Assembly: GCF_000429525.1 (NCBI RefSeq)
Contig: NZ_AUCA01000002.1
Coordinates: 1-64,000 of the forward strand
Origin: Alicyclobacillus contaminans DSM 17975
GTDB taxonomy: Bacteria; Bacillota; Bacilli; Alicyclobacillales; Alicyclobacillaceae
DNA length: 64,000 bases
Direction of reading: 5' to 3'
The notes under the pieces are model-generated. The model worked only from the letters and a program-made list of their open reading frames with translations, ran no database searches and was not told the DNA's origin. Shown here piece after piece: positions 1 to 64,000 of this stretch (positions are counted from its first letter, which is position 1; the number at the start of each line of letters is the position of its first letter). A program made the translations under genes and the position numbers.

Positions 1-161
1 CGTTCGCTGGATGTCCCGAAATGCCGATGGCGGGCCAGGCGAAGCTCTTCCAGCAGCAGCTTCACCTGCTTCTTCAACTCCGAGTTTTCCTGCTCCAGGG
101 TTGCGCAGCGCTGTTGCAGAGATTCAATTTGGTCGATGGTCACCGTCACTGTGTTTTCCAT
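1..161 (-). mobile_element. tnpC: IS66-family transposase TnpC, N-terminal fragment
   Basis: Read on the minus strand, 161 down to 1 encodes 53 residues that open with MENTVTVTIDQIESL, continue as a Gln/Glu/Leu-rich coiled coil, and end in LARHRHFGTSSE. That layout (leucine-zipper-like N-terminus followed by R-x-R-x-FG-x-SSE) is typical of the N-terminus of IS66 TnpC transposases. The gene runs off the window start, so whether the rest is intact cannot be seen. Its 5' end is immediately followed by inverted and direct copies of itself, so the upstream side of the element is rearranged. Family assignment is by recognition of the motif; the IS subgroup is not determined. Confidence 0.75.
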
Positions 162-363
162 GGTAAAGAGATTTCGACACAGCGGCCGAAATCTCTTTAC
201 CATGGAAAACACAGTGACGGTGACCATCGACCAAATTGAATCTCTGCAACAGCGCTGCGCAACCCTGGAGCAGGAAAACTCGGAGTTGAACTCCAGGGTT
301 GCGCAGCGCTGTTGCAGAGATTCAATTTGGTCGATGGTCACCGTCACTGTGTTTTCCATGGTA
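73..363. repeat. Triple inverted/direct duplication of the tnpC 5' end
   Basis: Bases 73-176 and 187-290 are perfect 104-nt inverted repeats around a 10-nt spacer. Bases 291-363 are a third, 73-nt copy identical to 93-165 and therefore in the original orientation. The plus-strand copy restarts the same reading frame (ATG at 202), but it is cut off after about 30 codons by the third copy. Copies alternate minus/plus/minus with clean junctions and no mismatches. This may be a genuine nested rearrangement at an IS end or a library/assembly chimera; the sequence alone does not decide. Confidence 0.9.
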
Positions 364-506
364 CATGATTGGATTCTTGGGGGATCATCTCGCAGAAGAG
401 GGCCTGGCGCTAGGTGTGCGCTATTTGACGCTCACGGTGCACAGATCAAGCACCACATCATCGACGACCACATTGTGAACGTCGTCATACAAGGGGAGTT
501 GTGTTA
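364..506. other. Unassigned stretch between IS debris and DUF5348 gene
   Basis: No recognisable gene. An open plus-strand frame enters from the duplicated IS66 segment and ends at the stop just before the DUF5348 start. Its last 20 or so residues are rich in His, Ile and Val and look protein-like, so this could be the 3' end of a gene truncated by the IS rearrangement. No family was recognised. An AAGGGGAG ribosome site at 491-498 belongs to the next gene. Confidence 0.3.
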
Positions 507-731
507 ATGAGGAGAGCGGTGTTGCGGTACGTCGAAGAATATGACCGTTGGTTTGCGAATGTTGGGAAGCAGATGACTGCCCTGCACTGCGGCGAGGGCT
601 TTCAGCTTCACATGGGGCGCCGAAAGGTAGACTGCCGAATCGAGATGGGGCGGACATGGTACGTCATCATGGGCGATGTTCCACTCGCGCTTATGAAGAA
701 CAAAACGTACTTGATCTCCATCAACATCTAG
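507..731 (+). CDS. DUF5348 family small protein
   Basis: The 74-residue product begins MRRAVLRYVEEYDRWF and contains the pattern ALHCGEGF, then a stretch ending TWYVIMGDVPLALM. Both match my recollection of DUF5348, a family of small Firmicutes proteins of unknown function often found in accessory or mobile regions. The ATG at 507 is chosen over the in-frame GTG at 501 because AAGGGGAG lies 8 bases upstream of the ATG. The gene sits between IS66 debris and the broken yyaL-like gene, which fits an accessory location. No catalytic residues are evident. Function unknown. Confidence 0.65.
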   Translation: MRRAVLRYVEEYDRWFANVGKQMTALHCGEGFQLHMGRRKVDCRIEMGRTWYVIMGDVPLALMKNKTYLISINI

Positions 732-938
732 TCAGTTCAACAATGCGGGCAGGGGGGCGACCTCCTTCCCGCCATTATTGACAATGAACCCATCATTTCC
801 GGGACAACTTACACCGTCAGATTTCGGATGCTATGCTCCGGCAGTAACAGATGGAACAGGCGACACCAGCGTGATAATGCGTCGATGTCATTTTTTACGG
901 CTATACTCAAAGTGAGAATACTTCGAGGAGGCTCGCCG
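732..938. other. Intergenic region before the broken yyaL-like gene
   Basis: No coding potential was seen. A TATACT at 902-907 could be a -10 element for the downstream gene, but no convincing -35 lies 16-18 bases upstream. The GAGGAGG at 925-931 is the ribosome site of the gene starting at 939. Confidence 0.3.
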
Positions 939-3087
939 ATGAGCGAACGAAAACCTAATCGGCTCATACACGAGAAGAGTCCATATCTGCTTCAGCACGC
1001 GTACAACCCGGTCGACTGGTATCCGTGGTCTCCGGAAGCGTTTCATAAGGCCAAACGTGAGAGTAAGCCAGTCTTTTTGTCAATCGGCTATTCGTAGCCC
1101 TGCGGGGCTACGAATATGCGTTTATTTTACCAAATACTGATGGGGCAATTTATCGACTTGTCACTGGTGTCACGTGATGAAACAGGAGTCGTTTGAAGAC
1201 GAAGAAGTAGCTCGCGTGTTGAATGAACACTTCGTGGCCGTCAAGGTGGACCGCGAAGAGCGGCCGGACATTGACCACATCTACATGACGGTCTGTCAGG
1301 CGCTGACCGGGCAGGGGGGCTGGCCGCTCACCATTGTGATGACGCCGGAGCAGCGGCCGTTCTTCGCGGGGACCTATTTCCCAAAGGAGCGGCGTTATGG
1401 TCGTATGGGATTGCTCGAGATTTTGCGCACCATTCACGCGCGCTGGACGGCCGATCCCGACGGAATCACGGCGGCGAGCCTGCAAATTCTGGCCCAACTG
1501 AAACCCGCGATGGAGAGCACGATGGAGGGGGATCCCGACGACAACTGGCTGGATGCGGCGTATGCCGGGTTTGTTGAAGCGCTCGACGAGACGTTTGGCG
1601 GATTTGGCGATGCGCCGAAGTTTCCCACGCCGCACAACCTGATGTTCCTGCTCCGCTATGGCCACGCTCGCCAAGAGAAGCACGCCCTCGAGATGGTCGA
1701 ACGGACGGTCCGGGCGATGTACCGAGGCGGTATATATGACCACGTGGGATTCGGCTTTGCCCGCTACGCGACGGACAGGGAGTGGCTGGTTCCCCACTTT
1801 GAAAAGATGCTGTACGACAACGCCTTGATGGCCATGGTGTGCACGGAACTGTACCAGATCACGCAGTCGAGAACCTACCGGCAACTCGCGGAAGACATTT
1901 TCACATACGTCTTGCGCGAGATGACCGATTCGGAAGGGGCATTTTACTCGGCACAGGATGCCGATTCTGAAGGAGAAGAGGGGAAATTCTACCTGTGGAC
2001 GCCCGACGAAATTGTGGAAGTCCTGGGTGAAGCGTTGGGACAGCGGTATTGTCGATACTACGACATTACTGAGGAAGGCAACTTTGAAGGCAGGAACATC
2101 CCCAACCGGATTGCAATCTCACATGAGTCGTTCTGCCAGGCTGAAGGGATAGATCCGTCGGCCTGGGCCGACGAGGTGCGGCGGGCAAACGAGAAGCTGT
2201 ACAACCACCGGACATTGCGGGTTCATCCGCATCGAGACGACAAAGTGCTGACCGGTTGGAATGGATTGATGATTGCGGCGCTGGCAAAGGCGGGAGCGGC
2301 ATTTGGCGAACCGAAATACGTGGATGCGGCAAAGCGAGCGCATGCATTCATTCAGAGTCGGCTGCGGACCCGAGAAGGGCGATTGCTGGCACGGTACCGA
2401 GATGGGGATGCCGCCCATCTTGCATACCTCGACGACTACGCGTTTCTCACCTGGGCCTGCATCGAGTTATACGAAAGCACATATGAGCCGTTGTATTTGG
2501 AACGGGCTCTCGAATTGCAGGAAGATGCCTTCCAATGGTTTTGGGACGACGAGAATGGTGGATTCTACTTTTACGGCCGGGATGCGGAAGCATTGATTGC
2601 CAGACCGAAAGAAATCTACGATGGCGCCACACCATCCGGAAATTCGGTGGCTGCGTACAATTTGGTGAGATTGGCCAGATTGACGGGCCGGACCCATTAC
2701 GAAGACTTCGCCAGTCGCCTCTTTTCCGCGTTTGCGGCGCAGGTCGGGCACTTTCCGATGGGGCACACGATGTTTCTCATGGCGTATCAGTTTGCAACGG
2801 GCGGAGCGCGAGAGATTGTGGTGGCGGATGCCGGAGACGGCCGTGCGCGGCAGCTATTGACCGCGCTGCAGCGCACCTTTTTGCCGAATGCAGTGGTGAT
2901 ACATCGTCCGACGACGGGGCCGGCGCTGAAAACCATGGTCCAACTGGCTCCATTCCTGGAATCGCAGAGGCCCATCGCGGACCGGACGGCGACCTATCTC
3001 TGCGAATACTTTGCGTGCGATCGGCCGATGGTGGATGTAACGGAGGCGCTGACACGAATCTGCACACCCGTTGATGGGGGGCAGTGA
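939..3087 (+). pseudogene. YyaL/SSP411-type thioredoxin-domain protein, interrupted
   Basis: The first part (939-1097) encodes a start typical of the DUF255/YyaL family: [20 protein letters not shown], then NPVDWYPW and PVFLSIGYS, then a TAG stop. The second part resumes at 1153 with STCHWCHVMKQESFEDEE and runs in one open frame to 3087 with the (alpha/alpha)6 cellobiose-epimerase-like remainder. In intact homologues GYS and CHWCH are contiguous, so about 61 bases were inserted between them, adding a stop and a frameshift. The CxxC active site is retained downstream. The 3' part could still be translated from GTG 1174 or ATG 1177, but would lack the N-terminal thioredoxin strand. Otherwise the full length (about 690 residues) is normal. 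Confidence 0.85.
1095..1155. mobile_element. Short palindrome-bearing insertion (PATE or IS200/IS605-end-like)
   Basis: This is the extra DNA that splits the yyaL-like gene. Its left edge forms a perfect 10-bp hairpin, TTCGTAGCCC (1091-1100) with GGGCTACGAA (1105-1114) and a 4-base loop. It is followed by an AT-rich tail with no coding capacity. TCG occurs at both junctions (1092-1094 and 1153-1155). Subterminal hairpins in very short elements recall palindrome-associated transposable elements and the ends of IS200/IS605 elements, but that classification is inference. Exact ends are uncertain by a few bases. Confidence 0.55.
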
Positions 3088-3478
3088 ATCAGCTTTTCAA
3101 ATACTTCCTTCCGAAATGGAAATGGACACGCTGCAATGGAGCGGTCGTGACGAGCGGGCGTCATCACGGATTGCTGACCGCTCCTTGCCATTGGAACCAC
3201 AACTCCGGAACCTGCGGCAATTTCTACTAGAAGTCCGAGCCGGAGTCTAGTAGTATGGACATAGGTCGGCTGGCTTTGTTCCGGCGCGACGCACTGCCTT
3301 GGCGAAGCCGGTGAATGCGCGTGCAGCGATTTGCCCCTCTCTGTGCCATCATGCTATCGGAACTTTTGCAATTTGTCATGGAGTGCGTAAAACGCCGTTC
3401 AGGCAAGGGTTGTTTGACTGCCACCTTCGGCAGCAGCTTGAGTGTTGACCGTGTGTTATCGATGAAGGAGGCGTCGAA
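3088..3478. other. 391-base intergenic region upstream of the glucosaminidase
   Basis: No gene was recognised. One inverted repeat is visible: CTACTAGA (3224-3231) with TCTAGTAG (3246-3253) around a GC-rich 14-base centre. It lacks a T-tract, so it is more like an operator or structured element than a terminator. AAGGAGG at 3465-3471 is the ribosome site for the GTG start at 3479. No confident promoter was found. Confidence 0.4.
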
Positions 3479-5926
3479 GTGAAAGGAAAGAAGTGGCTGA
3501 TGGCCGCACTCGCAATGGGGGTGCTCACGCCCGCAGGCGTTGGAGCCGTGACCCCGACCTACGTGTACGCGGCCATGCCGACACTGCAGTTGGGAGATAC
3601 GGGCGCGAGCGTGAAGACATTGCAGACAGCGCTCAATGCGAAAGGATATTCGTGTGGCACGCCGGATGGCGTTTTTGGAAAAGCGACGCAAAGTGCTGTG
3701 GAATCGTTTCAGAAGGATCATCACCTCACAGTGGATGGAGTGGTGGGACCGGCGACGTGGAGCGCGCTGGGATTGAGCGGATCGTCCACGGGGAGCGGCG
3801 GATCCACGTCCGGCAGCAGCGGATCACCCGGACAGAGAGACCTGCACAGCACGCAAATCTGGATGAACGGAAAACAGGTGAACAGTCCGATGGCGTTCGT
3901 CTGGAACAACACGACGTACATCCCCATCTGGTACGTGGAGCAGGCCCTCGCAACCATCAACATTCAGTCCACCTGGGACGGGACCCACTGGAACCTCAAA
4001 CTGCCGCAAGGGATGACGGCCAATTTCAGCAATCCGCCCATTGATGTGGGGACCGGTTCCCTGCAGATTGAAATCAATGGAAAACTGGTCAAGCGGGTGG
4101 ATGGCATTGTATACAAAGATCCGGCGACCGGCTATAAGACAACGACCACGTATATGCCGATTTGGTATGTGATGAACGAATTGCAACGAGTCGGCGTTGT
4201 GGAACCGACCGACTGGGATGGAACGAATTGGTATATGGCACAGCAGTCGACGCTGTTCACCGTGTACAACGCAAACGGAACCAAGGTGAAAGATTACTAC
4301 AGCAAGTCAGACGCGCAGGCGGCTGCTTCCACGGTGCCGGGCGCGGTAGTCAAAGACGGTTATGGAAACGTGGTGTACAAAGTTCCGGATTATCGCGCGT
4401 TCAGCGGCCCCGGACAGGTCGTTGGCGATTATACCTCTCAGCAGGCTGCGGCGGCGTCCATTCAAAACCAGCCTCAGGGATATGTGGTGGATGCATTGGC
4501 GAATATCGTCGTGCAGTATCCGGCCAACTACTATTATCTGAACGGAGACCAGTGGACAAGCAGTCAATCTGGCCCCACCGGTACGGCGGCGCCGACCTTC
4601 GCCACAACGGGTGAGAAATACCTCCTGGTGAACGGAAAGTACTACCTGTTGGTGACCACCGATGGTCATTACAGCGGGAAACTGGTGAGCACCAACAGTT
4701 CGGAGAACCCGTATCAGAATGTGGACCTCCGGTTCCCGGCGCCGTCGAGCGTGACCGCTTCGGTGATTGACCAGTGGTTGACCAGTCATTCATCGCCCCT
4801 GGCCGGACTTGGCGCTTCCTTCATTCGCGCGCAGAACTCATACGGCGTGGATGCCACCTATCTGGTCAGTCACGCCATCATCGAGACAGCCTGGGGGACG
4901 AGCTCCATCTATCAGGCGAAAAACAACCTGTTTGGATTTGGAGCTTATGACAGCAATCCCGCGGATTACGCCGGAACGTTTCCGTCCTCCGACTACGCGA
5001 TTCAATATGAAGCGTACTTCGTCCGGAATGATTATCTCGAGCCAGGATCAATGTACTATGTGACTCCGACCTTGGACGGAATGAACCAGCATTACGCCAC
5101 AGACCCGAATTGGTCTTCCGGGATTGCCAATGTGATGCAGCAATTTGTGACGGAAACGGGTGGGAAGGCGAGTGATTATCCGCAATACCCGCAGAACGTG
5201 CAGCCTCCCGTCAGTGCGGGAAAGGGGGAACCCATCTACCGGATGAACCACGCGACTGCGACGGTGTCCAGCAGTGCCATCGGCCAGTTGGGCGTGTTCA
5301 GTGATCCCGGAACCGGCTCCTCCAACATGTTCCCGGGTACGCAACAGGTGAGCGGCAGCTACAACATCAGCTCGGCGGTGAAAAAGATCCAAAGCCTGGT
5401 CGGCACGACGGCGGATGGTATATACGGCCCGATGACGAAGCAGGCGGTGGCCACGTGGCAGAGCCAGCATGACCTGAGTGCGACCGGTGTCGTCGATGCG
5501 ACCACCTGGAACACCATGTTCCCCGCCAACAACTATTTGCCGAACGGCACCAAACTCGTGGTGGACAGCATGGAACAGGGGTATCTCGCGAACTCCATTG
5601 TGACGGAATGGTGTCACGTGACGGCGAGCAACGGCGTGTCCGGATGGGTGGACGAAAACTATCTCACGTTTACCAATGTGTATCGCGCACAGGTGAAAGG
5701 AGGATACGATGCCACGGTATACGCCGGGGATTCACGCAGCAGCAGCCACTTGGATTCCGTGCACGTGGGGGATTACGTGGTGACCAATACACCGTCTCCG
5801 GATGGCGCAGGGATGATTCCTATTCTTTGGGTGAACCAGCAGACGGGTCAGCAGATGACTGCGTATTTGGACGGACAGGTCGTCCAATTGAGCAAACTGC
5901 CAGCGCCGACATCGTATCGAAAGTGA
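3479..5926 (+). CDS. Secreted multi-domain N-acetylglucosaminidase (cell-wall hydrolase)
   Basis: The protein is 815 residues with a GTG start 7 bases after AAGGAGG. A signal peptide (about 1-32) is followed by a peptidoglycan-binding-1 domain (about 36-100, ending DGVVGPATWSAL). Next come two repeats resembling copper-amine-oxidase-like stalk domains, each with Y-[IM]-PIWYV and WDGT-x-W. Two short Ala-rich repeats follow (about 255-350). A glucosaminidase domain spans about 440-565, with the likely catalytic Glu in AIIETAWG near residue 468. A second peptidoglycan-binding domain (about 630-682) and an SH3-like tail complete it. It should cleave the glycan backbone during wall turnover. Substrate preference is inferred from the domain. 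It is a single-gene unit, ended by a strong hairpin. Confidence 0.85.
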   Translation: MKGKKWLMAALAMGVLTPAGVGAVTPTYVYAAMPTLQLGDTGASVKTLQTALNAKGYSCGTPDGVFGKATQSAVESFQKDHHLTVDGVVGPATWSALGLSGSSTGSGGSTSGSSGSPGQRDLHSTQIWMNGKQVNSPMAFVWNNTTYIPIWYVEQALATINIQSTWDGTHWNLKLPQGMTANFSNPPIDVGTGSLQIEINGKLVKRVDGIVYKDPATGYKTTTTYMPIWYVMNELQRVGVVEPTDWDGTNWYMAQQSTLFTVYNANGTKVKDYYSKSDAQAAASTVPGAVVKDGYGNVVYKVPDYRAFSGPGQVVGDYTSQQAAAASIQNQPQGYVVDALANIVVQYPANYYYLNGDQWTSSQSGPTGTAAPTFATTGEKYLLVNGKYYLLVTTDGHYSGKLVSTNSSENPYQNVDLRFPAPSSVTASVIDQWLTSHSSPLAGLGASFIRAQNSYGVDATYLVSHAIIETAWGTSSIYQAKNNLFGFGAYDSNPADYAGTFPSSDYAIQYEAYFVRNDYLEPGSMYYVTPTLDGMNQHYATDPNWSSGIANVMQQFVTETGGKASDYPQYPQNVQPPVSAGKGEPIYRMNHATATVSSSAIGQLGVFSDPGTGSSNMFPGTQQVSGSYNISSAVKKIQSLVGTTADGIYGPMTKQAVATWQSQHDLSATGVVDATTWNTMFPANNYLPNGTKLVVDSMEQGYLANSIVTEWCHVTASNGVSGWVDENYLTFTNVYRAQVKGGYDATVYAGDSRSSSHLDSVHVGDYVVTNTPSPDGAGMIPILWVNQQTGQQMTAYLDGQVVQLSKLPAPTSYRK

Positions 5927-5947
5927 TGGATGGCGGTGATGTGAGAA

Positions 5948-5984
5948 GGGCGGGCTGTGCGAAGGCACGGCCCGCCCGTTTTAC
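5948..5984 (+). terminator. Rho-independent terminator after the glucosaminidase
   Basis: GGGCGGGCTGTGC (5948-5960) pairs with GCACGGCCCGCCC (5965-5977) over a 4-base loop with one G-T pair, followed by GTTTTAC. It lies in the 68-base gap between convergent genes. Confidence 0.85.
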
Positions 5985-5994
5985 GAGATGAGGC

Positions 5995-6903
5995 TCAGCG
6001 AAATGAGAGAAAGGTGGAGCAGAGAAAGCCCACAAACATCAGTGCCCCGAATCGGAGCAACAAAACGGAGATGCCCTTCATCGCCGGGTGCAGTTGCTTC
6101 GGCTCCGTATACCGGTAGTACTGCTTCACCACGTATGCGGCCGTCGGCACCGTCAGCAGAACCAGCAGTTCCCACGCGGTCAGCACGCCCAGGATGACGA
6201 GGACGAGCACAATCAGATAGGTGATGGCGAACACCGTCGCGAACAGAATTCGCCCTGCGTCGCGACCCAGCAAAATCACCAAGGTCCGCCGGCCGCCGGC
6301 TCTGTCCTGTTCCATATCACGGATGTTGTTTCCGAGCAGCAGCGCGCCAATCAACAGTCCGATGGGGATTGACGTGATGAACGCGTCACCCGTAATTTTC
6401 CCCGTTTCCACGTAGTAGGCGAGCAACACAATGACCGGTCCCATGGCGACGGCCGCAGCCAACTCGCCGAACGGCGTGTAGGCCAACGGCACGGGGCCGC
6501 CCGAATAGCAGTAGGCGACGCAGAGACACAATATGCCCACCACCGCCACCCACCACGACGTTGCTGCACAGATGTACACGCCGAGCAGTACGGCCAAGGC
6601 GACGAACAACCAAGCGAGTCGCAACACGACTTTCGGGTGAACGCCATCGCGCACGATGGTCCCCGCGATGCCGACCATGTTGTGATCATCCAACCCCCGA
6701 CGATAGTCGTAGTACTCGTTGAACATGTTCGTCGCGCTCTGAATCAAAATCGAGGCCAACAAGAAGCAGATAAATAAGGACGGCCGAAACTGGTTTTCCG
6801 ACACGGCAAGCCCTGTGCCAATAAGCACGGGTACCAAGGAAGCCGTCAACGTGAATGGGCGCAGCAGGCGCCACCAGACTGAGAATTGACTGCGGAGAGT
6901 CAC
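5995..6903 (-). CDS. menA: 1,4-dihydroxy-2-naphthoate polyprenyltransferase
   Basis: A UbiA-family membrane prenyltransferase of about 302 residues that attaches the polyprenyl tail to 1,4-dihydroxy-2-naphthoate, giving demethylmenaquinone. The Asp-rich diphosphate/Mg2+ motif is NMFNEYYDYRRGLDDHN near residues 59-75, and the second conserved motif is NIRDMEQDRAGGR. About eight or nine hydrophobic segments fill the rest. The GTG start at 6903 is chosen because GGGGGAGG lies 8 bases upstream; the longer frame from 6921 would run through that site. It is divergent from menB and the other men genes, so it belongs to the same pathway but a separate transcript. Confidence 0.93.
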   Translation of the reverse strand: MTLRSQFSVWWRLLRPFTLTASLVPVLIGTGLAVSENQFRPSLFICFLLASILIQSATNMFNEYYDYRRGLDDHNMVGIAGTIVRDGVHPKVVLRLAWLFVALAVLLGVYICAATSWWVAVVGILCLCVAYCYSGGPVPLAYTPFGELAAAVAMGPVIVLLAYYVETGKITGDAFITSIPIGLLIGALLLGNNIRDMEQDRAGGRRTLVILLGRDAGRILFATVFAITYLIVLVLVILGVLTAWELLVLLTVPTAAYVVKQYYRYTEPKQLHPAMKGISVLLLRFGALMFVGFLCSTFLSFR

Positions 6904-7010
6904 AATCGAAGCCTCCCCCACCTGTTAGTCTACCATCCTTCGATATTATCAAACGGGGGGCGGCCAGACAATGCGCAGGAATTGGTTAACTTTCGGGTGC
7001 CTATGGAGTT

Positions 7011-7019
7011 TGCTATACT
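7011..7019 (+). promoter_or_regulatory. Extended -10 promoter candidate for the men operon
   Basis: TGC-TATACT at 7011-7019 fits an extended -10 (TGN-TATAAT) with one mismatch, 71 bases before the menB start. No good -35 hexamer is present at 16-18 bases, which is tolerable for extended -10 promoters. Inference only. Confidence 0.5.
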
Positions 7020-7089
7020 GGATCTGGTTTGTGGTAGACAACCTGCTCGAGGGAACGCATAGATGGATAGACGGAGGCGTAGGACAGAC

Positions 7090-7908
7090 ATGTTGGACTG
7101 GAAAATTGTGAAACCGTATCAGGATATCATTTACGAAAAGGCGGAGGGCATCGCGCGTATCACCATCAATCGCCCGGAAGTACACAACGCCTTCCGCCCG
7201 GAAACGGTAAAGGAAATGATTGATGCGTTCAACCACGTGCGAGATGACGCAGAAACGGGTGTGGTTCTGCTGACGGGAAAGGGGGACAAGGCATTCTGCT
7301 CCGGGGGAGACCAGCGCGTGCGCGGAAACGGCGGCTATGTCGGCGAGGACGACCACGTGCCGCGCCTGAATGTCCTGGACCTGCAGCGACAAATCCGCGC
7401 ACTGCCGAAACCGGTCATTGCCGTGGTGGCTGGGTACGCCATCGGCGGCGGACATGTGCTGCATCTGGTCTGCGATCTCACCATCGCGGCGGACAATGCC
7501 CGTTTCGGGCAGACGGGGCCGAAGGTCGGCAGCTTTGATGCCGGTTATGGTGCAACGCTGTTGGCGCGGACGGTGGGACATAAGAAAGCCAAGGAAATCT
7601 GGTACCTGTGCCGCCAGTATTCCGCGCAGGAAGCATTGGAAATGGGATTGGTCAACACCGTGGTGCCCCTGGACAAGCTGGAGGAAACCTCCATTCAATG
7701 GGCGCGTGAAATTTTGGAAAAGAGCCCGATTGCCATTCGCTTCTTGAAAATGGCGTTCAATGCGGACACGGACGGTCTGGCTGGTCTGCAGATGTTGGCG
7801 GGAGATGCCACGATGCTGTACTACATGACGGATGAAGCACGGGAAGGGAAGAACGCGTTTCTCGAGAAACGCAAACCGGACTTCAGCAAGTTCCCGCGGC
7901 TGCCCTGA
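7090..7908 (+). CDS. menB: 1,4-dihydroxy-2-naphthoyl-CoA synthase
   Basis: A crotonase-fold enzyme of 272 residues that closes the ring of o-succinylbenzoyl-CoA. Crotonase landmarks are visible: [19 protein letters not shown] (oxyanion hole), [15 protein letters not shown], and [12 protein letters not shown]. The C-terminal [19 protein letters not shown] is typical of MenB. The ATG at 7090 gives MLDWK, matching the usual MenB N-terminus; an upstream in-frame ATG at 7063 would add nine residues starting with a basic MDRRRRR run and is less likely. It is the first gene of menB-menE-menF-menD-menH. Confidence 0.93.
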
Positions 7909-7923
7909 CCGGATTGCAAGCGG

Positions 7924-7958
7924 CGCCCCTCCTGTACAGGTGGGGCGGTTGGTTTTTT
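7924..7958 (+). terminator. Hairpin with T-tract between menB and menE
   Basis: CGCCCC (7924-7929) pairs with GGGGCG (7942-7947), with an inner CCT/AGG extension. GTTGGTTTTTTAT follows. It resembles a complete intrinsic terminator inside the operon, only about 20 bases before the menE start, so it may act as a partial terminator that lowers downstream expression. Confidence 0.7.
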
Positions 7959-7977
7959 ATTGGCGGGAGGTGTGAGG

Positions 7978-9477
7978 ATGGAAGCGAATCCAATCCTGCC
8001 CATTTTGCCCGATTGGCTGTCGAAACGGGCAGCCGACCATCCAAATGTGGTGGCCATTGAGGCGCCGGACGGAGCGTTCACCTATTCGGAGTTGTTGCAA
8101 GTGGCTCGGCGGTTGGCGGGCGTCCTGCGGGAGTCCGGTGTTCAGCCGGGTGAACCCGTGGCGCTGTTGTGCCGCAGAGGCCTGTGGTTCACGGTTGGCC
8201 TGCACGGGGTGATGCAGGCGGACGCCATCGCGGTTCCATTGAACCTGCGGTTGACCCCTTCGGAATTGGCCTGGCAGCTTCGGGATGCGGGCGCCCGGGT
8301 TGTGATTCACGACGAAGACAGCGCCTCGCTGACGCACGCCGTCGAACGGGAACTGGGGTTCCATGTGACCGCGGTGGCTCTGCCACAGGCGGTGGTGGAT
8401 GGGACCGCAGGATCTCAGGCGGGGCGTGCGCACATTGCGTTGGAGCAACCGCTGGCCATCATGTATACCTCCGGTACAACCGGGCATCCCAAAGGGGCCG
8501 TCATCACCCATGGGAATCAGTGGTGGTCGGCCATGAACAGCGCGCTCCTGTTCGGGGTTCACCGCGGAGACCGGTGGTTGGCGCCGATGCCGCTGTTCCA
8601 CATGGGCGGTCTATCCGTGCTGATGCGCAGTCTCATCTACGGGACGACGGCGGTGGTTCACAATGGTTTTGATGCTGCGGCAGTCAATGCCGCGCTGGAC
8701 AGGGGATCGATTCACCTTCTGTCTGTGGTGCCGGTGATGCTTCAACGCATGTTGGCGGACAGACAGCGGCCGTATCCAGCGTCGTTGCGGGCGGTTTTGC
8801 TGGGAGGCAGCGCGGCCACCCGCGCCCTGTTGGAGCGATGCCAGGCTCTGAGGGTTCCTGTTTCCCAGTCGTACGGGTTGACCGAAGCCAATTCACAGGT
8901 GACGACGCTGCGAGCGGAGGATGGCTTGCGAAAGCTCGGATCGTCTGGAAAACCGCTGACGGTCACGGAGGTGGCCGTGTGGGTCGAGGGGCGGCCGGTC
9001 GAAGCCAATCAGGTGGGCGAGATTGTGCTGCGTGGCCCCACGGTCATACCGGGGTATTGGAATCGGCCCGAGGCCACGGCGGCCGCGTTTCGCGATGGAT
9101 GGTTTCAGACTGGGGACATCGGGTATCTGGATGAGGAAGGGTATCTGTACGTCCTGGATCGGCGGACGGACCTGATTGTCTCCGGAGGAGAAAATGTATA
9201 TCCGGCCGAAATCGAGAGCGTTTTGTCGACACACCCAGCGGTATTGGACGTGGGGGTAACCGGTCAACCGCACCCGGAGTGGGGACACGTGCCGGTGGCC
9301 TTCGTGCATGCGGCCGGAGAAGACATACACCTGGCCGAAGCGTTGGAACGGCATTGCCGGGAGAGATTGGCTGGATACAAGGTGCCGAAGGCGTTTTACT
9401 TTGTTGACGCGCTGCCGCGGAACGCCTCCGGAAAGTTGATGCGAAGGAAGTTGCGCGAATGGCTGGACAGCAAGTGA
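7978..9477 (+). CDS. menE: o-Succinylbenzoate--CoA ligase
   Basis: An acyl-CoA synthetase/AMP-forming ligase of 499 residues that activates o-succinylbenzoate with ATP and CoA before MenB acts. Motifs seen: the P-loop-like MYTSGTTGHPKGAV, the SYGLTEANSQV motif, QTGDIGYLDEEGYLYVLDRR, and the C-terminal catalytic lysine in NASGKLMRRKL. ATG 7978 lies 7 bases after GGGAGG. The stop codon overlaps the ATG at 9477 of the next gene (TGATG). A general fatty-acyl-CoA ligase is excluded mainly by context. Confidence 0.9.
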   Translation: MEANPILPILPDWLSKRAADHPNVVAIEAPDGAFTYSELLQVARRLAGVLRESGVQPGEPVALLCRRGLWFTVGLHGVMQADAIAVPLNLRLTPSELAWQLRDAGARVVIHDEDSASLTHAVERELGFHVTAVALPQAVVDGTAGSQAGRAHIALEQPLAIMYTSGTTGHPKGAVITHGNQWWSAMNSALLFGVHRGDRWLAPMPLFHMGGLSVLMRSLIYGTTAVVHNGFDAAAVNAALDRGSIHLLSVVPVMLQRMLADRQRPYPASLRAVLLGGSAATRALLERCQALRVPVSQSYGLTEANSQVTTLRAEDGLRKLGSSGKPLTVTEVAVWVEGRPVEANQVGEIVLRGPTVIPGYWNRPEATAAAFRDGWFQTGDIGYLDEEGYLYVLDRRTDLIVSGGENVYPAEIESVLSTHPAVLDVGVTGQPHPEWGHVPVAFVHAAGEDIHLAEALERHCRERLAGYKVPKAFYFVDALPRNASGKLMRRKLREWLDSK

Positions 9478-10916
9478 TGGAACAACAGAATCCGACCGCG
9501 AAAACGGTGATTGACCGGCTGCGGGAAGCGGCGCACTGTGCGCTGAATACCGCCCAGCATCCGCATTGCGGCTGGATTGTCACCGCGTCGTTTCAACGCG
9601 CGGTGTCGCGCGAGCGGCTGCGGCAGCTGGCCGGTGCGGATCCGGAAGACAGTGAACGCATGTACTGGGCGTTGCCCGGTGCTTCCGCTGCATATTTGGC
9701 ATTGGGACGGGCGCTGGTGATCACAGGCGCTGGATCCGGACGGGTGGAAGGGCTGCGTCGGCAGATGGACGCGTACGCCATCCATTCCGCCGATGCTGCG
9801 GACGTTCGGCAAGCCGCAGCCGATGTGCGCTGGTTCGGGGGGATGTCGTTTGCTCCGAAGCGGCCATCGCAAATGTGGGAAGGGTGGCCTGAAGCGAAGT
9901 TCGTGCTCCCCCACATCGTAGTGGAATGGCAAGGTCAGGACACCGCGCGGGTGGTTGCAACCGTTGCCATTCACACGGCGGACGAACTGGAGACGCAGTT
10001 GGAGGGCGTTCGCCGAGAGCTGCGGTGGCTCGAACGGGGGGCAGCGGCGTCCGGAATCCATGGGAGGAAAGAACCCGTGCCTCCGTGTCGACCGATGGCG
10101 GAGGCCGCTTGGTGTGCGCAGGTGTCGAGCAGTGCGGCCGAGATTCGCAGCGGGCAATACGAAAAAGTGGTCTTAGCTCGGTATGAGGCGGTGCATGGCA
10201 TACACCGGCCGCTGGCCGATGTATTGGCGGAGCTCGAAGGCAAGTATCCCGACAGTCAGGTGTTCGCCGTCTGGCACAGTGGACAGTGCTTTCTCGGGGC
10301 GAGCCCCGAGCGGCTGGTCTCGGTGTCCGGGGAGACGGTCGATGTGGACTGTTTGGCCGGTACGGAGGCGCGCGGCCGCACTGCCGACGAGGATGAACAC
10401 TTGGCAGCACAGTTGTTGGAGAGTGCCAAGAATCGCCTGGAACACGAGGTGGTTCGGGCGTGGATTGTGGAACAGTTGCAAACCGCAGATGTCCTGGATC
10501 TCACTTGGCCACCGACACCGCAGGTGAAGCGCCTGGCCAACGTGCAGCACTTGCATACGCCCATCCGGGGACGACGGCGGGAGCAGCAGTCGGTGCTCGA
10601 TTTGGTGGACGAGCTTCATCCCACGCCTGCCGTGGCCGGTCGGCCACGCGAGAAGGCGCTCGCTGTGATTGCCGAGCGCGAGTCTTTGGAACGCGGTTGG
10701 TACGCGGGCCCCGTGGGGTGGATGAACGGCCGTGGCGAAGGTCAATTCGCGGTCGCGCTGCGCAGCGCTTTGGTGCGGGGCGACACGGCGTACGTGTTCG
10801 CAGGCGCCGGCATCATGGGGGATTCAAATCCAGCCCTTGAGTGGGAGGAGACGTGGATGAAAATGCGGGCGGTTCGAACTGCGCTGCTGCCGCTCGAAGG
10901 GAGGTACAGCCCGTGA
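9459..10916 (+). CDS. menF: Isochorismate synthase
   Basis: A chorismate-binding enzyme of about 485 residues that converts chorismate to isochorismate, the first committed menaquinone step. The C-terminal half carries family landmarks: KVVLARYEAVH, FLGASPERLVS, LAGTEARGRT, HEVVRAWI, HLHTPIRG, LHPTPAVAGRP, GWYAGPVGW and AGAGIMGDSNP. The N-terminal third is variable, as usual. The ATG at 9459 has GAAGGAAG 8 bases upstream; the in-frame ATG at 9477 is an alternative with poor spacing. It overlaps the end of menE and, by 4 bases, the start of menD. Confidence 0.92.
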   Translation: MAGQQVMEQQNPTAKTVIDRLREAAHCALNTAQHPHCGWIVTASFQRAVSRERLRQLAGADPEDSERMYWALPGASAAYLALGRALVITGAGSGRVEGLRRQMDAYAIHSADAADVRQAAADVRWFGGMSFAPKRPSQMWEGWPEAKFVLPHIVVEWQGQDTARVVATVAIHTADELETQLEGVRRELRWLERGAAASGIHGRKEPVPPCRPMAEAAWCAQVSSSAAEIRSGQYEKVVLARYEAVHGIHRPLADVLAELEGKYPDSQVFAVWHSGQCFLGASPERLVSVSGETVDVDCLAGTEARGRTADEDEHLAAQLLESAKNRLEHEVVRAWIVEQLQTADVLDLTWPPTPQVKRLANVQHLHTPIRGRRREQQSVLDLVDELHPTPAVAGRPREKALAVIAERESLERGWYAGPVGWMNGRGEGQFAVALRSALVRGDTAYVFAGAGIMGDSNPALEWEETWMKMRAVRTALLPLEGRYSP

Positions 10917-12664
10917 CGGAAAACGACGGCTTGTACGTTGTCACCGCGTTTGTGGAAGCGCTCCGGCGGGCGGGCGTTCGGCATGTGTGCATCTCACCCG
11001 GATCGAGGTCCACGCCGCTCACCATGGCGGTGGCTCGGCACGGCGGCTTTCAACTGTGGACGTTGCTCGATGAGCGATCCGCGGCGTACTTTGCACTGGG
11101 ACTGGCGCGGTCGAGCGGCAGCCCGACGGTGCTCATCTGCACGTCCGGCACGGCCACGGCCAACTATTTTCCGGCCGTGATGGAAGCGCGGCAGTCGGAG
11201 GTGCCGCTCATTCTCATCACGGCGGATCGGCCGCCGGAACTGCACGACGTGGGCAGCAACCAGACCGTTCGTCAAGCGTTCATGTACAGCGATTACGCCA
11301 AATGGTCGGTGGAGATGCCCGTCCCCGTGCCGGAACCCGGATTGGTTCGCCACGCACGCGCCACCGCGTGGCGCGCCGTGGTCCAAGCTTCCTCGGCACC
11401 ACGGGGACCCGTGCACATCAACTGGCCGTTCCGCGAACCGCTCGTGCCGCCTCGGGAGGTTCCCGCTTGGGCAGCCGACGTTGGTCCCGAGGAAGGCCTG
11501 CTGCAATCCTGGCACGCGGCGGACTTGCAGCCCAGCCGGCCGGCCGTGCTCCAGGTGGCGTCCTTGGTGCGGAAGGCACAGCGGGGGCTTATCATCTGCG
11601 GCCCGCAGGATAGCGAGGAGGCTGCCGATGCACTGTTGGCCTTGGCCGATGCCCTGCAGTGGCCAATCTTGGCTGATCCGTTGTCGCAATTGCGGGGTGC
11701 CCCATCGTCGACCGAACTGGTGATGGACACGTACGACCTGTTTCTGCGTACGGACCGGATCAAGCAAGCGCATCATCCGGATGTCGTGCTGCGGTTTGGG
11801 CGCACGCCAACTTCGAAGGCGCTCGGGCAGTTCCTGTCGCAATGTGGTGACGCGATGCAGGTGGTCATCTCCCCCAATACACAATGGGTCGATCCGTTCC
11901 TGACCGCGACGCATCTCGTGCATGCGGATCCGGCCGCCTTTTGCCACGTCCTGCTGGGTGAGGTGGAGCGTGGACAAAGATCCGCGTGGACGGAACAGTG
12001 GATGCGACTGAATGAAACCGCCCGGAACGTCGTCGCAGAGTGGGCGGAGAAGCCGGCATGGAACGAGGGGCGCCTGTTTGTGGAACTGTCTCGGAACCTG
12101 CCCGACGGGACGCTGTTGTTTGCTGGCAACAGCATGCCGGTCCGCGACATGGACGACTTTTTCCTCCGCCAGACGCGGCGGCTGCGCACCCTGTCGAACC
12201 GAGGGGTGAGCGGCATCGATGGAGTGGTTTCGACAGCGCTCGGCGCCGCGGCGGCGCACGAGGGGCCGACGGTGCTGGTCATCGGTGACGTTTCGTTCTA
12301 CCACGATCTCAACGGGCTGTTGGCGGCCAAGCAGCATGCGCTGGATGTGCTGGTCCTTTTGGTCAACAATGACGGCGGCGGCATCTTTTCGTTTTTGCCT
12401 CAGGCGGCCCATGCGGACACGTTCCCGTACTTTCGAACGGCGCACGGTTTAGCCTTCGAACCGGTGGTGGAGATGTACGGCGGCGTCTATTGTCAGGTTC
12501 GGGATTGGACGTCGTTCTCCACGGCGTTTGCGGACCTGTGGGCGTTATCGGGGCTGCGCGTGCTGGAACTGAGGACAGATGGTGATGATAACGTACGATG
12601 GCACCAGGCGTTGATGGCCGCCGTGGATGCGGCGTTGGCGGGGGTGGAGCGATGGAACGAGTGA
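10913..12664 (+). CDS. menD: 2-Succinyl-5-enolpyruvyl-6-hydroxy-3-cyclohexene-1-carboxylate synthase
   Basis: A thiamine-diphosphate enzyme of 583 residues joining isochorismate and 2-oxoglutarate (SEPHCHC synthase). It has the N-terminal SPGSRSTPL and TSGTATANYFPAVMEA motifs, the AGNSMPVRDMD segment, NRGVSGIDG, and the ThDP/Mg2+-binding VIGDVSFYHDLNGL through LVNNDGGGIFSFLP. The GTG at 10913 is taken as start because GGGAGG lies 8 bases upstream and it overlaps the menF stop (GTGA), suggesting translational coupling. The longer frame from 10841 lies inside menF. Confidence 0.94.
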   Translation: MTENDGLYVVTAFVEALRRAGVRHVCISPGSRSTPLTMAVARHGGFQLWTLLDERSAAYFALGLARSSGSPTVLICTSGTATANYFPAVMEARQSEVPLILITADRPPELHDVGSNQTVRQAFMYSDYAKWSVEMPVPVPEPGLVRHARATAWRAVVQASSAPRGPVHINWPFREPLVPPREVPAWAADVGPEEGLLQSWHAADLQPSRPAVLQVASLVRKAQRGLIICGPQDSEEAADALLALADALQWPILADPLSQLRGAPSSTELVMDTYDLFLRTDRIKQAHHPDVVLRFGRTPTSKALGQFLSQCGDAMQVVISPNTQWVDPFLTATHLVHADPAAFCHVLLGEVERGQRSAWTEQWMRLNETARNVVAEWAEKPAWNEGRLFVELSRNLPDGTLLFAGNSMPVRDMDDFFLRQTRRLRTLSNRGVSGIDGVVSTALGAAAAHEGPTVLVIGDVSFYHDLNGLLAAKQHALDVLVLLVNNDGGGIFSFLPQAAHADTFPYFRTAHGLAFEPVVEMYGGVYCQVRDWTSFSTAFADLWALSGLRVLELRTDGDDNVRWHQALMAAVDAALAGVERWNE

Positions 12665-13485
12665 TTTCCGTCGAGGACCGCGAGTGGTATGTGGTGATCC
12701 AAACGCCGGACCATTCCACAGACACGCTGCCGCTCCTCCTGCTGCACGGTTTCACCGGAAGCGGTGCGGTTTGGCAAACGGTAGTGGGCCAATTGGCCCA
12801 GGTGCGGCCCTGTATCACGGTGGACATCACCGGACACGGGCGGTCTTCCGCGCCGTGGGACGTGTCGGCGTATCGCATGCCAGTGGTAGCTCGAGATGTG
12901 CTTTCCGTCATGTCCGAGTTGGGGTGGGCGCGCTTTCACCTATTGGGCTACTCCATGGGCGGACGGCTCGCGCTGTTCATTGCACAGGACGCGCCGAATC
13001 GGGTGGCCAGCCTGTGCTTGGAAAGCGCATCTCCGGGGTTGGACGCAGAGGAGGAGCGCATCCGCCGTCAGGCCGCCGATGAACGCTTGGCCGATGCCAT
13101 TGAAGCGGACGGAGTGCCGGCGTTTGTGGCCCGGTGGGAGCAATTACCGCTGTTTGAAACGCAGTCGAGGTTGCCGGCGGATGTTCTCGAACGGCAGCGA
13201 GAGATCCGTTTACAGCAGCGGTCGCATGGTCTGGCAAATAGTCTTCGCGGCATGGGAACGGGCGTTCAGCCGAGTTTATGGGATTCGTTGTCACGTCTCA
13301 CGATGCCGGTTCTGCTGGTCACCGGCGCACTCGATGCCAAGTTCTGTGATATCGCGGATCGAATGGCCCAACGAATCCCCGACGTTCGGCGGCAGGTTGT
13401 CTCGAATGCCGGTCACACGGTTCATCTGGAGCGACCGGACGAATATGTTGAGGTGGTTGCTTCATTTTTGTCCAATACGCCGTAA
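12652..13485 (+). CDS. menH: 2-Succinyl-6-hydroxy-2,4-cyclohexadiene-1-carboxylate synthase
   Basis: An alpha/beta hydrolase of 277 residues, assigned to the MenH step (loss of pyruvate from SEPHCHC) by its position directly after menD. It shows LLLHGFTGSG near the oxyanion site, the nucleophile elbow GYSMGGR, an Asp in GALDAKF and the final catalytic His in NAGHTVHLERPDEY. ATG 12652 follows GGGTGGAG and overlaps the end of menD by 13 bases. Without context it would be called only an alpha/beta hydrolase. Confidence 0.88.
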   Translation: MERVISVEDREWYVVIQTPDHSTDTLPLLLLHGFTGSGAVWQTVVGQLAQVRPCITVDITGHGRSSAPWDVSAYRMPVVARDVLSVMSELGWARFHLLGYSMGGRLALFIAQDAPNRVASLCLESASPGLDAEEERIRRQAADERLADAIEADGVPAFVARWEQLPLFETQSRLPADVLERQREIRLQQRSHGLANSLRGMGTGVQPSLWDSLSRLTMPVLLVTGALDAKFCDIADRMAQRIPDVRRQVVSNAGHTVHLERPDEYVEVVASFLSNTP

Positions 13486-13497
13486 GGAGGCTGCTCC

Positions 13498-14064
13498 ATG
13501 GGTGCGCGGTGGTCCTTGCGTTTGGCCGGTACAGCGATGATATGCGTGGCAGTGGCATTGAGCGGGTGTGGCTCGCCCGCGCAAACCACCATGGCAGTGA
13601 ACGAAGTGGGGAAAGGCACGTCGGCAGAGGGACGAACTGCCCCCAGCTTTGATTTGCCCAAGTTGACCGGAAGCGGCACGGTCTCGCTGGATGACCTGCT
13701 GAAGCTGCGGCAGCCGCTGGTCATCAATGTGTTTGCGTCCTGGTGCGGACCTTGCAATGACGAAGCTCCGGTGTTGAACGCCTTGTCCCATCAGTATCGT
13801 GGCCGCGTGACCTTTGTCGGTGTGGATTTCTCCCAAACGGAGATGAGTCAATCGGGTCCGGAGCGGTTTGTGCGAGACCATCGCATTTCGTATCTGACAT
13901 TGGTAGATCCGCACGGTCAATTCGTGGACGCTTACGGCGTCATTGCTCCACCCACCACCTTCATCATCTCCTCCTCTGGCGCCGTCGTGGTCGCGCACGT
14001 CGGCGCCGTCACGAGATCAGAACTGCAGCAGATGTTGGATCAAGTCCTGAAACACAGCGGATGA
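13498..14064 (+). CDS. TlpA/ResA-like thiol-disulfide oxidoreductase lipoprotein
   Basis: A 188-residue protein with a lipoprotein signal (lipobox ALSGC, modified Cys at residue 24), a short linker and a thioredoxin fold whose active site is WCGPC (Cys83 and Cys86). The cis-proline region is APPTTF. It should be anchored outside the membrane and reduce disulfides, in known family members those of apocytochrome c or other exported proteins. It starts 12 bases after menH stops, with AAGGAGG upstream, so it is probably the last gene of the men transcript. Its true substrate is unknown; the convergent copper protein next door is a possible partner by position only. Confidence 0.87.
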   Translation: MGARWSLRLAGTAMICVAVALSGCGSPAQTTMAVNEVGKGTSAEGRTAPSFDLPKLTGSGTVSLDDLLKLRQPLVINVFASWCGPCNDEAPVLNALSHQYRGRVTFVGVDFSQTEMSQSGPERFVRDHRISYLTLVDPHGQFVDAYGVIAPPTTFIISSSGAVVVAHVGAVTRSELQQMLDQVLKHSG

Positions 14065-14104
14065 GACCGTTCGCCCGGTGTTGGGGCGGCCGGTTGGTAG
14101 GGGC

Positions 14105-14758
14105 TCATGATTGTGTCTGATGAACCGTCACCGTTCCTTGGCCCGTCGTGATGGTGGGTGCGCTGGCCTTGGCATCCACGTCGAATTCGTCCCACATGCC
14201 TCCGGCTGCGTGACCGGGTATCCCGCAGACCATCGCGTACTGTCCCGCTTTATCTGCCACGAAGGAAAATGAGTAAGGTTGGTTCTCGGGGACACCCGCT
14301 TGAAATTTGTCCGCCGGTCCGGTGGAACCGCGAAATGCGGGGGTGAACGATCCGTTCGGGGATTCCCGCTCCGAGAATGGGACAAACCCAACACTGTGGG
14401 CGGTGGTCTGCTGATTGGTATACGTCACTTTGAGCGTCCAGCCCACGGGCACCGTGATCTTGAGGGCGCCTTTGCTGTATCCGTTGAAGTTCATGGGATT
14501 GTCTCCATTGTTCGAGGTAATGCTGAGATCCAGGGTTTTTGGCGCCTTGTCCAGCGCGTACCAGGCGGCGGTTTGCGGTGCCGTACTCGACGTAGTGTTG
14601 GTCTCGGTCACAGCCACGGAGGTCTGAATTTTGGGGTTGGCTGACAGCTGGCGATGGGTTACGTCATTCGGGAGAAAGATGTACCCAATGACCCAGAGTA
14701 TGATGGCCAATACGCCTCCGCAACTGACGATGAGGGCACCCAGTGGAGAAATTTTCAT
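14105..14758 (-). CDS. Sulfocyanin-like membrane-anchored blue copper protein
   Basis: A 217-residue protein with one N-terminal membrane segment (about 5-30), a Thr/Ser-rich linker and a cupredoxin domain. FNGYSKGALKITVPVGW (about 91-107) is a hallmark of sulfocyanin (SoxE family). Copper ligands are visible: His121 in TTAHSVGF, then Cys178-x4-His183-x4-Met188 in MVCGIPGHAAGGMW. It should carry single electrons at the outer membrane face at low pH, as known sulfocyanins do. GGGAGG lies 9 bases before the ATG. It is convergent to the ResA-like gene. No terminal oxidase genes are in view, so its partner is unknown. Confidence 0.85.
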   Translation of the reverse strand: MKISPLGALIVSCGGVLAIILWVIGYIFLPNDVTHRQLSANPKIQTSVAVTETNTTSSTAPQTAAWYALDKAPKTLDLSITSNNGDNPMNFNGYSKGALKITVPVGWTLKVTYTNQQTTAHSVGFVPFSERESPNGSFTPAFRGSTGPADKFQAGVPENQPYSFSFVADKAGQYAMVCGIPGHAAGGMWDEFDVDAKASAPTITTGQGTVTVHQTQS

Positions 14759-14932
14759 GGCTCATCCTCCCGTGTTCAACAGGGTTTTGAGAGATAAGAG
14801 GCTGAATATTCCGTGAGTTTTCGGACTGATATGCCGAGCCGTGAGCTGGGCAGTACCAGTATAGCGTTTTCTCCGTCCGTTGGGAATTGGCTGTCCGGCG
14901 CGCTTGTTCTGTGAACCGTGCTTCTCGTGGGT

Positions 14933-15634
14933 TCACACCTGCAGTTCATGCAGACGCTGGCCGTGTCTTTTCAACCACTCCCGGCAGACCCGGTAATCCG
15001 GAAGGGTTCGTTCCACGTGGTTCCAGAAGCGCGACGAATGGTTCATTTCCAGACGGTGGCAGAGTTCGTGAACGACGACGTAGTCGATGACGGTTGGCGG
15101 TGCCTGAATCAACCGCCAATTGAGCTGGATGCTGCCCTGGCTGCTGCAGCTGCCCCAGCGTGTTCGCTGGTTCCCGATGCGCACTCTGAGATAGGTGACG
15201 CCGATGACCGTGCGCCATCGCTCCAATCGCTGCAGAAAGTCCCGGCGTGCCATCATTCGATACCAGCGGAACAATGCCGTGTGAATGTCTGATTCTGCAG
15301 GGCTCGCCTTGGGGCCGGACACGTGAAACGCGCCATCCTCGAGCGTGCACGTCCAACGGCGTTGGTTCGGCTGGTGATGGTAACGGCAAGGGTATGCCTT
15401 GCCGTGAAACAGGTACGATCGCTCATGCCATGGGCGGTCGGAGACGGTCTCCACTTTCGCCAACTGCTGCCGAATCCATGCTTCCCGCGACTTCAGGATG
15501 CGTTGCAGCACGACCTCCGGCAGGTCGGCCGGCACGAGCACACGGACAACACCGCGCTCGACGGTCAATGTGACGGTCTTCTTTCGGCGGGGACTGCGTA
15601 CGATTTGCACACGTTCGGGAAACGGGACTGCCAC
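14933..15634 (-). CDS. YgjP/SprT-like zinc metallopeptidase (DUF45 family)
   Basis: About 233 residues. The zinc-binding HELCHRLEMNHSSRFW (HExxH, then a third His) and the preceding RWGSCSSQGSIQLNWRL are diagnostic of the DUF45/YgjP metal-dependent hydrolase family. The GTG at 15634 is chosen because AGGAGG lies 9 bases upstream; the longer frame begins inside that site. Homologues are cytosolic and their substrates are poorly known. It is divergent from the antiporter gene. Assignment as a peptidase is by motif only. Confidence 0.85.
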   Translation of the reverse strand: MAVPFPERVQIVRSPRRKKTVTLTVERGVVRVLVPADLPEVVLQRILKSREAWIRQQLAKVETVSDRPWHERSYLFHGKAYPCRYHHQPNQRRWTCTLEDGAFHVSGPKASPAESDIHTALFRWYRMMARRDFLQRLERWRTVIGVTYLRVRIGNQRTRWGSCSSQGSIQLNWRLIQAPPTVIDYVVVHELCHRLEMNHSSRFWNHVERTLPDYRVCREWLKRHGQRLHELQV

Positions 15635-15672
15635 GGTCCTATTCCTCCTCAAGCCATGAGACTGCCTCCATA

Positions 15673-15681
15673 TGATATACT
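15673..15681 (+). promoter_or_regulatory. Extended -10 promoter candidate for the antiporter gene
   Basis: TGA-TATACT at 15673-15681 matches TGN-TATAAT with one mismatch, 68 bases before the likely start. No clear -35 is present. Confidence 0.4.
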
Positions 15682-15748
15682 GGATGCCTGGTCTCTGGTA
15701 GACCGGTAGCGTCGGTTGGAATCGTCTTGGGTTTGGAGGTATCCGGCG

Positions 15749-16993
15749 TTGCTACATATGAATTCTTGGAGTCATGCCGTTGCGGTGCTGGTCGTGGTGC
15801 TGGTGGGCGGGCTCATCGTGGGAAGGCTGACGGAAAAGCCGCGCATTCCCGATGTGGCGGCGTATCTGCTGTTGGGCATTCTGCTCGGACCGGCCGTCCT
15901 CAACTGGATTTCGGAGCCGACCGGCACGGAGGTCAACCAGTTCGTTCTGAATGTGGGCGCAACCTTGATTTTGTTTGAAGGAGGCCGTGCCGTGCGCATG
16001 GCGATTTTGCGCCAGGTGTGGTTGAGCATCGGCTTGCTGGCCACGTTGGGGGTTCTCGTATCCGCTTTCGTGGTCGGTTTGTTTGCCCATTTCCTGTTGG
16101 GCACGTCCTGGCTTGTGTCCCTGCTGGTAGGCAGTGTGATTGCATCCACAGATCCGGCGACGCTCATTCCGGTGTTTCAGCGCGTTCCCATCGAACCGAG
16201 ACTTCAACAAACCGTGGAATCAGAATCCGCGTTCAACGATGCGACCGCCTCCGTGCTGGTGTTCACGCTCATCCGTCTCGTCACCTCCGGCGCGAGTCTG
16301 CCCTGGTACCAGCCCGTTTGGTCGTTCGTGTCGTCTGCCGTGATGGGCCTTGTGGTGGGTTTCGTTTTCGGGTTGGCAGCCCTGTGGTTGGTGTCGAAAC
16401 AGGGGCTCGGTGTGTTTCACGAGTACGGATCCATCGTCATGTTGACGCTGGCGCTCGGCGCGTTCACGGTCGCCGATATGGTGCATGCCAGCGGGATGAT
16501 GGCCGCTTTTACGGCCGGCGTCGTTGCTGGGAACGGCTCGACGTTCGGCTGGCCCTTGGCGCGGCAGACCGAGGCCAACATTCATCACACCGGCAATGCG
16601 GTGACGCTGATCTTTCGCATGTTGATCTTCGTCCTGCTCGGCACGCAAGTGGATTTTCACCTGGTGTATCGCTATCTGTGGGTGGGGCTGCTGTTGGTGG
16701 CCATCCTGATGTTTGTGGCACGTCCATCGTCCGTGCTATCGTCCGTCTTGGTGGATCGGCGGGCGCGGTGGTCGGCCCGGGAAGTGATGTTCATGTTCTG
16801 GGTGCGCGAGACCGGCGTGATTCCCGCCGCATTGGCGGGCATGATGGCCGCTTCGGAGGTTGAGGGCGCCGATATTGTCGGAGCCATTACATTCCTGGCC
16901 ATTCTGGCCACCATTTTGGTGCAGGCCACAACCACACCATGGGTGGCGCAGCGCCTGGGTCTGAACGTGGACGCACCAGTGGAGGAGATCTGA
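15749..16993 (+). CDS. Cation/proton antiporter (CPA family, NhaP/KefB-like)
   Basis: About 414 residues with 11-12 hydrophobic segments. The membrane core has the CPA signature region SVIASTDPATLIPVF, in which the Asp is the expected proton/cation-binding residue, and a later ESAFNDATASVLVF segment. ILFEGGRAVRM is also typical. It probably exchanges Na+ or K+ for H+ across the membrane, a likely need in an acidophile. The TTG at 15749 is chosen because GGAGGT lies 8 bases upstream; ATG 15758 is an alternative. It is a single-gene unit closed by a strong bidirectional terminator. The ion cannot be told from sequence. Confidence 0.87.
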   Translation: MLHMNSWSHAVAVLVVVLVGGLIVGRLTEKPRIPDVAAYLLLGILLGPAVLNWISEPTGTEVNQFVLNVGATLILFEGGRAVRMAILRQVWLSIGLLATLGVLVSAFVVGLFAHFLLGTSWLVSLLVGSVIASTDPATLIPVFQRVPIEPRLQQTVESESAFNDATASVLVFTLIRLVTSGASLPWYQPVWSFVSSAVMGLVVGFVFGLAALWLVSKQGLGVFHEYGSIVMLTLALGAFTVADMVHASGMMAAFTAGVVAGNGSTFGWPLARQTEANIHHTGNAVTLIFRMLIFVLLGTQVDFHLVYRYLWVGLLLVAILMFVARPSSVLSSVLVDRRARWSAREVMFMFWVRETGVIPAALAGMMAASEVEGADIVGAITFLAILATILVQATTTPWVAQRLGLNVDAPVEEI

Positions 16994-17008
16994 GAGAGTG
17001 TATCCATC

Positions 17009-17045
17009 AAAACAGCCAATCGACAACGGTTCGATTGGCTGTTTT
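17009..17045. terminator. Bidirectional terminator between antiporter and flavin reductase
   Basis: A 15-bp perfect stem (17009-17023 with 17031-17045) is flanked by AAAA on the left and TTTT on the right, so it can end transcription of both convergent genes. Confidence 0.92.
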
Positions 17046-17056
17046 GCAGTTCGTGG

Positions 17057-17542
17057 TCAGGCGTTTTGCGCCTCGAATCGGCCATACTGTCCGCGATAAT
17101 ACAACAAGGGCTGCCCATCCGGGTGAACGGACGTGGCTTCGACTTCGCCGACGAAGACGAGGTGGTCCCCACCGTCCCATTCATGCCGTACGCTGCATTC
17201 CACATGGGCCAGCGCGTCTTCCAACAGGGGAACGCCCAGTTGACCCAATTGGTAGGCGACGCCGGAAAATTTGTCTCCGCTTTTCGATGCGAACTGATTC
17301 GACAAGTGAGCCTGTGCATCACTCAAGATATTCACAGCGAACACCCGGCTGCGCTGCAGCATGGGAATCAGGGTGGATCGTTTGTCAATGCATATCAACA
17401 CATACGGGGGTTGGAGAGATAATGAACAAAAAGCCGACACCGTGATTCCGCCGAGCTTTTCTGCATCGGTGGTTGTGACCACGGTCACGCCGCTGGCAAA
17501 CCGGCCCAACGCCTGCCGGAAATCGTCTGCACTCACTGGCAC
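17057..17542 (-). CDS. Flavin reductase-like (HpaC/DIM6 family) protein
   Basis: 161 residues from a GTG at 17542, with GGAGG 8 bases upstream. The N-terminal ALGRFASGVTVVTTT and later GITVSAFCSLSLQPPYVLICIDKRS are typical of NAD(P)H:FMN reductases that feed two-component flavin monooxygenases. The C-terminal HLVFVGEVEA fits too. No monooxygenase partner gene is adjacent; the upstream gene on this strand is a CoA-transferase subunit, separated by a terminator. Partner and exact cofactor are therefore unknown. Confidence 0.83.
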   Translation of the reverse strand: MPVSADDFRQALGRFASGVTVVTTTDAEKLGGITVSAFCSLSLQPPYVLICIDKRSTLIPMLQRSRVFAVNILSDAQAHLSNQFASKSGDKFSGVAYQLGQLGVPLLEDALAHVECSVRHEWDGGDHLVFVGEVEATSVHPDGQPLLYYRGQYGRFEAQNA

Positions 17543-17670
17543 AGCGGGAGCCTCCTCTCGTGCGTCATAGACAACAGCTGCTGAACCGTGAAGATGATTC
17601 CACAGCTGCACCTTCTGTATTGTATCAAAGCGCAACCCAAAGCGGAATCAAAGGCTAGGGCGCACAGCGG

Positions 17671-17707
17671 TGTGAAAGGACCGACAGCCGAGAAGCTCGG
17701 CTGTCGG
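17671..17707 (-). terminator. Terminator after scoB
   Basis: CCGACAGCCGA (17681-17691) pairs with TCGGCTGTCGG (17697-17707). On the minus strand the stem is followed by TCCTTTCAC. It separates scoAB from the flavin reductase gene. Confidence 0.7.
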
Positions 17708-17731
17708 CTGAACGGCGGCACTGGGGGCGAA

Positions 17732-18400
17732 TTATGCGCGCGACGTTCGCATGGTGGTGACGCCTTCGGGAGAGAGGTGAACGTCGGCGCCGGTGAGGCG
17801 TCGAACCTCGTCCACCGTATGCCCCTCGGCCACTTCCCGAAGCAAGAAGCCCTGCGGTGTGATGTCGAGCACGGCGTAATCCGTGATCACCCTGTGCACT
17901 ACCCGCTTGCCGGTCAACGGCAATTGACATTGCTTCAGCAGCTTGGGTTCGCCCTGTTTGTTCACGTGTTCCATGGTGACAATGACCCGCTTCGCTCCGT
18001 GCACGAGGTCCATGGCACCACCCATGCCTTTCACCATTTTTCCTGGAATCATCCAATTGGCCAGGTCCCCTTGTTCGGAGACCTCCATGGCACCGAGGAT
18101 CGCCACGTCGATGTGACCGCCGCGAATCATGGCAAAGGACTCGGCGCTATCGAAGTAGCAGGCGCCCGGCAAAACAGTCACCGTCTCTTTGCCAGCATTG
18201 ATGAGGTCGGGATCTTCCTCTCCTTCATAGGGGTAGGGGCCGGTTCCCAGCAATCCGTTCTCCGAATGGAGAATGACGGTGATGGAGTCCGGAAGGTGGT
18301 TCGCAACCAGGGTGGGCATACCGATGCCCAAATTCACGTAATGCCCGTCTTGAATCTCGAGGGCAGCCCGTTGGACAATCTGATCACGTGTGAGAGGCAA
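17732..18400 (-). CDS. scoB: 3-Oxoacid CoA-transferase subunit B
   Basis: 222 residues. [16 protein letters not shown] is typical of the beta subunit, followed by the [10 protein letters not shown] motif whose Glu forms the covalent CoA thioester in this family. [14 protein letters not shown] and [16 protein letters not shown] are further family blocks. A TTG at 18400 is taken as start because GGAG lies 9 bases upstream and no ATG is available. It is 49 bases downstream of subunit A, in the same operon. It should move CoA between succinyl-CoA and a 3-oxoacid such as acetoacetate; the true acceptor cannot be told. Confidence 0.9.
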
Positions 18401-18449
18401 GGTCAATCTCTCCTTTCGCGAGATAGAAACCGAAGATGCACTCCATGTG

Positions 18450-19157
18450 TCACTCCGCAGCTGGGCGCGGACGCGTGGTTCGCCGTTCGATGCGCTTCTG
18501 ATAGCAGGCGCCGACGACAATGCGCTGCACGTAAATGCTCGGTGTGTGAATGATGTGCGGATCGAGCTCGCCGGGCTCCACCAGTTCCTCCACTTCGACA
18601 ATGGTCACGCGCCCCGCCGTTGCCATGATGGGATTAAAATTCTGCGCCGTCTTTCGGTATACGACATTGCCGAGTGTGTCTGCCTTCCACCCTTTAATCA
18701 GCGCAAAGTCGCCCCGAATGGGCAGTTCCAACACGTACTCACGCCCGTCGATGACCCGCGTTTCCTTGCCTTCCGCCACGACGGTACCCACGCCCGCTGG
18801 CGTGTAGAAGCCGCCAATACCGGCTCCGCCGGCGCGAATTCGTTCCGCGAGGGTGCCCTGCGGCACCAGTTCCACCTCCAGTTCGCCGTTCAGGAATTGA
18901 CGCTCGAAGGTCTTGTTTTCGCCAACGTACGAGGACACCATTTTGCGAATTTGCCGAGTTTGGAGCAGGAGTCCGAGTCCCCAGTCATCCACACCGCAAT
19001 TGTTGCTGACACAGGTCAAATCTTTCGTCCCTTGGTCGCGCAGCGCGAGAATCAAGTGTTCCGGAATGCCAACCAATCCAAATCCCCCGACCAATAGGGT
19101 CGCTCCGTCGGGGATGTCTCGCACCGCCTCCGCAGCGGATGTAAAAACTTTATTCAC
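18450..19157 (-). CDS. scoA: 3-Oxoacid CoA-transferase subunit A
   Basis: 235 residues from GTG 19157, with GGAGGGG 6 bases upstream. The Gly-rich [16 protein letters not shown], the [12 protein letters not shown] block and [21 protein letters not shown] are signatures of the alpha subunit. It pairs with ScoB to activate ketone bodies or related 3-oxoacids using succinyl-CoA. It is the first gene of the scoAB operon and divergent from the NlpC/P60 hydrolase. An acetate- or butyrate-specific transferase is a possible alternative. Confidence 0.9.
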
Positions 19158-19268
19158 ATTCAACCCCTCCCGTCTGGCTGCAGTACAGCACGTCGTACTT
19201 TCATTACCGCATACCAGCCGACCATTTTGCAAGCGGTTTCGTACTCTATGAATTCTAGGAATCTTTGA

Positions 19269-19297
19269 TTGCCGAATTGGGAAGGTATCTTTATAAT
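19269..19297 (+). promoter_or_regulatory. Promoter upstream of the c-di-AMP riboswitch
   Basis: TTGCCG (19269-19274), a 17-base spacer and a perfect TATAAT (19292-19297). It lies about 35 bases before the start of the riboswitch-like leader, consistent with a sigma-A promoter. Confidence 0.8.
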
Positions 19298-19329
19298 TAG
19301 ACTAGCGTGTTCATTATTCCGAACTCTGT

Positions 19330-19450
19330 GGCGCTCAGAGGCGGGGGACTTCGCAAATCTTGGGGCGAATCGGCACACGGGACCACTGAACCGTCGGCCG
19401 TAGGGAACGACAGCCCTTTTTCCCGAGCCCGTCAACTAACCTCGCAGGAA
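19330..19450 (+). promoter_or_regulatory. c-di-AMP riboswitch (ydaO-yuaA class)
   Basis: The leader ends with CCCGAGCCCGTCAACTAACC then TCGCAGG, which closely matches the conserved 3' end of the ydaO motif. Earlier pieces also fit: GGGGGACTTCGC at 19343-19354, GGGGCGAATC at 19362-19371 and GTAGGG at 19400-19405. It stands between a good promoter and a LysM-NlpC/P60 gene, the classic location for this class, where c-di-AMP normally turns expression off. No separate terminator hairpin was worked out. Boundaries are approximate. Confidence 0.85.
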
Positions 19451-19467
19451 ACAAAGGGGCTTTGTGC

Positions 19468-20154
19468 GTGAAACGTTGGTTTCGATGGATGACGGCATCC
19501 GCGATGGCCGCCATGGCTGCGATGCCGGCCACGGCTTTTGCATCCGAGGCGCCGTCGTCAGTGCACCTGGCCACGAAGGCAGCCGCCTCCACCAAAACCT
19601 ACGTGGTTCAGCGGGGGGACAGCCTGTGGTCGATTGCACAGCGGTTCCACACCACGGTGAGCACACTGGAACAGTTGAATCACCTCTCTTCATCTTCTGT
19701 ACTTCGGGTTGGACAACGCCTGGCCGTTCCGGGAAGCACCCAGACGAGCAGCCGCTCTGGGGGCGGGCTGTTGGACACCGCTCTCGCGGAAAAGGGGCAG
19801 GCCATCGCGTCCTATGCGAGGCAATTCGTCGGTGTACCGTATCAGTGGGCGGGATCTTCACCGCGTGGATTTGACTGCTCCGGGTTGGTCGCGTACGTCT
19901 ATGGGCACTTCGGAATGAACCTTCCGCATTCCAGCTACAGCATGTATGGAATGGGACAAGCGGTTTCGTCCGCCAATCTGGCACCCGGTGACCTGGTATT
20001 CTTCAATACAAACGGTCCAGGGGCATCGCATGTGGGTATTTTCCTTGGAGGAAATCAGTTCATCAGCGCGCAGGGGAGCGGAGTTCAGTTGGCCTCTCTG
20101 TCCGACAGTTACTGGAGAGGACATTATGTCGGAGCGCGGGATTTATTACACTGA
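19468..20154 (+). CDS. Secreted LysM-NlpC/P60 peptidoglycan endopeptidase
   Basis: 228 residues. A signal peptide (about 1-27) is followed by a LysM domain (YVVQRGDSLWSIAQRF to VGQRLAVP) that binds glycan. A Ser-rich linker leads to an NlpC/P60 domain with the catalytic Cys in FDCSGLVAYVY and His in SHVGIFLGG. It should cut stem peptides (D-Glu to diamino acid) outside the cell. The GTG at 19468 lies 8 bases after AAAGGGG; the upstream TTG at 19462 is too close to the site. A c-di-AMP riboswitch in the leader implies control by wall/osmotic signalling. Confidence 0.9.
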   Translation: MKRWFRWMTASAMAAMAAMPATAFASEAPSSVHLATKAAASTKTYVVQRGDSLWSIAQRFHTTVSTLEQLNHLSSSSVLRVGQRLAVPGSTQTSSRSGGGLLDTALAEKGQAIASYARQFVGVPYQWAGSSPRGFDCSGLVAYVYGHFGMNLPHSSYSMYGMGQAVSSANLAPGDLVFFNTNGPGASHVGIFLGGNQFISAQGSGVQLASLSDSYWRGHYVGARDLLH

Positions 20155-20183
20155 TTCACTGGATATTCGGAGGGTACCCATGC

Positions 20184-20209
20184 AAAAAGGGCGCAGACGC
20201 GCCCTTTTT
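20184..20209. terminator. Bidirectional terminator
   Basis: AAAAAGGGCGC (20184-20194) and GCGCCCTTTTT (20199-20209) form a perfect stem with a 4-base loop. T-runs on both strands serve the NlpC/P60 gene and the convergent small gene. Confidence 0.9.
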
Positions 20210-20257
20210 ACATGAAACATAAGCATCGGCCAAATATACCGCGTATCACGCAGTCGA

Positions 20258-20395
20258 TTAGGCAAGTGCATGGATGGAAACGTAGCCAATGGTACCACTG
20301 ACAATCATCACTGCGGCCAGCACCGCAATCCGTTCGCCAATGCGCCATATCCTCTCAAAATGAGCCATCGGATTGATTTTGTCTGGGGTCTGCAT
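20258..20395 (-). CDS. Small single-span membrane protein, hypothetical
   Basis: 45 residues: a short polar N-terminus (MQTPDKINPMAHFERIW) then one hydrophobic helix, AVLAAVMIVSGTIGYVS. AAGGTGAG lies 4 bases before the ATG at 20395. It shares a bidirectional terminator with the NlpC/P60 gene. No family was recognised. The ribosome site and the clean helix support it as a real gene, but codon evidence is thin at this length. Confidence 0.55.
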   Translation of the reverse strand: MQTPDKINPMAHFERIWRIGERIAVLAAVMIVSGTIGYVSIHALA

Positions 20396-20570
20396 TGTAC
20401 TCACCTTCTTATGCCACTTCCTCATCCACAACCATCCGCCCTTGCTTGGCACCAGTGTACCACGTGGCGCCTGGCGCGCAACCTCATAGGGAAGCGGTAT
20501 TGTGAAGCTTCTGTCACGGTTTCATCGAATTTTCAAACGATCTGTCGAAACGTCACCTCACTGCGGGACC

Positions 20571-20604
20571 GTCAGGAAAGGGCCGACGCTGGCACCTTCC
20601 TGAC
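20571..20604 (-). terminator. Hairpin downstream of the 66-residue ORF
   Basis: GTCAGGAA (20571-20578) pairs with TTCCTGAC (20597-20604). It sits just past the stop of the minus-strand ORF ending at 20612. No strong T-tract follows, so it is a weak terminator at best. Confidence 0.4.
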
Positions 20605-20611
20605 ACCGCCA

Positions 20612-20812
20612 TCACTTGAGTGGAGAGCGTTTGCCACGGTCACCGATGCGTTCAGCATCCTCACCGTCGGCCGTCCGCGGAGGGATGGTGGTTTCATGGT
20701 TGCCGCGGATGTCGTATTTGTGCAGCATGTGCACGGCATCTGCGCGAAACCTGTGCGCATCGAAGTGACGAAATGCATAGCCCGGCGTACGCGGTGATGT
20801 TTTCATCGCCAT
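20612..20812 (-). CDS. Small hypothetical protein (66 aa)
   Basis: Starts at ATG 20812 after TTGGGGGG, or at ATG 20806. The product is basic and polar and contains FRHFDAHRFRADAVHML and a C-terminal GDRGKRSPLK. No family was recognised. The preceding minus-strand frame stops at 20803-20805, overlapping this start, as would be expected for coupled genes. Coding status is uncertain, because the whole 20.4-21.7 kb island has weak coding signals. Confidence 0.35.
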   Translation of the reverse strand: MAMKTSPRTPGYAFRHFDAHRFRADAVHMLHKYDIRGNHETTIPPRTADGEDAERIGDRGKRSPLK

Positions 20813-20994
20813 CCCCCCAACTCAGTCTCGGTTCCCTGAAAGATGCCGGATGGCAGCCGAATCCAGTATTCGGTGCCAGCTTGGCGATGGCGAAGAGGCG
20901 GTCGACCTGCGTCGCCGCCCCGTTCGCGGTAAGGCTGAACTGACGTATTGTCGCAACCACACCCCTTGCCGATGAAGACATCAGAAGGTTTGCG
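20803..20994 (-). other. Open frame without a start, possible decayed gene
   Basis: On the minus strand 20994 to 20803 is open for 63 codons and ends in a protein-like GTEYWIRLPSGIFQGTETEL, but it has no start codon. A good AAGGAGG (about 21011-21017) lies upstream with ATG 21008 and GTG 20998 in other frames; the frame from 21008 runs to 20694 and looks less protein-like. This could be a gene broken by one frameshift near its start. Low confidence. Confidence 0.25.
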
Positions 20995-21203
20995 TCACCA
21001 TCACACATCAGCCTCCTTACACTGACTACGATGCCCCAGACGCCGAGCCGTTATACCCCGGCGTGGACGGAGGCCGGGAAATCATCGTTGGCAACACGAA
21101 ATTATTTTTGGCGCAGCGACATCGTTCGACACCTTTCTGTCGCTCAACGTGTTATTGTGTTGACATTCGACATGCAACTACACCAGAAAGGGAGATGCTG
21201 CAC

Positions 21204-21395
21204 ATGGTCGATTATCGGAATCGGCCGGACGAAAGTCCGCTGGTATGGTGTCCGCACTGTGGGCTGTTGGTAAACGCTTCTTCGGTCAAGCGGAGGATGC
21301 GCACCGTGTTTCACTTATCAGCAAGCGGCGTTTTTCCGTATGGCGTGTGTGCTGCTCATCAGAAACCGGGAGGATTCGTCCGGCCGTTCAGTTGA
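21204..21395 (+). CDS. Small protein with CxxC motif, hypothetical
   Basis: 63 residues starting MVDYRNRPDESPLVWCPHCGLLVNAS. One CPHC pair and a later CAAH could form a zinc site. GAAAGGGAG lies about 9 bases upstream of ATG 21204; an in-frame ATG at 21195 is a less well spaced alternative. No family was recognised. It stands alone in a gene-poor stretch. Confidence 0.45.
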   Translation: MVDYRNRPDESPLVWCPHCGLLVNASSVKRRMRTVFHLSASGVFPYGVCAAHQKPGGFVRPFS

Positions 21396-21414
21396 CGCGG
21401 ATAGGTGTTGCCTG

Positions 21415-21651
21415 CTACTCCAAATCGTCCGGGTTGTCCACGGGAACGCAGCGTGTCTGCTGCGATGGCAAAGAATCTGTATCGACTCGTCCTTCATACC
21501 GAAAATCATCCGGACTGTCCACGTCAACCAAGGAACTCACGGGGGCAGTCTGCTTTGTTTTTCTTGGCGAAGCCTCTGGTTTGCCGAGTTTGGGCGCCTG
21601 TTTGGGCGTGGTGCGAACGGATGGTGGTTCAACAAACGGAATATCGGTCAC
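21415..21651 (-). CDS. Hypothetical polar protein with repeated DSPDD/DNPDD motif
   Basis: 78 residues from GTG 21651, with GAGGAG 8 bases upstream. The chain is Pro/Lys/Asp-rich, with no membrane segment, and likely disordered: TDIPFVEPPSVRTTPK at the start, then VDVDSPDDFRYEG and, at the C-terminus, PVDNPDDLE. The two similar acidic motifs suggest a short internal repeat. No family was recognised. It faces the 63-residue gene convergently with a 19-base gap. Confidence 0.5.
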   Translation of the reverse strand: MTDIPFVEPPSVRTTPKQAPKLGKPEASPRKTKQTAPVSSLVDVDSPDDFRYEGRVDTDSLPSQQTRCVPVDNPDDLE

Positions 21652-21786
21652 GGCGAACACTCCTCGCAATCATGAAATCTGAGCATCTCTAGTGTTCGCG
21701 AACGCGCTCGATACCATGTACACAACGCATGAGCAGACGGTCACCGAACGCGTTCCCGCAGACCGGCCGAAACCGTGCACTACAGT

Positions 21787-21829
21787 AAAAAACTCGTACA
21801 AGCCCCAGATGGGACATCGCACGAGTTGA
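21787..21829 (-). terminator. Terminator of the first tRNA-Leu gene
   Basis: On the minus strand AACTCGT (21828-21822) pairs with ACGAGTT (21797-21791), with additional inner pairing. TTTTTTAC follows. It lies 12 bases past the tRNA 3' end. Confidence 0.8.
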
Positions 21830-21839
21830 AATCATTGTC

Positions 21840-21926
21840 TGGTGCGGTCGAGAGGACTTGAACCTCCACGAGCTTGCGCCCACAAGAACCTGAATCTTGC
21901 GCGTCTGCCAATTCCGCCACGACCGC
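21840..21926 (-). tRNA. tRNA-Leu (CAG)
   Basis: An 87-nt class II tRNA including an encoded CCA. The acceptor stem GCGGTCG/CGACCGC is perfect, the loop TTCAGGT gives anticodon CAG, and the T-arm is GGTTCAAGTCC. The variable arm is long, as expected for Leu. It has its own promoter (21962-21990) and terminator. The sequence is identical to the copy at 22102-22188. Confidence 0.97.
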
Positions 21927-21961
21927 ATATTCGGTTGCGCTGTTCAGCAGCGACATTGGCT

Positions 21962-21990
21962 ATTGTACAAGCTTCCTCGTGATCATGCAA
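21962..21990 (-). promoter_or_regulatory. Promoter of the first tRNA-Leu gene
   Basis: Minus strand: TTGCAT (21990-21985), a 17-base spacer and TACAAT (21967-21962), about 36 bases before the tRNA 5' end. Confidence 0.75.
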
Positions 21991-22056
21991 GTGGAAAATC
22001 GAACCAAAGTCGGGCGCGCACGAAGGGATTCCCGTCGAGCACCGACGTGCACAACA

Positions 22057-22088
22057 AAAATCCCTCCGCCGTCGGCGAAGGGATTTTA
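22057..22088. terminator. Terminator of the second tRNA-Leu gene
   Basis: AAAATCCCT then CCGCC pair with GGCG then AAGGGATTTT around a GTC centre. T-runs flank both sides. It separates the two tRNA-Leu copies. Confidence 0.85.
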
Positions 22089-22101
22089 CTATGTATGCAA
22101 T

Positions 22102-22188
22102 TGGTGCGGTCGAGAGGACTTGAACCTCCACGAGCTTGCGCCCACAAGAACCTGAATCTTGCGCGTCTGCCAATTCCGCCACGACCGC
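22102..22188 (-). tRNA. tRNA-Leu (CAG), second identical copy
   Basis: Same 87-nt sequence as the copy at 21840-21926, with encoded CCA, anticodon CAG and a long variable arm. The flanks of the two copies differ, and each has its own promoter and terminator. Confidence 0.97.
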
Positions 22189-22208
22189 GTATTGAAGCGA
22201 CGAGACAC

Positions 22209-22237
22209 ATTATAGCGTGGATCCTGGTATTGTGCAA
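22209..22237 (-). promoter_or_regulatory. Promoter of the second tRNA-Leu gene
   Basis: Minus strand: TTGCAC (22237-22232), a 17-base spacer and perfect TATAAT (22214-22209), 20 bases before the tRNA 5' end. Confidence 0.8.
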
Positions 22238-22372
22238 GGGGGTGTGCAAAGAATCCTTCCCTCGCCGCATAGACCCGGATGGTGTGATAGACTGAAAGCA
22301 TACGTTGGATGCGGCAGCAGGACGGGCGATGCGATGCAGAAGTGAAGCCCGGTGAAGGAGTGACGGGGCAGC

Positions 22373-23230
22373 GTGAGAATGACGAAGATGCATGCGCTGG
22401 GCAATTGTTATCTGTACGTCAGTGAGTTTGAGGAAGATTTGTCGGGCATTTCGCTGCCGAGTCTTGCGATGGCGGTGAGTGATGTGCGGAAGGGGATAGG
22501 CTCGGACGGGCTCATCCTCATTGGACCCTCTGCCCATGCGGAGGTTCGGATGCGCATTTTTAACGCCGATGGATCGGAAGCGGAGAATTGCGGAAACGGG
22601 CTGCGTTGCGTGGCGAAGTACGCGTACGAACGCGGATATGTGCAATCTCAAACGTTCCGGATTGAGGTGCAGACCGGTGTGGTCGAGGCCGAGGTGCATG
22701 TGGGAGCCGACGGGCGGGTGAATTCGGTCACCGTGGACATGGGGGTGCCCCGGTTTGGCCCGGCGGCCGTGGACTATCAAGGTCCCGCCCACGAAGGGGA
22801 ACGGGTTGAGATTACAATTGGTGACGAAACTTTTCGCGGACTGCCGGTATCGATGGGGAACCCGCACTTGGTGCTGCCCGTGGCGTCCGCGGAGGAGGTG
22901 CCGGTGGACGTCTTTGGCCCCCAGTTGGAAAGGCATCGGTATTTTCCGAACCGGGTGAATGTGGAATTCGTCAGTCCGAGAAATCGAAAGGAACTGGTGT
23001 TTCGCGTGTGGGAACGCGGATCCGGCATCACCTTCGCGTGCGGCACGGGAGCGTGCGCCAGTGTGGCGGCCGGCGTTCGAGAAGGCTGGCTGGATAGACG
23101 GGTACGCGTCCACTTGCTCGGTGGAGACCTGGATATTGAGATGGCGGATGACGGCCGTGTATTGATGACGGGGGAGGCCGTCGAGGTATTTACGGGCGAA
23201 TATCACTTGCCGCTCAGCCTGCGGGCCTGA
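22373..23230 (+). CDS. dapF: Diaminopimelate epimerase
   Basis: 285 residues; it converts LL- to meso-diaminopimelate for lysine and peptidoglycan. The two catalytic cysteines lie in AENCGNGLRC and FACGTGACAS. Other landmarks are KMHALGN at the start, SDGLILI, FNADGSEAE and MGNPHLV. The GTG at 22373 or the ATG at 22379 could be used; GAAGGAG is 12 bases before the GTG. The last 17 bases overlap the convergent membrane-protein gene. It is not in an operon with other lysine genes. Confidence 0.93.
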   Translation: MRMTKMHALGNCYLYVSEFEEDLSGISLPSLAMAVSDVRKGIGSDGLILIGPSAHAEVRMRIFNADGSEAENCGNGLRCVAKYAYERGYVQSQTFRIEVQTGVVEAEVHVGADGRVNSVTVDMGVPRFGPAAVDYQGPAHEGERVEITIGDETFRGLPVSMGNPHLVLPVASAEEVPVDVFGPQLERHRYFPNRVNVEFVSPRNRKELVFRVWERGSGITFACGTGACASVAAGVREGWLDRRVRVHLLGGDLDIEMADDGRVLMTGEAVEVFTGEYHLPLSLRA

Positions 23231-23888
23231 CCGCGCGCAGCAGCAACAGCGCAAAAAAGCACAGCACTGCGACGGAGATGGCGATGGCAAGGGCACCGAC
23301 AGCGAGCACAAACCAGGTGATGACCGAGCCTCCGAGGAGCAATCCCAAGCCTCCCAGCCGACGGCGGTGGAAAATCGCGTTGTATGCGACAGCCTGGATG
23401 CAGACGCTGTAGGCAACCACGGCGGTGGTGAGACTGGCGCCCAGACGCGGCGCCACCGGCCAGCAGGCGTAAGCCGCCGCCAAGGGCGCGGTGAGCGGAA
23501 GCAGTTGCGTGTGGAGATTGAGCAGCCGCAACCGTTGGCCGCGGCATTTGAAAACGTTCAAGACGAGCACATGGTGAACCAGTGTGTAGAGCCGAAGCAG
23601 GCCGTAGCAGGCGGGACCGGACGCGAGCCACCCCACCGCGAGGGCAATGCCAAACCAGATGGCCGCTTGTGGGTGTGGTGAGGATAAGCGGTGGAACTCG
23701 AACCGTATGGCGTGAATGTGGTGCATCAGAACTGCGGTGGCGGTGATCACACCGGCCCAGAGACTGGTCCAAACCGCCCGGACTGTCGCCGTTTCGAGGG
23801 AACTGTCAAATGCGGCAGCTTCGCCGAATCGGTCCAGTGGAACCAGGCGGCTGAGCAGCGTCCAGTAGCTCCAGAAGGGATGGGCCAA
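23214..23888 (-). CDS. Multi-span membrane protein, hypothetical
   Basis: 224 residues with five or so hydrophobic segments (for example AAIWFGIALAVGWLASG and GLLLGGSVITWFVLAVGALA). A cytosolic loop contains FKCRGQRLRLLNLHTQLLPL. TTG 23888 is used, with AAAAGGAG 10 bases upstream. The overall shape recalls Yip1-like permease-domain proteins, but I do not recognise it with confidence. Its 3' end overlaps dapF by 17 bases on the opposite strand. Confidence 0.6.
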   Translation of the reverse strand: MAHPFWSYWTLLSRLVPLDRFGEAAAFDSSLETATVRAVWTSLWAGVITATAVLMHHIHAIRFEFHRLSSPHPQAAIWFGIALAVGWLASGPACYGLLRLYTLVHHVLVLNVFKCRGQRLRLLNLHTQLLPLTAPLAAAYACWPVAPRLGASLTTAVVAYSVCIQAVAYNAIFHRRRLGGLGLLLGGSVITWFVLAVGALAIAISVAVLCFFALLLLRAVRPAG

Positions 23889-24010
23889 GTGTCGTCAACT
23901 CCTTTTGAAACCGCTGTACTTGCATTATACATCGTCAACTGAGGGACGCGGGATGCGTCGGATGGTCACCCTGTTCGGATTGGAACACCTACGGAAAGGG
24001 ATGGAGCGAC

Positions 24011-24706
24011 ATGGAAACCACGGCGATTCGCGAGGCGCCACCCATTCGCCCGGCCGCGTCGTTGATTTTGGTTCGGGACGGCCGGTTTGGACTGGAGGCG
24101 CTCATTCTCAAACGATCCGCGTCCATGCGTTTCTTGCCGGGACACCTGGCGTATCCCGGCGGCGCTTTGGATGCCGAAGACTGGGCGGCGGGTCCCGATT
24201 GGTGGCGGGGACGCGTGCGCGGACGGCAGCAATCGGACGACGAAGTGTACGCAAGGGCGGCTTTGCGCGAATGCGCGGAGGAAATCGGTTGGCTGTGCGG
24301 GGTGGATTGCGAGTCGGGCGTGTACGCGCTCCGGGACGATGAGCAGCGTGCTCTGCTGTCCGGGGATGCGACGCTGAGGGGCCTGGTGAGCGCCCATGCG
24401 TGGCGCATGAACGCCGAGGCCCTGAAATTTGTTGGCCGGTGGGTGACCCCACCACACATGCCAAAACGGTTCGATACGCGTTTTTTCATCTTTGCCATCC
24501 AGGGCGAAGGACCGGAACCTCGTCTGCACGAGTCGGAACACGAATGGGTTCGCTGGGAACGTCCGTCCGTTTTGTTGTCCGGCATTGAGTCGGGAGAATA
24601 CCGAGCCGCCATCCCGACCGTCGCCGTACTGCGCGCATTGAACGCCTGTACGACTGCGGCAGAGAGCGCGAATTCGCTATCCGTACCGGGCCCCGCTGCC
24701 AGGTAG
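24011..24706 (+). CDS. Nudix hydrolase (NUDT19/CoA-diphosphatase-like)
   Basis: 231 residues. AYPGGALDAED opens the Nudix region; after an insertion of about 35 residues comes the catalytic ALRECAEEIGWLCG (RExxEExG). The insertion between the Gly-Gly and the RE helix is typical of NUDT19-type members. The later ITPP/RFDTRFF-like segment (WVTPPHMPKRFDTRFFIF) is also shared with that group. It likely hydrolyses a nucleoside-diphosphate-linked compound; the substrate is not readable. It stands alone, convergent to the MBL-fold gene. Confidence 0.85.
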   Translation: METTAIREAPPIRPAASLILVRDGRFGLEALILKRSASMRFLPGHLAYPGGALDAEDWAAGPDWWRGRVRGRQQSDDEVYARAALRECAEEIGWLCGVDCESGVYALRDDEQRALLSGDATLRGLVSAHAWRMNAEALKFVGRWVTPPHMPKRFDTRFFIFAIQGEGPEPRLHESEHEWVRWERPSVLLSGIESGEYRAAIPTVAVLRALNACTTAAESANSLSVPGPAAR

Positions 24707-24738
24707 TCTCCACTCGTTTGACAGGCGCAGCATGACAG

Positions 24739-25605
24739 CTAGGGAGACACGGGGTTGTGCGACGGCGCCGTGTAGACCATGTGGCCTGCCGTGTGCCAGG
24801 TTCGTTCAATCTGTCGCTGTGCCAACAGATGTTCAATATGCGCCTGAACCGTGCGCCGTGCCACCCACGTGGCAGCTTCGGGTATGCTGTTGCCGTACAA
24901 GAGGAAGACCAACTCGTTCAGGGTTCGCGGTGATTGGCGTATCAATGCCGCAATCTCCGCTTCGCGCCGCTGACGCCGAAGGAGAAGTTCCCGGGCTGCC
25001 GTTTCTGCATCTTGCGCAATGCGTCCGTGGCCCGCGCCGACGATGCGGCAACCGCTGTTCGCAATGGCTTCCAACGCGGCATAGTAGTGCGCCATATGGC
25101 CATCGGGCGGTCCCACCCAGACGGAACCATCGCCGGAAAGGTGGTCTCCCACCAACAGCACGTCGTCATTTGGAATGTGAAGATGGATGTGGCCGTGCGT
25201 GTGGCCGGGATGATGCTGGATCGCCACGCGCAGGGTGCCCAAATGATATGCGTCGGGTACGGGCTGGATGTGAACATCTGGCAAAGATGTCCGTAGATTC
25301 GCGAGATCGAGCGCGTGAATCTGGATGGGTGCCGGAAAATGGCGTCGCAGCAACGGAAATCCTTGCGTGTGGTCGCGATGGTAATGGGTGGCGATCAGGG
25401 CGTGGACCCGGAGAACGCCGAGTTGTCGCAGAACACTGGCTAATTCTTCAATGATTGCCGGATCGTCGCTGCCGACATCCACCACCAGAGCTTCTTCTCC
25501 CTGGTGAATCACGTAGGTGTTTGTTTCATAGGAAGGCGGTAGGGTGGGGGTTGGCAGGGCAACCCGAAGCACGTGTTCTGTGAGTCTTTCGATGGCGATG
25601 GCCAC
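24739..25605 (-). CDS. MBL-fold metallohydrolase with C-terminal winged helix (LACTB2-like)
   Basis: 288 residues. The metal-binding THYHRDHTQG (HxHxDH), a second His in HHPGHTHGH, and VGDHLSGDGS with later GAGHGR form the metallo-beta-lactamase core. The C-terminal about 70 residues (LNELVFLLYG to VQAHIEHLLAQRQIER) form a winged-helix-like domain found in LACTB2-type hydrolases. GTG 25605 follows AGGAGG. Family members act on RNA or thioesters; the substrate here is not known. It is divergent from the cobalamin adenosyltransferase gene. Confidence 0.85.
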   Translation of the reverse strand: MAIAIERLTEHVLRVALPTPTLPPSYETNTYVIHQGEEALVVDVGSDDPAIIEELASVLRQLGVLRVHALIATHYHRDHTQGFPLLRRHFPAPIQIHALDLANLRTSLPDVHIQPVPDAYHLGTLRVAIQHHPGHTHGHIHLHIPNDDVLLVGDHLSGDGSVWVGPPDGHMAHYYAALEAIANSGCRIVGAGHGRIAQDAETAARELLLRRQRREAEIAALIRQSPRTLNELVFLLYGNSIPEAATWVARRTVQAHIEHLLAQRQIERTWHTAGHMVYTAPSHNPVSP

Positions 25606-25705
25606 AGCGGCATCCCTCCTATGTTCAGATGCGGATGATGGATGGTTCTATCGTACATCACTTTCCGACGTGCGACAGCGGTAGCGTGTAAGGAGGGGAA
25701 TAAAC

Positions 25706-26287
25706 GTGAAAATTTACACACGATCCGGAGATGAGGGGAAAACCAGTTTGATTCACGGCCGCCGCGTGAGCAAAGACAGCCCGCGCGTGGAGGCCTACGG
25801 GACCGTGGATGAGGCCAACTCGGCGATCGGCGCGGCGCTGGCTTTGATGGCCGACGTGCCGGAGTTGCTGAACCTCGTCCGCTTCGGCAGGCGGGTGCAG
25901 AGGGACTTGTTTGATGTGGGGCGCGATTTGGCCACACCGGAGGAGAAACGGGATGGATTTTACATCGCCCAATCGGACGTGGATTTATTGGAACGGATGA
26001 TTGACAAGCTGTCAGAGGAAACGCCGCCTCTGCGGCAATTTGTGCTGCCGGGGGGGCATCCTGCGGCCGCCTGGTGGCATGTGGCCAGGACCGTGGTGCG
26101 GCGGGCCGAGCGGCAGATTGTGGCGCTGGAGAAGGTCGAGCCGGTTCAACCGATGATTCGCAAGTACTTGAATCGGTTGTCCGATTTCTTGTTCGTCATG
26201 GCCCGGGTGGTTAACGCGCGGACGGGTTGCGCGGAACCGGGGGTCGATTTCCAGGCGGACAAACCAGATCCATTCGGGGAGGTATGA
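25706..26287 (+). CDS. Cob(I)alamin adenosyltransferase, PduO type
   Basis: 193 residues. The ATP-binding N-terminus YTRSGDEGKTSLIHGRR and the VEAYGTVDEANSAIG motif are diagnostic, as are the later FVLPGG, ARTVVRRAER and YLNRLSDFLFVMAR segments. It transfers adenosyl from ATP to reduced cobalamin, forming adenosylcobalamin. This is the cofactor of the class II ribonucleotide reductase encoded 1.6 kb downstream, a plausible functional link. GTG start after AAGGAGGGG. The stop overlaps an ATG at 26284 and the HAD gene follows at once, so they share a transcript. Confidence 0.93.
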   Translation: MKIYTRSGDEGKTSLIHGRRVSKDSPRVEAYGTVDEANSAIGAALALMADVPELLNLVRFGRRVQRDLFDVGRDLATPEEKRDGFYIAQSDVDLLERMIDKLSEETPPLRQFVLPGGHPAAAWWHVARTVVRRAERQIVALEKVEPVQPMIRKYLNRLSDFLFVMARVVNARTGCAEPGVDFQADKPDPFGEV

Positions 26288-26289
26288 AA

Positions 26290-27096
26290 ATGCATCATAT
26301 CGAGCGCCGTTGGCGGCTGGCATTGCTTGATTTGGACGGTACCCTGTACCGCGGCGACCGTGTGATCCCGGGGGCGCCGGAATTCGTTACGCGATTGCGC
26401 AAGCGCGGGATTCATCCCGTCTTTTTTACGAATAACGCCACGCGACCGCCCCAGGACGTCTGCTTGAAGCTCGCGCGTTTCGGTATTGCCGCCGAGCCGA
26501 CCGAAGTATGCACCTCCGCGGAGGCGGCGGCGTGGCACCTGTCCCAGAAGTTGGCGACGAAGGGCGCGCGGATTGCCTACGTTGGCCAGGCCGGTGTGGT
26601 GGATGCACTGCGGGCAGTCGACCTGGAGCCTGTGTATGCCGGGGATGCTGCGGCAGACCTGGACAACTGCGAGGCAGCGGTGCTCGGGCTCGATCCGGAT
26701 GCGGACTATCGGATGCTCGCACGCTTTTGCGACGTGGTGCAGAGACTGGCCGGTTTTGTTCTGACCAATCCGGATGTGCGTCTGCCGGTGTCCGGACGCT
26801 TCCTGCCCGGCAACGGTGCGCTCGGCAGCTTTGTCGCCACAGCCACGGGCATTGCGCCCTACGTCGCGGGGAAGCCCAATCCGGATTTTGTTCGCTTTGC
26901 GTTGGCCCGTCACCGGGTGGCGGTAGAGGAGGCGCTGATCATCGGTGATAATCTCGCCACAGACATTGCCTGCGGTGCGGCGGCTGGATTGTACGCCATT
27001 CACGTGCGGACCGGCGTGGCATACGAGGCGGAGACGGCAGCCCAATGGCGCGCGGATGAAACGGTGGATTCTGTGGCGGACTTGTTCGTCGAGTGA
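26290..27096 (+). CDS. HAD-IIA family sugar/nucleotide phosphatase (NagD/AraL-like)
   Basis: 268 residues. HAD motif I is LLDLDGTLYRGD, motif II is FFTNNATRPP, the C2 cap lies between, and motifs III/IV are GKPNPDF and IIGDNLATDI. These are the hallmarks of the NagD/AraL/p-nitrophenyl phosphatase group. ATG 26290 has GGGGAGG 7 bases upstream; ATG 26284 is too close to that site. It is cotranscribed with the adenosyltransferase gene. The substrate is unknown. Confidence 0.87.
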   Translation: MHHIERRWRLALLDLDGTLYRGDRVIPGAPEFVTRLRKRGIHPVFFTNNATRPPQDVCLKLARFGIAAEPTEVCTSAEAAAWHLSQKLATKGARIAYVGQAGVVDALRAVDLEPVYAGDAAADLDNCEAAVLGLDPDADYRMLARFCDVVQRLAGFVLTNPDVRLPVSGRFLPGNGALGSFVATATGIAPYVAGKPNPDFVRFALARHRVAVEEALIIGDNLATDIACGAAAGLYAIHVRTGVAYEAETAAQWRADETVDSVADLFVE

Positions 27097-27218
27097 AAAG
27101 GGGGGGCAGCGAGAAGTGCAACCGGGTGAAAAATTTTTCGACATCCGGTCGTTGGTCATCCCTGAGATTGCAGACATGGCGGGCCCTTGTCAGAGATCTC
27201 ACCAGAATTTCCGCAGGC

Positions 27219-27247
27219 TTGATAGCCATATATTTAGTGTGTATAAT
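27219..27247 (+). promoter_or_regulatory. Promoter of nrdR-nrdJ
   Basis: TTGATA (27219-27224), a 17-base spacer and perfect TATAAT (27242-27247). The first NrdR box fills the spacer almost exactly. Confidence 0.85.
27225..27240 (+). promoter_or_regulatory. NrdR box 1
   Basis: A 16-base site whose right half is ATTTAGTGT. It agrees with the palindromic NrdR consensus (ACACTATATATAGTGT) at about 12 positions. It lies between the -35 and -10, so bound NrdR would block RNA polymerase. Confidence 0.75.
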
Positions 27248-27267
27248 GGTCCTTGCCCGCGGGGAGA

Positions 27268-27283
27268 ACACTATATCTAGGGT
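27268..27283 (+). promoter_or_regulatory. NrdR box 2
   Basis: ACACTATATCTAGGGT matches the NrdR consensus at 14 of 16 positions. It begins 43 bases after box 1 (about four helical turns; pairs about three turns apart are more usual) and lies just downstream of the expected transcription start. Confidence 0.78.
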
Positions 27284-27378
27284 ATCTATACATAAGCGGG
27301 ACGAGCTGTATTACGCGAGTGAGGGGTGTCTCGTCTGGAGGATAGGTTCTTCGAAGCGGTTTTCGGAAAGCGAGGCGG

Positions 27379-27861
27379 ATGGTTTTGCGGTGTCCGTATT
27401 GTAACACAGACAATTCCCGTGTCGTAGAATCTCGGACGAGCGATGATGGCACAGCCATCCGGCGCCGTCGGGAGTGCATGAATCCGGAATGTGCGCGCCG
27501 GTTCACCACCTATGAGCGTGTCGAACAACGGCCGCTGATGGTCATCAAGAAAGACGCCAAGCGGGAGGAGTTTTCCTCGGAAAAGCTGTACCGGGGCGTC
27601 ATGAAATCCTGCGAGAAGCGACCCATCCCGGTGGAGACGGTGGAAGCGGTGGTGTCCGGAATTGAACGGGCGCTGCATCTCGAGTACGAGCGAGAGGTGC
27701 CTTCATCCGTGATTGGAGAAAAGGTGATGGATGCGCTGCGTTCCCTCGATGGTGTCGCGTACGTTCGGTTCGCCGCGGTGTACCGTGAGTTTCGCGATGT
27801 TGAAACTCTCGCCCAGGAAGTGTTGTCGCTATTGAAAGAATCATCTGACAAAGGGAAGTGA
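27379..27861 (+). CDS. nrdR: Transcriptional repressor NrdR
   Basis: 160 residues. The zinc ribbon CPYC...CMNPEC (VLRCPYCNTDNSRVVESR) is followed by the ATP-cone domain (PLMVIKKDAKREEFSSEKL to FRDVETLAQEV). NrdR senses dATP/ATP and represses ribonucleotide reductase genes. Two NrdR boxes precede this gene, so it probably controls itself and nrdJ. The ATG at 27379 is 9 bases upstream of nothing better than a weak GAGGCGG site. nrdJ follows after 9 bases. Confidence 0.95.
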   Translation: MVLRCPYCNTDNSRVVESRTSDDGTAIRRRRECMNPECARRFTTYERVEQRPLMVIKKDAKREEFSSEKLYRGVMKSCEKRPIPVETVEAVVSGIERALHLEYEREVPSSVIGEKVMDALRSLDGVAYVRFAAVYREFRDVETLAQEVLSLLKESSDKGK

Positions 27862-27870
27862 GTTCCTTAT

Positions 27871-30800
27871 ATGGAGCAGACGTTGAACGAGAGTATGTTG
27901 CCGTTTACTTCTGAGGATTATCTGGGCAGCACCGGCGAGCGGATTGTTGCCGATAGGTATCTGCTGAAAGATGTGAAGAAGGAAAGTCTGACCGTGGGCT
28001 CCCTGGTGGTTGCGGTGTTGGACAAGAAGCGGGCCTACCACGAGTTGGCGCGCGTCGTGGAGATTGATGACGAGAACAAAACCGCCGTGGTGGAATTGAA
28101 GGACGGTGCGCGGGAAACCCTGCCGTTCCATCAGATTGACGTGTTGCTCGAAACCGCACCGCGCGACATGTGGCGGCGTGTGGCCCGCGGTGCAGCGGCC
28201 GTGACGAATGATCCGGAGCTGTGGGCTGAGCGGTTTTACGAATTGCAGAGCCAGTGGCGCTATGTGCCCGGTGGTCGAATCAATGCGTCCATGGGAACCG
28301 GTATGCAAACCACGAGCTACAACTGCTTTGTCATCCCAAGCGTTGGTCCGACGATGCGGGACTATGCCGAATCGTTCGGACAGACGCTGGAAATTCAAGC
28401 CCGCAGCGGCGGCGTTGGGATGAATCTGTCACGGATTCCACCTCAGGGGACGTATATTCCGAAAACAGAGGGGTCGAGGGCAGCGGAGCTGCACCTGGTG
28501 CTCGATGTGTGGCATGCGGACCTTCCGGACTTTCTGACGACGGATTACCCCAACAGCACGAAGGTGGTCCGCGTCACCCGAGAATTCCTGCGCGCCGTCG
28601 AAGAGGATGCGACCTGGCGTTATGTGTTCCCGGACACGACGGTGGACGGGTATGACGACATCTGGACGGGCCGAATTGAGGACTGGCTGGCGCAAAATCT
28701 GCCAGTCATGTATTCCGAGCAGGTTTCGGCGCGGCAGCTGTACGACCAGATCCTGCAGAGTGGAGCGCTGGTGATGACGGACGTGGTAGGCACTGCGCTG
28801 TATCCGGGAGATCAGCGGAGCACCATCGCCTCCACTCTCGGTGATATGTGGGAGCGCATGGCGGAGAAGAAACGCGTCTCCCTGATCTTGTCGTCGCTCC
28901 GCCCGCGGTACAGTTATGTTCGCGGCGTCAACGGACGCAGTTCCGGCGCCTACTCCTGGGGACTTTTGTACGACAAAGGAAATCAGGTGTTCGGTGACGG
29001 CTTCGGACCGGTGGGCGTTGGTGAAATCATGAGTGTGGGCTGTCAGTTGACGCTCCAGGGTGGATCGCGCCGCGGCGCACTGATGTTGATTCTGAATGAC
29101 CGGCATGCGGATGTGCTGAAGTTCATTCGATGCAAACAGGTGGACGGCGTGATCACCGGTGCAAACATCTCCGTCGGCATCTCCGAGCGGTTCATGGCCG
29201 CCAAGGAACAGGATGAACCCTGGGAGATTGGGTTTGTTCCAACGGAATCTCTGGCGAAGTTTGACGGAGACTTCGACGGTTGGACCGCCCGCGGCGGCCG
29301 GATGGAAGTGACCGACGTCCTGCCCGCGCGCGAGCTGTGGGATGAATTGGTCACCTCCGCGTGGAAATCGGCCGAGCCCGGCGTGGTGTTTCTGGGGCGA
29401 GCCAATCGGATGTCCAACTCCTGGTACTTCAACCCGCTGGTTGCGACCAATCCATGCGGTGAACAGCCGCTGCCGGCCAACGGCATCTGTAACCTGGGCG
29501 CGGTGGTGTTGAGCCGATTCGCGACCGGCTTTGCGGACAGCGGGATTCGTGTGGAATTCGAGGACAAAGAGAAGGAAGCGTATATCCGCGGTTGGTTGAG
29601 CAAGTACTTTGACGAAGACCGGGTGGATTTTCTGCTGCACCACGTCAAATGGGAGGAACTCGAGCGGACCACGCGGACTGGAATCCGCTTCCAAGACGCG
29701 GTGATTGACGCCACGTACTACCCGTTTGAAGAGAACCGGATCAACCAAATGAGTGAACGGCGCGTCGGCCTCGGCATCATGGGCCTTCACGATCTGCTGT
29801 TGTACTGCGGGATGCGCTACGGATCGCCCGAATCAGTGCAATTCATCGATGTCCTGATGGGGATGATGGCGGAGTGGTCGTACCTGGAATCGGTGGAGTT
29901 GGCGAAGGAGAACGGTCCATTTCCAAAGTTTGACGCCGACCTGTTCCTACAGTCCGGGTACATGCAGCAGATGGCTGCGGAACGCCCGCACGTGGTGGAG
30001 GCGATTCGGAAACACGGTGTTCGCAACGTGACCACCATGACCATCGCGCCCACCGGAACCACCGGGACCATGGTGGGGTGCTCGACGGGGTGTGAACCAT
30101 ACTACGCGTGGTCCTATTTCCGAAACTCGCGACTCGGGATGTTTGAGGAAAACGCGGGCATCGTACAGGAATACTACGATACGCATCCTGGCGAGGAACT
30201 GCCCGACTACTTCGTCACTGCCATGGATTTGGCACCGGAAGATCACGTGCGAGTACAGGGCGCATTGCAGAAATGGATTGACAGCTCGATTTCGAAGACC
30301 TGCAACGCACCCAATTCGTACACGGTGGAAGATACGAAGCGGCTCTACGACCTGGCGTATGAGCTCGGGTGTAAAGGAATCACCATTTATCGCGACGGGT
30401 CTCGGTCTGAACAGGTGCTGTCCCTGAAGAAGGATGACGCCGATGAGGACACCGCCGCGGCGTCCACGGCAGAAGTGTCAGGTGTTGGCGATGCACAGGA
30501 CGCACAAGAGACGGCGTCGGCGGCATCCCGCGGATCGTACGTGAAACGGCGGCGTCCGGATGTGCTGTACGGCGCGACGTACAAGAAGGAAACGCCGCTC
30601 GGGAAGGCGTACATCACCATCAACGACGATCCGGAAGAGCACCTGGCTCTCGAGATTTTCGTAAACATCGGCAAAGCCGGAAGCGATGTCTACGCGGCGA
30701 ACGAAGCGTTGGGCCGTGCCATCACGCTGTACCTGCGCGATTCTCACAATCCGAACCGGGAAGCCGAGCTGGTGAAACATTTTGCGGGAATTGGCGGATC

Positions 30801-31065
30801 GAACTCGGTCGGGTTTGGCGACCGGCGCATCACATCGGTGCCGGACGCGATTGCGAAGGCGTTGATTGAGCACTCGGAGACATTCCCGATGCGTAAGGCG
30901 GCGTTCCAGGAGTGGGCCAGCGGACAGGAATCCGCCACGAGAGAGGCGTCTCGCCTGCGGAACCACGCGGTGGCGAAAGATCTGTGTCCGAATTGCCACC
31001 AACACAGCTTGGTTCGCACCGGCGGATGCTATGAGTGCGAAGCGTGTGGCTACAGCAAATGCTGA
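27871..31065 (+). CDS. nrdJ: Vitamin B12-dependent (class II) ribonucleoside-diphosphate reductase
   Basis: 1064 residues. It reduces ribonucleotides to deoxyribonucleotides using adenosylcobalamin, without oxygen dependence. Active-site blocks: TSYNCFVIPS (Cys near 152), the NPCGEQPLPANGICNLGA loop (Cys near 529), and TIAPTGTTG. The C-terminus carries TSCPD-like sequence and a zinc-ribbon-like tail (CPNC, later CYECEACGYSKC) thought to re-reduce the active site. An Ala/Glu/Asp-rich linker lies around 860-890. It is cotranscribed with nrdR. An adenosyltransferase gene lies just upstream, which fits its cofactor need. Confidence 0.95.
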   Translation: MEQTLNESMLPFTSEDYLGSTGERIVADRYLLKDVKKESLTVGSLVVAVLDKKRAYHELARVVEIDDENKTAVVELKDGARETLPFHQIDVLLETAPRDMWRRVARGAAAVTNDPELWAERFYELQSQWRYVPGGRINASMGTGMQTTSYNCFVIPSVGPTMRDYAESFGQTLEIQARSGGVGMNLSRIPPQGTYIPKTEGSRAAELHLVLDVWHADLPDFLTTDYPNSTKVVRVTREFLRAVEEDATWRYVFPDTTVDGYDDIWTGRIEDWLAQNLPVMYSEQVSARQLYDQILQSGALVMTDVVGTALYPGDQRSTIASTLGDMWERMAEKKRVSLILSSLRPRYSYVRGVNGRSSGAYSWGLLYDKGNQVFGDGFGPVGVGEIMSVGCQLTLQGGSRRGALMLILNDRHADVLKFIRCKQVDGVITGANISVGISERFMAAKEQDEPWEIGFVPTESLAKFDGDFDGWTARGGRMEVTDVLPARELWDELVTSAWKSAEPGVVFLGRANRMSNSWYFNPLVATNPCGEQPLPANGICNLGAVVLSRFATGFADSGIRVEFEDKEKEAYIRGWLSKYFDEDRVDFLLHHVKWEELERTTRTGIRFQDAVIDATYYPFEENRINQMSERRVGLGIMGLHDLLLYCGMRYGSPESVQFIDVLMGMMAEWSYLESVELAKENGPFPKFDADLFLQSGYMQQMAAERPHVVEAIRKHGVRNVTTMTIAPTGTTGTMVGCSTGCEPYYAWSYFRNSRLGMFEENAGIVQEYYDTHPGEELPDYFVTAMDLAPEDHVRVQGALQKWIDSSISKTCNAPNSYTVEDTKRLYDLAYELGCKGITIYRDGSRSEQVLSLKKDDADEDTAAASTAEVSGVGDAQDAQETASAASRGSYVKRRRPDVLYGATYKKETPLGKAYITINDDPEEHLALEIFVNIGKAGSDVYAANEALGRAITLYLRDSHNPNREAELVKHFAGIGGSNSVGFGDRRITSVPDAIAKALIEHSETFPMRKAAFQEWASGQESATREASRLRNHAVAKDLCPNCHQHSLVRTGGCYECEACGYSKC

Positions 31066-31186
31066 CGGCAGAGAGTTTGTCCCACCGAAATCCGTAGCAT
31101 CGAACGTCAGGGTTCGTGAGAGACAGATGCGTTTCGAAACTGCCTCTAGGCAGCCTGATCTGAGGAGCATCGAAGCAAGGTACAGG

Positions 31187-31213
31187 GGAGCGGCCGAGTT
31201 GGCCGCTCCTTTT
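31187..31213 (+). terminator. Terminator of nrdR-nrdJ
   Basis: GGAGCGGCC (31187-31195) pairs with GGCCGCTCC (31201-31209) over GAGTT, followed by TTTT. It lies 122 bases after nrdJ. Confidence 0.9.
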
Positions 31214-31396
31214 GCGCTTGCGGGGTGAACTGAACGCGGGCATGGGGCTGCGTCCCGCAGCGTCCAGCACTGAATCGGGATTATAGTTCCAGAGGCATCG
31301 AACTGCCAGCCGAGACGGGCGCCGCATGCGATATGTCACCTGATGAAGGGAGTCCGTGGAGGTGTGGGGGCAATCGAGGATGAATTTTTCTTTTTT

Positions 31397-31422
31397 TCTC
31401 ACGGGCCAGCGTGAGATATAAT
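31397..31422 (+). promoter_or_regulatory. Promoter with overlapping palindrome, carbonic anhydrase gene
   Basis: A perfect TATAAT (31417-31422) is abutted by a palindrome, TCTCACG (31397-31403) with CGTGAGA (31410-31416), that fills the spacer to a poor -35. The palindrome could be an operator. It could also be a hairpin with T-runs on its left, which would act as a terminator for minus-strand transcription. Either reading is inference. Confidence 0.45.
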
Positions 31423-31553
31423 TGACGTGACCCATCGAGCGCTCAGCGTCAAAGCAGTGCGTGAAGGCCGCACGGAAGCCACGACCGATGGTGCGCCGTG
31501 GTGCTTCGCCAGTCTATGGCACAGGGAATCATACAGCGAAGGGGTATATTGCA
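31423..31553 (+). other. Structured 5' leader of the carbonic anhydrase gene
   Basis: Two consecutive hairpins are visible: GTGCG (31457-31461) with CGCAC (31469-31473), and GAAGCCACG (31475-31483) with CGTGG plus CTTC (31497-31507, two-base bulge). I do not recognise a known riboswitch class. GAAGGGG at 31538-31544 is the ribosome site. An in-frame extension of the coding frame back to 31461 exists but would run through these hairpins. Confidence 0.45.
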
Positions 31554-32120
31554 TTGAATCGTTTAGAAGAAATTCTGGCATTCAATCAAAAATTCGTGGA
31601 AGGCCACGAATACGAGCAATATCGGACGTCGAAATTTCCGGACAAGAAACTGATCATTCTCTCTTGTATGGACACTCGGCTCACCGATTTGTTGCCCCGT
31701 GCCATGAATCTCAAGAACGGCGATGCCAAGTTCATCAAGAACGCAGGGGCCGTTATCTCCCATCCATTCGGCAGCACCATGCGGAGCATCCTTGTGGCCG
31801 CGTACGAACTCGGCGCCGAGGAGGTCTGCGTGATTGGCCACTATGGATGCGGGATGGGCAGCATCAATCCGGAAGCCATGTTTGAGCGGATGGCGGAGCA
31901 TGGCATTTCCCGAGCCACCATCGAGATGCTCGAGCACGCCGGGATTGACCTGCACACGTGGTTCAAGCGGATCGAGTCCATACCGGACAGCGTTCGCGAA
32001 ACGGTGCGCACCATCCGAAATCACCCGCTGGTGCCAAAGACACTGACGGTGCACGGACTCGTGATGGATCCGGAGACGGGCCGACTCGACCTCGTGGTCA
32101 ACGGATATGAGTCGGACTGA
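31554..32120 (+). CDS. Beta-class carbonic anhydrase (YtiB-like)
   Basis: 188 residues, the same size as B. subtilis YtiB (about 187). Zinc ligands and the catalytic pair are in SCMDTRL (Cys, Asp-Arg) and HYGCGM (His, Cys). FIKNAGAVISHPFGSTMRS is also typical. It interconverts CO2 and bicarbonate in the cytosol. TTG 31554 is preferred because GAAGGGG is 9 bases upstream and the resulting LNRLEEILAFNQKFV start matches the family. It is a single-gene unit with a structured leader and its own terminator. Confidence 0.9.
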   Translation: MNRLEEILAFNQKFVEGHEYEQYRTSKFPDKKLIILSCMDTRLTDLLPRAMNLKNGDAKFIKNAGAVISHPFGSTMRSILVAAYELGAEEVCVIGHYGCGMGSINPEAMFERMAEHGISRATIEMLEHAGIDLHTWFKRIESIPDSVRETVRTIRNHPLVPKTLTVHGLVMDPETGRLDLVVNGYESD

Positions 32121-32196
32121 GGCACAGGGCGTACGACGCAGATGGGCCCGGTGAGACGGACTGGGGCACATTCCCCAGAGCCATGGCGAACGTCAC

Positions 32197-32219
32197 AGGG
32201 GCTGGCGGGGCCCCTTTTT
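32197..32219 (+). terminator. Terminator after the carbonic anhydrase gene
   Basis: AGGGGC (32197-32202) pairs with GCCCCT (32210-32215), then TTTT. A second small hairpin, CTGGGG/CCCCAG, lies just upstream at 32161-32178. Confidence 0.8.
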
Positions 32220-32326
32220 GACGTGCGCGTTTATTCTCCGGGTTTCCTTCAAATGCTAAACCCAAGTTGAGGGGAACCGGCAGACATCCGAAAGTCAGCA
32301 CGATATTCAACTGGGAGGGATGACTT

Positions 32327-34225
32327 CTGCAATCCAAGCCGTCCAATGAATTTCAACCATTTATCTCACCGCACGAACACCCCCGCGAGTTCACGTGGAC
32401 AGCGGTCATTCTCGGCGTCATCTTGGCCGTTGTGTTCGGGGCCGCCAACGCATATCTCGGCCTCATCATTGGAATGACCATCAGCGCTTCCATTCCGGCA
32501 TCGGTGATCTCCATGGCCATCATCCGAGGGTTGTTGCGCCGCAACTCCATCCTCGAGAACAACATGGTTCAGACCATGACGACGGCCGGTGAGGCGCTGG
32601 CGGCAGGGGCCATCTTCACGCTGCCGGCCCTCTTTCTGTGGCATGTCAACCCGCGCATGTTGACGCTGACTCTCATCGTGCTGACAGGGGGCATTCTCGG
32701 CGTCCTGTTCATGATCCCGCTGCGACGCATGCTGATTGTCCGAGAACACGGCCGGCTTCCGTATCCGGAAGGGACGGCATGCGCCCGGGTGTTGATGGCC
32801 GGAGAAGAAGGCGGCAAGAAGGCGAAACTGGTGTTTGGGGGCTTGGCGCTGGGCGGGATCTTCAAATTTATTGAGGACGGTCTGACGTGGTTCCCATCCG
32901 AAATCTCCATGCGCGTGGCGGGTTTCCGCCAGGGCATGATTGGCATGGACACCCTGCCGTCGCTGCTCGGGGTTGGATTTGTTATCGGACCGCGCATCGG
33001 CGCGTTGATGGCCGCTGGCGGCGTGTTCGCCTGGCTGGTTCTGATTCCGATGATTGCGTATTTCGGCCAGCACGGTGGCGTGATTGCTCCAGGGACCAGT
33101 CCCATCCAGAGCATGGACGCGTGGGCCATCTGGGATAACTACATCCGCTACATCGGCGCCGGCGCCGTGGCCGCGGGAGGCATCATCAGCCTGTTGCGTA
33201 CGCTGCCCACGCTGTGGGCCACCTTCTACGGTGCCATTCGAGGATTGCGGGAGAGCATGGACAGCAACAGCACGTTCGGCGGCCTGCGCACGGAACGGGA
33301 CATTCCTCGCACCCTCAGTCTGGTGCTGGCCGTGGCAATTCTGCTCGTCATTGCGTTCTCTCCGCAATTGAAGGTGGGCGTGATTGGCGCGCTCGGGGTT
33401 TTGATTGTGGGCTTTCTGTTTGTCACCGTATCCTCGCGGATTGTGGGTATCGTTGGATCTTCTTCCGATCCGGTCTCGGGCATGACCATCGCCACGCTGT
33501 TGATTGTGGCGACCGTATACCGTGCCGCCGGGTACTCCGGGATGTCGGGCATGGTGGCATCTCTGATTGTCGGCGCCATTATCTGTACGGCGGTCGCCAT
33601 CGCCGGCGATATTTCTCAGGATTTGAAGACCGGGTATCTGGTCGGCGCAACGCCGCGGAACCAGCAGTTCGCCATGCTCATCGGCACAGTGGCGTCGGGT
33701 GTCACCATCGGCTGGGTGCTGTTGTTGCTGAATCATGCGTACGGGTTTGGCAGCAAAGCATTGCCGGCTCCGAAAGCCGTGCTGATGAAATTAATTGTCG
33801 AAGGCATCATGAACGCGAGCATGCCGTGGGACCTGATATTCATCGGCGCCGCGTCGGCGGTGGTCATGGAACTGCTGGGCGTGGAATCCCTGGCTGTGGC
33901 TGTCGGAATTTATCTGCCCATTCACACGAGTCTGCCGGTGTTTCTCGGTGGCGTCGTCCGTTGGCTCGTCACCCGCACGCGCGGAGAACAGAGCGAAGAG
34001 TGGAAACGGGAAATCACGGAGCGGGGCATTCTGGCCGCGTCGGGATTGATTGCGGGAGAATCGCTGATTGGGATTCTGCTCGCCGTGCTCGCTGGCGCGA
34101 AAATCCAATTGCCGGGTGCAAATCTGCTCGGAAACTGGGGATCGTTGATTCTGTATCTTCTGTTGGCCGTGTGGTTGGCGTGGGTGGCGCGCCGCGTTCG
34201 TCCAACGGCGAACTTCCGCGGGTAG
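32327..34225 (+). CDS. OPT-family oligopeptide/metal-chelate transporter, CTG start
   Basis: About 632 residues with some 14-16 hydrophobic segments. The family opening is SPHEHPREFTWTAVILGVILAVVFGAANAYLGL with AIIRGLLRRN and LPYPEGTACARVL. The frame upstream is blocked by a TGA at 32321, and no ATG, GTG or TTG lies before conserved sequence begins. CTG 32327, 8 bases after GGGAGG, fits best; the next usual start (TTG 32423) would delete a conserved helix. Members import peptides or siderophore-like metal complexes by proton coupling; the substrate is unknown. Single-gene unit. Confidence 0.87.
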   Translation: MQSKPSNEFQPFISPHEHPREFTWTAVILGVILAVVFGAANAYLGLIIGMTISASIPASVISMAIIRGLLRRNSILENNMVQTMTTAGEALAAGAIFTLPALFLWHVNPRMLTLTLIVLTGGILGVLFMIPLRRMLIVREHGRLPYPEGTACARVLMAGEEGGKKAKLVFGGLALGGIFKFIEDGLTWFPSEISMRVAGFRQGMIGMDTLPSLLGVGFVIGPRIGALMAAGGVFAWLVLIPMIAYFGQHGGVIAPGTSPIQSMDAWAIWDNYIRYIGAGAVAAGGIISLLRTLPTLWATFYGAIRGLRESMDSNSTFGGLRTERDIPRTLSLVLAVAILLVIAFSPQLKVGVIGALGVLIVGFLFVTVSSRIVGIVGSSSDPVSGMTIATLLIVATVYRAAGYSGMSGMVASLIVGAIICTAVAIAGDISQDLKTGYLVGATPRNQQFAMLIGTVASGVTIGWVLLLLNHAYGFGSKALPAPKAVLMKLIVEGIMNASMPWDLIFIGAASAVVMELLGVESLAVAVGIYLPIHTSLPVFLGGVVRWLVTRTRGEQSEEWKREITERGILAASGLIAGESLIGILLAVLAGAKIQLPGANLLGNWGSLILYLLLAVWLAWVARRVRPTANFRG

Positions 34226-34243
34226 CCAATTCAATAACTGGAG

Positions 34244-34267
34244 AGGGGCCGTTGCGGGCCCCTTTCT
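34244..34267 (+). terminator. Terminator after the OPT transporter
   Basis: AGGGGCC and GGGCCCCT form a stem over GTTGC-type loop bases, followed by TTCTATT. It overlaps the last bases of the convergent haemoglobin gene. Confidence 0.8.
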
Positions 34268-34679
34268 ATTTGGCTGGAGAATCCGTCGGTTCGGTGGAGG
34301 GTGAGTCTTCGCGGTTGACCATGTGCTCAGCGACCATGCTGAGCCGTTCCATCATGAAGTCCCGGACGGGACCGGTCAGTTCAATCTCATCCATGGCTTC
34401 CGCCATGCAGGATAACCATTCCTTCGCGCGGGTTGGGGTGATGGGATGGGGCAGGTGGCGGTAGCGCATCATGGGCGGACCGTACACGTCGGTATACAGG
34501 GGTGGGCCGCCAAAAAACTGGGTCAAGAATTTGTATTGTTTGTCTCGAATCGGCGTGATGTCCTCCGGAAACAGTTTCGACAGGTTGGGATGAGCCTGAA
34601 CCTTGGCGTAAAAGCGGTCCACCAACTTCGACAGCGTTTCCGCTCCGCCAATCCGTTCATAGACGCTTCGAACATCCAT
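34266..34679 (-). CDS. Group II truncated haemoglobin (YjbI/GlbO-like)
   Basis: 137 residues. It has SVYERIGGAETLSKLVDRFYAKV at the A/B helices, the FGGPPLYT motif after the E helix, and the proximal-His region MRYRHLPHPIT. The length is typical (about 130). These proteins bind O2 or NO with haem in the cytosol. The ATG at 34679 follows AAGGAGG by about 8 bases; the longer frame has no support. It is a single gene, divergent from the SPW-protein gene. Confidence 0.9.
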   Translation of the reverse strand: MDVRSVYERIGGAETLSKLVDRFYAKVQAHPNLSKLFPEDITPIRDKQYKFLTQFFGGPPLYTDVYGPPMMRYRHLPHPITPTRAKEWLSCMAEAMDEIELTGPVRDFMMERLSMVAEHMVNREDSPSTEPTDSPAK

Positions 34680-34894
34680 CGCGCGCCCTCCTTCAGAAAT
34701 CCAATCCTCAAACCAACAGTATACCCCATGATGCGATGGGTTCCTGTGAGATGAATCACACGAGGCGCGACGGTGAGTAAGGGGATCCCTTGTGCGGGCT
34801 CTGTCCGCGTGGACAGATGCCGTTCTGCACATCGCGAACGCGCATATAGATGAAATGGGGCGCACCTTCCCACTGGAAAGGAGGTGAGGTCACA

Positions 34895-35065
34895 ATGTGG
34901 CAGCTGTGGTTGAGTGGCATCATTGGCCTGTGGGTCCTCATTTCGCCGTGGGTATATGGTTTCTCCGACAATACCGGAGGTCTGTGGAACAGTATTGTGT
35001 TTGGCGTCATTCTGGTTATCCTTGCGATTTGGGCCGGGTATTCCGGCAAGCAGAATCGTTCCTAG
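34895..35065 (+). CDS. SPW-repeat small membrane protein
   Basis: 56 residues with two hydrophobic helices. GLWVLISPWVYGFS contains the S-P-W signature, and the second helix is VFGVILVILAIWAGYSG. A strong AAAGGAGGTG sits just upstream of the ATG. SPW-repeat proteins are small membrane proteins of unknown function. Only one SPW unit is present here. A strong terminator follows at 35157. Confidence 0.8.
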   Translation: MWQLWLSGIIGLWVLISPWVYGFSDNTGGLWNSIVFGVILVILAIWAGYSGKQNRS

Positions 35066-35156
35066 CGCGGCCGTGTAGGCCGTCGTTCACGTGAGGCAGG
35101 CGCGCCCCGCCCGCTGTACGGCGGTGGAACTGGTTTCGTGTTCCAGTGCCACCGTG

Positions 35157-35187
35157 ATCTCCGGACCTGAGGTCCGGAGATTTTTTA
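35157..35187 (+). terminator. Terminator after the SPW-protein gene
   Basis: ATCTCCGGACC (35157-35167) pairs perfectly with GGTCCGGAGAT (35171-35181) over a 3-base loop, followed by TTTTTT. Confidence 0.93.
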
Positions 35188-35215
35188 TTGCGCACGTTCG
35201 TCCTTGGCCTCGCCT

Positions 35216-35245
35216 TTGTGAAACGAACGGATCCATTGGTAAACT
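35216..35245 (+). promoter_or_regulatory. Promoter candidate for the MarR-dehydrogenase-HAD operon
   Basis: TTGTGA (35216-35221), an 18-base spacer and TAAACT (35240-35245). Moderate match only. Confidence 0.4.
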
Positions 35246-35328
35246 GAAGGTGCGGACAGGCATTCAATCCGAGCGTGGCCGGCTGTGATGTCGGCTCCCG
35301 CTGAACGGAGTGACGGGAGTGTGAATGG

Positions 35329-35799
35329 ATGACGGACCCGACCACGAACGACTATGAACAACAATTGCAGGATTTAGAAGATGTACTGACGCGCTTTCAA
35401 CGAACCATTCGCAGTTTTTTCATGGAACAGTCGCCCGGATTGACTGCGAGTCAGATCTTCACTTTGCGCTATCTCTGCACCTGTCGGTACGCGAAGGCCT
35501 CGGACATCGCCCGTGTCTCCGGTTTGAGCGCAGGTGCAGTGACGCAGGTGTGCGACGAGTTGGTGAAAATGGGCTACGTGGAGCGAATTCGGTCGAGTGA
35601 TGATCGCCGTGTGGTCCACGTGCGCGTGACGGACGAGGGCAGGGCGCGCTTCGCCGCCATTCGCACCCTGCGTGCGCGCAGCGTACGCGGCATCCTGGAA
35701 CAACTGGGGGCGGAAGACACGCGGGAATTCCTGCGTATTGTTGCGCGCATCGTGGAGATTGTAGAGGACGAATCCAATAGAAAGGGGTCCTGCACATGA
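35329..35799 (+). CDS. MarR-family transcriptional regulator
   Basis: 156 residues. A winged-helix DNA-binding domain is clear: ASDIARVSGLSAGAVTQVCDELVKMGYVER followed by the wing SSDDRRVVHVRVTDEGRARF. ATG 35329 has GGGAG 9 bases upstream. The stop overlaps the next start by 4 bases (ATGA), so it is translationally coupled to the dehydrogenase gene and may regulate this operon. Its ligand is unknown. Confidence 0.9.
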   Translation: MTDPTTNDYEQQLQDLEDVLTRFQRTIRSFFMEQSPGLTASQIFTLRYLCTCRYAKASDIARVSGLSAGAVTQVCDELVKMGYVERIRSSDDRRVVHVRVTDEGRARFAAIRTLRARSVRGILEQLGAEDTREFLRIVARIVEIVEDESNRKGSCT

Positions 35800-36668
35800 A
35801 CAAAATCGCATGGATTGGTCTCGGTCAAATGGGCGTCCCCATGGCCCGCAACCTGGCGAAACACGGTTATCCCGTGACGGTGTACAACCGCACGCCAAAG
35901 TCTGTTGACATGACCCCCTGCCAGGTGGCCGATTCCCTGCACATGGCCGTGGATCATGCGGATGTGGTGTTTCTGATGCTCTCCGATGGAGCTGCGGTGG
36001 AACACGTGGTATTTGGCGAATCTGGTGCGATTCACGCGCTCTCCCAAGGAGCGCTCATCGTCAACATGAGCACGGTGGGTGTGGATGAAACGAAACAATT
36101 CGCGCTGCGGGCTGCAGAACATCAGGTCGAGTGGATGGACGCGCCGGTGTCCGGATCTGTTGGACCCGCCGAGGCGGGAACGCTGGTGGTGTTGGCGGGC
36201 GGTTCCGAATCTGCGTTCCATCGGGTGAAACCGCTGTTGGCGACGATGGCCAAGTCGGTGCATCACCTGGGGCCGGTTGGTAGTGGTGCAGCCATGAAAT
36301 TGTTGGTCAACGGCATGCTGGCAGCCACCGTCGCGGCGGCTTCGGAGTGCATGGCCCTGGCGGAGAAGTCAGGTCTCGGACGCGAGAGGTTTTTGGACGT
36401 ATTGAGCGAAACCGGCATGTGGTCTCCGATTTTGGCCGGTAAGCGTCCATTGTGGCTCGATGACGAGTACCATCCGAGTTTTGCCCTGAAGCACATGACA
36501 AAGGATCTTGCGCTGCTGTCTCGCTTTGCGGTGCAATACAGCGCCGCGTTGCCCGGCATGACCACCGCCCTCACCACGTATTTGGGCGCACAGGCACAGG
36601 ACCTGGGAGACGCGGATATGGCGGCTGTGTTCCAACACCTGTGCGCGCTGGCGGGGGCGGAACTGTGA
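35796..36668 (+). CDS. 3-Hydroxyisobutyrate/tartronate-semialdehyde dehydrogenase family NAD(P) oxidoreductase
   Basis: 290 residues. The N-terminal Rossmann motif WIGLGQMGVPMARNL binds the cofactor. The substrate-binding DAPVSGSVGPAEAGTLVVLAGG and the GSGAAMKLLVNGML region with the catalytic Lys (KLLVN) are family hallmarks. It probably oxidises a beta-hydroxy acid. The residues do not tell valine breakdown from glyoxylate-type substrates. It is the second gene of a three- or four-gene operon with overlapping ends. Confidence 0.87.
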   Translation: MNKIAWIGLGQMGVPMARNLAKHGYPVTVYNRTPKSVDMTPCQVADSLHMAVDHADVVFLMLSDGAAVEHVVFGESGAIHALSQGALIVNMSTVGVDETKQFALRAAEHQVEWMDAPVSGSVGPAEAGTLVVLAGGSESAFHRVKPLLATMAKSVHHLGPVGSGAAMKLLVNGMLAATVAAASECMALAEKSGLGRERFLDVLSETGMWSPILAGKRPLWLDDEYHPSFALKHMTKDLALLSRFAVQYSAALPGMTTALTTYLGAQAQDLGDADMAAVFQHLCALAGAEL

Positions 36669-37267
36669 AGTCGGCCGTCATTTTGGATCGAGACGGGGTT
36701 ATCAATGACCATCGACATTACGTCAACAGCCCTGCGGACCTTTATCTGTTTCCGTTCGCGGGTCCCGCCATCCGCAAACTGAACGACGCAGGACTGGAAG
36801 TGTATGTGGCCACCAATCAAGGGGGCGTGGGATTGGGCTACCTGTCCATCCGCACCCTTGACCGCATTCACCGCAAGCTACAGCAGGAATTGCGCGCCGC
36901 GGGGGCCGTTGTGACAGATATCGAGGTGTGTCCTCACGCGCCGGGGACCGGTTGCTCCTGCCGCAAGCCGGAACCGGGTATGCTCCTGTCCCTGCAGCGG
37001 AAACACGGTTTTACGCCGGCGCTCAGCTACATGGTGGGTGACCGGGAGAGCGACGTGGAAGCGGGGCAGCGAGCCGGGATGAAAACGGTTCGCATTGGGG
37101 TGCCCCCGTCCAACGCCCATGCGGTGGTTGCGGATTTGTCCGAAGCGGTGGATTGGATTTTGCAGGATCTCGGAACGGTCCATCGGCCCACCTCATACGC
37201 TATTCTGGAACATCCGTCAGACCAGGCGGAGGAGAATGGAAGTGGGGATGTGAATGTGGACCGATAA
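36665..37267 (+). CDS. HAD-IIIA phosphatase (GmhB/HisB-N-like)
   Basis: 200 residues from GTG 36665, overlapping the previous stop by 4 bases. HAD motif I is LDRDGVIND, motif II is VATNQGGVGLGY, and motif IV is MVGDRESDVEAG. The zinc loop CPHAPGTGCSCRKP is diagnostic of the GmhB/HisB-N group. Substrates in the family are sugar bisphosphates or histidinol phosphate. Bacterial cell-surface heptose synthesis is possible, but no partner genes are near. A C-terminal extension of about 35 polar residues is unusual. Confidence 0.87.
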   Translation: MKSAVILDRDGVINDHRHYVNSPADLYLFPFAGPAIRKLNDAGLEVYVATNQGGVGLGYLSIRTLDRIHRKLQQELRAAGAVVTDIEVCPHAPGTGCSCRKPEPGMLLSLQRKHGFTPALSYMVGDRESDVEAGQRAGMKTVRIGVPPSNAHAVVADLSEAVDWILQDLGTVHRPTSYAILEHPSDQAEENGSGDVNVDR

Positions 37268-37589
37268 CGACACACGGGCGTTGGAAAGCCCTTCGCGCGC
37301 CAATCCGCAGCCAACGAGCGGATCCTACGATGAACGGCTGCTCGACCTGTGGTGGGACTGGTATGTGTGGCACTGTGAAACGGCGGACGGACTCGCGTTG
37401 CCCTGGTGGATGCGTGGCGCAGAGCGGCTGATGCCGTATGGCGCCCTGCGCAACGCTGCCGAAAGCGGCGTGGCCTCCGCCTTCACCGCCGCGTATCCGC
37501 TGCTCGCCCCCTATCATCCGACGGCGGGATACGGCGCGTACGCGATGGATCCGTGGGCGGAGCAAATGTACTATAGCGTGTGGTGGTAA
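37254..37589 (+). CDS. Aromatic-rich hypothetical protein
   Basis: 111 residues with no recognised family. It has ten Trp and many Tyr residues, for example LLDLWWDWYVWHC, LPWWMRG and a C-terminal QMYYSVWW. There is no membrane helix or signal peptide. It overlaps the end of the HAD gene by 14 bases, so it is coupled to that operon. The high aromatic content suggests a compact binding protein or a coat/structural role; that is speculation. Confidence 0.6.
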   Translation: MWTDNDTRALESPSRANPQPTSGSYDERLLDLWWDWYVWHCETADGLALPWWMRGAERLMPYGALRNAAESGVASAFTAAYPLLAPYHPTAGYGAYAMDPWAEQMYYSVWW

Positions 37590-37649
37590 GTTGTTTTTCG
37601 CAAAAGCGGAAAGATTCTTTTCGTTCAATTTACAGAACATGTTAAACAA

Positions 37650-37678
37650 TTGCCCATTTCAATGAGAACAGGTACAAT
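37650..37678 (+). promoter_or_regulatory. Promoter of pruA
   Basis: TTGCCC (37650-37655), a 17-base spacer and TACAAT (37673-37678), 71 bases before the pruA start. Confidence 0.75.
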
Positions 37679-37748
37679 GAGACTATACACCTCCCCGGGG
37701 GCGAGGATGGGGGCCACCCGCAGGGGTGAATCATCTTGGAGGGAAACC

Positions 37749-39296
37749 ATGCTGAAACCGTTTCAAAATGAACCATTTACCAATTTCAGCGTCCCGGAAC
37801 ACCGCGCGGACATGCTGGCCGCGCTCGAGAAGGTGAAATCTGAACTCGGCCGGGAGTATCCACTGTACATCGGTGGAAAGGCAATTATGACCGAGCAAAA
37901 ACAGGTGTCCATCAATCCATCGCAGTTGGACCAGGTCATTGGACGTGTGTCCCAAGCAGATCAGTCGCTGGCGGAACAGGCCATGCAGGCTGCGCTGTCT
38001 GCATTTGAGAGCTGGAAGCGAAAGACGTTCGAAGAACGCGCTCGTTACCTGTTCAAAGCTGCGGCCATCCTGCGCCGGCGCAAGCATGAGTTTTCGGCGT
38101 GGATGACCTATGAAGCGGGCAAGACGTGGGCGGAAGCCGACGCGGACACCGCGGAAGCCATCGACTTTCTCGAGTTTTATGGGCGCGAGGCCATTCGCAT
38201 GGGCGAGCGGCAAGAACTCGTGCGGATTCCAGGCGAGGACAACGAACAGTATTACATTCCGTTGGGTGTGGGCATCATCATTCCACCCTGGAACTTCCCA
38301 CTCGCCATCCTGACCGGTATGACCGTGTCCGCCATTGTCACTGGCAATACGGTGGTCTTGAAACCGGCTACGCCGACCAACGTGATTGGCGCGAAATTCA
38401 TGGAACTCATGCGCGAAGCCGGGGTTCCGGACGGGGTGATCAACTTCGTGCCCGGCGCGCCTGAGGTTATCGGCGATTTCCTGGTGGATCATCCGAAGAC
38501 GCGGTTTATCTCCTTCACGGGTTCCCGCGCCGTGGGCTGCCGGATTTACGAGCGTGCTGCAAAAGTTCAGCCGGGGCAAATCTGGCTGAAGCGCGTGGTG
38601 GCCGAAATGGGTGGCAAAGACGCGATTGTCGTGGACAACGAGGCGGATTTGGACGATGCAGCACGGCAGATTGTGGCTTCCGCGTTCAACTTCGCTGGAC
38701 AGAAGTGCTCGGCGGCGTCCCGTGCCATCATTCATCAGGATGTTTATGACGAAATGTTGGACAGGATTGTGAACTTGACCAAAGGGTTGAAAGTTGGCCC
38801 CGGTATGGACGAAAGCAGCCATGTTGGCCCCGTCATCGACGAAAAGGCGTATAACAAGGTCCTGTCCTACATCGAGATTGGCAAGCAAGATGGCCGACTC
38901 CTGGTGGGCGGCGGCAAAGCGGAGGGCAACGGGTACTATATCCAACCCACCGTGTTCGCCGACGTCGAGCCGACGGCGCGGATTTCGCAGGAGGAAATCT
39001 TCGGACCCGTGCTGGCTGTGACCAAAGCGAAAGATTTCGAGGAAGCGATTCGGTTTGCCAACAACACCGAGTACGGGTTGACCGGCTCCGTGTTCAGTCG
39101 CAACCGCGATCACCTCGAGTACGCGCGACAGGAGTTCCATGTCGGGAACCTGTACTTCAATCGGAAGTCGACAGGCGCGTTGGTGGGTGTGCATCCGTTC
39201 GGTGGTTTCAACATGTCCGGCACCGACTCAAAGGCAGGCGGCTTCGACCTGCTGTTGCAATTCACGCAAGCGAAAGTTGTGTCGGAAAAATACTGA
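37749..39296 (+). CDS. pruA: L-glutamate gamma-semialdehyde dehydrogenase
   Basis: 515 residues, the usual size of Bacillus RocA/PruA. It oxidises pyrroline-5-carboxylate/glutamate semialdehyde to glutamate with NAD+. The catalytic Cys is in [12 protein letters not shown], the general-base Glu in [11 protein letters not shown], and the NAD-binding FTGSRAVG precedes them. The C-terminal [17 protein letters not shown] is typical. ATG 37749 is 6 bases after TTGGAGGG. No proline dehydrogenase gene is adjacent. Single-gene unit with its own promoter and terminator. Confidence 0.93.
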
Positions 39297-39314
39297 TTCG
39301 GGTGTGCTGTTGGG

Positions 39315-39356
39315 GCGGATCCGTGTGGCAACACACGGATTCGCCTTGTTATTTTT
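39315..39356 (+). terminator. Terminator after pruA
   Basis: GCGGATCCGTGTG (39315-39327) pairs with CACACGGATTCGC (39332-39344) over GCAA, followed by CTTGTTATTTTT. It overlaps the 3' end of the convergent LCP gene. Confidence 0.85.
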
Positions 39357-40380
39357 CAAGCGGCGGCTTGTGCGGACGCCAGCGTGTTGTATACGCCATG
39401 TCCTGAACCGGTTCTCTCCAGGCGCATCCTTTTTCGAAGAGCAGGTGGGCCGCGTACCGCGTCTGAACGGGATTGACGATCCAGTAGCTTTGGTCGCCCG
39501 GAACCATGGGATCCGGATTGTGGAACGATCCGGGCAATGTCGCGCCGACCAAACGAAAATGTTGGTACGTTGGCACCTCGCTGACGAGACGTGTCAACTC
39601 CCACATCGAAAGATCGGTCTCGGTCATCTGTGTCGCCTGCCGCGTGATGCCAGGCAGTTTCATCAGGTTGGTCGGTTGGAACAATTGCTTTGTCAGCGCG
39701 GTTAACAGTTCTCGCTGTCGCGCCGTTCGTCCGATATCTCCGAGGGGATCGTGCCGAAAGCGCAAGAAACCGAGTGCCTGTTCACCATTCAATCTCTGCA
39801 TGCCCTGACGAAGATGGATATGGCCGAACCGCGTATCCCCCGTATCGTAGTTCATGCGGTGTTCCACCGGCAGCGTCACACCGCCCAAGGCATCAATCAG
39901 TTGCACCACGCCGTCGAAGCGTGCCAACACGTAATGATGAACCGGCGTACCGGTCAGGTCTTCCGTCAGTTGTTTGGTCAGTGTCGGACCGCCGATGGCC
40001 AAACTTTCGTTGATTTTTCCAAAGTGGCCGTCAGGGAATTGAACGCGGGTGTCGCGAGGAATGGAGAGCCATTCAACGCGTCGGTCGGCGTAGTCGATGC
40101 TGCACAAGACCAGCGTATCGGTATTGCCGGGTTCTCGACGGGATCTGGCGTCCGATCCGAGCAGCAGAACATTCATCCTGTCCTGGCTCGCGGCCCGGGC
40201 AAGGGGTTTCACCACGATCGAGTGGGAGCTGTCCGGATGGGGGCCTTCGAGCGTCGACATGTGCATGCGCAAAGCCATCACAAGGATGGCGCACCCGAAC
40301 ACAGTGCACAGCAGAGCAGCCCGCAGCCAGCACTTCCGCGAGCGTCGAGACGATGTGTGATGAGTCCGAACTCCTCGCAT
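39349..40380 (-). CDS. LytR-CpsA-Psr (LCP) family cell-wall polymer ligase
   Basis: 343 residues. A short cytosolic N-terminus is followed by one membrane anchor (about 17-35) and then the extracellular LCP domain. Landmarks are NVLLLGSDAR, NTDTLVLCSID, WLSIPRDTRV, KINESLAIGG, INALGGV-like LIDALGGVTLPV, LRFRHDPLGDIGRTARQ. These carry the Asp/Arg residues that bind the polyprenyl diphosphate. The enzyme attaches anionic polymers to peptidoglycan. ATG 40380 follows GGAGGG. The longer frame to 40488 lacks support. Confidence 0.9.
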   Translation of the reverse strand: MRGVRTHHTSSRRSRKCWLRAALLCTVFGCAILVMALRMHMSTLEGPHPDSSHSIVVKPLARAASQDRMNVLLLGSDARSRREPGNTDTLVLCSIDYADRRVEWLSIPRDTRVQFPDGHFGKINESLAIGGPTLTKQLTEDLTGTPVHHYVLARFDGVVQLIDALGGVTLPVEHRMNYDTGDTRFGHIHLRQGMQRLNGEQALGFLRFRHDPLGDIGRTARQRELLTALTKQLFQPTNLMKLPGITRQATQMTETDLSMWELTRLVSEVPTYQHFRLVGATLPGSFHNPDPMVPGDQSYWIVNPVQTRYAAHLLFEKGCAWREPVQDMAYTTRWRPHKPPLEK

Positions 40381-40526
40381 GGTATCCCTCCTGCGGGGTA
40401 GCCTGCCCGAACCTGCGAAGAAGTTGCTGTGGAATTGCCATTTGCATGATCCAATGTTTTGTTCGAAAATACAAATACCTGTGCACAATGTTTCGTGAAG
40501 GCATCATGGCCCGGAGGTGGACACGC

Positions 40527-40937
40527 ATGAATCCGGATGTTCGTTTCACACAGAAAACCCGCAGACCGTCCGGCGCTCCGAACGTTGAGGAGCACCAGCG
40601 ATTGGTCCGCGACAAAATTCCAGAAATGCTGGAGGCGATGGGGAACATACCGGTTTATCAGGTGTTGTCACGCGACCGGTTGCCCGCAGCCCTGTGCGAC
40701 GAAGTGGTGCGCAGTGCGGAGAAGTTTGCGTCCACGGCGAGTCTCGAGGCGCTGGCCGATGTGCTCGATTGCATCGATGCGTGGTTGGAGACACAGGGAC
40801 TCTCCCTGGAAGATGTGGCGAGAGTTCGCGCGGAGCGGCGCAAGCGCTGCGGTGATTTTCGTCAAGGTGTGTTTTTGGAGTGCGTGGCGGACGGTGCCTC
40901 GACAGACGCACTGCAGCACCGCACATTTCGGTGTTGA
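40527..40937 (+). CDS. MazG-like house-cleaning phosphohydrolase (phosphoribosyl-ATP pyrophosphohydrolase-like)
   Basis: 136 residues. QRLVRDKIPEML, VYQVLSRDRL, EVVRSAEKFAS and LEALADVLDCIDAWLE match the small all-alpha NTP pyrophosphohydrolase group (COG4997-like). The expected acidic metal-binding EExxE is only partly present, as in ALADVLD and VVRSAEKF, so activity is uncertain. ATG 40527 has GGAGG 9 bases upstream. It is a stand-alone gene between the divergent LCP gene and the DUF72 gene. Confidence 0.75.
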   Translation: MNPDVRFTQKTRRPSGAPNVEEHQRLVRDKIPEMLEAMGNIPVYQVLSRDRLPAALCDEVVRSAEKFASTASLEALADVLDCIDAWLETQGLSLEDVARVRAERRKRCGDFRQGVFLECVADGASTDALQHRTFRC

Positions 40938-40995
40938 GGCATCCGATGTATTCGGCGGAATGCGGAGCCATGGATGGATGTGCAGTTCGGGAGGA

Positions 40996-41004
40996 TGATA
41001 TAAT
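40996..41004 (+). promoter_or_regulatory. Extended -10 promoter candidate for the DUF72 gene
   Basis: TGA-TATAAT at 40996-41004 is a perfect extended -10, 34 bases before the start. There is no clear -35. Confidence 0.55.
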
Positions 41005-41037
41005 GCCAAAGGCGCGACGGGGAGGCGTGACGTTGGG

Positions 41038-41913
41038 ATGACGATTCGGGTTGGCACTTGTGCCTGGGCGGACCACCAGCGTTTGTATCCCAAGCACGTC
41101 AAACCCGCTGAACGCTTGGCTTATTACAGTCAATACTTCTCGTTGGTGGAAGTGGATAGTACATATTACGGGATTCCGCAACGGGCCACGGTTCAGGAAT
41201 GGGTACGGCAGACGCCGGCGGATTTCCGCTTTGACGTCAAGGCATACCGCACGTTTACGCTGCACGACCGGGGGGCTGCACCGGTAGACGAGGTTCGGCG
41301 CCAGATGCGCGATTTCATGGACGCGCTCGATGTCTTGGCAGACGCCGGCAAGCTGGGCATGGTGCTGTTTCAGTTTCCCCCTTGGTTTGTTCCATCCTTG
41401 AAGCATGTGCACTATGTGGAGCAAATCGTGGAGGCATTTTCGTCATACGCCGTCGCAATTGAGTTTCGCCACCGCAGTTGGTTCTCCAACTCGGCGCGCG
41501 CATCCACCCTGCGTTGGCTGCGTGAATTGCGCGCCGTCAACGTGGTCTGCGATGAACCTCAGATTGGGAACGGCACCATTCCGCTGGTGGCGGACGTGAC
41601 CAACTCGCGGTATGTGATGTTCCGCCTGCACGGACGCAACGAACAAACCTGGTACCAGAAGGGCCTGGCATCGTCGCAGCAGCGTTTCGATTATTTGTAT
41701 GGTAAAGATGAACTGACGGCCTTGTTGCCCATGGTGCAGCGATGGGCCCATCAGGTGTCGGAAGTGCATGTGCTCATGAACAATAACCAGGCCGACTATG
41801 CGGTGACCAACGCCCAGGATTGGCAGGCGCTGTTGGGACAACCCGTGCGGTCGCGGGAAGTTGAGCGAGTTGAATCCAAACAGTTGTCCTTGTTTGATGG
41901 GGAGTCCCTGTAG
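41038..41913 (+). CDS. DUF72 family protein (YunF-like)
   Basis: 291 residues, TIM-barrel-like. Family blocks: IRVGTCAWADH, FSLVEVDSTYYGIP, WVRQTPADFRFDVKAY, GMVLFQFPPWF, AIEFRHRSWF and RLHGRNEQTWY. DUF72 proteins are widespread, but their reaction is not established. A terminal SKQLSLFDGESL tail resembles a motif at many DUF72 C-termini. The start has GGGGAGG upstream at rather long spacing. A small membrane-protein gene follows 9 bases later, probably in the same transcript. Confidence 0.87.
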   Translation: MTIRVGTCAWADHQRLYPKHVKPAERLAYYSQYFSLVEVDSTYYGIPQRATVQEWVRQTPADFRFDVKAYRTFTLHDRGAAPVDEVRRQMRDFMDALDVLADAGKLGMVLFQFPPWFVPSLKHVHYVEQIVEAFSSYAVAIEFRHRSWFSNSARASTLRWLRELRAVNVVCDEPQIGNGTIPLVADVTNSRYVMFRLHGRNEQTWYQKGLASSQQRFDYLYGKDELTALLPMVQRWAHQVSEVHVLMNNNQADYAVTNAQDWQALLGQPVRSREVERVESKQLSLFDGESL

Positions 41914-41922
41914 GAGGAAATG

Positions 41923-42147
41923 ATGGTTCGAGGTTGGCCGGATTGGATGTTTGCTGCGTTTGCCATCGGTGGATGGGAATTGTTTGATTTTCTGGCGAGA
42001 AAGCTCCACGATGCGGCCATGCGGTGGATTGGCGGCGGGATTGTCGCATTGTGCGCGCTGGTGCTGCTCGTTCGCTATATTTACCGTTGGTGGTATCGCC
42101 GCCGCCATCCGGAAGAAGAGGATCCGGACGCGTGGAAGCACTACTGA
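41923..42147 (+). CDS. Small membrane protein, hypothetical
   Basis: 74 residues: MVRGWPDWMFAAFAIGG, a possible first helix, then WIGGGIVALCALVLLVRYIY and a charged tail RRRHPEEEDPDAWKHY. AGGAGG lies 5 bases before ATG 41923; ATG 41920 is too close. It follows DUF72 directly and is probably cotranscribed. No family was recognised. Confidence 0.6.
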   Translation: MVRGWPDWMFAAFAIGGWELFDFLARKLHDAAMRWIGGGIVALCALVLLVRYIYRWWYRRRHPEEEDPDAWKHY

Positions 42148-42244
42148 CGGCCCGAGCAGGTTTGCACTGGGCCGTCGCGCGCAGCCGTGTGGTTGATTCG
42201 AATCCGGATGTGAATAGATCCCGGTCCGGGGCGTGGCAGGACGT

Positions 42245-43111
42245 TCAGTGCCGCCACGCCCCGCTGCCATATCGGATGGGCGCGTAGTGCTCCGGGGGGC
42301 GGAGCGCCAGCGCATGTCGAAGCGCGGGATGCAGGATGCTGGTCAATTGCTCGAGACCGTCGACGAGGCGAGGGGAAGGTCGGCAGTACAGTCCTTCCGA
42401 GAGGATGAGCACCTGACCCGTTCGAAACGCTGGTATGGTATCCCAGCCGGATCGATGAAGGAGTTTGTGGACGGGAACCTTATGCTGGGGGATGCCTGTC
42501 CACACAGCCAGCACCCAGTCCGGCTCGGCAGCCAGTACGCGACGTCCGTCGTCCTGGACCTGGTGACCGTGTTCGGCGGCGAAGATGTTCTCTGCACCCG
42601 CGTAGACGCTCAGTTCCGACAGCCAATTGTCCCCGGCCGGTGAAACGATGGGATTGGGCCACCATTCCCAATACAGTTTGGGGCGATGGGACATCCTGGC
42701 CGTCTGCTCCGCAATGGTTTCCACCCGACGCCGCAGGTTGTCAATCTGCTGCCGGGCGCGGGGGAGGTTGACATGGGGAGCGGCGGCCTGTGCCACCATC
42801 CACATGTCCTGCCAGATGTCCGAGAACCCGTTCGGGGACAGAACGAGGTGGTTCAGTCCCGCGTTCGCCACCTGTTCCACCACCGCTTCCATACCGGGAA
42901 CGGACAGCGAGCATAACGTCAGGTCCGGGCGCAGCTGAACCAGTCTGTCGATGTCGATGTGCAGATCTGGACCCAGTTTTGGCAGACGTGCCACAACGTC
43001 GGTCGGATAGTCGGAGTATTGATCCACACCCACCAACGATTCGCTGAGTCCGAGACAATGGACGATTTCCGTGTTGCTTGGGCATAAAGAAGCAATACGA
43101 AGACCTGGCAT
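42245..43111 (-). CDS. BtuF-like periplasmic-binding fold protein without a signal peptide
   Basis: 288 residues. IASLCPSNTEIVHCLGLSESLVGVDQYSDYP and LPKLGPDLHIDIDRLVQLRPDL match the cobalamin/haem/ferrichrome-binding (COG0614) fold. WEWWPNPIVSPAGDNWLSELSVYAG and LLHRSGWDTIPAFRTGQVLILSE fit the second lobe. There is no signal peptide or lipobox and no permease or ATPase gene adjacent, so it is an orphan and possibly cytosolic. B12 binding is suggested by similarity and by the B12-dependent reductase in this genome. AAAGGA precedes the ATG. Confidence 0.8.
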   Translation of the reverse strand: MPGLRIASLCPSNTEIVHCLGLSESLVGVDQYSDYPTDVVARLPKLGPDLHIDIDRLVQLRPDLTLCSLSVPGMEAVVEQVANAGLNHLVLSPNGFSDIWQDMWMVAQAAAPHVNLPRARQQIDNLRRRVETIAEQTARMSHRPKLYWEWWPNPIVSPAGDNWLSELSVYAGAENIFAAEHGHQVQDDGRRVLAAEPDWVLAVWTGIPQHKVPVHKLLHRSGWDTIPAFRTGQVLILSEGLYCRPSPRLVDGLEQLTSILHPALRHALALRPPEHYAPIRYGSGAWRH

Positions 43112-43128
43112 CTGACACGTTCCTTTCG

Positions 43129-43157
43129 TTGGCGCCCTTTTCTCCTTTCAGTATAAT
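43129..43157 (+). promoter_or_regulatory. Promoter of the YuiB-like gene and cax
   Basis: TTGGCG (43129-43134), a 17-base spacer and perfect TATAAT (43152-43157), 58 bases before the start. Confidence 0.8.
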
Positions 43158-43214
43158 GAAAACTGCGACAATATGGAGCGGAATCAGTGCGGAGCTGGCT
43201 CGGGAGGTGGCGGA

Positions 43215-43478
43215 ATGTTCGGGTTTTGGTTTTTGTTAGGTGTGTTGTTTCTCGTCACGGTGTTTGGATTCGGGTTGTTTCTGAACATGCTGTTTCGCCG
43301 GTCATGGATTTCCTGGGGGTTGTTCGCTGCCGCGTCCGTCTGGCTGTTTGCCCGGATTGGTTTTGAGTTATCCATCCCGGAATGGATTCTGTACGCAGTG
43401 AGTCTCGCAGGAGCGCTGGCCGCAACATGGATGACCACCTTCCTGCGCAAATCCGGATATGCACTGTTCTCCAAATAA
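43215..43478 (+). CDS. YuiB-like small membrane protein
   Basis: 87 residues with three hydrophobic segments. The FGFGLFLNMLFRRSWISWGLF block is like B. subtilis YuiB. ATG 43215 has GGGAGG 8 bases upstream. It is transcribed with the calcium/proton antiporter gene that starts 30 bases later. Function unknown; family by recollection. Confidence 0.7.
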   Translation: MFGFWFLLGVLFLVTVFGFGLFLNMLFRRSWISWGLFAAASVWLFARIGFELSIPEWILYAVSLAGALAATWMTTFLRKSGYALFSK

Positions 43479-43508
43479 GCACAGCAGAGAAGATGGAGGG
43501 AACATCGT

Positions 43509-44561
43509 TTGAAAAAATGGGTTGGACCGCTGACGGCGGTGCTGGTCGCATGCAGCGCGGCATCGGTCGTCTGGCATGCCGGGGATGTGGCCATCTTCGT
43601 TCTGGCGTGCCTGACCATCATTCCGCTGGCCGGATGGATGGGGAGGAGCACCGAATCCATCGCAGCGCACGCGGGCCCGCGATTGGGCGGGTTGCTGTCC
43701 GCAACGTTTGGCAATGCGGTGGAATTGATCATCGGGATTATCGCGTTGCGTGAGGGGCTGACGACGCTCGTGAAAGCGTCCATCACCGGATCGATTCTCG
43801 GCAACCTGTTGTTCGTGCTCGGCGTGAGTTTTTTTGTCGGCGGCGTTCGTCACCCCATCCAGCGCTTCAATATTCGCGCGGCCCGCAGCAATGCATCGAT
43901 GCTGCTGTTGAGCATTGGCGTGGCGTTCATCCTGCCCGCCATTTTTTCGACGGCTCGGGCCGGTGCGAGTTTGACGCTGTCTGCCGTTGTGGCCTCGGTG
44001 TCCCTGCTGCTCTACGCCTCCGGTTTGTATTTTTCGTTGTTCACACACCGTGAACTGTTCGTTTCCATCGATACCATCGCCGGCGAAGGAGAGGCAGAGC
44101 GCCATTGGCGTCTGTGGCCAGCCGTGGGCATATTGTTGGTCACGACGGTGCTGGTGGGACTGGAGAGCGAGTGGCTCGTGGACAGTATGAAGACCATGGC
44201 CGCTTCCCTCGGTTGGAACGAAGTGTTCATGGGGGTTGTGGTGGTTGCGGTGATTGGAAATGTCGCTGAGCATGCGTCCGCCGTTTGGATGGCGTGGAAA
44301 AACCGCATGGACCTCTCCCTTGAAATTGCGGTGGGAAGCAGTCTGCAGGTGGCGATGTTCGTTGCGCCGGCACTGTTTTTTGCCAGTCTGTGTATCGGCC
44401 ATCCCATGCCGCTCCTGTTCAGTTGGCCGGAATTGGCCTGCATGGGCGCGGCGGCGCTGTTGGTTGGTGTGCTGATGATGGACGGGGAATCGAACTGGTT
44501 GGAAGGCGCGATGGCATTCGGGGCGTATCTGGTGATGGCCGTTGGTTTCTATACTCTCTGA
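43509..44561 (+). CDS. cax: Calcium/proton antiporter (CaCA superfamily, Cax/YfkE-like)
   Basis: 350 residues with 11 hydrophobic segments. The two alpha repeats are clear: GGLLSATFGNAVELIIG with SITGSILGNLLFVLG, and VVAVIGNVAEHASAVWMAW with AVGSSLQVAMFVAP. The paired acidic residues (Glu in NAVELI and NVAEHA) bind Ca2+ in known members. It should export Ca2+ using the proton gradient. TTG 43509 lies 7 bases after GGAGGG. It is cotranscribed with the YuiB-like gene. Confidence 0.92.
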   Translation: MKKWVGPLTAVLVACSAASVVWHAGDVAIFVLACLTIIPLAGWMGRSTESIAAHAGPRLGGLLSATFGNAVELIIGIIALREGLTTLVKASITGSILGNLLFVLGVSFFVGGVRHPIQRFNIRAARSNASMLLLSIGVAFILPAIFSTARAGASLTLSAVVASVSLLLYASGLYFSLFTHRELFVSIDTIAGEGEAERHWRLWPAVGILLVTTVLVGLESEWLVDSMKTMAASLGWNEVFMGVVVVAVIGNVAEHASAVWMAWKNRMDLSLEIAVGSSLQVAMFVAPALFFASLCIGHPMPLLFSWPELACMGAAALLVGVLMMDGESNWLEGAMAFGAYLVMAVGFYTL

Positions 44562-44621
44562 CGGTGAGCGATGGGAATGCGACCCGCCGGGAGGCCGTCC
44601 AGGGCGCTCCCGGCGGACGAT

Positions 44622-45842
44622 TCATCCCCGCGCGGCAGGGGTGTACCCTCGGCTCCGCAAGGTGGAGAAAATCTGTTCGATGTGGCGTTGGTCGCGCGTT
44701 TCCAAGTCCAGTTCCACTTCCGTTTGGCCCAGCAGAATGCTCGATCCAACCCGGTGATGCTGAACGGTGAGCACATTCGCGCCGAGGGTGGCCAACACGT
44801 CCAACAGGTCGCGCAACGCGCCGGGCCTGTCGGCCACCGTGACTGCGAGGCGCAGGTACCTGCCCGCTTCCACGAGACCGTGTTCAATGACGCGGGACAA
44901 CATGGTGACATCGATGTTGCCGCCGGACAACAGCACCACCACCTCTCCGATGCCCGCGGGAACTTTGCCGTACATACACGCGGCGAGCGCAGCCGCTGCG
45001 GATCCTTCGGCGACCAGTTTGCAGCGCTCCAACAGCAGCACCATGGCCCGCGCAATCTCTTCTTCTTCCACGGTCACAATGTCGTCCACGTACTGTTTGG
45101 CCAGCGCCAGCGTGAGATCTCCCGGGCGCCGAACGGCAATTCCATCCGCAATGGTCGGCTGCGCCGGAATGGTTTCCACTCTGCCGGTGTCCAGCGCGTG
45201 GCGAAAGCAGGCGGCCGCGCTGGCTTCTACGCCGATGACGCGAATGTCGGGACGAAGCGATTTGACGGCCACCGCGATGCCGGCCGCTAGCCCGCCGCCA
45301 CCCATGGGAACCACGATGGCTTGGGCCGAGGGCCGCTGTTGTATGATTTCCAGGCCGACCGTGCCCTGCCCGGCGATGACATGCGGATCGTCAAAAGCGT
45401 GTACGTACGTGTATCCATGCTCGGATTGCAGCTTCAGCGCATGCGCATAGGCGTCGTCATAGGAGTTGCCCGCAAGCACGACGCTGGCTCCGTAGCCTTG
45501 TGTCGCGCTGACTTTCGCCAAGCTGGCGCTCTCAGGCATGACAATGGTGCAGGGCACCGAGTGGTGTCGGGCGGCGAACGCCACGCCCTGTGCGTGATTC
45601 CCGGCCGAGGCTGCGATGACGCCGCGGCGTCGTTCCACAGGGGAGAGATTGGCAATCTTATTGAAGGCGCCGCGAAGTTTGAAACTCCCGGTCTTCTGGA
45701 GGTTTTCCAGTTTGAAGTAGATACGGTTGCCTGTCAGCTGGGAAAACGTTTCCGAGTATTCCACGGGCGTGTTCCAAATCACACCCGACAGACGCTGTTG
45801 TGCGGCCTGTATGTCTGACAAGGTTGGGAAAATTGTCGCCAC
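44622..45842 (-). CDS. ilvA: Threonine ammonia-lyase
   Basis: 406 residues. The PLP lysine is in KTGSFKLRGAFNK, the cofactor phosphate loop is VPMGGGGLAAG, and AASAGNHAQGVAFAA is the substrate loop. A C-terminal ACT domain (LAVTVADRPGALRDLLDVLA) ends the protein. It deaminates threonine to 2-oxobutanoate for isoleucine synthesis. One ACT domain of this kind is typical of the Bacillus/TdcB-like type. GTG 45842 is used, with AAAGGGG 8 bases upstream. It is divergent from hisC. Confidence 0.92.
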   Translation of the reverse strand: MATIFPTLSDIQAAQQRLSGVIWNTPVEYSETFSQLTGNRIYFKLENLQKTGSFKLRGAFNKIANLSPVERRRGVIAASAGNHAQGVAFAARHHSVPCTIVMPESASLAKVSATQGYGASVVLAGNSYDDAYAHALKLQSEHGYTYVHAFDDPHVIAGQGTVGLEIIQQRPSAQAIVVPMGGGGLAAGIAVAVKSLRPDIRVIGVEASAAACFRHALDTGRVETIPAQPTIADGIAVRRPGDLTLALAKQYVDDIVTVEEEEIARAMVLLLERCKLVAEGSAAAALAACMYGKVPAGIGEVVVLLSGGNIDVTMLSRVIEHGLVEAGRYLRLAVTVADRPGALRDLLDVLATLGANVLTVQHHRVGSSILLGQTEVELDLETRDQRHIEQIFSTLRSRGYTPAARG

Positions 45843-45904
45843 ACGGCTGGCCCCTTTCCATAGCAAATGCCCAGGCCACATGGGTGCCGCATCCGGCGCG
45901 CCCA

Positions 45905-45933
45905 TTGTTGGTCCGGGGAACGTGTGCTAGAAT
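45905..45933 (+). promoter_or_regulatory. Promoter of hisC
   Basis: TTGTTG (45905-45910), a 17-base spacer and TAGAAT (45928-45933), about 100 bases before hisC. Confidence 0.65.
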
Positions 45934-46036
45934 GCACGATATACTGCAGGCTTTATTGTATCAAAGCCGTCCACCGAGTGGTATGCAATTCTCGCTGGAC
46001 GCGGCACCGGGTTGTACGGTGAAGGGGGAACACGCC

Positions 46037-47140
46037 ATGTTGGACGTCGCGAGGCTGGTGCGGCCTGGGATTGGAGACATTGAACCGTATGTCCCCGGGT
46101 TGACCGACGATGAGCTGCAAAAAATGTACGGTTTCCGTCGCGTTGTTAAATTGAACGCGAATGAGAACGCGTTGGGCCCGTCACCACTGGCCATTCAAGC
46201 AATACAGCAGGAACTTGCCACGCTGCATCACTATCCGGATGGCGCCAGTGAGCGTCTGCGCCAGGCGATTGCCGATTTTCACGGACTGTCGGTGGAGCGG
46301 GTGTTGGTGGGCAACGGTTCGGACGATATTATCAAACTGGTCTCGGAGACGTTCTTGGAGCCTGGGGATGAGGTCGTGGTGCCGCATCCGTCGTTTTCGC
46401 AATATTCCTTCGGAGCGGCCATCATGCACGCATCGGTTCGCCGTGTGGACCTTGGCCCGGATTTCTCCTATGATGTGGAAGCGATCGCGGATGCGGTCAC
46501 GGATCGAACCAAACTGGTTTACCTGTGCTCGCCAAACAATCCGACCGGAACCATCTTGACCCGCGCGCAGGCGGAATGGCTGTTGCAGGCGTTGCCGGCG
46601 CATGTGGTGGTGATTTTCGACTTTGCCTACAACGATTACAGTCTGAATCCGGAGCGAGTGGTCGGAGACGAGGGGTTGTTTCGGGATGAGCGCGTGGTGG
46701 CACTGCACACGTTCTCGAAGTTGTACGGCTTGGCCGGGCTGAGAGTGGGATATGCGCTGGCGAATGAATCCCTGCTCAGTTACGTGAACCGCGTTCGCGA
46801 ACCGTTCAATGTAAATCGGGTGGCGCAACGAGCGGCGGCCGCGGCGTTGACGGATGCTGCGCACCGCCGCGCATCACAGGAGCACGCGCGAACGTCCCGT
46901 GCGTTTTATGAAGCGGAGTGTCAGGCGCTCGGATTGCGCACAACGCCCGCCGAAGGAAACTTTATCCTCGTTCGCACGGGCGACGGAAGAGCGACCACGG
47001 AGGCGCTGATGAAACGCGGTGTGATGGTCCGCACGGGATTTGCAGGCCTCTCGGAATGGGTGCGCATCACATATGGAACGCCGGAGGAAAATGCACTGTG
47101 CCTCGAAGCGTTGCGGGCGGTCCTCGCCGCTCGAGTCTGA
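46037..47140 (+). CDS. hisC: Histidinol-phosphate aminotransferase
   Basis: 367 residues; class I/II PLP aminotransferase for histidine synthesis. KLNANENALGPSP, NGSDDIIKLV, CSPNNPTGTI, the PLP-lysine motif TFSKLYGLAGLRVGY and PFNVNRVAQ are typical of HisC. ATG 46037 has AAGGGGG upstream; the long frame that starts earlier runs across the divergent ilvA start. No other his genes are near. Some HisC paralogues also serve phenylalanine/tyrosine synthesis, which remains possible. Confidence 0.9.
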   Translation: MLDVARLVRPGIGDIEPYVPGLTDDELQKMYGFRRVVKLNANENALGPSPLAIQAIQQELATLHHYPDGASERLRQAIADFHGLSVERVLVGNGSDDIIKLVSETFLEPGDEVVVPHPSFSQYSFGAAIMHASVRRVDLGPDFSYDVEAIADAVTDRTKLVYLCSPNNPTGTILTRAQAEWLLQALPAHVVVIFDFAYNDYSLNPERVVGDEGLFRDERVVALHTFSKLYGLAGLRVGYALANESLLSYVNRVREPFNVNRVAQRAAAAALTDAAHRRASQEHARTSRAFYEAECQALGLRTTPAEGNFILVRTGDGRATTEALMKRGVMVRTGFAGLSEWVRITYGTPEENALCLEALRAVLAARV

Positions 47141-47186
47141 GAAGAGACCTTTCGTGTACGGTTTCGTGTAGGGAATGAAAGTCAGC

Positions 47187-47213
47187 AACCCCGATGCCGC
47201 AGGCATCGGGGTT
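47187..47213. terminator. Hairpin between convergent hisC and lgt
   Basis: AACCCCGATGCC (47187-47198) and GGCATCGGGGTT (47202-47213) form a perfect 12-bp stem. The T-tracts are weak on both sides, but its position between convergent genes supports a bidirectional terminator. Confidence 0.7.
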
Positions 47214-47216
47214 GAC

Positions 47217-48008
47217 TCAATTCGACGACGGTTGGGTTTGTTTGCTTTGCCAAAACCGCCAGACCAACAGAATGACGCCAATCACCACCAGGGGGGCGCT
47301 GGTCCATTGCGCGGCGTCCCAGTGGAACAGGTATCTTGGCGAGTCGCCGCGAAGCATTTCGAGCAGAAAGCGAACGGCGTTGTACGCTACGAGGTAGTAC
47401 AGGAACAGCACCCCATCCGGCCATTTCCGCTGTTTGAGCAACAGCAGCAGCGCAAACAGGATGACATCCGCCTGGCCTTCCCACACCTCGGCCGGCCACA
47501 GAGGCTGGTCTCCGTAGGTTTGGCGTGCTAGTGTGCCCTCGGGATACAACAGTCCGAAATTTCCGTGGGTCGGGTCGCCGAACGCGTCCCCATTCATGAG
47601 ATTGGCGTCGCGGCCAATGCTCTGTCCGAGCAGCAGCCCCGGGGCAATCACGTCGGCGAGCGACCAAAACGCCAAGCCGTGCCGATAGATGTACCACGCG
47701 CCCACGAGAAACGCGCCGGCCACGCCGCCCTGGATGGACAGGCCTCCGTGCCACACGGCGATGATTTCTCCGGGGTTTTTCGCGTAGTACGGCCAATCAA
47801 AGAAAAACACCTGCCAAAAGCGCGCTCCAATAATCCCCCCGAGCAACAGCATGGGCGCGAGGTTCCACAGATGCGGCACTAGGTCCTTCTTGCCGTCCGC
47901 CTTGGCAAAGTACAGCGTTGCACCCAGACCAAGCAGAAACGCCAGGGCAAAAATGGTGCTGTACGCCCGGACCGGGAAACTCCCAATCCAAAACCAGTAT
48001 TGATGCAT
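47217..48008 (-). CDS. lgt: Prolipoprotein diacylglyceryl transferase
   Basis: 263 residues, about seven membrane segments. It attaches diacylglycerol to the lipobox cysteine of prolipoproteins (the lipoprotein at 13498 is one substrate). The Lgt signature GLLLGQSIGRDANLMNGDAFG is close to the usual GRxxNFxNxE, though here the final acidic residue is replaced by DAFG. WHGGLSIQGGVAGAFL and YLVAYNAVRFLLEMLRGD are also typical. ATG 48008 is chosen, with AGAGGAG 8 bases upstream. Confidence 0.93.
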   Translation of the reverse strand: MHQYWFWIGSFPVRAYSTIFALAFLLGLGATLYFAKADGKKDLVPHLWNLAPMLLLGGIIGARFWQVFFFDWPYYAKNPGEIIAVWHGGLSIQGGVAGAFLVGAWYIYRHGLAFWSLADVIAPGLLLGQSIGRDANLMNGDAFGDPTHGNFGLLYPEGTLARQTYGDQPLWPAEVWEGQADVILFALLLLLKQRKWPDGVLFLYYLVAYNAVRFLLEMLRGDSPRYLFHWDAAQWTSAPLVVIGVILLVWRFWQSKQTQPSSN

Positions 48009-48136
48009 GGCCACAGCTCCTCTGCAGGGATGGGATCAACGGCCTGTCACCGTTGAACATATCCACTACTATACCATTTTGTCTCCGACTGCCGCTTGGA
48101 CTACAATAAAGGAGCTTGTCCTGTTCACAGCGCGCT

Positions 48137-48466
48137 TCAGTTCTGCCCTTCAATGGTTCCCTGCGGAGCGCCGTACGGACGTTCGCCGCGGGGAATTTTG
48201 TCGTCTGAAGTGACGGGATTCTGGTCTCGGTGAGAACTTTCGGTGGCCTGTCCGGGTTTCCATGGCGACGTTTTCCCGAGCTTCTGCTCAACGATGGAAC
48301 TGCCGTACGAGCCCTCCGGAAATTCTTCCGGCAGGATGTTGAGATCCCGCGATTGAACCACCGACAGTTCCGCGTTGGGAAATTCCGACTCGTTGATGGG
48401 CCCCGGATTGTACCATCCGGAATTGCGGCTGTGCACAGGCCGGATGAGATCCTTTGGATGGGTCAA
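48137..48466 (-). CDS. Hypothetical protein (possible DUF3905-like)
   Basis: 109 residues from TTG 48466, after GGAGAGG. It is polar, Pro/Ser/Glu-rich, with SGWYNPGPINESEFPNAELS, ILPEEFPEGSYGSSIVEQ and KIPRGERPYGAP. There is no signal peptide or membrane segment. The general look recalls short Bacilli proteins such as DUF3905 members, but I cannot confirm this. It is divergent from gltX and downstream of nothing obvious. Confidence 0.55.
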   Translation of the reverse strand: MTHPKDLIRPVHSRNSGWYNPGPINESEFPNAELSVVQSRDLNILPEEFPEGSYGSSIVEQKLGKTSPWKPGQATESSHRDQNPVTSDDKIPRGERPYGAPQGTIEGQN

Positions 48467-48547
48467 GCAGCATCACCTCTCCATGCAGGTTGAGATTTAG
48501 GGTTTCATTCTACGCATGAACAGATACGCAGCTTGGAGGTATTGGCA

Positions 48548-50038
48548 ATGACAGAAGACCACACCCCGGTGCGCGTGCGATTTGCGCCGAGTCCCACCGG
48601 TTCGCTTCACATTGGGGGCGCCCGCACCGCGTACTTCAACTGGCTGTTTGCGCGGCAGTCCGGAGGGACGTTTGTCCTGCGCATCGATGACACGGATACA
48701 GCTCGTTCCACGGAGGCTTCGCTTCAAGAAATTCTGAGAGGGTTTCGATGGCTCGGCATCGACTGGGATGAAGGTCCGGATGTGGGTGGGCCCTTCGGGC
48801 CGTATCGCCAATCGGAGCGATCCGCCATTTACCGCGAAGCTCTGCAGCGGCTGTTGAATGAAGGGAAAGTGTATCCCTGTTTCTGCAGCCAGGAGCAGCT
48901 GGCGGCGGACCGAGAAGCGGCCCAACGAGCCGGGCGCGCTCCGCGCTACGCCCGGCGTTGCCGGGATTTGACTCCAGAGCAGGTGGCAGAGCGAATGGCT
49001 GCGGGAGAAACCCCCGTCTACCGGTTCAAGTCGCCCATCGAGGGAGAAACCGTCGTCCATGACCGCATTCGCGGGGACGTGGTCTTCTCTAATGAAGAGT
49101 TGGACGACTTCGTGGTTTGGAAACCGGACGGCATGCCCACGTATCACTTCGCTTCCTGCGTGGACGATGCCGCCATGCACATCACGCACGTCATTCGCGC
49201 GGAGGAACACCTTTCCAATACGCCCAAGCACGTGGTGCTGTTTGAGGCATTGGGGGCGAAGGTGCCTGAATTTGCCCACGTACCCATGATCCTGGCCCCC
49301 GACCGAAGCAAGCTCAGCAAGCGTCACGGTGCCACGAGCGTTCAGGAATATCGCGATCAAGGGATTCTACCCGACGCCCTTATCAATTACCTGCTGCTCC
49401 TCGGTTTTGCTCCGGGCGAGGACAAGGAGATTCTGTCGAGAGAAGAAGCCATCCAGGTGTTTCGGTTGGACAAGGTGACGCGCCACGCGGCGGTCTACGA
49501 TGTGAAAAAGTTAGAATGGCTGAACGCTCAGTATTTTCGGTCCCTCTCACCGGATGTGGTGCTGAGTATGGTTTGGCCAACGCTGCGTGAACGCGGCTAC
49601 GTAGAAGCCGATCCGGACCACCGCACGCTGGCCTGGATTCGCACAGTGCTCGCCGCGACGCAGGAGAGATCGCGGAATGCAGCGGATTTGGTGGAGAACG
49701 TGTCCTATTACTTCCGAGACCCGGTGGCCTATGATGAGAAAGGCGTACGCAAACACTTCGCCGGGGAAGACGTGGATGTTCGGTTGGAGCGATTGGCGGA
49801 TATCCTGGACCAGGTGGAACCGTTTGGCGTTGTGCCGTTGGAGCAGACGTACCGCAGCTTGGCGGCGGAATGGCAGGTAAAGGCCGGCATGCTGATTCAC
49901 CCGACCCGATTGGCCATTACCGGTGTCACGGTCGGGCCCGGGTTGTTTGATGTCATGGCGCTGCTGGGACGCGCCGCATGCCAATCGCGACTGCGCCGCG
50001 CCGCAAATTGGATACGGACGAATCGCTCAGAATTGTGA
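48548..50038 (+). CDS. gltX: Glutamyl-tRNA synthetase
   Basis: 496 residues. The class I motifs are APSPTGSLHIGGART (HIGH-like) and KLSKRHGATS (KMSKS-like). CFCSQEQL and CRDLTPEQ in between are typical of GltX. It charges tRNA-Glu, one copy of which lies 250 bases downstream. In Bacilli it often also charges tRNA-Gln, later amidated by GatCAB. ATG 48548 has TTGGAGGT 7 bases upstream. Terminated by a clear hairpin. Confidence 0.95.
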   Translation: MTEDHTPVRVRFAPSPTGSLHIGGARTAYFNWLFARQSGGTFVLRIDDTDTARSTEASLQEILRGFRWLGIDWDEGPDVGGPFGPYRQSERSAIYREALQRLLNEGKVYPCFCSQEQLAADREAAQRAGRAPRYARRCRDLTPEQVAERMAAGETPVYRFKSPIEGETVVHDRIRGDVVFSNEELDDFVVWKPDGMPTYHFASCVDDAAMHITHVIRAEEHLSNTPKHVVLFEALGAKVPEFAHVPMILAPDRSKLSKRHGATSVQEYRDQGILPDALINYLLLLGFAPGEDKEILSREEAIQVFRLDKVTRHAAVYDVKKLEWLNAQYFRSLSPDVVLSMVWPTLRERGYVEADPDHRTLAWIRTVLAATQERSRNAADLVENVSYYFRDPVAYDEKGVRKHFAGEDVDVRLERLADILDQVEPFGVVPLEQTYRSLAAEWQVKAGMLIHPTRLAITGVTVGPGLFDVMALLGRAACQSRLRRAANWIRTNRSEL

Positions 50039-50050
50039 TGCGAGGGATAC

Positions 50051-50083
50051 AAACCGGCAGGGCGGGTGCTCTGCCGGTTTTGC
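50051..50083 (+). terminator. Terminator after gltX
   Basis: AAACCGGCAG (50051-50060) pairs with CTGCCGGTTT (50071-50080), continuing into TTTTG. Confidence 0.9.
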
Positions 50084-50141
50084 GTACGGCAACCGCTCGA
50101 CGTGGTTCTGTGTATGGTTAGAAATTCCATGAAATAAGCCG

Positions 50142-50170
50142 TTGACAACGTGGTAGGCGGCCTGTATAAT
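50142..50170 (+). promoter_or_regulatory. Consensus promoter of the tRNA cluster
   Basis: TTGACA (50142-50147), a 17-base spacer and TATAAT (50165-50170): a perfect sigma-A promoter 41 bases before tRNA-Gln. Confidence 0.95.
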
Positions 50171-50211
50171 CTCAAATTGTCAACGGCGCTGAGCGCTGTG
50201 ACGAGAGGCAA

Positions 50212-50285
50212 TGCCGAATGGTGTAATGGTAGCACGACTGACTCTGGATCAGTTAGTCTAGGTTCGAGTCCTAGTTCGGCAGCCA
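50212..50285 (+). tRNA. tRNA-Gln (CTG)
   Basis: 74 nt with encoded CCA. The acceptor stem TGCCGAA/TTCGGCA is perfect, the anticodon loop CTCTGGA gives CTG, and the T-loop is GTTCGAGTC. It is the first of three tandem tRNAs under one promoter. Confidence 0.96.
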
Positions 50286-50286
50286 A

Positions 50287-50361
50287 GGCCCTATCGTCTA
50301 ATGGTTAGGACGCCGCCCTCTCACGGCGGTAATAGGGGTTCGAATCCCCTTAGGGTCACCA
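50287..50361 (+). tRNA. tRNA-Glu (CTC)
   Basis: 75 nt with encoded CCA. The acceptor stem is GGCCCTA/TAGGGTC (last pair G-C), the anticodon loop CTCTCAC gives CTC, and the T-loop is GTTCGAATC. It begins one base after tRNA-Gln ends. Confidence 0.96.
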
Positions 50362-50369
50362 ATGGATGT

Positions 50370-50445
50370 GGGTCATTAGCTCAATTGGTAGAGCATCCGA
50401 CTCTTAATCGGCAGGTTGAAGGTTCGAGTCCTTCATGACCCACCA
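50370..50445 (+). tRNA. tRNA-Lys (CTT)
   Basis: 76 nt with encoded CCA. The acceptor stem GGGTCAT/ATGACCC is perfect and the anticodon loop CTCTTAA gives CTT. Last tRNA of the cluster. Confidence 0.96.
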
Positions 50446-50457
50446 CTCACGTTCCAG

Positions 50458-50487
50458 GCGGCTTTCCGATTGGGAAGTCGCTTTTTT
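50458..50487 (+). terminator. Terminator of the tRNA cluster
   Basis: GCGGCTTTCC (50458-50467) pairs with GGGAAGTCGC (50472-50481), followed by TTTTTT. Confidence 0.88.
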
Positions 50488-50593
50488 GTTGTGCAGGATA
50501 TCGCGGGCGGAATGCGACCGGTGACTTTCTTGAATGGTCGATGTTTCATATGATGAAGATGGTCAAACCGTGTGACGAATGGAGGGGGAATCG

Positions 50594-52447
50594 GTGTACA
50601 CGCGCGGATACAACCGGGAGAGGCGGTTGCGAACGGTGGAGGCTTGGATGGAGCCGTTGTTCGGTACGGTCTATACGGCGGCACAACTGTGGTTTGGGAT
50701 GGATGAACCTCCAACGGGCATTGTGGTGAACACCTGGCTTCGCGTGTACGAAACGCTGTCGCGCGTTCGTTATTTCCCCACGCCGTGCGCGGCCGTGGTG
50801 CACGCTGTGCTGCGAGAGTGCCTCGGCTATGCCCGGCGGGTGTCAGGCACGGTGGCTGAAACGACCGAACCGTCGCCCGACGCGATGGCGGTGCATGCGG
50901 AAAAACGGACGGATGCACCTTCATTGGATGCGGTTGAAACCCCGGAGATATTGCAACGCTTATTTTGGATTTCCCGGTTGTCCGACGACGACAAACTGGT
51001 GGTATTGACGTTTCTGTTGGTGGACGGCGCCGTGTCCACCACCGCTCGAACCTTGCGCCGTCCGCGAAAGTACGTGGAGCATCGCCTGCAGGCCGCATTC
51101 CTAACGGCGATGACGCACGAGTCCGGCGCGGACCGGGAGGCGGATACGTGGGATTCCATCCGCTCCGCACTGATTGAGTATGCGACCACCGTAGAGGTGC
51201 CGGAAGCCAAGGTGACAGAGGCGCGCCAACGGCTGCTTGCGCACGCGGCGCGGCTGGACGCGGAACAGCGACAACGCGGGCCGCGCTGGGTGACGTACGG
51301 CATGGCCGCTGCGAGTGTGTTGGCGCTCGCTGCCATTGCCTACGGTGTTTCCGGACGATCACTGACTGTGTCGGCAGCCGCGCCGTCTGCCCTCACAGCT
51401 TCGAAGGCAAACAACCTGCCGCCACCTGTGGGCAACTTTCCCGGTGTCGTGCTGGCGCAATTTCGCCTGGCTGGCGACGCTCCATCGACAACCGAATTGC
51501 AGCATCTGGCTGTGACGTCGTCCGCACTGTATATTCCTACGCTGAGTACCACGAGCACCTCGTGGCCGTCCATTACGGTGGAGAAGATTCCGTTCACCGG
51601 CTCCGGTGAGTCCCTGACGGCGCATCCGACGCCCGCTGGGAAGATGGACCTGCTGCCGCCGTCGGATTCCGCCGACAGCAATGGAAATACGAAGCACATC
51701 GGCTGGGTGGTGAAGCGTTGGGATTTTCGCGTGACGGGCAGGTGGGCTGTGGCCGTGGTCGAATGGTCCGCGGCGGATGAAAGCAGCACGACCATTTCTC
51801 AGCTGTATCTGCTCTCTCTCACCACCGGCAAATCGAGTTTGGTGAAGACGTTTGACGGCGGCGAGCAAAGCGTGATTGCGGTGGGCGACGGCAAGGTGGT
51901 GGTGCAGACCGCTGTCGTCAGCGGCGGCACGACCGGATCGGCCGCCAAATCGTCCGGGCCCGTCAGCCTTCCCATTGACGTGTATACCCTTCGGGGAGAC
52001 GTGCCCCTTCAAGCATTGGGGGAAGCCAAGCAATTGGCTGCACCGTTCGGTTTTATGAAGAATCCGGTGATCACCGGTGATAGATTGATTTTTCAGGGGG
52101 TGGCCGGGCAGGTGTCGGCGGACGTGGGGGTCGATGAAACGTGGTACGGCCTGTCTTGGGATGGGCAGTTGTCCCGCCTTGATGGCCCGCCGATGGACGG
52201 ACGACCGCACTGGGCGGTGCAGGGGACGTCGGGCCAACCTTGGTGGGTGGAGACCACTCCGGACGATACGGACAGCGGAAGCATTCAGGTGCTGTTTCAT
52301 GCGTTGGCGGACACGGGCGGTGTGAATCAAACGCCGGCGCAGTCGCTCGCGGGGCCAGTCCAGTGGTTCACAGTGAGTGATCAGTACACGGCATGGGTCC
52401 AACAGACGGATAATGTCAAGCAATTGGTGATTGGTGAACCGTCGTAA
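50594..52447 (+). CDS. Sigma-factor-like cytosolic region fused to a membrane anchor and extracellular propeller-like domain
   Basis: 617 residues, not recognised as a named family. Residues about 1-85 ([29 protein letters not shown]) resemble a degenerate sigma region 2. About 115-175 ([23 protein letters not shown], then [22 protein letters not shown]) resembles region 4 with a helix-turn-helix. One membrane helix follows at about 234-254 ([17 protein letters not shown]). The outer about 360 residues have repeated beta-strand patterns such as [14 protein letters not shown], like a beta-propeller sensor. GTG 50594 follows GGAGGGGG. It may combine a sigma or anti-sigma function with a sensor in one chain. 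uvrC follows 23 bases later. Confidence 0.5.
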
Positions 52448-52470
52448 ACCGGGGGAAGGGAGGGGACGAG

Positions 52471-54297
52471 ATGACGGAGTGGCTGCGCGACAAACTGAGT
52501 TTGCTCCCCGCCAAGCCGGGCGTCTATCTGATGAAGGACGCATCCGGCAGAGTGATCTACGTCGGTAAAGCGAAGGTTCTCAAGAATCGGGTGCGGTCAT
52601 ACTTTTCCGGCGTGCATGATGGCAAGACGCAGCTCATGGTGAGCCAGATTCGCGATTTCGAATACATTGTGACCGATACCGTGGCCGAGGCGTTGTTGCT
52701 GGAGTGCAACCTGATCAAACAGCACACGCCCCAATACAACATCATGCTGCGGGATGATAAATCGTATCCATACATCAAAATCACCAATGAGGCGCACCCT
52801 CGGTTGGAAATCGTCCGCCGTGTGAAAAAGGACAAGGCGAAGTATTTCGGCCCATATCCCAACGCCACGTCCGCGGCGGAGACGAAGAAATTGTTGGAAC
52901 GGCTCTATCCGCTCCGCAAGTGCAAGACGCTCAAGAAGAAAGTTTGCCTGTACTATCATATCGGGCAGTGCCTGGCGCCCTGCGAATTCCCGGTGGAACC
53001 GACCACCTACGCGGACATCACGCGTGAAATCGCACAGTTTCTGAGCGGAGGCCATACAGAGGTGCAGCGGCGGCTGCGGGAGCGCATGGAGGCGGAGGCG
53101 GAAAAACTGAACTTCGAGCGGGCGAAGGAGCTGCGCGATCTGATTCAGCATATCGACCGCGTGATGCAGGAACAGAAGGTGACGGTCACCGACTTCGTGG
53201 ACCGCGATGTGTTTGGATACCACGCAGACAAAGGGTTGCTGTGCGTTCAGGTATTTTACGTTCGCGCCGGAAAGGTCATTGAGCGCTCGGTGCACATCGT
53301 TCCCCATCACGGAGAACCGGCGGAAGATTTCATGTCATATGTGGAACAATTCTATTACCAGCAACCGGACATTCCGAAGGAAATTCTGCTTCCGCAAGGC
53401 ACAAACAGCGATGCGCTGGCCGAGTGGCTGAACGCAAAATGCCTTCACCCACAGCGTGGCATGAAGCGGCAGTTGGTGGAACTGGCCTGCGAGAACGCCC
53501 GGGTGGCGCTGGACGAGCGGCTGCGGTTGATGGAGAAGAAGATGGACAGAACCCTCGGCGCGATTACGGAACTCGGCGAAGTGTTGGCCATTCCGGTACC
53601 GCGCCGCATTGAGGCGTTTGACAACTCCAATATCCAGGGCGCCGATGCGGTCGCCGCCATGGTGTGCTTCATCGATGGGAAGCCGGCCCGCTCGGAATAT
53701 CGGAAATACAAGATCCGCACGGTCACCGGACCCGACGACTACGCCAGCATGCGCGAGGTGATTCGCCGTCGCTACACCCGCGTGCTGAAGGAACGGCTGC
53801 CGCTGCCGGACCTGATTGTGATTGATGGCGGCAAAGGACAACTGGCGGCCGCCCTGGACGTGTTGGAAAACGAATTGAACCTGGATGTGCCGGTGTGCGG
53901 TTTGGCCAAGGACGAGCGGCACCGCACCAAACAACTGTTCTTCCGGGATGAGGACGAGCCCGTGCAGATGGATCGCCATTCGCAGGCGTTTTATTTGCTG
54001 GAGCGGATTCAGGATGAGGTTCACCGGTTCGCCATCACGTTCCACCGGCAACAGCGCAAAAAAACCGGGTTGCAGTCCGTGCTCGATGACATACCGGGCG
54101 TTGGACCGCAGCGGCGCAAGGCGTTGTTAAAGCACTTCGGCTCTCTTCAGGCCATTCGTACGGCCCCGCTGGAATCGTTTCAAACCATTGGCATTTCGAG
54201 AAAACTGGCGGAGGCTATTCAACAGCATGTGCAACAGTACACACAGCCATCGGAGACGCCTGTGCAGCGGGACGTTTCGGGGCCAACGATTTCTTGA
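52471..54297 (+). CDS. uvrC: UvrABC excinuclease subunit C
   Basis: 608 residues. The N-terminal GIY-YIG nuclease ([23 protein letters not shown], with [14 protein letters not shown]), the UvrB-binding UVR motif ([15 protein letters not shown]), the RNase-H-like C-terminal nuclease ([33 protein letters not shown]) and the helix-hairpin-helix pair ([18 protein letters not shown]) are all present. It makes both incisions around DNA damage bound by UvrB. Full length and intact. Its last bases overlap the sdh promoter. Confidence 0.97.
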
Positions 54298-54322
54298 CGC
54301 TGTCTGTGACAACCATTACAAT
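54294..54322 (+). promoter_or_regulatory. Promoter of sdhCAB
   Basis: TTGACG (54294-54299), a 17-base spacer and TACAAT (54317-54322). The -35 overlaps the uvrC stop codon. Confidence 0.8.
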
Positions 54323-54427
54323 TTACTGTGGCAGCGGGAATCCCCAATCTGGCAGGCAGTCACGGAGACTGCCGTTACATATGTCCGGACCGGGTAATTA
54401 TGGTGGATTTAGAAGGGAGGCAAAGGC

Positions 54428-55045
54428 GTGGCACAGATGAAACCACACACAGAGTACTTGCTGCGCAGGCTACACACACTTTCCGGGGTAATCCCAGTGG
54501 GGCTGTTCCTGTTGGAACACCTGTTTACCAACGCGACAGCGACCAAGGGTGCAGCGTCGTTCAACAACGCGGTGGATGCGATTCAGTCCATTCCACTGTT
54601 GCCCTACATTGAGTTTTTCTTTATTTTCTTACCGCTTGTGTATCACGGCGTCGTGGGGCTGTACGTGGCGTTTACCTCGGGATATAACGCGGGCAAGTAT
54701 TCCTGGTGGCGCAATGTGATGTTTGTCCTGCAGCGCATCACGGGCATCATCACGTTTGTGTTTATCATCTACCATACATGGACGACTCGGTTCTCCGGAA
54801 AAGCGCCGACGTTCGACATGGTTCATCAGCTGGTTTCGAATCCAGCCTACCTGTGGTTTATGATCATCGGTGTTGTCGCGGCCACGTTCCATTTCGCGAA
54901 CGGCATGTGGTCGTTCTGCGTTCACTGGGGGATTACGGTGGGCGCACGGGCGCAGCGCGTGACCGCCTATGTCTCGATGCTTCTGTTTGTCGTGCTGGCT
55001 GGCATTGGCATCGATGCAATTCTCGCGTTTACCCACAGTGCATAA
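54428..55045 (+). CDS. sdhC: Succinate dehydrogenase cytochrome b558 subunit
   Basis: 205 residues with five membrane helices, as in the Bacillus b558 type with two haems. RLHTLSGVIPVGLFLLEHLFTN carries conserved haem His residues, with further His in PLVYHGVVGLY, IIYHTWTTRF and ATFHFANGMW. It anchors SdhAB and passes electrons to menaquinone. GTG 54428 has GGGAGG 7 bases upstream. First gene of sdhCAB. Confidence 0.93.
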   Translation: MAQMKPHTEYLLRRLHTLSGVIPVGLFLLEHLFTNATATKGAASFNNAVDAIQSIPLLPYIEFFFIFLPLVYHGVVGLYVAFTSGYNAGKYSWWRNVMFVLQRITGIITFVFIIYHTWTTRFSGKAPTFDMVHQLVSNPAYLWFMIIGVVAATFHFANGMWSFCVHWGITVGARAQRVTAYVSMLLFVVLAGIGIDAILAFTHSA

Positions 55046-55105
55046 CGACGATGGACTCGGTTCCATTCCGGTGATGGCCGGAAACGACGAAGGAGGGAAC
55101 GCAGC

Positions 55106-56854
55106 ATGAGCGGACAACGCATTATCGTAGTCGGCGGCGGCTTGGCTGGCCTGATGACGACCATCAAAGCGGCGGAAGCCGGTGTGCCCGTCGATTTGTT
55201 TTCACTGGTACCTGTGAAACGGTCCCACTCCGTCTGCGCCCAGGGCGGGATCAACGGAGCGGTGAATACGAAAGGTGAAGGGGATTCTCCCTGGATTCAC
55301 TTCGACGACACCATTTACGGCGGCGACTTTTTGGCGAACCAAAAACAGGTGCTGGCCATGTGCGAAGCGGCGCCGGGTATCATTCACCTGATGGACCGCA
55401 TGGGCGTGATGTTCAACCGGACGCCGGAAGGTCTGTTGGACTTCCGCCGTTTCGGCGGCACGAAGCACCACCGCACGGCGTTTGCGGGAGCATCCACGGG
55501 ACAGCAGTTGTTGTACGCGTTGGACGAGCAGGTGCGCAGACATGAGGTCGCCGGTCTGGTGACAAAATACGAAGGCTGGGATTTCCTTGGCGCGGTGATT
55601 GATGACGAAGGGATCTGCCGGGGCATCGTGGCGCAAGATCTTCGGTCCATGGAGATCCACTACTTCCGCGGCGACGCCGTCGTCATGTGCACCGGCGGCA
55701 ACGGCATGATCTTCGGAAAGAGCACCAACTCGCAGATCAACACCGGATCGGCGGCTTCCGCACTGTACCAGCAGGGCGTCAAGTACGCGAACGGTGAGTT
55801 CATTCAGGTTCACCCCACCGCCATCCCTGGAGACGACAAGCTGCGGTTGATGTCGGAATCGGCTCGCGGCGAAGGCGGACGCGTGTGGACTTACAAGGAC
55901 GGCAAGCCCTGGTACTTTTTGGAGGAAAAGTATCCGGAGTACGGAAACCTGGTGCCGCGTGACATCGCGACTCGGGAGATTTATCATGTGGTCGTGGATA
56001 TGGGGCTCGGCGTTGACGGAGAGCACCAAGTGTATTTGGATCTCTCCCACATTCCGGCGGATGTGCTGAATGTGAAGCTCGGGAACATCCTCGAAATTTA
56101 CGAGAAGTTCGTCGGGGACGATCCGCGGAAAGTTCCGATGCGCATCTTCCCGGCCGTCCACTACAGCATGGGCGGACTCTGGGTGGACATCAATCAGCAG
56201 ACGAATATTCCGGGCTTGTTCGCTGCGGGTGAAGCCGATTACCAGTACCACGGTGCCAATCGCCTCGGCGCCAACTCGCTGGTGTCCGCGATTTACGGCG
56301 GCATGGTGGCAGGTCCGAATGCGGTCAACTACATCAAGGGCCTGAAGAAGTCGGCGAACGATGTGTCGGAGGCGGTCTTCAATCAATACCTGAAACGTGA
56401 AGAAGAGAAATTTGAACAGATCATGCGTTTGGACGGGACGGAGAACCCGTATCAACTGCACCGTGAGATGGGCAAGTTGATGACGGAAAATGTAACCGTT
56501 GTTCGCTACAACGATCGGTTGAAGCGGACCGACGAAAAACTTCAGGAGCTTCAGGAACGCTGGAAGAGAATCAAGCTGCCGGATAAGTCGCGCTGGCAGA
56601 ATCAGTCGGCTCAGTTCACGCGGCACCTGTGGAATATGTTGGAGATGGCGCGTGTCATCACCATCGGCGCTCTCATGCGCAATGAAAGCCGCGGCGCGCA
56701 CTACAAGCCGGAGTTCCCGAAACGCGACGACGAGAATTTCCTGAAGACCACGATTGCAACGTTTACGCCCGATGGCCCCGAGATTTCCTACGAAGAGGTG
56801 GACATCTCGCTGATTCCTCCGCGTGAACGGAACTACGGCAAGAAGGAGGATTAA
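55106..56854 (+). CDS. sdhA: Succinate dehydrogenase flavoprotein subunit
   Basis: 582 residues. The FAD dinucleotide fold VVGGGLAGLMTTIKAAE is followed by RSHSVCAQGGINGA, whose His41 is the expected covalent flavin site. HPTAIPGDDKLRLMSESARGEGG and YSMGGLWVD are active-site blocks, and HGANRLGANSLVSAIYGG closes the FAD site. It oxidises succinate to fumarate. AAGGAGGGAACGC precedes the ATG. Middle gene of the operon. Confidence 0.96.
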   Translation: MSGQRIIVVGGGLAGLMTTIKAAEAGVPVDLFSLVPVKRSHSVCAQGGINGAVNTKGEGDSPWIHFDDTIYGGDFLANQKQVLAMCEAAPGIIHLMDRMGVMFNRTPEGLLDFRRFGGTKHHRTAFAGASTGQQLLYALDEQVRRHEVAGLVTKYEGWDFLGAVIDDEGICRGIVAQDLRSMEIHYFRGDAVVMCTGGNGMIFGKSTNSQINTGSAASALYQQGVKYANGEFIQVHPTAIPGDDKLRLMSESARGEGGRVWTYKDGKPWYFLEEKYPEYGNLVPRDIATREIYHVVVDMGLGVDGEHQVYLDLSHIPADVLNVKLGNILEIYEKFVGDDPRKVPMRIFPAVHYSMGGLWVDINQQTNIPGLFAAGEADYQYHGANRLGANSLVSAIYGGMVAGPNAVNYIKGLKKSANDVSEAVFNQYLKREEEKFEQIMRLDGTENPYQLHREMGKLMTENVTVVRYNDRLKRTDEKLQELQERWKRIKLPDKSRWQNQSAQFTRHLWNMLEMARVITIGALMRNESRGAHYKPEFPKRDDENFLKTTIATFTPDGPEISYEEVDISLIPPRERNYGKKED

Positions 56855-56858
56855 TGTC

Positions 56859-57629
56859 GTGACCCAAACTGCAACGGCAACAGCGAAGAAGACGGTGCAT
56901 TTGATCATTGAGCGACAGGACGGTCCTAATTCCAAGCCGTATACGCAGGAGTTTTTGGTGGATTACGTGCCGGGCATGAACGTGATTGCGTGCTTGATGG
57001 CCATTCAGCGGAATCCGGTGGATAAAGACGGAAATCCTGTCGCACCCGTGGTGTGGGAGATGAACTGCCTGGAAGAAGTGTGCGGCGCATGCATGATGGT
57101 CATCAACGGCAAGCCGCGTCAGGCGTGCAGCGCCATTGTGGATCAATTGGAGCAGCCCATTCGCCTGAAGCCAGCGCGCACCTTCCCTGTGGTTCGAGAT
57201 CTGATTGTCGACCGCAGCCGCATGTTCGACGCTCTGAAGCGCGTGAAGGCGTGGATTCCGATTGACGGTACGTACGATCTCGGTCCTGGGCCGAGAATGC
57301 CGGAGGTGGATCGGCAGTGGGCGTATGAACTGTCCCGCTGCTTCACCTGCGGTGCGTGCGTGGAGGCGTGTCCAAACGTGAATGAACGGACGTCGTTCAT
57401 CGGGCCGTTTGCGATTTCGCAGGCGCGTCTCTTCAATGAACATCCGACCGGGAAAATGCACCGGCAGGAGCGCCTGGAAGCCCTCATGGGTGAAGGCGGC
57501 ATTCACGAGTGCGGCAACGCGCAGAACTGTGTGCAGGTTTGCCCGAAGGGCATTCCGTTGACCACGTCGATTGCGGCGATGAACCGGCAGGTCAACGCGT
57601 ATGCGATTGGATCGTGGTTGAAAAAGTAA
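56859..57629 (+). CDS. sdhB: Succinate dehydrogenase iron-sulfur subunit
   Basis: 256 residues. The plant-type [2Fe-2S] ligands are in MNCLEEVCGACMM with a later QAC; the C-terminal [4Fe-4S] and [3Fe-4S] ligands are in CFTCGACVEACPN and CGNAQNCVQVCPKG. It relays electrons from SdhA to SdhC. GTG 56859 is the start, 9 bases after AAGGAGG; the ATG at 56854 is out of frame. Last gene of sdhCAB. Confidence 0.96.
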   Translation: MTQTATATAKKTVHLIIERQDGPNSKPYTQEFLVDYVPGMNVIACLMAIQRNPVDKDGNPVAPVVWEMNCLEEVCGACMMVINGKPRQACSAIVDQLEQPIRLKPARTFPVVRDLIVDRSRMFDALKRVKAWIPIDGTYDLGPGPRMPEVDRQWAYELSRCFTCGACVEACPNVNERTSFIGPFAISQARLFNEHPTGKMHRQERLEALMGEGGIHECGNAQNCVQVCPKGIPLTTSIAAMNRQVNAYAIGSWLKK

Positions 57630-57641
57630 TCCCGAGGCTGA

Positions 57642-57669
57642 GCGGGCGGAGCGTGGCTCCGCCCGTTTT
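57642..57669 (+). terminator. Terminator of sdhCAB
   Basis: GCGGGCGGAGC pairs with GCTCCGCCCG over GTG, then TTTTGG. Confidence 0.88.
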
Positions 57670-57725
57670 GGTTTATCCACAGCGTCGCCGGTCGATACTG
57701 GTTATGACCGAAGGAGCGATGCGAC

Positions 57726-58337
57726 GTGAAAAAATCCATGGAGTTCGGACTGCTCGTCGCGATGTCCGCATTGGCTGTGCTGGCCGCGGGAACGGTCTTG
57801 CGGGACGCTGCAGCGGGTCCTGAGTCGGCGGTGGACCGCGCCATGTGGCGAGGCATCCGGGCGGTGGCAGCGTGGGCGAAAGGGACCCAGAGTAGCGCAC
57901 AGAAAACGAGCGTGGACGCCGGGCAGGCATCCACCGGGCCAGCGCCGGAAACCAAGTCCAGCGCAACGGCACAACGCGGGGACGCGAGTACGGGCCCTCT
58001 GTGGTCTGCGTGGTCTGCTGCCGACACCGAACGCCTGGGAGAGGTGGTCTCCCGGTTGCAGTCGACGGTGACGCCTGCGCAGTGGACGCAGTTGACGCAA
58101 TCGATGATGGAGGACACACCGACACAGGCGGCCCAAGTGCTGAATGGGTTTCTCCATGCACACCTGTCGTCTGCTGATGCGACGTGGTTGGCGCAGTGGC
58201 TGCCTGGACAGTCGGTGAACGCGACCGACATTGCCGGTCTGAGACAGCTGGCAGCCGACGGCTACGCCCTGCTCACGCCTGAGGAACAATCGCGGATACA
58301 GGCCCTGTACGAGCAATGGTTGAGTGTGCAACACTGA
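57726..58337 (+). CDS. Hypothetical membrane-anchored protein between sdhB and gerE
   Basis: 203 residues. One N-terminal hydrophobic segment (FGLLVAMSALAVLAAGTVL) is followed by an Ala/Thr/Ser/Gln-rich linker (about 50-95) and a predicted helical C-terminal half (RLGEVVSRLQSTVTPAQWTQLTQSM, LLTPEEQSRIQALYEQWL). GTG 57726 has GAAGGAG 9 bases upstream. No family was recognised. Its position before gerE hints at a sporulation link, which is speculation. Confidence 0.6.
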   Translation: MKKSMEFGLLVAMSALAVLAAGTVLRDAAAGPESAVDRAMWRGIRAVAAWAKGTQSSAQKTSVDAGQASTGPAPETKSSATAQRGDASTGPLWSAWSAADTERLGEVVSRLQSTVTPAQWTQLTQSMMEDTPTQAAQVLNGFLHAHLSSADATWLAQWLPGQSVNATDIAGLRQLAADGYALLTPEEQSRIQALYEQWLSVQH

Positions 58338-58365
58338 CCGTCCGCCCATGTTTCTTGTTTTCCGC

Positions 58366-58393
58366 ACACGGTTTCACGAGGTGACATACTATA
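58366..58393 (+). promoter_or_regulatory. Sigma-K-like promoter of gerE
   Basis: A -10 CATACTATA (58385-58393) matches the sigma-K consensus CATAnnnTA, and ACAC at 58366-58369 stands 15 bases upstream as the short -35. gerE is known to be sigma-K dependent in B. subtilis. Position is 51 bases before the start codon. Confidence 0.65.
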
Positions 58394-58443
58394 CCCTGAC
58401 TGTATCCCATTCTTGTAGACCACCGACAAGGAGGGATAAGGAA

Positions 58444-58671
58444 ATGTCTGCCGGCAATGACATGCGCATGAAGTCACTGCTCACAAACCGTGAGCGCGAG
58501 GTCTTCGAGTTGCTCGTGCAGGACAAGACGACAAAAGAAATCGCGGCCCAGTTGTTCGTCAGTGAAAAGACGGTTCGCAACCATATTTCTAACGTGATGA
58601 AGAAGCTGAACGTGAAGGGCCGTTCGCAGGCGGTCGTGGAGCTGGTGCGGCTTGGCGAATTGAACATCTGA
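58444..58671 (+). CDS. gerE: Spore-coat transcription regulator GerE
   Basis: 75 residues, nearly all a LuxR-type helix-turn-helix: LLTNREREVFELLVQDKTTKEIA then VSEKTVRNHISNVMKKLNVKGRSQAVVEL. This matches GerE, the smallest LuxR-family regulator, which controls coat genes late in the mother cell. AAGGAGGG lies 9 bases before the ATG. Its place between sdhB and the MarR/murI genes is as in B. subtilis, which supports the assignment. Confidence 0.93.
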   Translation: MSAGNDMRMKSLLTNREREVFELLVQDKTTKEIAAQLFVSEKTVRNHISNVMKKLNVKGRSQAVVELVRLGELNI

Positions 58672-58678
58672 CGAGATG

Positions 58679-58711
58679 ACCCCTACAGCCACGGGTGTAG
58701 GGGTTCTCTTT
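58679..58711 (+). terminator. Terminator of gerE
   Basis: ACCCCTACA pairs with TGTAGGGGT over an 8-base loop, followed by TCTCTTT. Confidence 0.85.
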
Positions 58712-58713
58712 CA

Positions 58714-58742
58714 TTGACGCTCGCAGGTGCCGATGCTAAAAT
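58714..58742 (+). promoter_or_regulatory. Promoter of the MarR gene before murI
   Basis: TTGACG (58714-58719), a 17-base spacer and TAAAAT (58737-58742), 36 bases before the start. Confidence 0.78.
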
Positions 58743-58777
58743 GTCGTGTAACACAAAGGACTTGATGAGGTGTATCT

Positions 58778-59212
58778 GTGAAGGACACATTCCCCCAACG
58801 TGTGGTGGACATTGAGCACCACTTGCGCCGAATCTCCGCGACAGTTCGTCGGAAAGGGCGCATGTTGCTGGAACAGTATAGCATCACACCACCTCAGTTT
58901 GACGCACTGGTCATCCTGGACCGCGACGGAGTGCTCACCATCGGTGATCTCAGCAATCGCTTGTTTTTGGCGTACAGTACCACAACAGACCTCGTGGACA
59001 GGCTGGAGCGCGCGTGTTTCGTGGTGCGTGAGCGAGATGTTCAGGATCGGCGTGTGGTGCGGGTTCGCCTGTTGGACAAGGGCCGCGATTTGATTGAGAA
59101 AGTTCTGGATGCCCGCCGTGCCTACTTGGCCGGAGTGCTTTCTTCCGTAAGTCCGGAAGAACAGGATGTCATCCTGCGGATATTGGAACTTTTAAACGAA
59201 AAGATGGATTGA
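58778..59212 (+). CDS. MarR-family regulator (YsmB-like)
   Basis: 144 residues. ITPPQFDALVILDRDGVLTIGDLSNRLFLAYSTTTDLVDRLERA is the winged-helix core, and RDVQDRRVVRVRLLDKGRDLI the wing. The same gene position (after gerE, before racE/murI) is held by ysmB in B. subtilis. Ligand and targets unknown. GTG start after GAGG. Confidence 0.88.
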   Translation: MKDTFPQRVVDIEHHLRRISATVRRKGRMLLEQYSITPPQFDALVILDRDGVLTIGDLSNRLFLAYSTTTDLVDRLERACFVVRERDVQDRRVVRVRLLDKGRDLIEKVLDARRAYLAGVLSSVSPEEQDVILRILELLNEKMD

Positions 59213-59331
59213 CGATGAGCGGCTGTGCGGCGAACGCACAGCATTTCCATTTTCGCGCAGTCGATGCCTGTGGCATAGGATGGCGTTAGCGCGAAAGATA
59301 TCTCACCGGCGTCTGGGGAGTTGTAGACAAA

Positions 59332-60156
59332 GTGACGAATGAATTACCCATCGGTGTATTTGATTCGGGAGTCGGTGGACTAACGGTCGCAGCGGCGATG
59401 AAACGCGTGCTGCCGGCGGAAGCGATCTTGTATTTCGGGGATACGGCGCGGTGCCCCTACGGCGATAAAACACCGCAACAGGTGCTTGAATATTCCTTGG
59501 AAGTATGCGATTTTTTGGTCAGTCAAGGGGTCAAAATGCTCGTTGTCGCGTGCAATACGGCGACGGCGGCCGCATTGCCGGCGCTGCAGGCGAGGTATTC
59601 GGTGCCGGTAGTTGGAGTGGTTGGTCCCGGCGCGCGGGCCGCAGCTATGGCGACGCAATCGTCTCGGATTGGCGTCATCGGCACACAGGTGACCATTGCC
59701 AGCGGCGTTTACGAACATGCGGTTCACGCGTTGATTCCCGCTGCTCAGGTGTACAGTCTGGCGTGTCCGGAATTCGTTCCGTTGGTGGAACGAGGTGAAA
59801 CATCGGGAGCCGCGGTGGAGGAGATTGTGCGCAATCGTTTGCAGCCGCTGAAGTCGTTGGAGATTGATACCCTGGTCCTCGGATGCACGCACTACCCGCA
59901 TTTGCAGGGTGTGATTCAACACGTGATGGGAGACGGTGTGCGCCTGATCTCCTCCGCGGACGAAACCGCCAGAGAGGTAAAGTCGGCTTTGGAGGCGACC
60001 GGGCAGTCGGCGGGCGTCCGCACCGCTGTGCCGGACCGGTACTTCACCAGTGGCGATCCGCTCTGGATGGAGCGGGCGCTGCGCAGGTGGCTCATGGATG
60101 ACACTGCGGTGGGCAGCGCAGCGCGGATTGATCTGAACCAGGTGACGGTGCGGTAG
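59332..60156 (+). CDS. murI: Glutamate racemase
   Basis: 274 residues. It makes D-glutamate for peptidoglycan. The two catalytic cysteines are in VACNTATAAAL and VLGCTHYPHL, with GVFDSGVGGLTV and YFGDTARCPYG as further signatures. GTG 59332 is the likely start; GGGGAG is about 12 bases upstream, rather far. In B. subtilis gerM and rph follow here, but in this window rdgB follows directly. It is probably transcribed with rdgB and yfcE. Confidence 0.95.
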   Translation: MTNELPIGVFDSGVGGLTVAAAMKRVLPAEAILYFGDTARCPYGDKTPQQVLEYSLEVCDFLVSQGVKMLVVACNTATAAALPALQARYSVPVVGVVGPGARAAAMATQSSRIGVIGTQVTIASGVYEHAVHALIPAAQVYSLACPEFVPLVERGETSGAAVEEIVRNRLQPLKSLEIDTLVLGCTHYPHLQGVIQHVMGDGVRLISSADETAREVKSALEATGQSAGVRTAVPDRYFTSGDPLWMERALRRWLMDDTAVGSAARIDLNQVTVR

Positions 60157-60204
60157 AGCTGGCTGCGAAAACACGCAAACCGAGACCGGCGCCGAGGAGG
60201 GGTT

Positions 60205-60822
60205 ATGCTGGAGACACTGTATATCGCTTCGAAGAATTTACATAAGGTCGAGGAGTTTGCCAAACTGCTCCGTCCGCTGCCGGTCCGCGTGCTGCCGCTG
60301 CCGCATCATTTGCCGGACAGTCCGGAAGGCGGTAGCACGTTTGAGGCAAATGCAGCGGAGAAGGCGTCGTTCTACGCCCCGTTTTGCGACGGCTGGGTCT
60401 TGGCCGACGATTCCGGTTTGTGCGTGGATGCGCTGGACGGTGCACCTGGTGTGCGCTCGGCTCGGTACGCGGGCGTGCACGGCGACGACGCAGCCAACAA
60501 TGCAAAATTGCTCGCTGAAATGGCGGGAATTCCCGATCCGGACCGAACCGCGCGATTTGTCTGTGTCCTTGCGCTCTACCACTGGCGTCGCCAAATCGGG
60601 TGGTTGGTGCGCGGCGAAGCGGTGGGCCGCATTTTGGACAAGTCGGCGGGTGTCGGTGGATTTGGTTATGACCCGCTGTTCTACGTTCCGGAAATGGGGC
60701 GGACGTTCGCCGAGTTGTCTGCCGAAGAAAAGCTTCGCGTCTCTCATCGGGGCCGCGCGGTGGACAAGTTGATTGAAGTTTGGAGGGGAGCGGATGACAC
60801 GGCTGTGCATCGTGAGCGATAG
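60205..60822 (+). CDS. rdgB: XTP/dITP diphosphatase (RdgB/HAM1, YsnA-like)
   Basis: 205 residues. ASKNLHKVEEF, STFEANAAEKA, LADDSGLCVDALDGAPGVRSARYAG, and GFGYDPLFYVPE with SHRGRA are the HAM1 signatures. It hydrolyses deaminated purine NTPs such as ITP and XTP. ATG 60205 has GAGGAGGGG upstream. It overlaps the next gene by 29 bases. Confidence 0.94.
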   Translation: MLETLYIASKNLHKVEEFAKLLRPLPVRVLPLPHHLPDSPEGGSTFEANAAEKASFYAPFCDGWVLADDSGLCVDALDGAPGVRSARYAGVHGDDAANNAKLLAEMAGIPDPDRTARFVCVLALYHWRRQIGWLVRGEAVGRILDKSAGVGGFGYDPLFYVPEMGRTFAELSAEEKLRVSHRGRAVDKLIEVWRGADDTAVHRER

Positions 60823-61354
60823 TCATCGTCAGCGGCACGAACTGCTGTCCGCGGTCAAAAGCGTCCCCCGGCTGACGGCCATTTTGCACGCCGGGGACGA
60901 GGTGGAGGATGCGCGCTGGCTCGCCCAGCGCGTGGATTGGCCGATTTACGCAGTCGCGGGCAATTGGGATGTGGCGACGGAGGAATTTCCGCAGGAACGG
61001 ATCATTGATGGGTTTGGACCGCGCATTTTTCTGACGCATGGACACCGCTGGAAGGTGAAAGAGGGCATCCAGCACATTGCGCATCGCGCCAACGAATGCC
61101 AGGCGGACATTGTGGTCTTCGGACACACGCACACGGCGGTCTCCGTGTTGATGGATGGATTGCTCATCGTCAATCCGGGCAGTCTTGCGGCACCGAGAGG
61201 TCGTCGGGAGCGGACGTTCGCCGTCCTCGACATTGAGCGCGGGAACGGCGATAAAGAGGCCTATACGGTCAAAGTGGCGTTTTACACCCGCCACGGCGAA
61301 CTGGCGGACGGGCAATTGCGCACGTCCATCCGGCCATTCCGCACAATTCGTTGA
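60794..61354 (+). CDS. YfcE/MJ0936-family metallophosphoesterase (YsnB-like)
   Basis: 186 residues. The calcineurin-like core is present: CIVSDSHRQRHE (the first metal-binding D-x-H, with Ser in place of the usual D-T-H), LHAGDEVED, VAGNWDV (GN-W-D), THGHRW and VFGHTHTAV. Known homologues cleave phosphodiesters with Mn2+. ATG 60794 follows GGAGGGG; the longer frame starts inside rdgB. Last gene of the murI-rdgB-yfcE run. Confidence 0.9.
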   Translation: MTRLCIVSDSHRQRHELLSAVKSVPRLTAILHAGDEVEDARWLAQRVDWPIYAVAGNWDVATEEFPQERIIDGFGPRIFLTHGHRWKVKEGIQHIAHRANECQADIVVFGHTHTAVSVLMDGLLIVNPGSLAAPRGRRERTFAVLDIERGNGDKEAYTVKVAFYTRHGELADGQLRTSIRPFRTIR

Positions 61355-61364
61355 CCGGATCCAC

Positions 61365-61394
61365 TTGATCTGACAGCCCGCTTTCGTCTACACT
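61365..61394 (+). promoter_or_regulatory. Promoter of tRNA-Arg
   Basis: TTGATC (61365-61370), an 18-base spacer and TACACT (61389-61394), 19 bases before the tRNA. Confidence 0.55.
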
Positions 61395-61412
61395 GTTTGA
61401 GTGTATCATCAT

Positions 61413-61489
61413 GTCTCAGTAGCTCAGCTGGATAGAGCAACAGCCTTCTAAGCTGTGGGTCGGGGGTTCGAATCCCTCCTGAGACGCCA
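61413..61489 (+). tRNA. tRNA-Arg (TCT)
   Basis: 77 nt with encoded CCA. The acceptor stem GTCTCAG/CTGAGAC is perfect, the anticodon loop CTTCTAA gives TCT, and the T-arm is GGGGTTCGAATCCC. It stands between yfcE and tig. Confidence 0.96.
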
Positions 61490-61491
61490 TA

Positions 61492-61545
61492 CCATTATTG
61501 GGCACCGCGCGGCGCCGCGGAGATGGTCCGCGCGGTGAATAATGG
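61492..61545 (+). terminator. Long two-part hairpin after tRNA-Arg
   Basis: CCATTATT (61492-61499) pairs with AATAATGG (61538-61545), and inside it CACCGCGCGG (61503-61512) pairs with CCGCGCGGTG (61528-61537). The tail GCGTGTTTTG is only weakly T-rich. It may terminate the tRNA or form part of the tig leader. Confidence 0.6.
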
Positions 61546-61627
61546 GCGTGTTTTGTGTACGGACAAGTTCGTCCGCTGCACAAGATTTTCAGGGCAACTT
61601 GGCCGTGTTTTGGGGAGGATTTGACGA

Positions 61628-62920
61628 ATGACGGTGAAATGGGAAAAGACAGAGACCAATGTGGGCGTCCTCGAAGTCGAGGTGGCTCAAGATAGATTTG
61701 CCAACGCGCTGGACTACGCGTTCAAGAAAGTTGTCAAGCGTGTGAACGTGCCTGGATTCCGCAAGGGAAAGGTGCCGCGCAAACTGTTCGAAGCCAAGTT
61801 CGGCGTAGAAGCATTGTATCAAGACGCGGTGGATTACCTGCTTCCGATTGCGTACAGTGAAGCGGTTCAAGAATCGGGGATTGAACCGGTTGCAGCGCCA
61901 GATGTGGATGTCGTTCAGTTGGAGGCGGGCAAGCCGTTTATTTTCAAGGCCACCGTCACGGTGAAGCCGGAAGTCACGCTCGGCACCTACAAGGGGCTGG
62001 AGATTCAGGATAAGCAATTCACGGTCGACGACAAGGCGGTGGAGGAAGAACTCGAATCCATCCGCAAGCAACACGCGCAGATCGACGTGGTGGAGGATGG
62101 CGAAGTTCAAACCGGCGACATCGTGAGCATCGATTTTTCCGGCACAGTGAATGGCGAACCGTTTGAAGGCGGTGAAGCTGAGAACTACGAGCTGGAGATT
62201 GGCTCCGGGATGTTCATCGCTGGCTTTGAAGAACAGCTGGTCGGCATGAAGCCTGGCGAAGAACGGGATATTGATGTCACGTTCCCGGAAGACTACCATG
62301 TGAAGTCACTGGCTGGACAAGCGGCCAAGTTCCACGTAGTGTTGCATGATATTAAGCGCAAGAACCTGCGCGAACTGAACGACGAATTCGTTCAGGAGAT
62401 CAGCGAGTTCCAGACAGTGGACGAATTCGTGGCGGACCTGAAGAAGCAGTTGGAGGCCCGCAAGGAGCAGGAACACCAGCGTTATCTGGAGGACGAGGCG
62501 GTTCAGGCAGCCGTGGCGGGCGCGACGGTGGAGATTCCGAACGTGATGATTGAGCACGAGGCGGATCACATGGTCGAAAACTTTGCGCAGCAGCTGCAGA
62601 TGCAGGGCATTCCGTTTGACGCCTACATCGAGTTCACCGGACAGACGCGGGAGGAACTGCGCGCTCAATTCTTGGAGTCCGCAGAGAAGAGCGTCCGGAC
62701 ATCGCTCGTGCTGGACGCTATCGCGAAGGCTGAAAACCTGGAGCCGACCGAAGACGACGTTACGGCAGAATTGCAGAAGATTGCCGAGTCGTCCAAGTTG
62801 GACGTGGCCCAGGTGCGCCAGTTCTTGAGCCTGCGCGATCCCGGTTTGATGTCTTTCCGCAGTGACCTGAAGCGTCAGAAGACGGTTGCTTTCCTGGTGG
62901 AACATAGCAAAGTGGTTTGA
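61628..62920 (+). CDS. tig: Trigger factor
   Basis: 430 residues. The N-terminal ribosome-binding domain has the GFRKGKVPRKLFEAKFG motif. The FKBP-type prolyl isomerase domain (GDIVSIDFSGTVNGEPFEGGEAENYELEIGSGMFI) sits in the middle, and the helical C-terminal chaperone arms follow. It binds nascent chains at the ribosome exit. It precedes clpP-clpX, as is common in Firmicutes and other bacteria. A terminator-like hairpin follows. Confidence 0.96.
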   Translation: MTVKWEKTETNVGVLEVEVAQDRFANALDYAFKKVVKRVNVPGFRKGKVPRKLFEAKFGVEALYQDAVDYLLPIAYSEAVQESGIEPVAAPDVDVVQLEAGKPFIFKATVTVKPEVTLGTYKGLEIQDKQFTVDDKAVEEELESIRKQHAQIDVVEDGEVQTGDIVSIDFSGTVNGEPFEGGEAENYELEIGSGMFIAGFEEQLVGMKPGEERDIDVTFPEDYHVKSLAGQAAKFHVVLHDIKRKNLRELNDEFVQEISEFQTVDEFVADLKKQLEARKEQEHQRYLEDEAVQAAVAGATVEIPNVMIEHEADHMVENFAQQLQMQGIPFDAYIEFTGQTREELRAQFLESAEKSVRTSLVLDAIAKAENLEPTEDDVTAELQKIAESSKLDVAQVRQFLSLRDPGLMSFRSDLKRQKTVAFLVEHSKVV

Positions 62921-62957
62921 ATTCGTGTACAATGATGTTATATCCTGCGTTTCACAG

Positions 62958-62988
62958 ACAAGGCACGCGTACCCGTGCCTTGTTTTCT
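62958..62988 (+). terminator. Terminator after tig
   Basis: ACAAGGCACG pairs with CGTGCCTTGT, followed by TTTCTC. Confidence 0.88.
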
Positions 62989-63037
62989 CAAACGAACAAT
63001 GCTCTGCGGCCGCAAGCCGCGAGAGGGAGGGAACGTC

Positions 63038-63625
63038 GTGAGCTTGACGCCAATCGTCATCGAACAAACCAGCCGTGGTGAGCGGTCATACGACATTTAC
63101 TCTCGTCTGCTCAAGGATCGCATTATCATCCTCGGCACCCCGATTGACGACTACGTGGCCAACTCGGTGGTGGCGCAGCTGCTGTTCTTGGCGGCGGATG
63201 ATCCGGAGCGGGACATTCAACTATACATCAACAGCCCAGGCGGTTCCGTGACCGCGGGATTGGCCATCTATGATACCATGCAACACATCAAGCCGGATGT
63301 GTCCACCATGTGCATCGGCATGGCGGCGAGCATGGGCGCTTTCCTGTTGGCAGCAGGCGCGAAAGGGAAACGCTACGCGCTGCCCAACAGCGAGATCATG
63401 ATTCACCAACCGCTGGGCGGCGTTCAGGGCCAGGCGTCCGACATCAAGATCCACGCCGACTGGATTTTGAAGACGAAGGACAAACTGAATCGAATCCTGG
63501 CGGAGCGGACCGGACAACCATTGGAAAAAATTGAACGGGATACGGACAGAGACAACTTCCTGTCTGCGGACGAAGCGAAAGCGTACGGTCTGATTGACGA
63601 TGTCATCGTCGGTACCGGTGCGTGA
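63038..63625 (+). CDS. clpP: ATP-dependent Clp protease proteolytic subunit
   Basis: 195 residues. The Ser-His-Asp triad is recognisable: catalytic Ser in [11 protein letters not shown], His in [13 protein letters not shown], and Asp in the [11 protein letters not shown] region. [29 protein letters not shown] is the usual start. GTG 63038 has GGGAGGG 6 bases upstream. ClpP forms the protease barrel used with ClpX, whose gene follows. Confidence 0.97.
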
Positions 63626-63706
63626 TGCCGTGTCCCAAGTGCTGTGGCGGCGTATGCCGGATAGCCTGTCTCTCCGGCGGCGCGTGTGATAGAGGGAGGG
63701 AACGCC

Positions 63707-64000
63707 ATGTTTAAGTTCAATGACGAGAAAGGTCAGTTGAAGTGTTCCTTCTGCGGGAAGACGCAGGAACAGGTGCGCAAATTGGTGGCCGGTCCAGGCG
63801 TATACATTTGTGACGAATGCATCGAGTTGTGCAATGAAATTGTGGAGGAACAACTCGGCGAAGAGGAGGAACTGGATCTCAAGGAGGTCCCGAAACCGAC
63901 CGAGATCAAGTCAATTCTCGACCAGTACGTCATTGGTCAGGATGCCGCGAAGAAGTCGTTGTCCGTGGCCGTGTACAACCACTACAAACGGATTAACTCG
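63707..64000 (+). CDS. clpX: ATP-dependent Clp protease ATPase subunit ClpX, 5' part
   Basis: The first 98 codons are in the window. The N-terminal zinc-binding domain is complete, with the cysteines in [16 protein letters not shown] and [14 protein letters not shown]. The segment [22 protein letters not shown] leads into the AAA+ domain. The gene runs off the window end. ATG 63707 follows AGGGAGGG. It unfolds substrates for ClpP. Confidence 0.96.

Follow-up and report, generated by a model that had tools for sequence, protein, structure and literature searches.

Proteins that join a sigma factor to its anti-sigma factor in one chain are few, and the reports on them regard the known ones as active sigma factors. 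One such protein is IutY (ECF243), from Pseudomonas putida (PMC5411451), and so are those of SCO4117/ECF52, ECF48, ECF53 and some members of ECF36 (PMC8999054). A related layout is found in ECF57, where a sigma domain and a WD40-like C-terminal extension share one chain; by their description these too are treated as sigma factors (PMC8999054). The ECF fold also has a use outside transcription. PhyR of the Alphaproteobacteria, an anti-anti-sigma factor, is described as having a sigma-like domain which, though it adopts the sigma2-sigma4 fold of ECF factors, has no sigma activity (PMC4598750).

Here we consider a gene of Alicyclobacillus contaminans DSM 17975 that lies in a stretch of 64,000 nucleotides, called the window below. 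As these systems are described, the window protein resembles IutY, ECF52, ECF48, ECF53 and ECF36 in having a sigma domain and a membrane-bound anti-sigma part in one chain. The IutY and ECF52 types are described as sigma factors that proteolysis releases or is expected to release, whereas the sigma half of the window protein is degenerate; and, description set against description, the window protein has in addition an outer propeller and is a fixture of a Bacillota family. In ECF36, as described, the extension is N-terminal. The fold predicted for the cytoplasmic part of the window protein matches PhyR structures, and sigma determinants are lost in the family; where PhyR has a receiver domain the window protein has a membrane helix and a propeller, and no receiver domain was matched by Pfam in it. 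SigW-RsiW, RpoE-NepR and CnrH-CnrY, which are among the best fold matches to the predicted structure and share its closed arrangement, are pairs of separate proteins with an active sigma factor, unlike the one chain with a degenerate sigma half found here. The single-chain layout is not itself unprecedented. The present family is set apart by its propeller, by its occurrence in the Bacillota, by a sigma half that is degenerate yet under selection, and by the want of sigma4 in some members. No publication on this family was among the matches listed in the literature searched, though a mention in ECF classification tables is possible. The question posed is a simple one: what is the role of a sigma fold at the membrane once it is no longer a sigma factor?

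The gene and its surroundings

The features referred to below are these, in window coordinates.

50212..50445 (+), tRNA-Gln, tRNA-Glu and tRNA-Lys, conserved upstream neighbours (tRNA scan)
50456..50483 (+), terminator-like hairpin after the tRNA unit (5 such sites in the stretch, 2.6 expected by chance)
50549..50554 (+), -10-like element TATGAT, putatively the gene's own promoter (TA[TC]NAT conserved upstream of relatives)
50594..52447 (+), whole gene, 617 amino acids, GTG start, stop included (open frame, ribosome site, relatives)
50606..50845 (+), sigma2-like domain, residues 5-84 (ECF profile matches; AF2 pLDDT mostly about 90; fold matches)
50849..50935 (+), linker predicted to be disordered, residues 86-114 (pLDDT below 50; high dN/dS in relatives)
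50945..51118 (+), sigma4-like domain with a degenerate helix-turn-helix, residues 118-175 (profile and fold matches, residue comparison)
51128..51190 (+), two short predicted helices from sigma4 to the juxtamembrane helix, residues 179-199 (AF2 model)
51203..51277 (+), juxtamembrane helix, anti-sigma-like, residues 204-228 (alignment, AF2 model, hhalign, dN/dS)
51284..51349 (+), single membrane helix, about residues 231-252 (sequence; model helix 231-248, low confidence)
51440..52444 (+), outer beta-propeller, probably six-bladed, residues 283-617 (AF2 model; Foldseek and VIA-align)
52471..54297 (+), uvrC, conserved neighbour directly downstream (family model)

The 617-residue frame at 50594-52447 is a real, intact gene. 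It has no internal stop, and GGAGG stands 8 nucleotides 5' of the GTG at 50594. An ATG at 50579, five codons 5' of this GTG, is a possible alternative start; a ribosome site was looked for in the upstream sequence before it and none was seen. The frame is not a product of chance, since relatives occur in 40 of 41 genomes of the family and, linkers aside, every part for which dN/dS of relatives could be computed has a value below 0.5.

The gene probably begins its own transcription unit, because the tRNA unit upstream has both its own promoter (50142-50170) and the terminator-like hairpin. That promoter is a perfect consensus, TTGACA-17-TATAAT (12/12), in a stretch where 0.9 promoter-like sites of any quality are expected. 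The hexamer TA[TC]NAT, of the vegetative -10 type, occurs in 20 of 30 upstream regions of the gene and its relatives, the null having a mean of 2.7 and a maximum of 9; for L021 and L094 the starts used were frame positions, not start codons. Might the gene be autoregulated in the manner of ECF genes? This was sought in the same 30 regions, and no AAC-N16-18-CGT promoter was found (0/30), a search of low power as the chance expectation is only 0.8.

The place of the gene between the tRNA trio and uvrC is fixed across the Alicyclobacillaceae. All 48 family loci searched, which comprise 33 distinct places and 15 duplicates out of a second collection, have uvrC, and 41 have gltX, the remaining loci being partly too short in flank; of 37 loci scanned for tRNA genes, 34 have the trio, complete or in part. 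At six uvrC loci of the sister family, by comparison, a tRNA gene stands beside uvrC in 0/6, and a reading of the frames puts a slipin-like gene 5' of uvrC in four. In A. tolerans (L057:2352-3521) more than 1 kb lies between tRNA-Lys and the gene, as against 148 bases in the window.

It had been remarked at the outset that no separate sigma or anti-sigma gene adjoins this one, and that was borne out among the window neighbours scanned with family models, namely lgt, gltX, uvrC, sdhC and sdhA. The sole Sigma70_r4_2 match of the genome inside the window, at 58468-58608, lies in a frame of 115 amino acids whose NCBIfam matches are LuxR-type regulators and which, by the gene order, we take to be GerE.

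Sigma ancestry of the N-terminal part

Searched by itself, the window protein matches no sigma family in Pfam or NCBIfam, so that ordinary annotation would overlook the sigma resemblance, which emerges only when relatives are brought in. Its direct matches, CBM_X2 (0.035) and DUF4936 (0.07), are at chance level and were set aside. Among 30 members of the family the NCBIfam SigC model NF006930 matches 12 at E <= 1 (best 1.3e-9), and Pfam Sigma70_r4_2 and Sigma70_r2 match three each, one member exceeding the Sigma70_r4_2 cut-off (28.5 bits versus 25.7). A profile of residues ~1-180, made from 11 sigma4-bearing members and run on 21 genomes, returned family members first and then other genes. In the A. 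contaminans genome these were the gene itself and then four ECF genes, at 2.3e-14, 4.7e-10, 4.6e-8 and 6.9e-8, which align across most of the profile. Comparison of the N-terminus with five ECFs of the same genome by hhalign gave a probability of 98.8 over 151 columns, E-values for such single pairs being uncalibrated against a database, and a profile search of the PDB gave 13 distinct sequences at E <= 0.1, every one a sigma factor of RNA polymerase, with SigW best at 1e-8. Residues 5-175 are homologous to sigma2 and sigma4 of ECF sigma factors.

Taken singly, the sigma2-only members L012 and L094 match no sigma family either; the N-terminus of L012 matches KaiA (0.0074), DUF6300 and ANAPC5 (both 0.07), and that of L094 nothing. 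The assignment of sigma2 in such members comes from their alignment with relatives and from partial matches to the sigma profile (G009, 4.6e-9; G012, 4.2e-4; G008, 0.0035; G005, 0.0042; G004, 0.022).

From which ECF group did the sigma half come? Descent from SigC-like ECFs was considered: among NCBIfam models SigC matches the family most often, and the best ECF match of the genome has it as its top model (4.4e-47, below the curated cut-off). In a quick tree, with SH-aLRT support only, the fusions group together on long branches and no ECF falls among them. As the tree does not place the fusions among the ECFs, we claim no parent group.

Loss of sigma determinants and selection

The residues of the 11 sigma4-bearing members were compared, in alignment, with those of 48 distinct ECFs, positions 51, 54, 76, 158 and 163 being ones that we take to make core or promoter contacts. 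Two of the lost positions fall in a segment, 67-90, where the alignment may be shifted: the region 2.3 aromatic at position 76, present in 48/48 ECFs and 0/11 family members (alanine in all 11, the window protein included), and the core or structural position 80, kept in 47/48 ECFs and 0/11 family members. The basic residue at 158, in the -35 recognition helix, is found in 47 of the 48 ECFs versus none of the 11. Basic 163 is found in 43 versus none. D51 and Q54, the core-binding D-x-x-Q pair of region 2.2, are each present in every ECF and are together in none of the 11; nor do they occur together in any of 20 further members (L003 and the members without sigma4), one of which, L028, has ExxQE. 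The hydrophobic core positions 77, 122, 125, 150 and 157 are hydrophobic in all 11. By this comparison, most of the polar residues that ECFs keep for binding core polymerase, melting the -10 region and reading the -35 region are lost. A working sigma factor is unlikely, because in all 11 members compared the region 2.3 aromatic, the basic residue of the recognition helix and the D..Q pair are gone, and part of the family has no sigma4. The decay is a mosaic that differs between branches, since aromatic 76 (W, Y or F) is kept in 12 of the 20 further members, which belong to other branches, and L028 has its own variant of the pair.

Is what remains drifting? Selection was estimated as dN/dS by the Nei-Gojobori method in close pairs; the segments are short (30 codons for the helix) and several dS values exceed 1, near saturation. 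Values for sigma2 were 0.04-0.28 in all nine pairs and for sigma4 0.07-0.41 in three of four, the fourth being saturated. The helix gave 0-0.18 in seven of nine pairs, with two saturated, and was the lowest of the cytoplasmic parts in 7/7 computable pairs; in one pair where it is saturated, L004/L005, its dN is greater than that of sigma2 and sigma4. The propeller gave 0.05-0.16 in eight of nine pairs. Linkers ranged from 0.04 to 1.51 where computable, with two values above 1, and the linker equivalent to 86-114 had 0.95 and 0.49 in the relatives where it could be computed. A true ECF from the same genome pairs had 0.04-0.09 in 7/8, and sigma2 lay above it in five of the seven pairs computable for both. 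Sigma2 and the helix are under purifying selection. In most pairs the constraint on the pseudo-sigma falls short of that on a genuine sigma factor, yet it is not absent.

Predicted structure

The full AF2 model has a mean pLDDT of 79.2 and a pTM of 0.56. Values exceed 85 over most of the two large domains and are low in the linker 86-114 and the membrane segment; modelled alone, the cytoplasmic part reaches 82.8 and 0.79. Four of the five best fold matches of this cytoplasmic model are sigma chains solved together with an anti-sigma factor, superposed over both domains: 5uxx (Z 12.6, 3.0 A over 146 residues), 5wuq (Z 12.3, 2.9 A over 143), 5wur (Z 12.3) and 4cxf (Z 11.2), the sigma/anti-sigma matches overall being at 2.9-3.3 A over 141-146 residues. 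The remaining one is SigG1 alone (7qh5, Z 12.1). Polymerase-bound SigH or SigE, aligned over both domains, deviates by 22-29 A, and PhyR structures match with Z up to 9.9. The sigma domains are thus predicted to lie in a closed arrangement like that of the anti-sigma-bound state, one that would resemble only some anti-sigma complexes, since with the RseA, RskA and MucA types the match (Z 7.6-8.2) extends over a single domain. A Z as high as 13 can arise among helical folds through arrangement alone; the sequence evidence lifts this caveat for homology and leaves it standing for the exact arrangement. Foldseek gave no match to the N-terminal model at E <= 0.001, the best being 5wuq at 0.0039.

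The outer domain is a beta-propeller, the best 50 matches listed for its model having Z 10.4-12.8 over 230-282 residues. At the head of these stand Sevenless, neuraminidases, megalin and a trilobed protease propeller, NHL and TolB come lower, and Foldseek ranks WD40 propellers high too. We take most of the leading matches to be six-bladed and the WD40 ones seven- or eight-bladed, and the blade number predicted here is probably six.

Much of the initial annotation withstood these comparisons. It had read the N-terminal 175 residues or so as degraded sigma-70 regions 2 and 4, and beyond the gene itself the profile matches in its own genome, like those in the PDB, are to sigma factors; the profile-to-profile comparison it proposed for residues ~1-180 gave the 98.8 over 151 columns reported above. 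Its membrane helix followed by a large outer domain is likewise recovered, the helix from sequence and the outer domain in the model, and for the latter the structure prediction it suggested returned a propeller fold by AF2, Foldseek and VIA-align.

The juxtamembrane helix

In known complexes, as described, the fourth anti-sigma helix binds regions 2.1/2.2 of sigma2 (PMC7406223). The window protein has no anti-sigma match in Pfam or NCBIfam. A216 and A223 inside its juxtamembrane helix and G229 just after it are invariant in the 30-member alignment, and the helix persists alongside sigma2 in members without sigma4. For comparison, anti-sigma-like frames adjoin the SigC-like ECFs in 19/19 loci, one of them split over two frames, and their position suggests that they are the anti-sigma partners of those ECFs. 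When the family helix was aligned with these genes by hhalign, the probability was 82 and the score 34.3 over 43 columns just before the membrane stretch, column shuffles giving at most 14.6 in 30 trials and the reversed profile 22.5; three of the 30 members (L021, L026 and L027) were left out of the helix profile because no motif was located in them. This one comparison suggests, short of firmly, that helix 204-228 is homologous to an anti-sigma helix.

Distribution and variants

A search with the single protein found relatives in 30 of 61 genomes, and a 30-member profile has matches in all 41 Alicyclobacillaceae genomes, 38 of them across the whole profile. Of the three exceptions, G007 lacks the sigma part and G012 the propeller, and in G010 only an ordinary ECF gene is matched; since uvrC sits at a contig end in G010, the gene may simply fall off the contig there. 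Relatives with a propeller are found in 39 of the 41, the fortieth, G012, being truncated, and the A. contaminans genome has a single copy. The gene is a fixture of the Alicyclobacillaceae, present in 40/41 genomes. The propeller profile has no match in 18 genomes of the sister family. In 397 other genomes of the phylum it has one weak and partial match (G346, 4.7e-6 over 78 positions), which was rejected as a relative: the protein has TPR and FG-GAP matches, and we read the likeness as shared fold only.

Two loci depart from the common layout. At L027:1492-2745 (-), in G007, the protein begins just before the membrane helix and the sigma part is gone; the tRNA trio upstream and uvrC are still in place. 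It retains the invariant residues of the juxtamembrane helix. At L030:1408-2049 (-), in G012, the gene ends soon past the membrane helix, with uvrC about 60 bases on and no propeller. From these two genomes it is clear that the sigma and propeller halves are not strictly tied.

Members also differ in sigma4, which is wholly missing or eroded in part of the family (eroded in L003). On the best tree of the ectodomain a single change separates the sigma2+sigma4 group from all other members, on a branch with support 65/89 that recurs in 68 percent of bootstrap trees, which suggests that one sigma4 event suffices; several independent losses were considered, and the tree needs only the one. The sigma ancestry suggests that the absence is a loss, though the root as drawn, on the long sigma2-only row, would permit a gain too. 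In this tree L003 is unlabelled, L030 is left out, and the position of L027, which entered it as 128 amino acids cut at a wrong motif, carries no meaning. The members with sigma2 and sigma4, with sigma2 only, with no sigma part and with no propeller form a natural series for comparison.

What might the protein do?

We propose that the protein is a membrane-anchored pseudo-sigma that sits on its own anti-sigma-like helix, answers to the propeller and works through contact with another protein, most plausibly as a mimicry of the PhyR kind; we would put the probability of this reading at roughly 45 percent. The anatomy that it presupposes is very probably right, and the mimicry as output is far less likely than the anatomy. 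The steps would be as follows. A fusion in some ancestor of the Alicyclobacillaceae would have put a sigma factor of ECF type on the same chain as an anti-sigma-like segment bound to the membrane. The sigma half would then have become a pseudo-sigma, of which sigma2, and in many members sigma4 too, would still fold. The helix just inside the membrane most likely holds this pseudo-sigma in cis, much as an anti-sigma factor grips its sigma partner, while the propeller most likely binds a ligand or an envelope component. A signal would loosen or tighten the cis complex, the direction being our supposition. The output would be no promoter recognition but a contact made by the sigma-like surface, for which a free anti-sigma factor is the most plausible partner.

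In its boldest form the proposal becomes an outside-in switch, the propeller deciding whether its own helix keeps the pseudo-sigma or lets it go to a free anti-sigma factor elsewhere. We give this form odds of about one in four. It would mean a partner switch of the PhyR type driven directly from the cell surface, with no kinase. It would also mean that a fused sigma factor gave up transcription, and in part sigma4, yet retained its binding fold.

One may ask instead whether the sigma part signals at all. It could be a structural leftover, a folded plug or oligomerisation knob beneath a propeller and anchor that do their work outside. Most of the family-invariant residues do lie in the propeller, sigma4 has been dispensed with or eroded in part of the family, L027, in one genome, has kept the rest without any sigma part, and in 5/7 pairs the constraint on sigma2 is weaker than that on a true ECF. 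Set against this are the purifying selection on sigma2 and the helix while the linkers drift, and the presence of the N-terminal part covered by the family profile in 39 of the 40 members found. We consider a leftover unlikely, though it is the most serious competitor of the mimicry reading.

A second alternative is a working device like IutY, in which regulated proteolysis would free the sigma domain to take polymerase to promoters. The layout shared with IutY and ECF52, as far as these are described (PMC8999054, PMC5411451), is in its favour, as are the predicted closed sigma2-sigma4 fold and the selection on both sigma domains. The loss of core-binding, melting and -35-reading residues, the members without sigma4 and the vegetative-type -10 element upstream in 20/30 make it improbable. 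The same points divide the claim of the initial annotation that the fusion is a one-chain sigma/anti-sigma signalling device: the anatomy stands, with a helix that looks anti-sigma-like at the hhalign probability of 82, and the working switch is not supported, given the lost residues, the partial absence of sigma4 and the vegetative-type -10. Least probable of all is that the juxtamembrane helix acts in trans as the anti-sigma factor of an unlinked sigma, the cis sigma-like part only setting a threshold, for although no cytoplasmic piece is under tighter constraint than the helix in the computable pairs, although its invariant residues survive even where the sigma part is gone, and although it resembles the anti-sigma genes adjoining SigC-like ECFs, such an ECF already has its adjoining anti-sigma-like frame at every one of the 19 loci.

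Some smaller features of the sequences may be recorded. In the member at L026:769-2919 (+), sigma4 is separated from the juxtamembrane helix by a series of repeats resembling KLDAKLDTK, and one propeller loop, at about columns 616-665, is extended in L019, L020, L026 and L029 by long inserts rich in Ser, Gly and Thr. Elsewhere in the window, the reverse strand has two genes for tRNA-Leu, at 21840-21926 and 22102-22188 (-), which share the anticodon cag and are separated by 175 bases.
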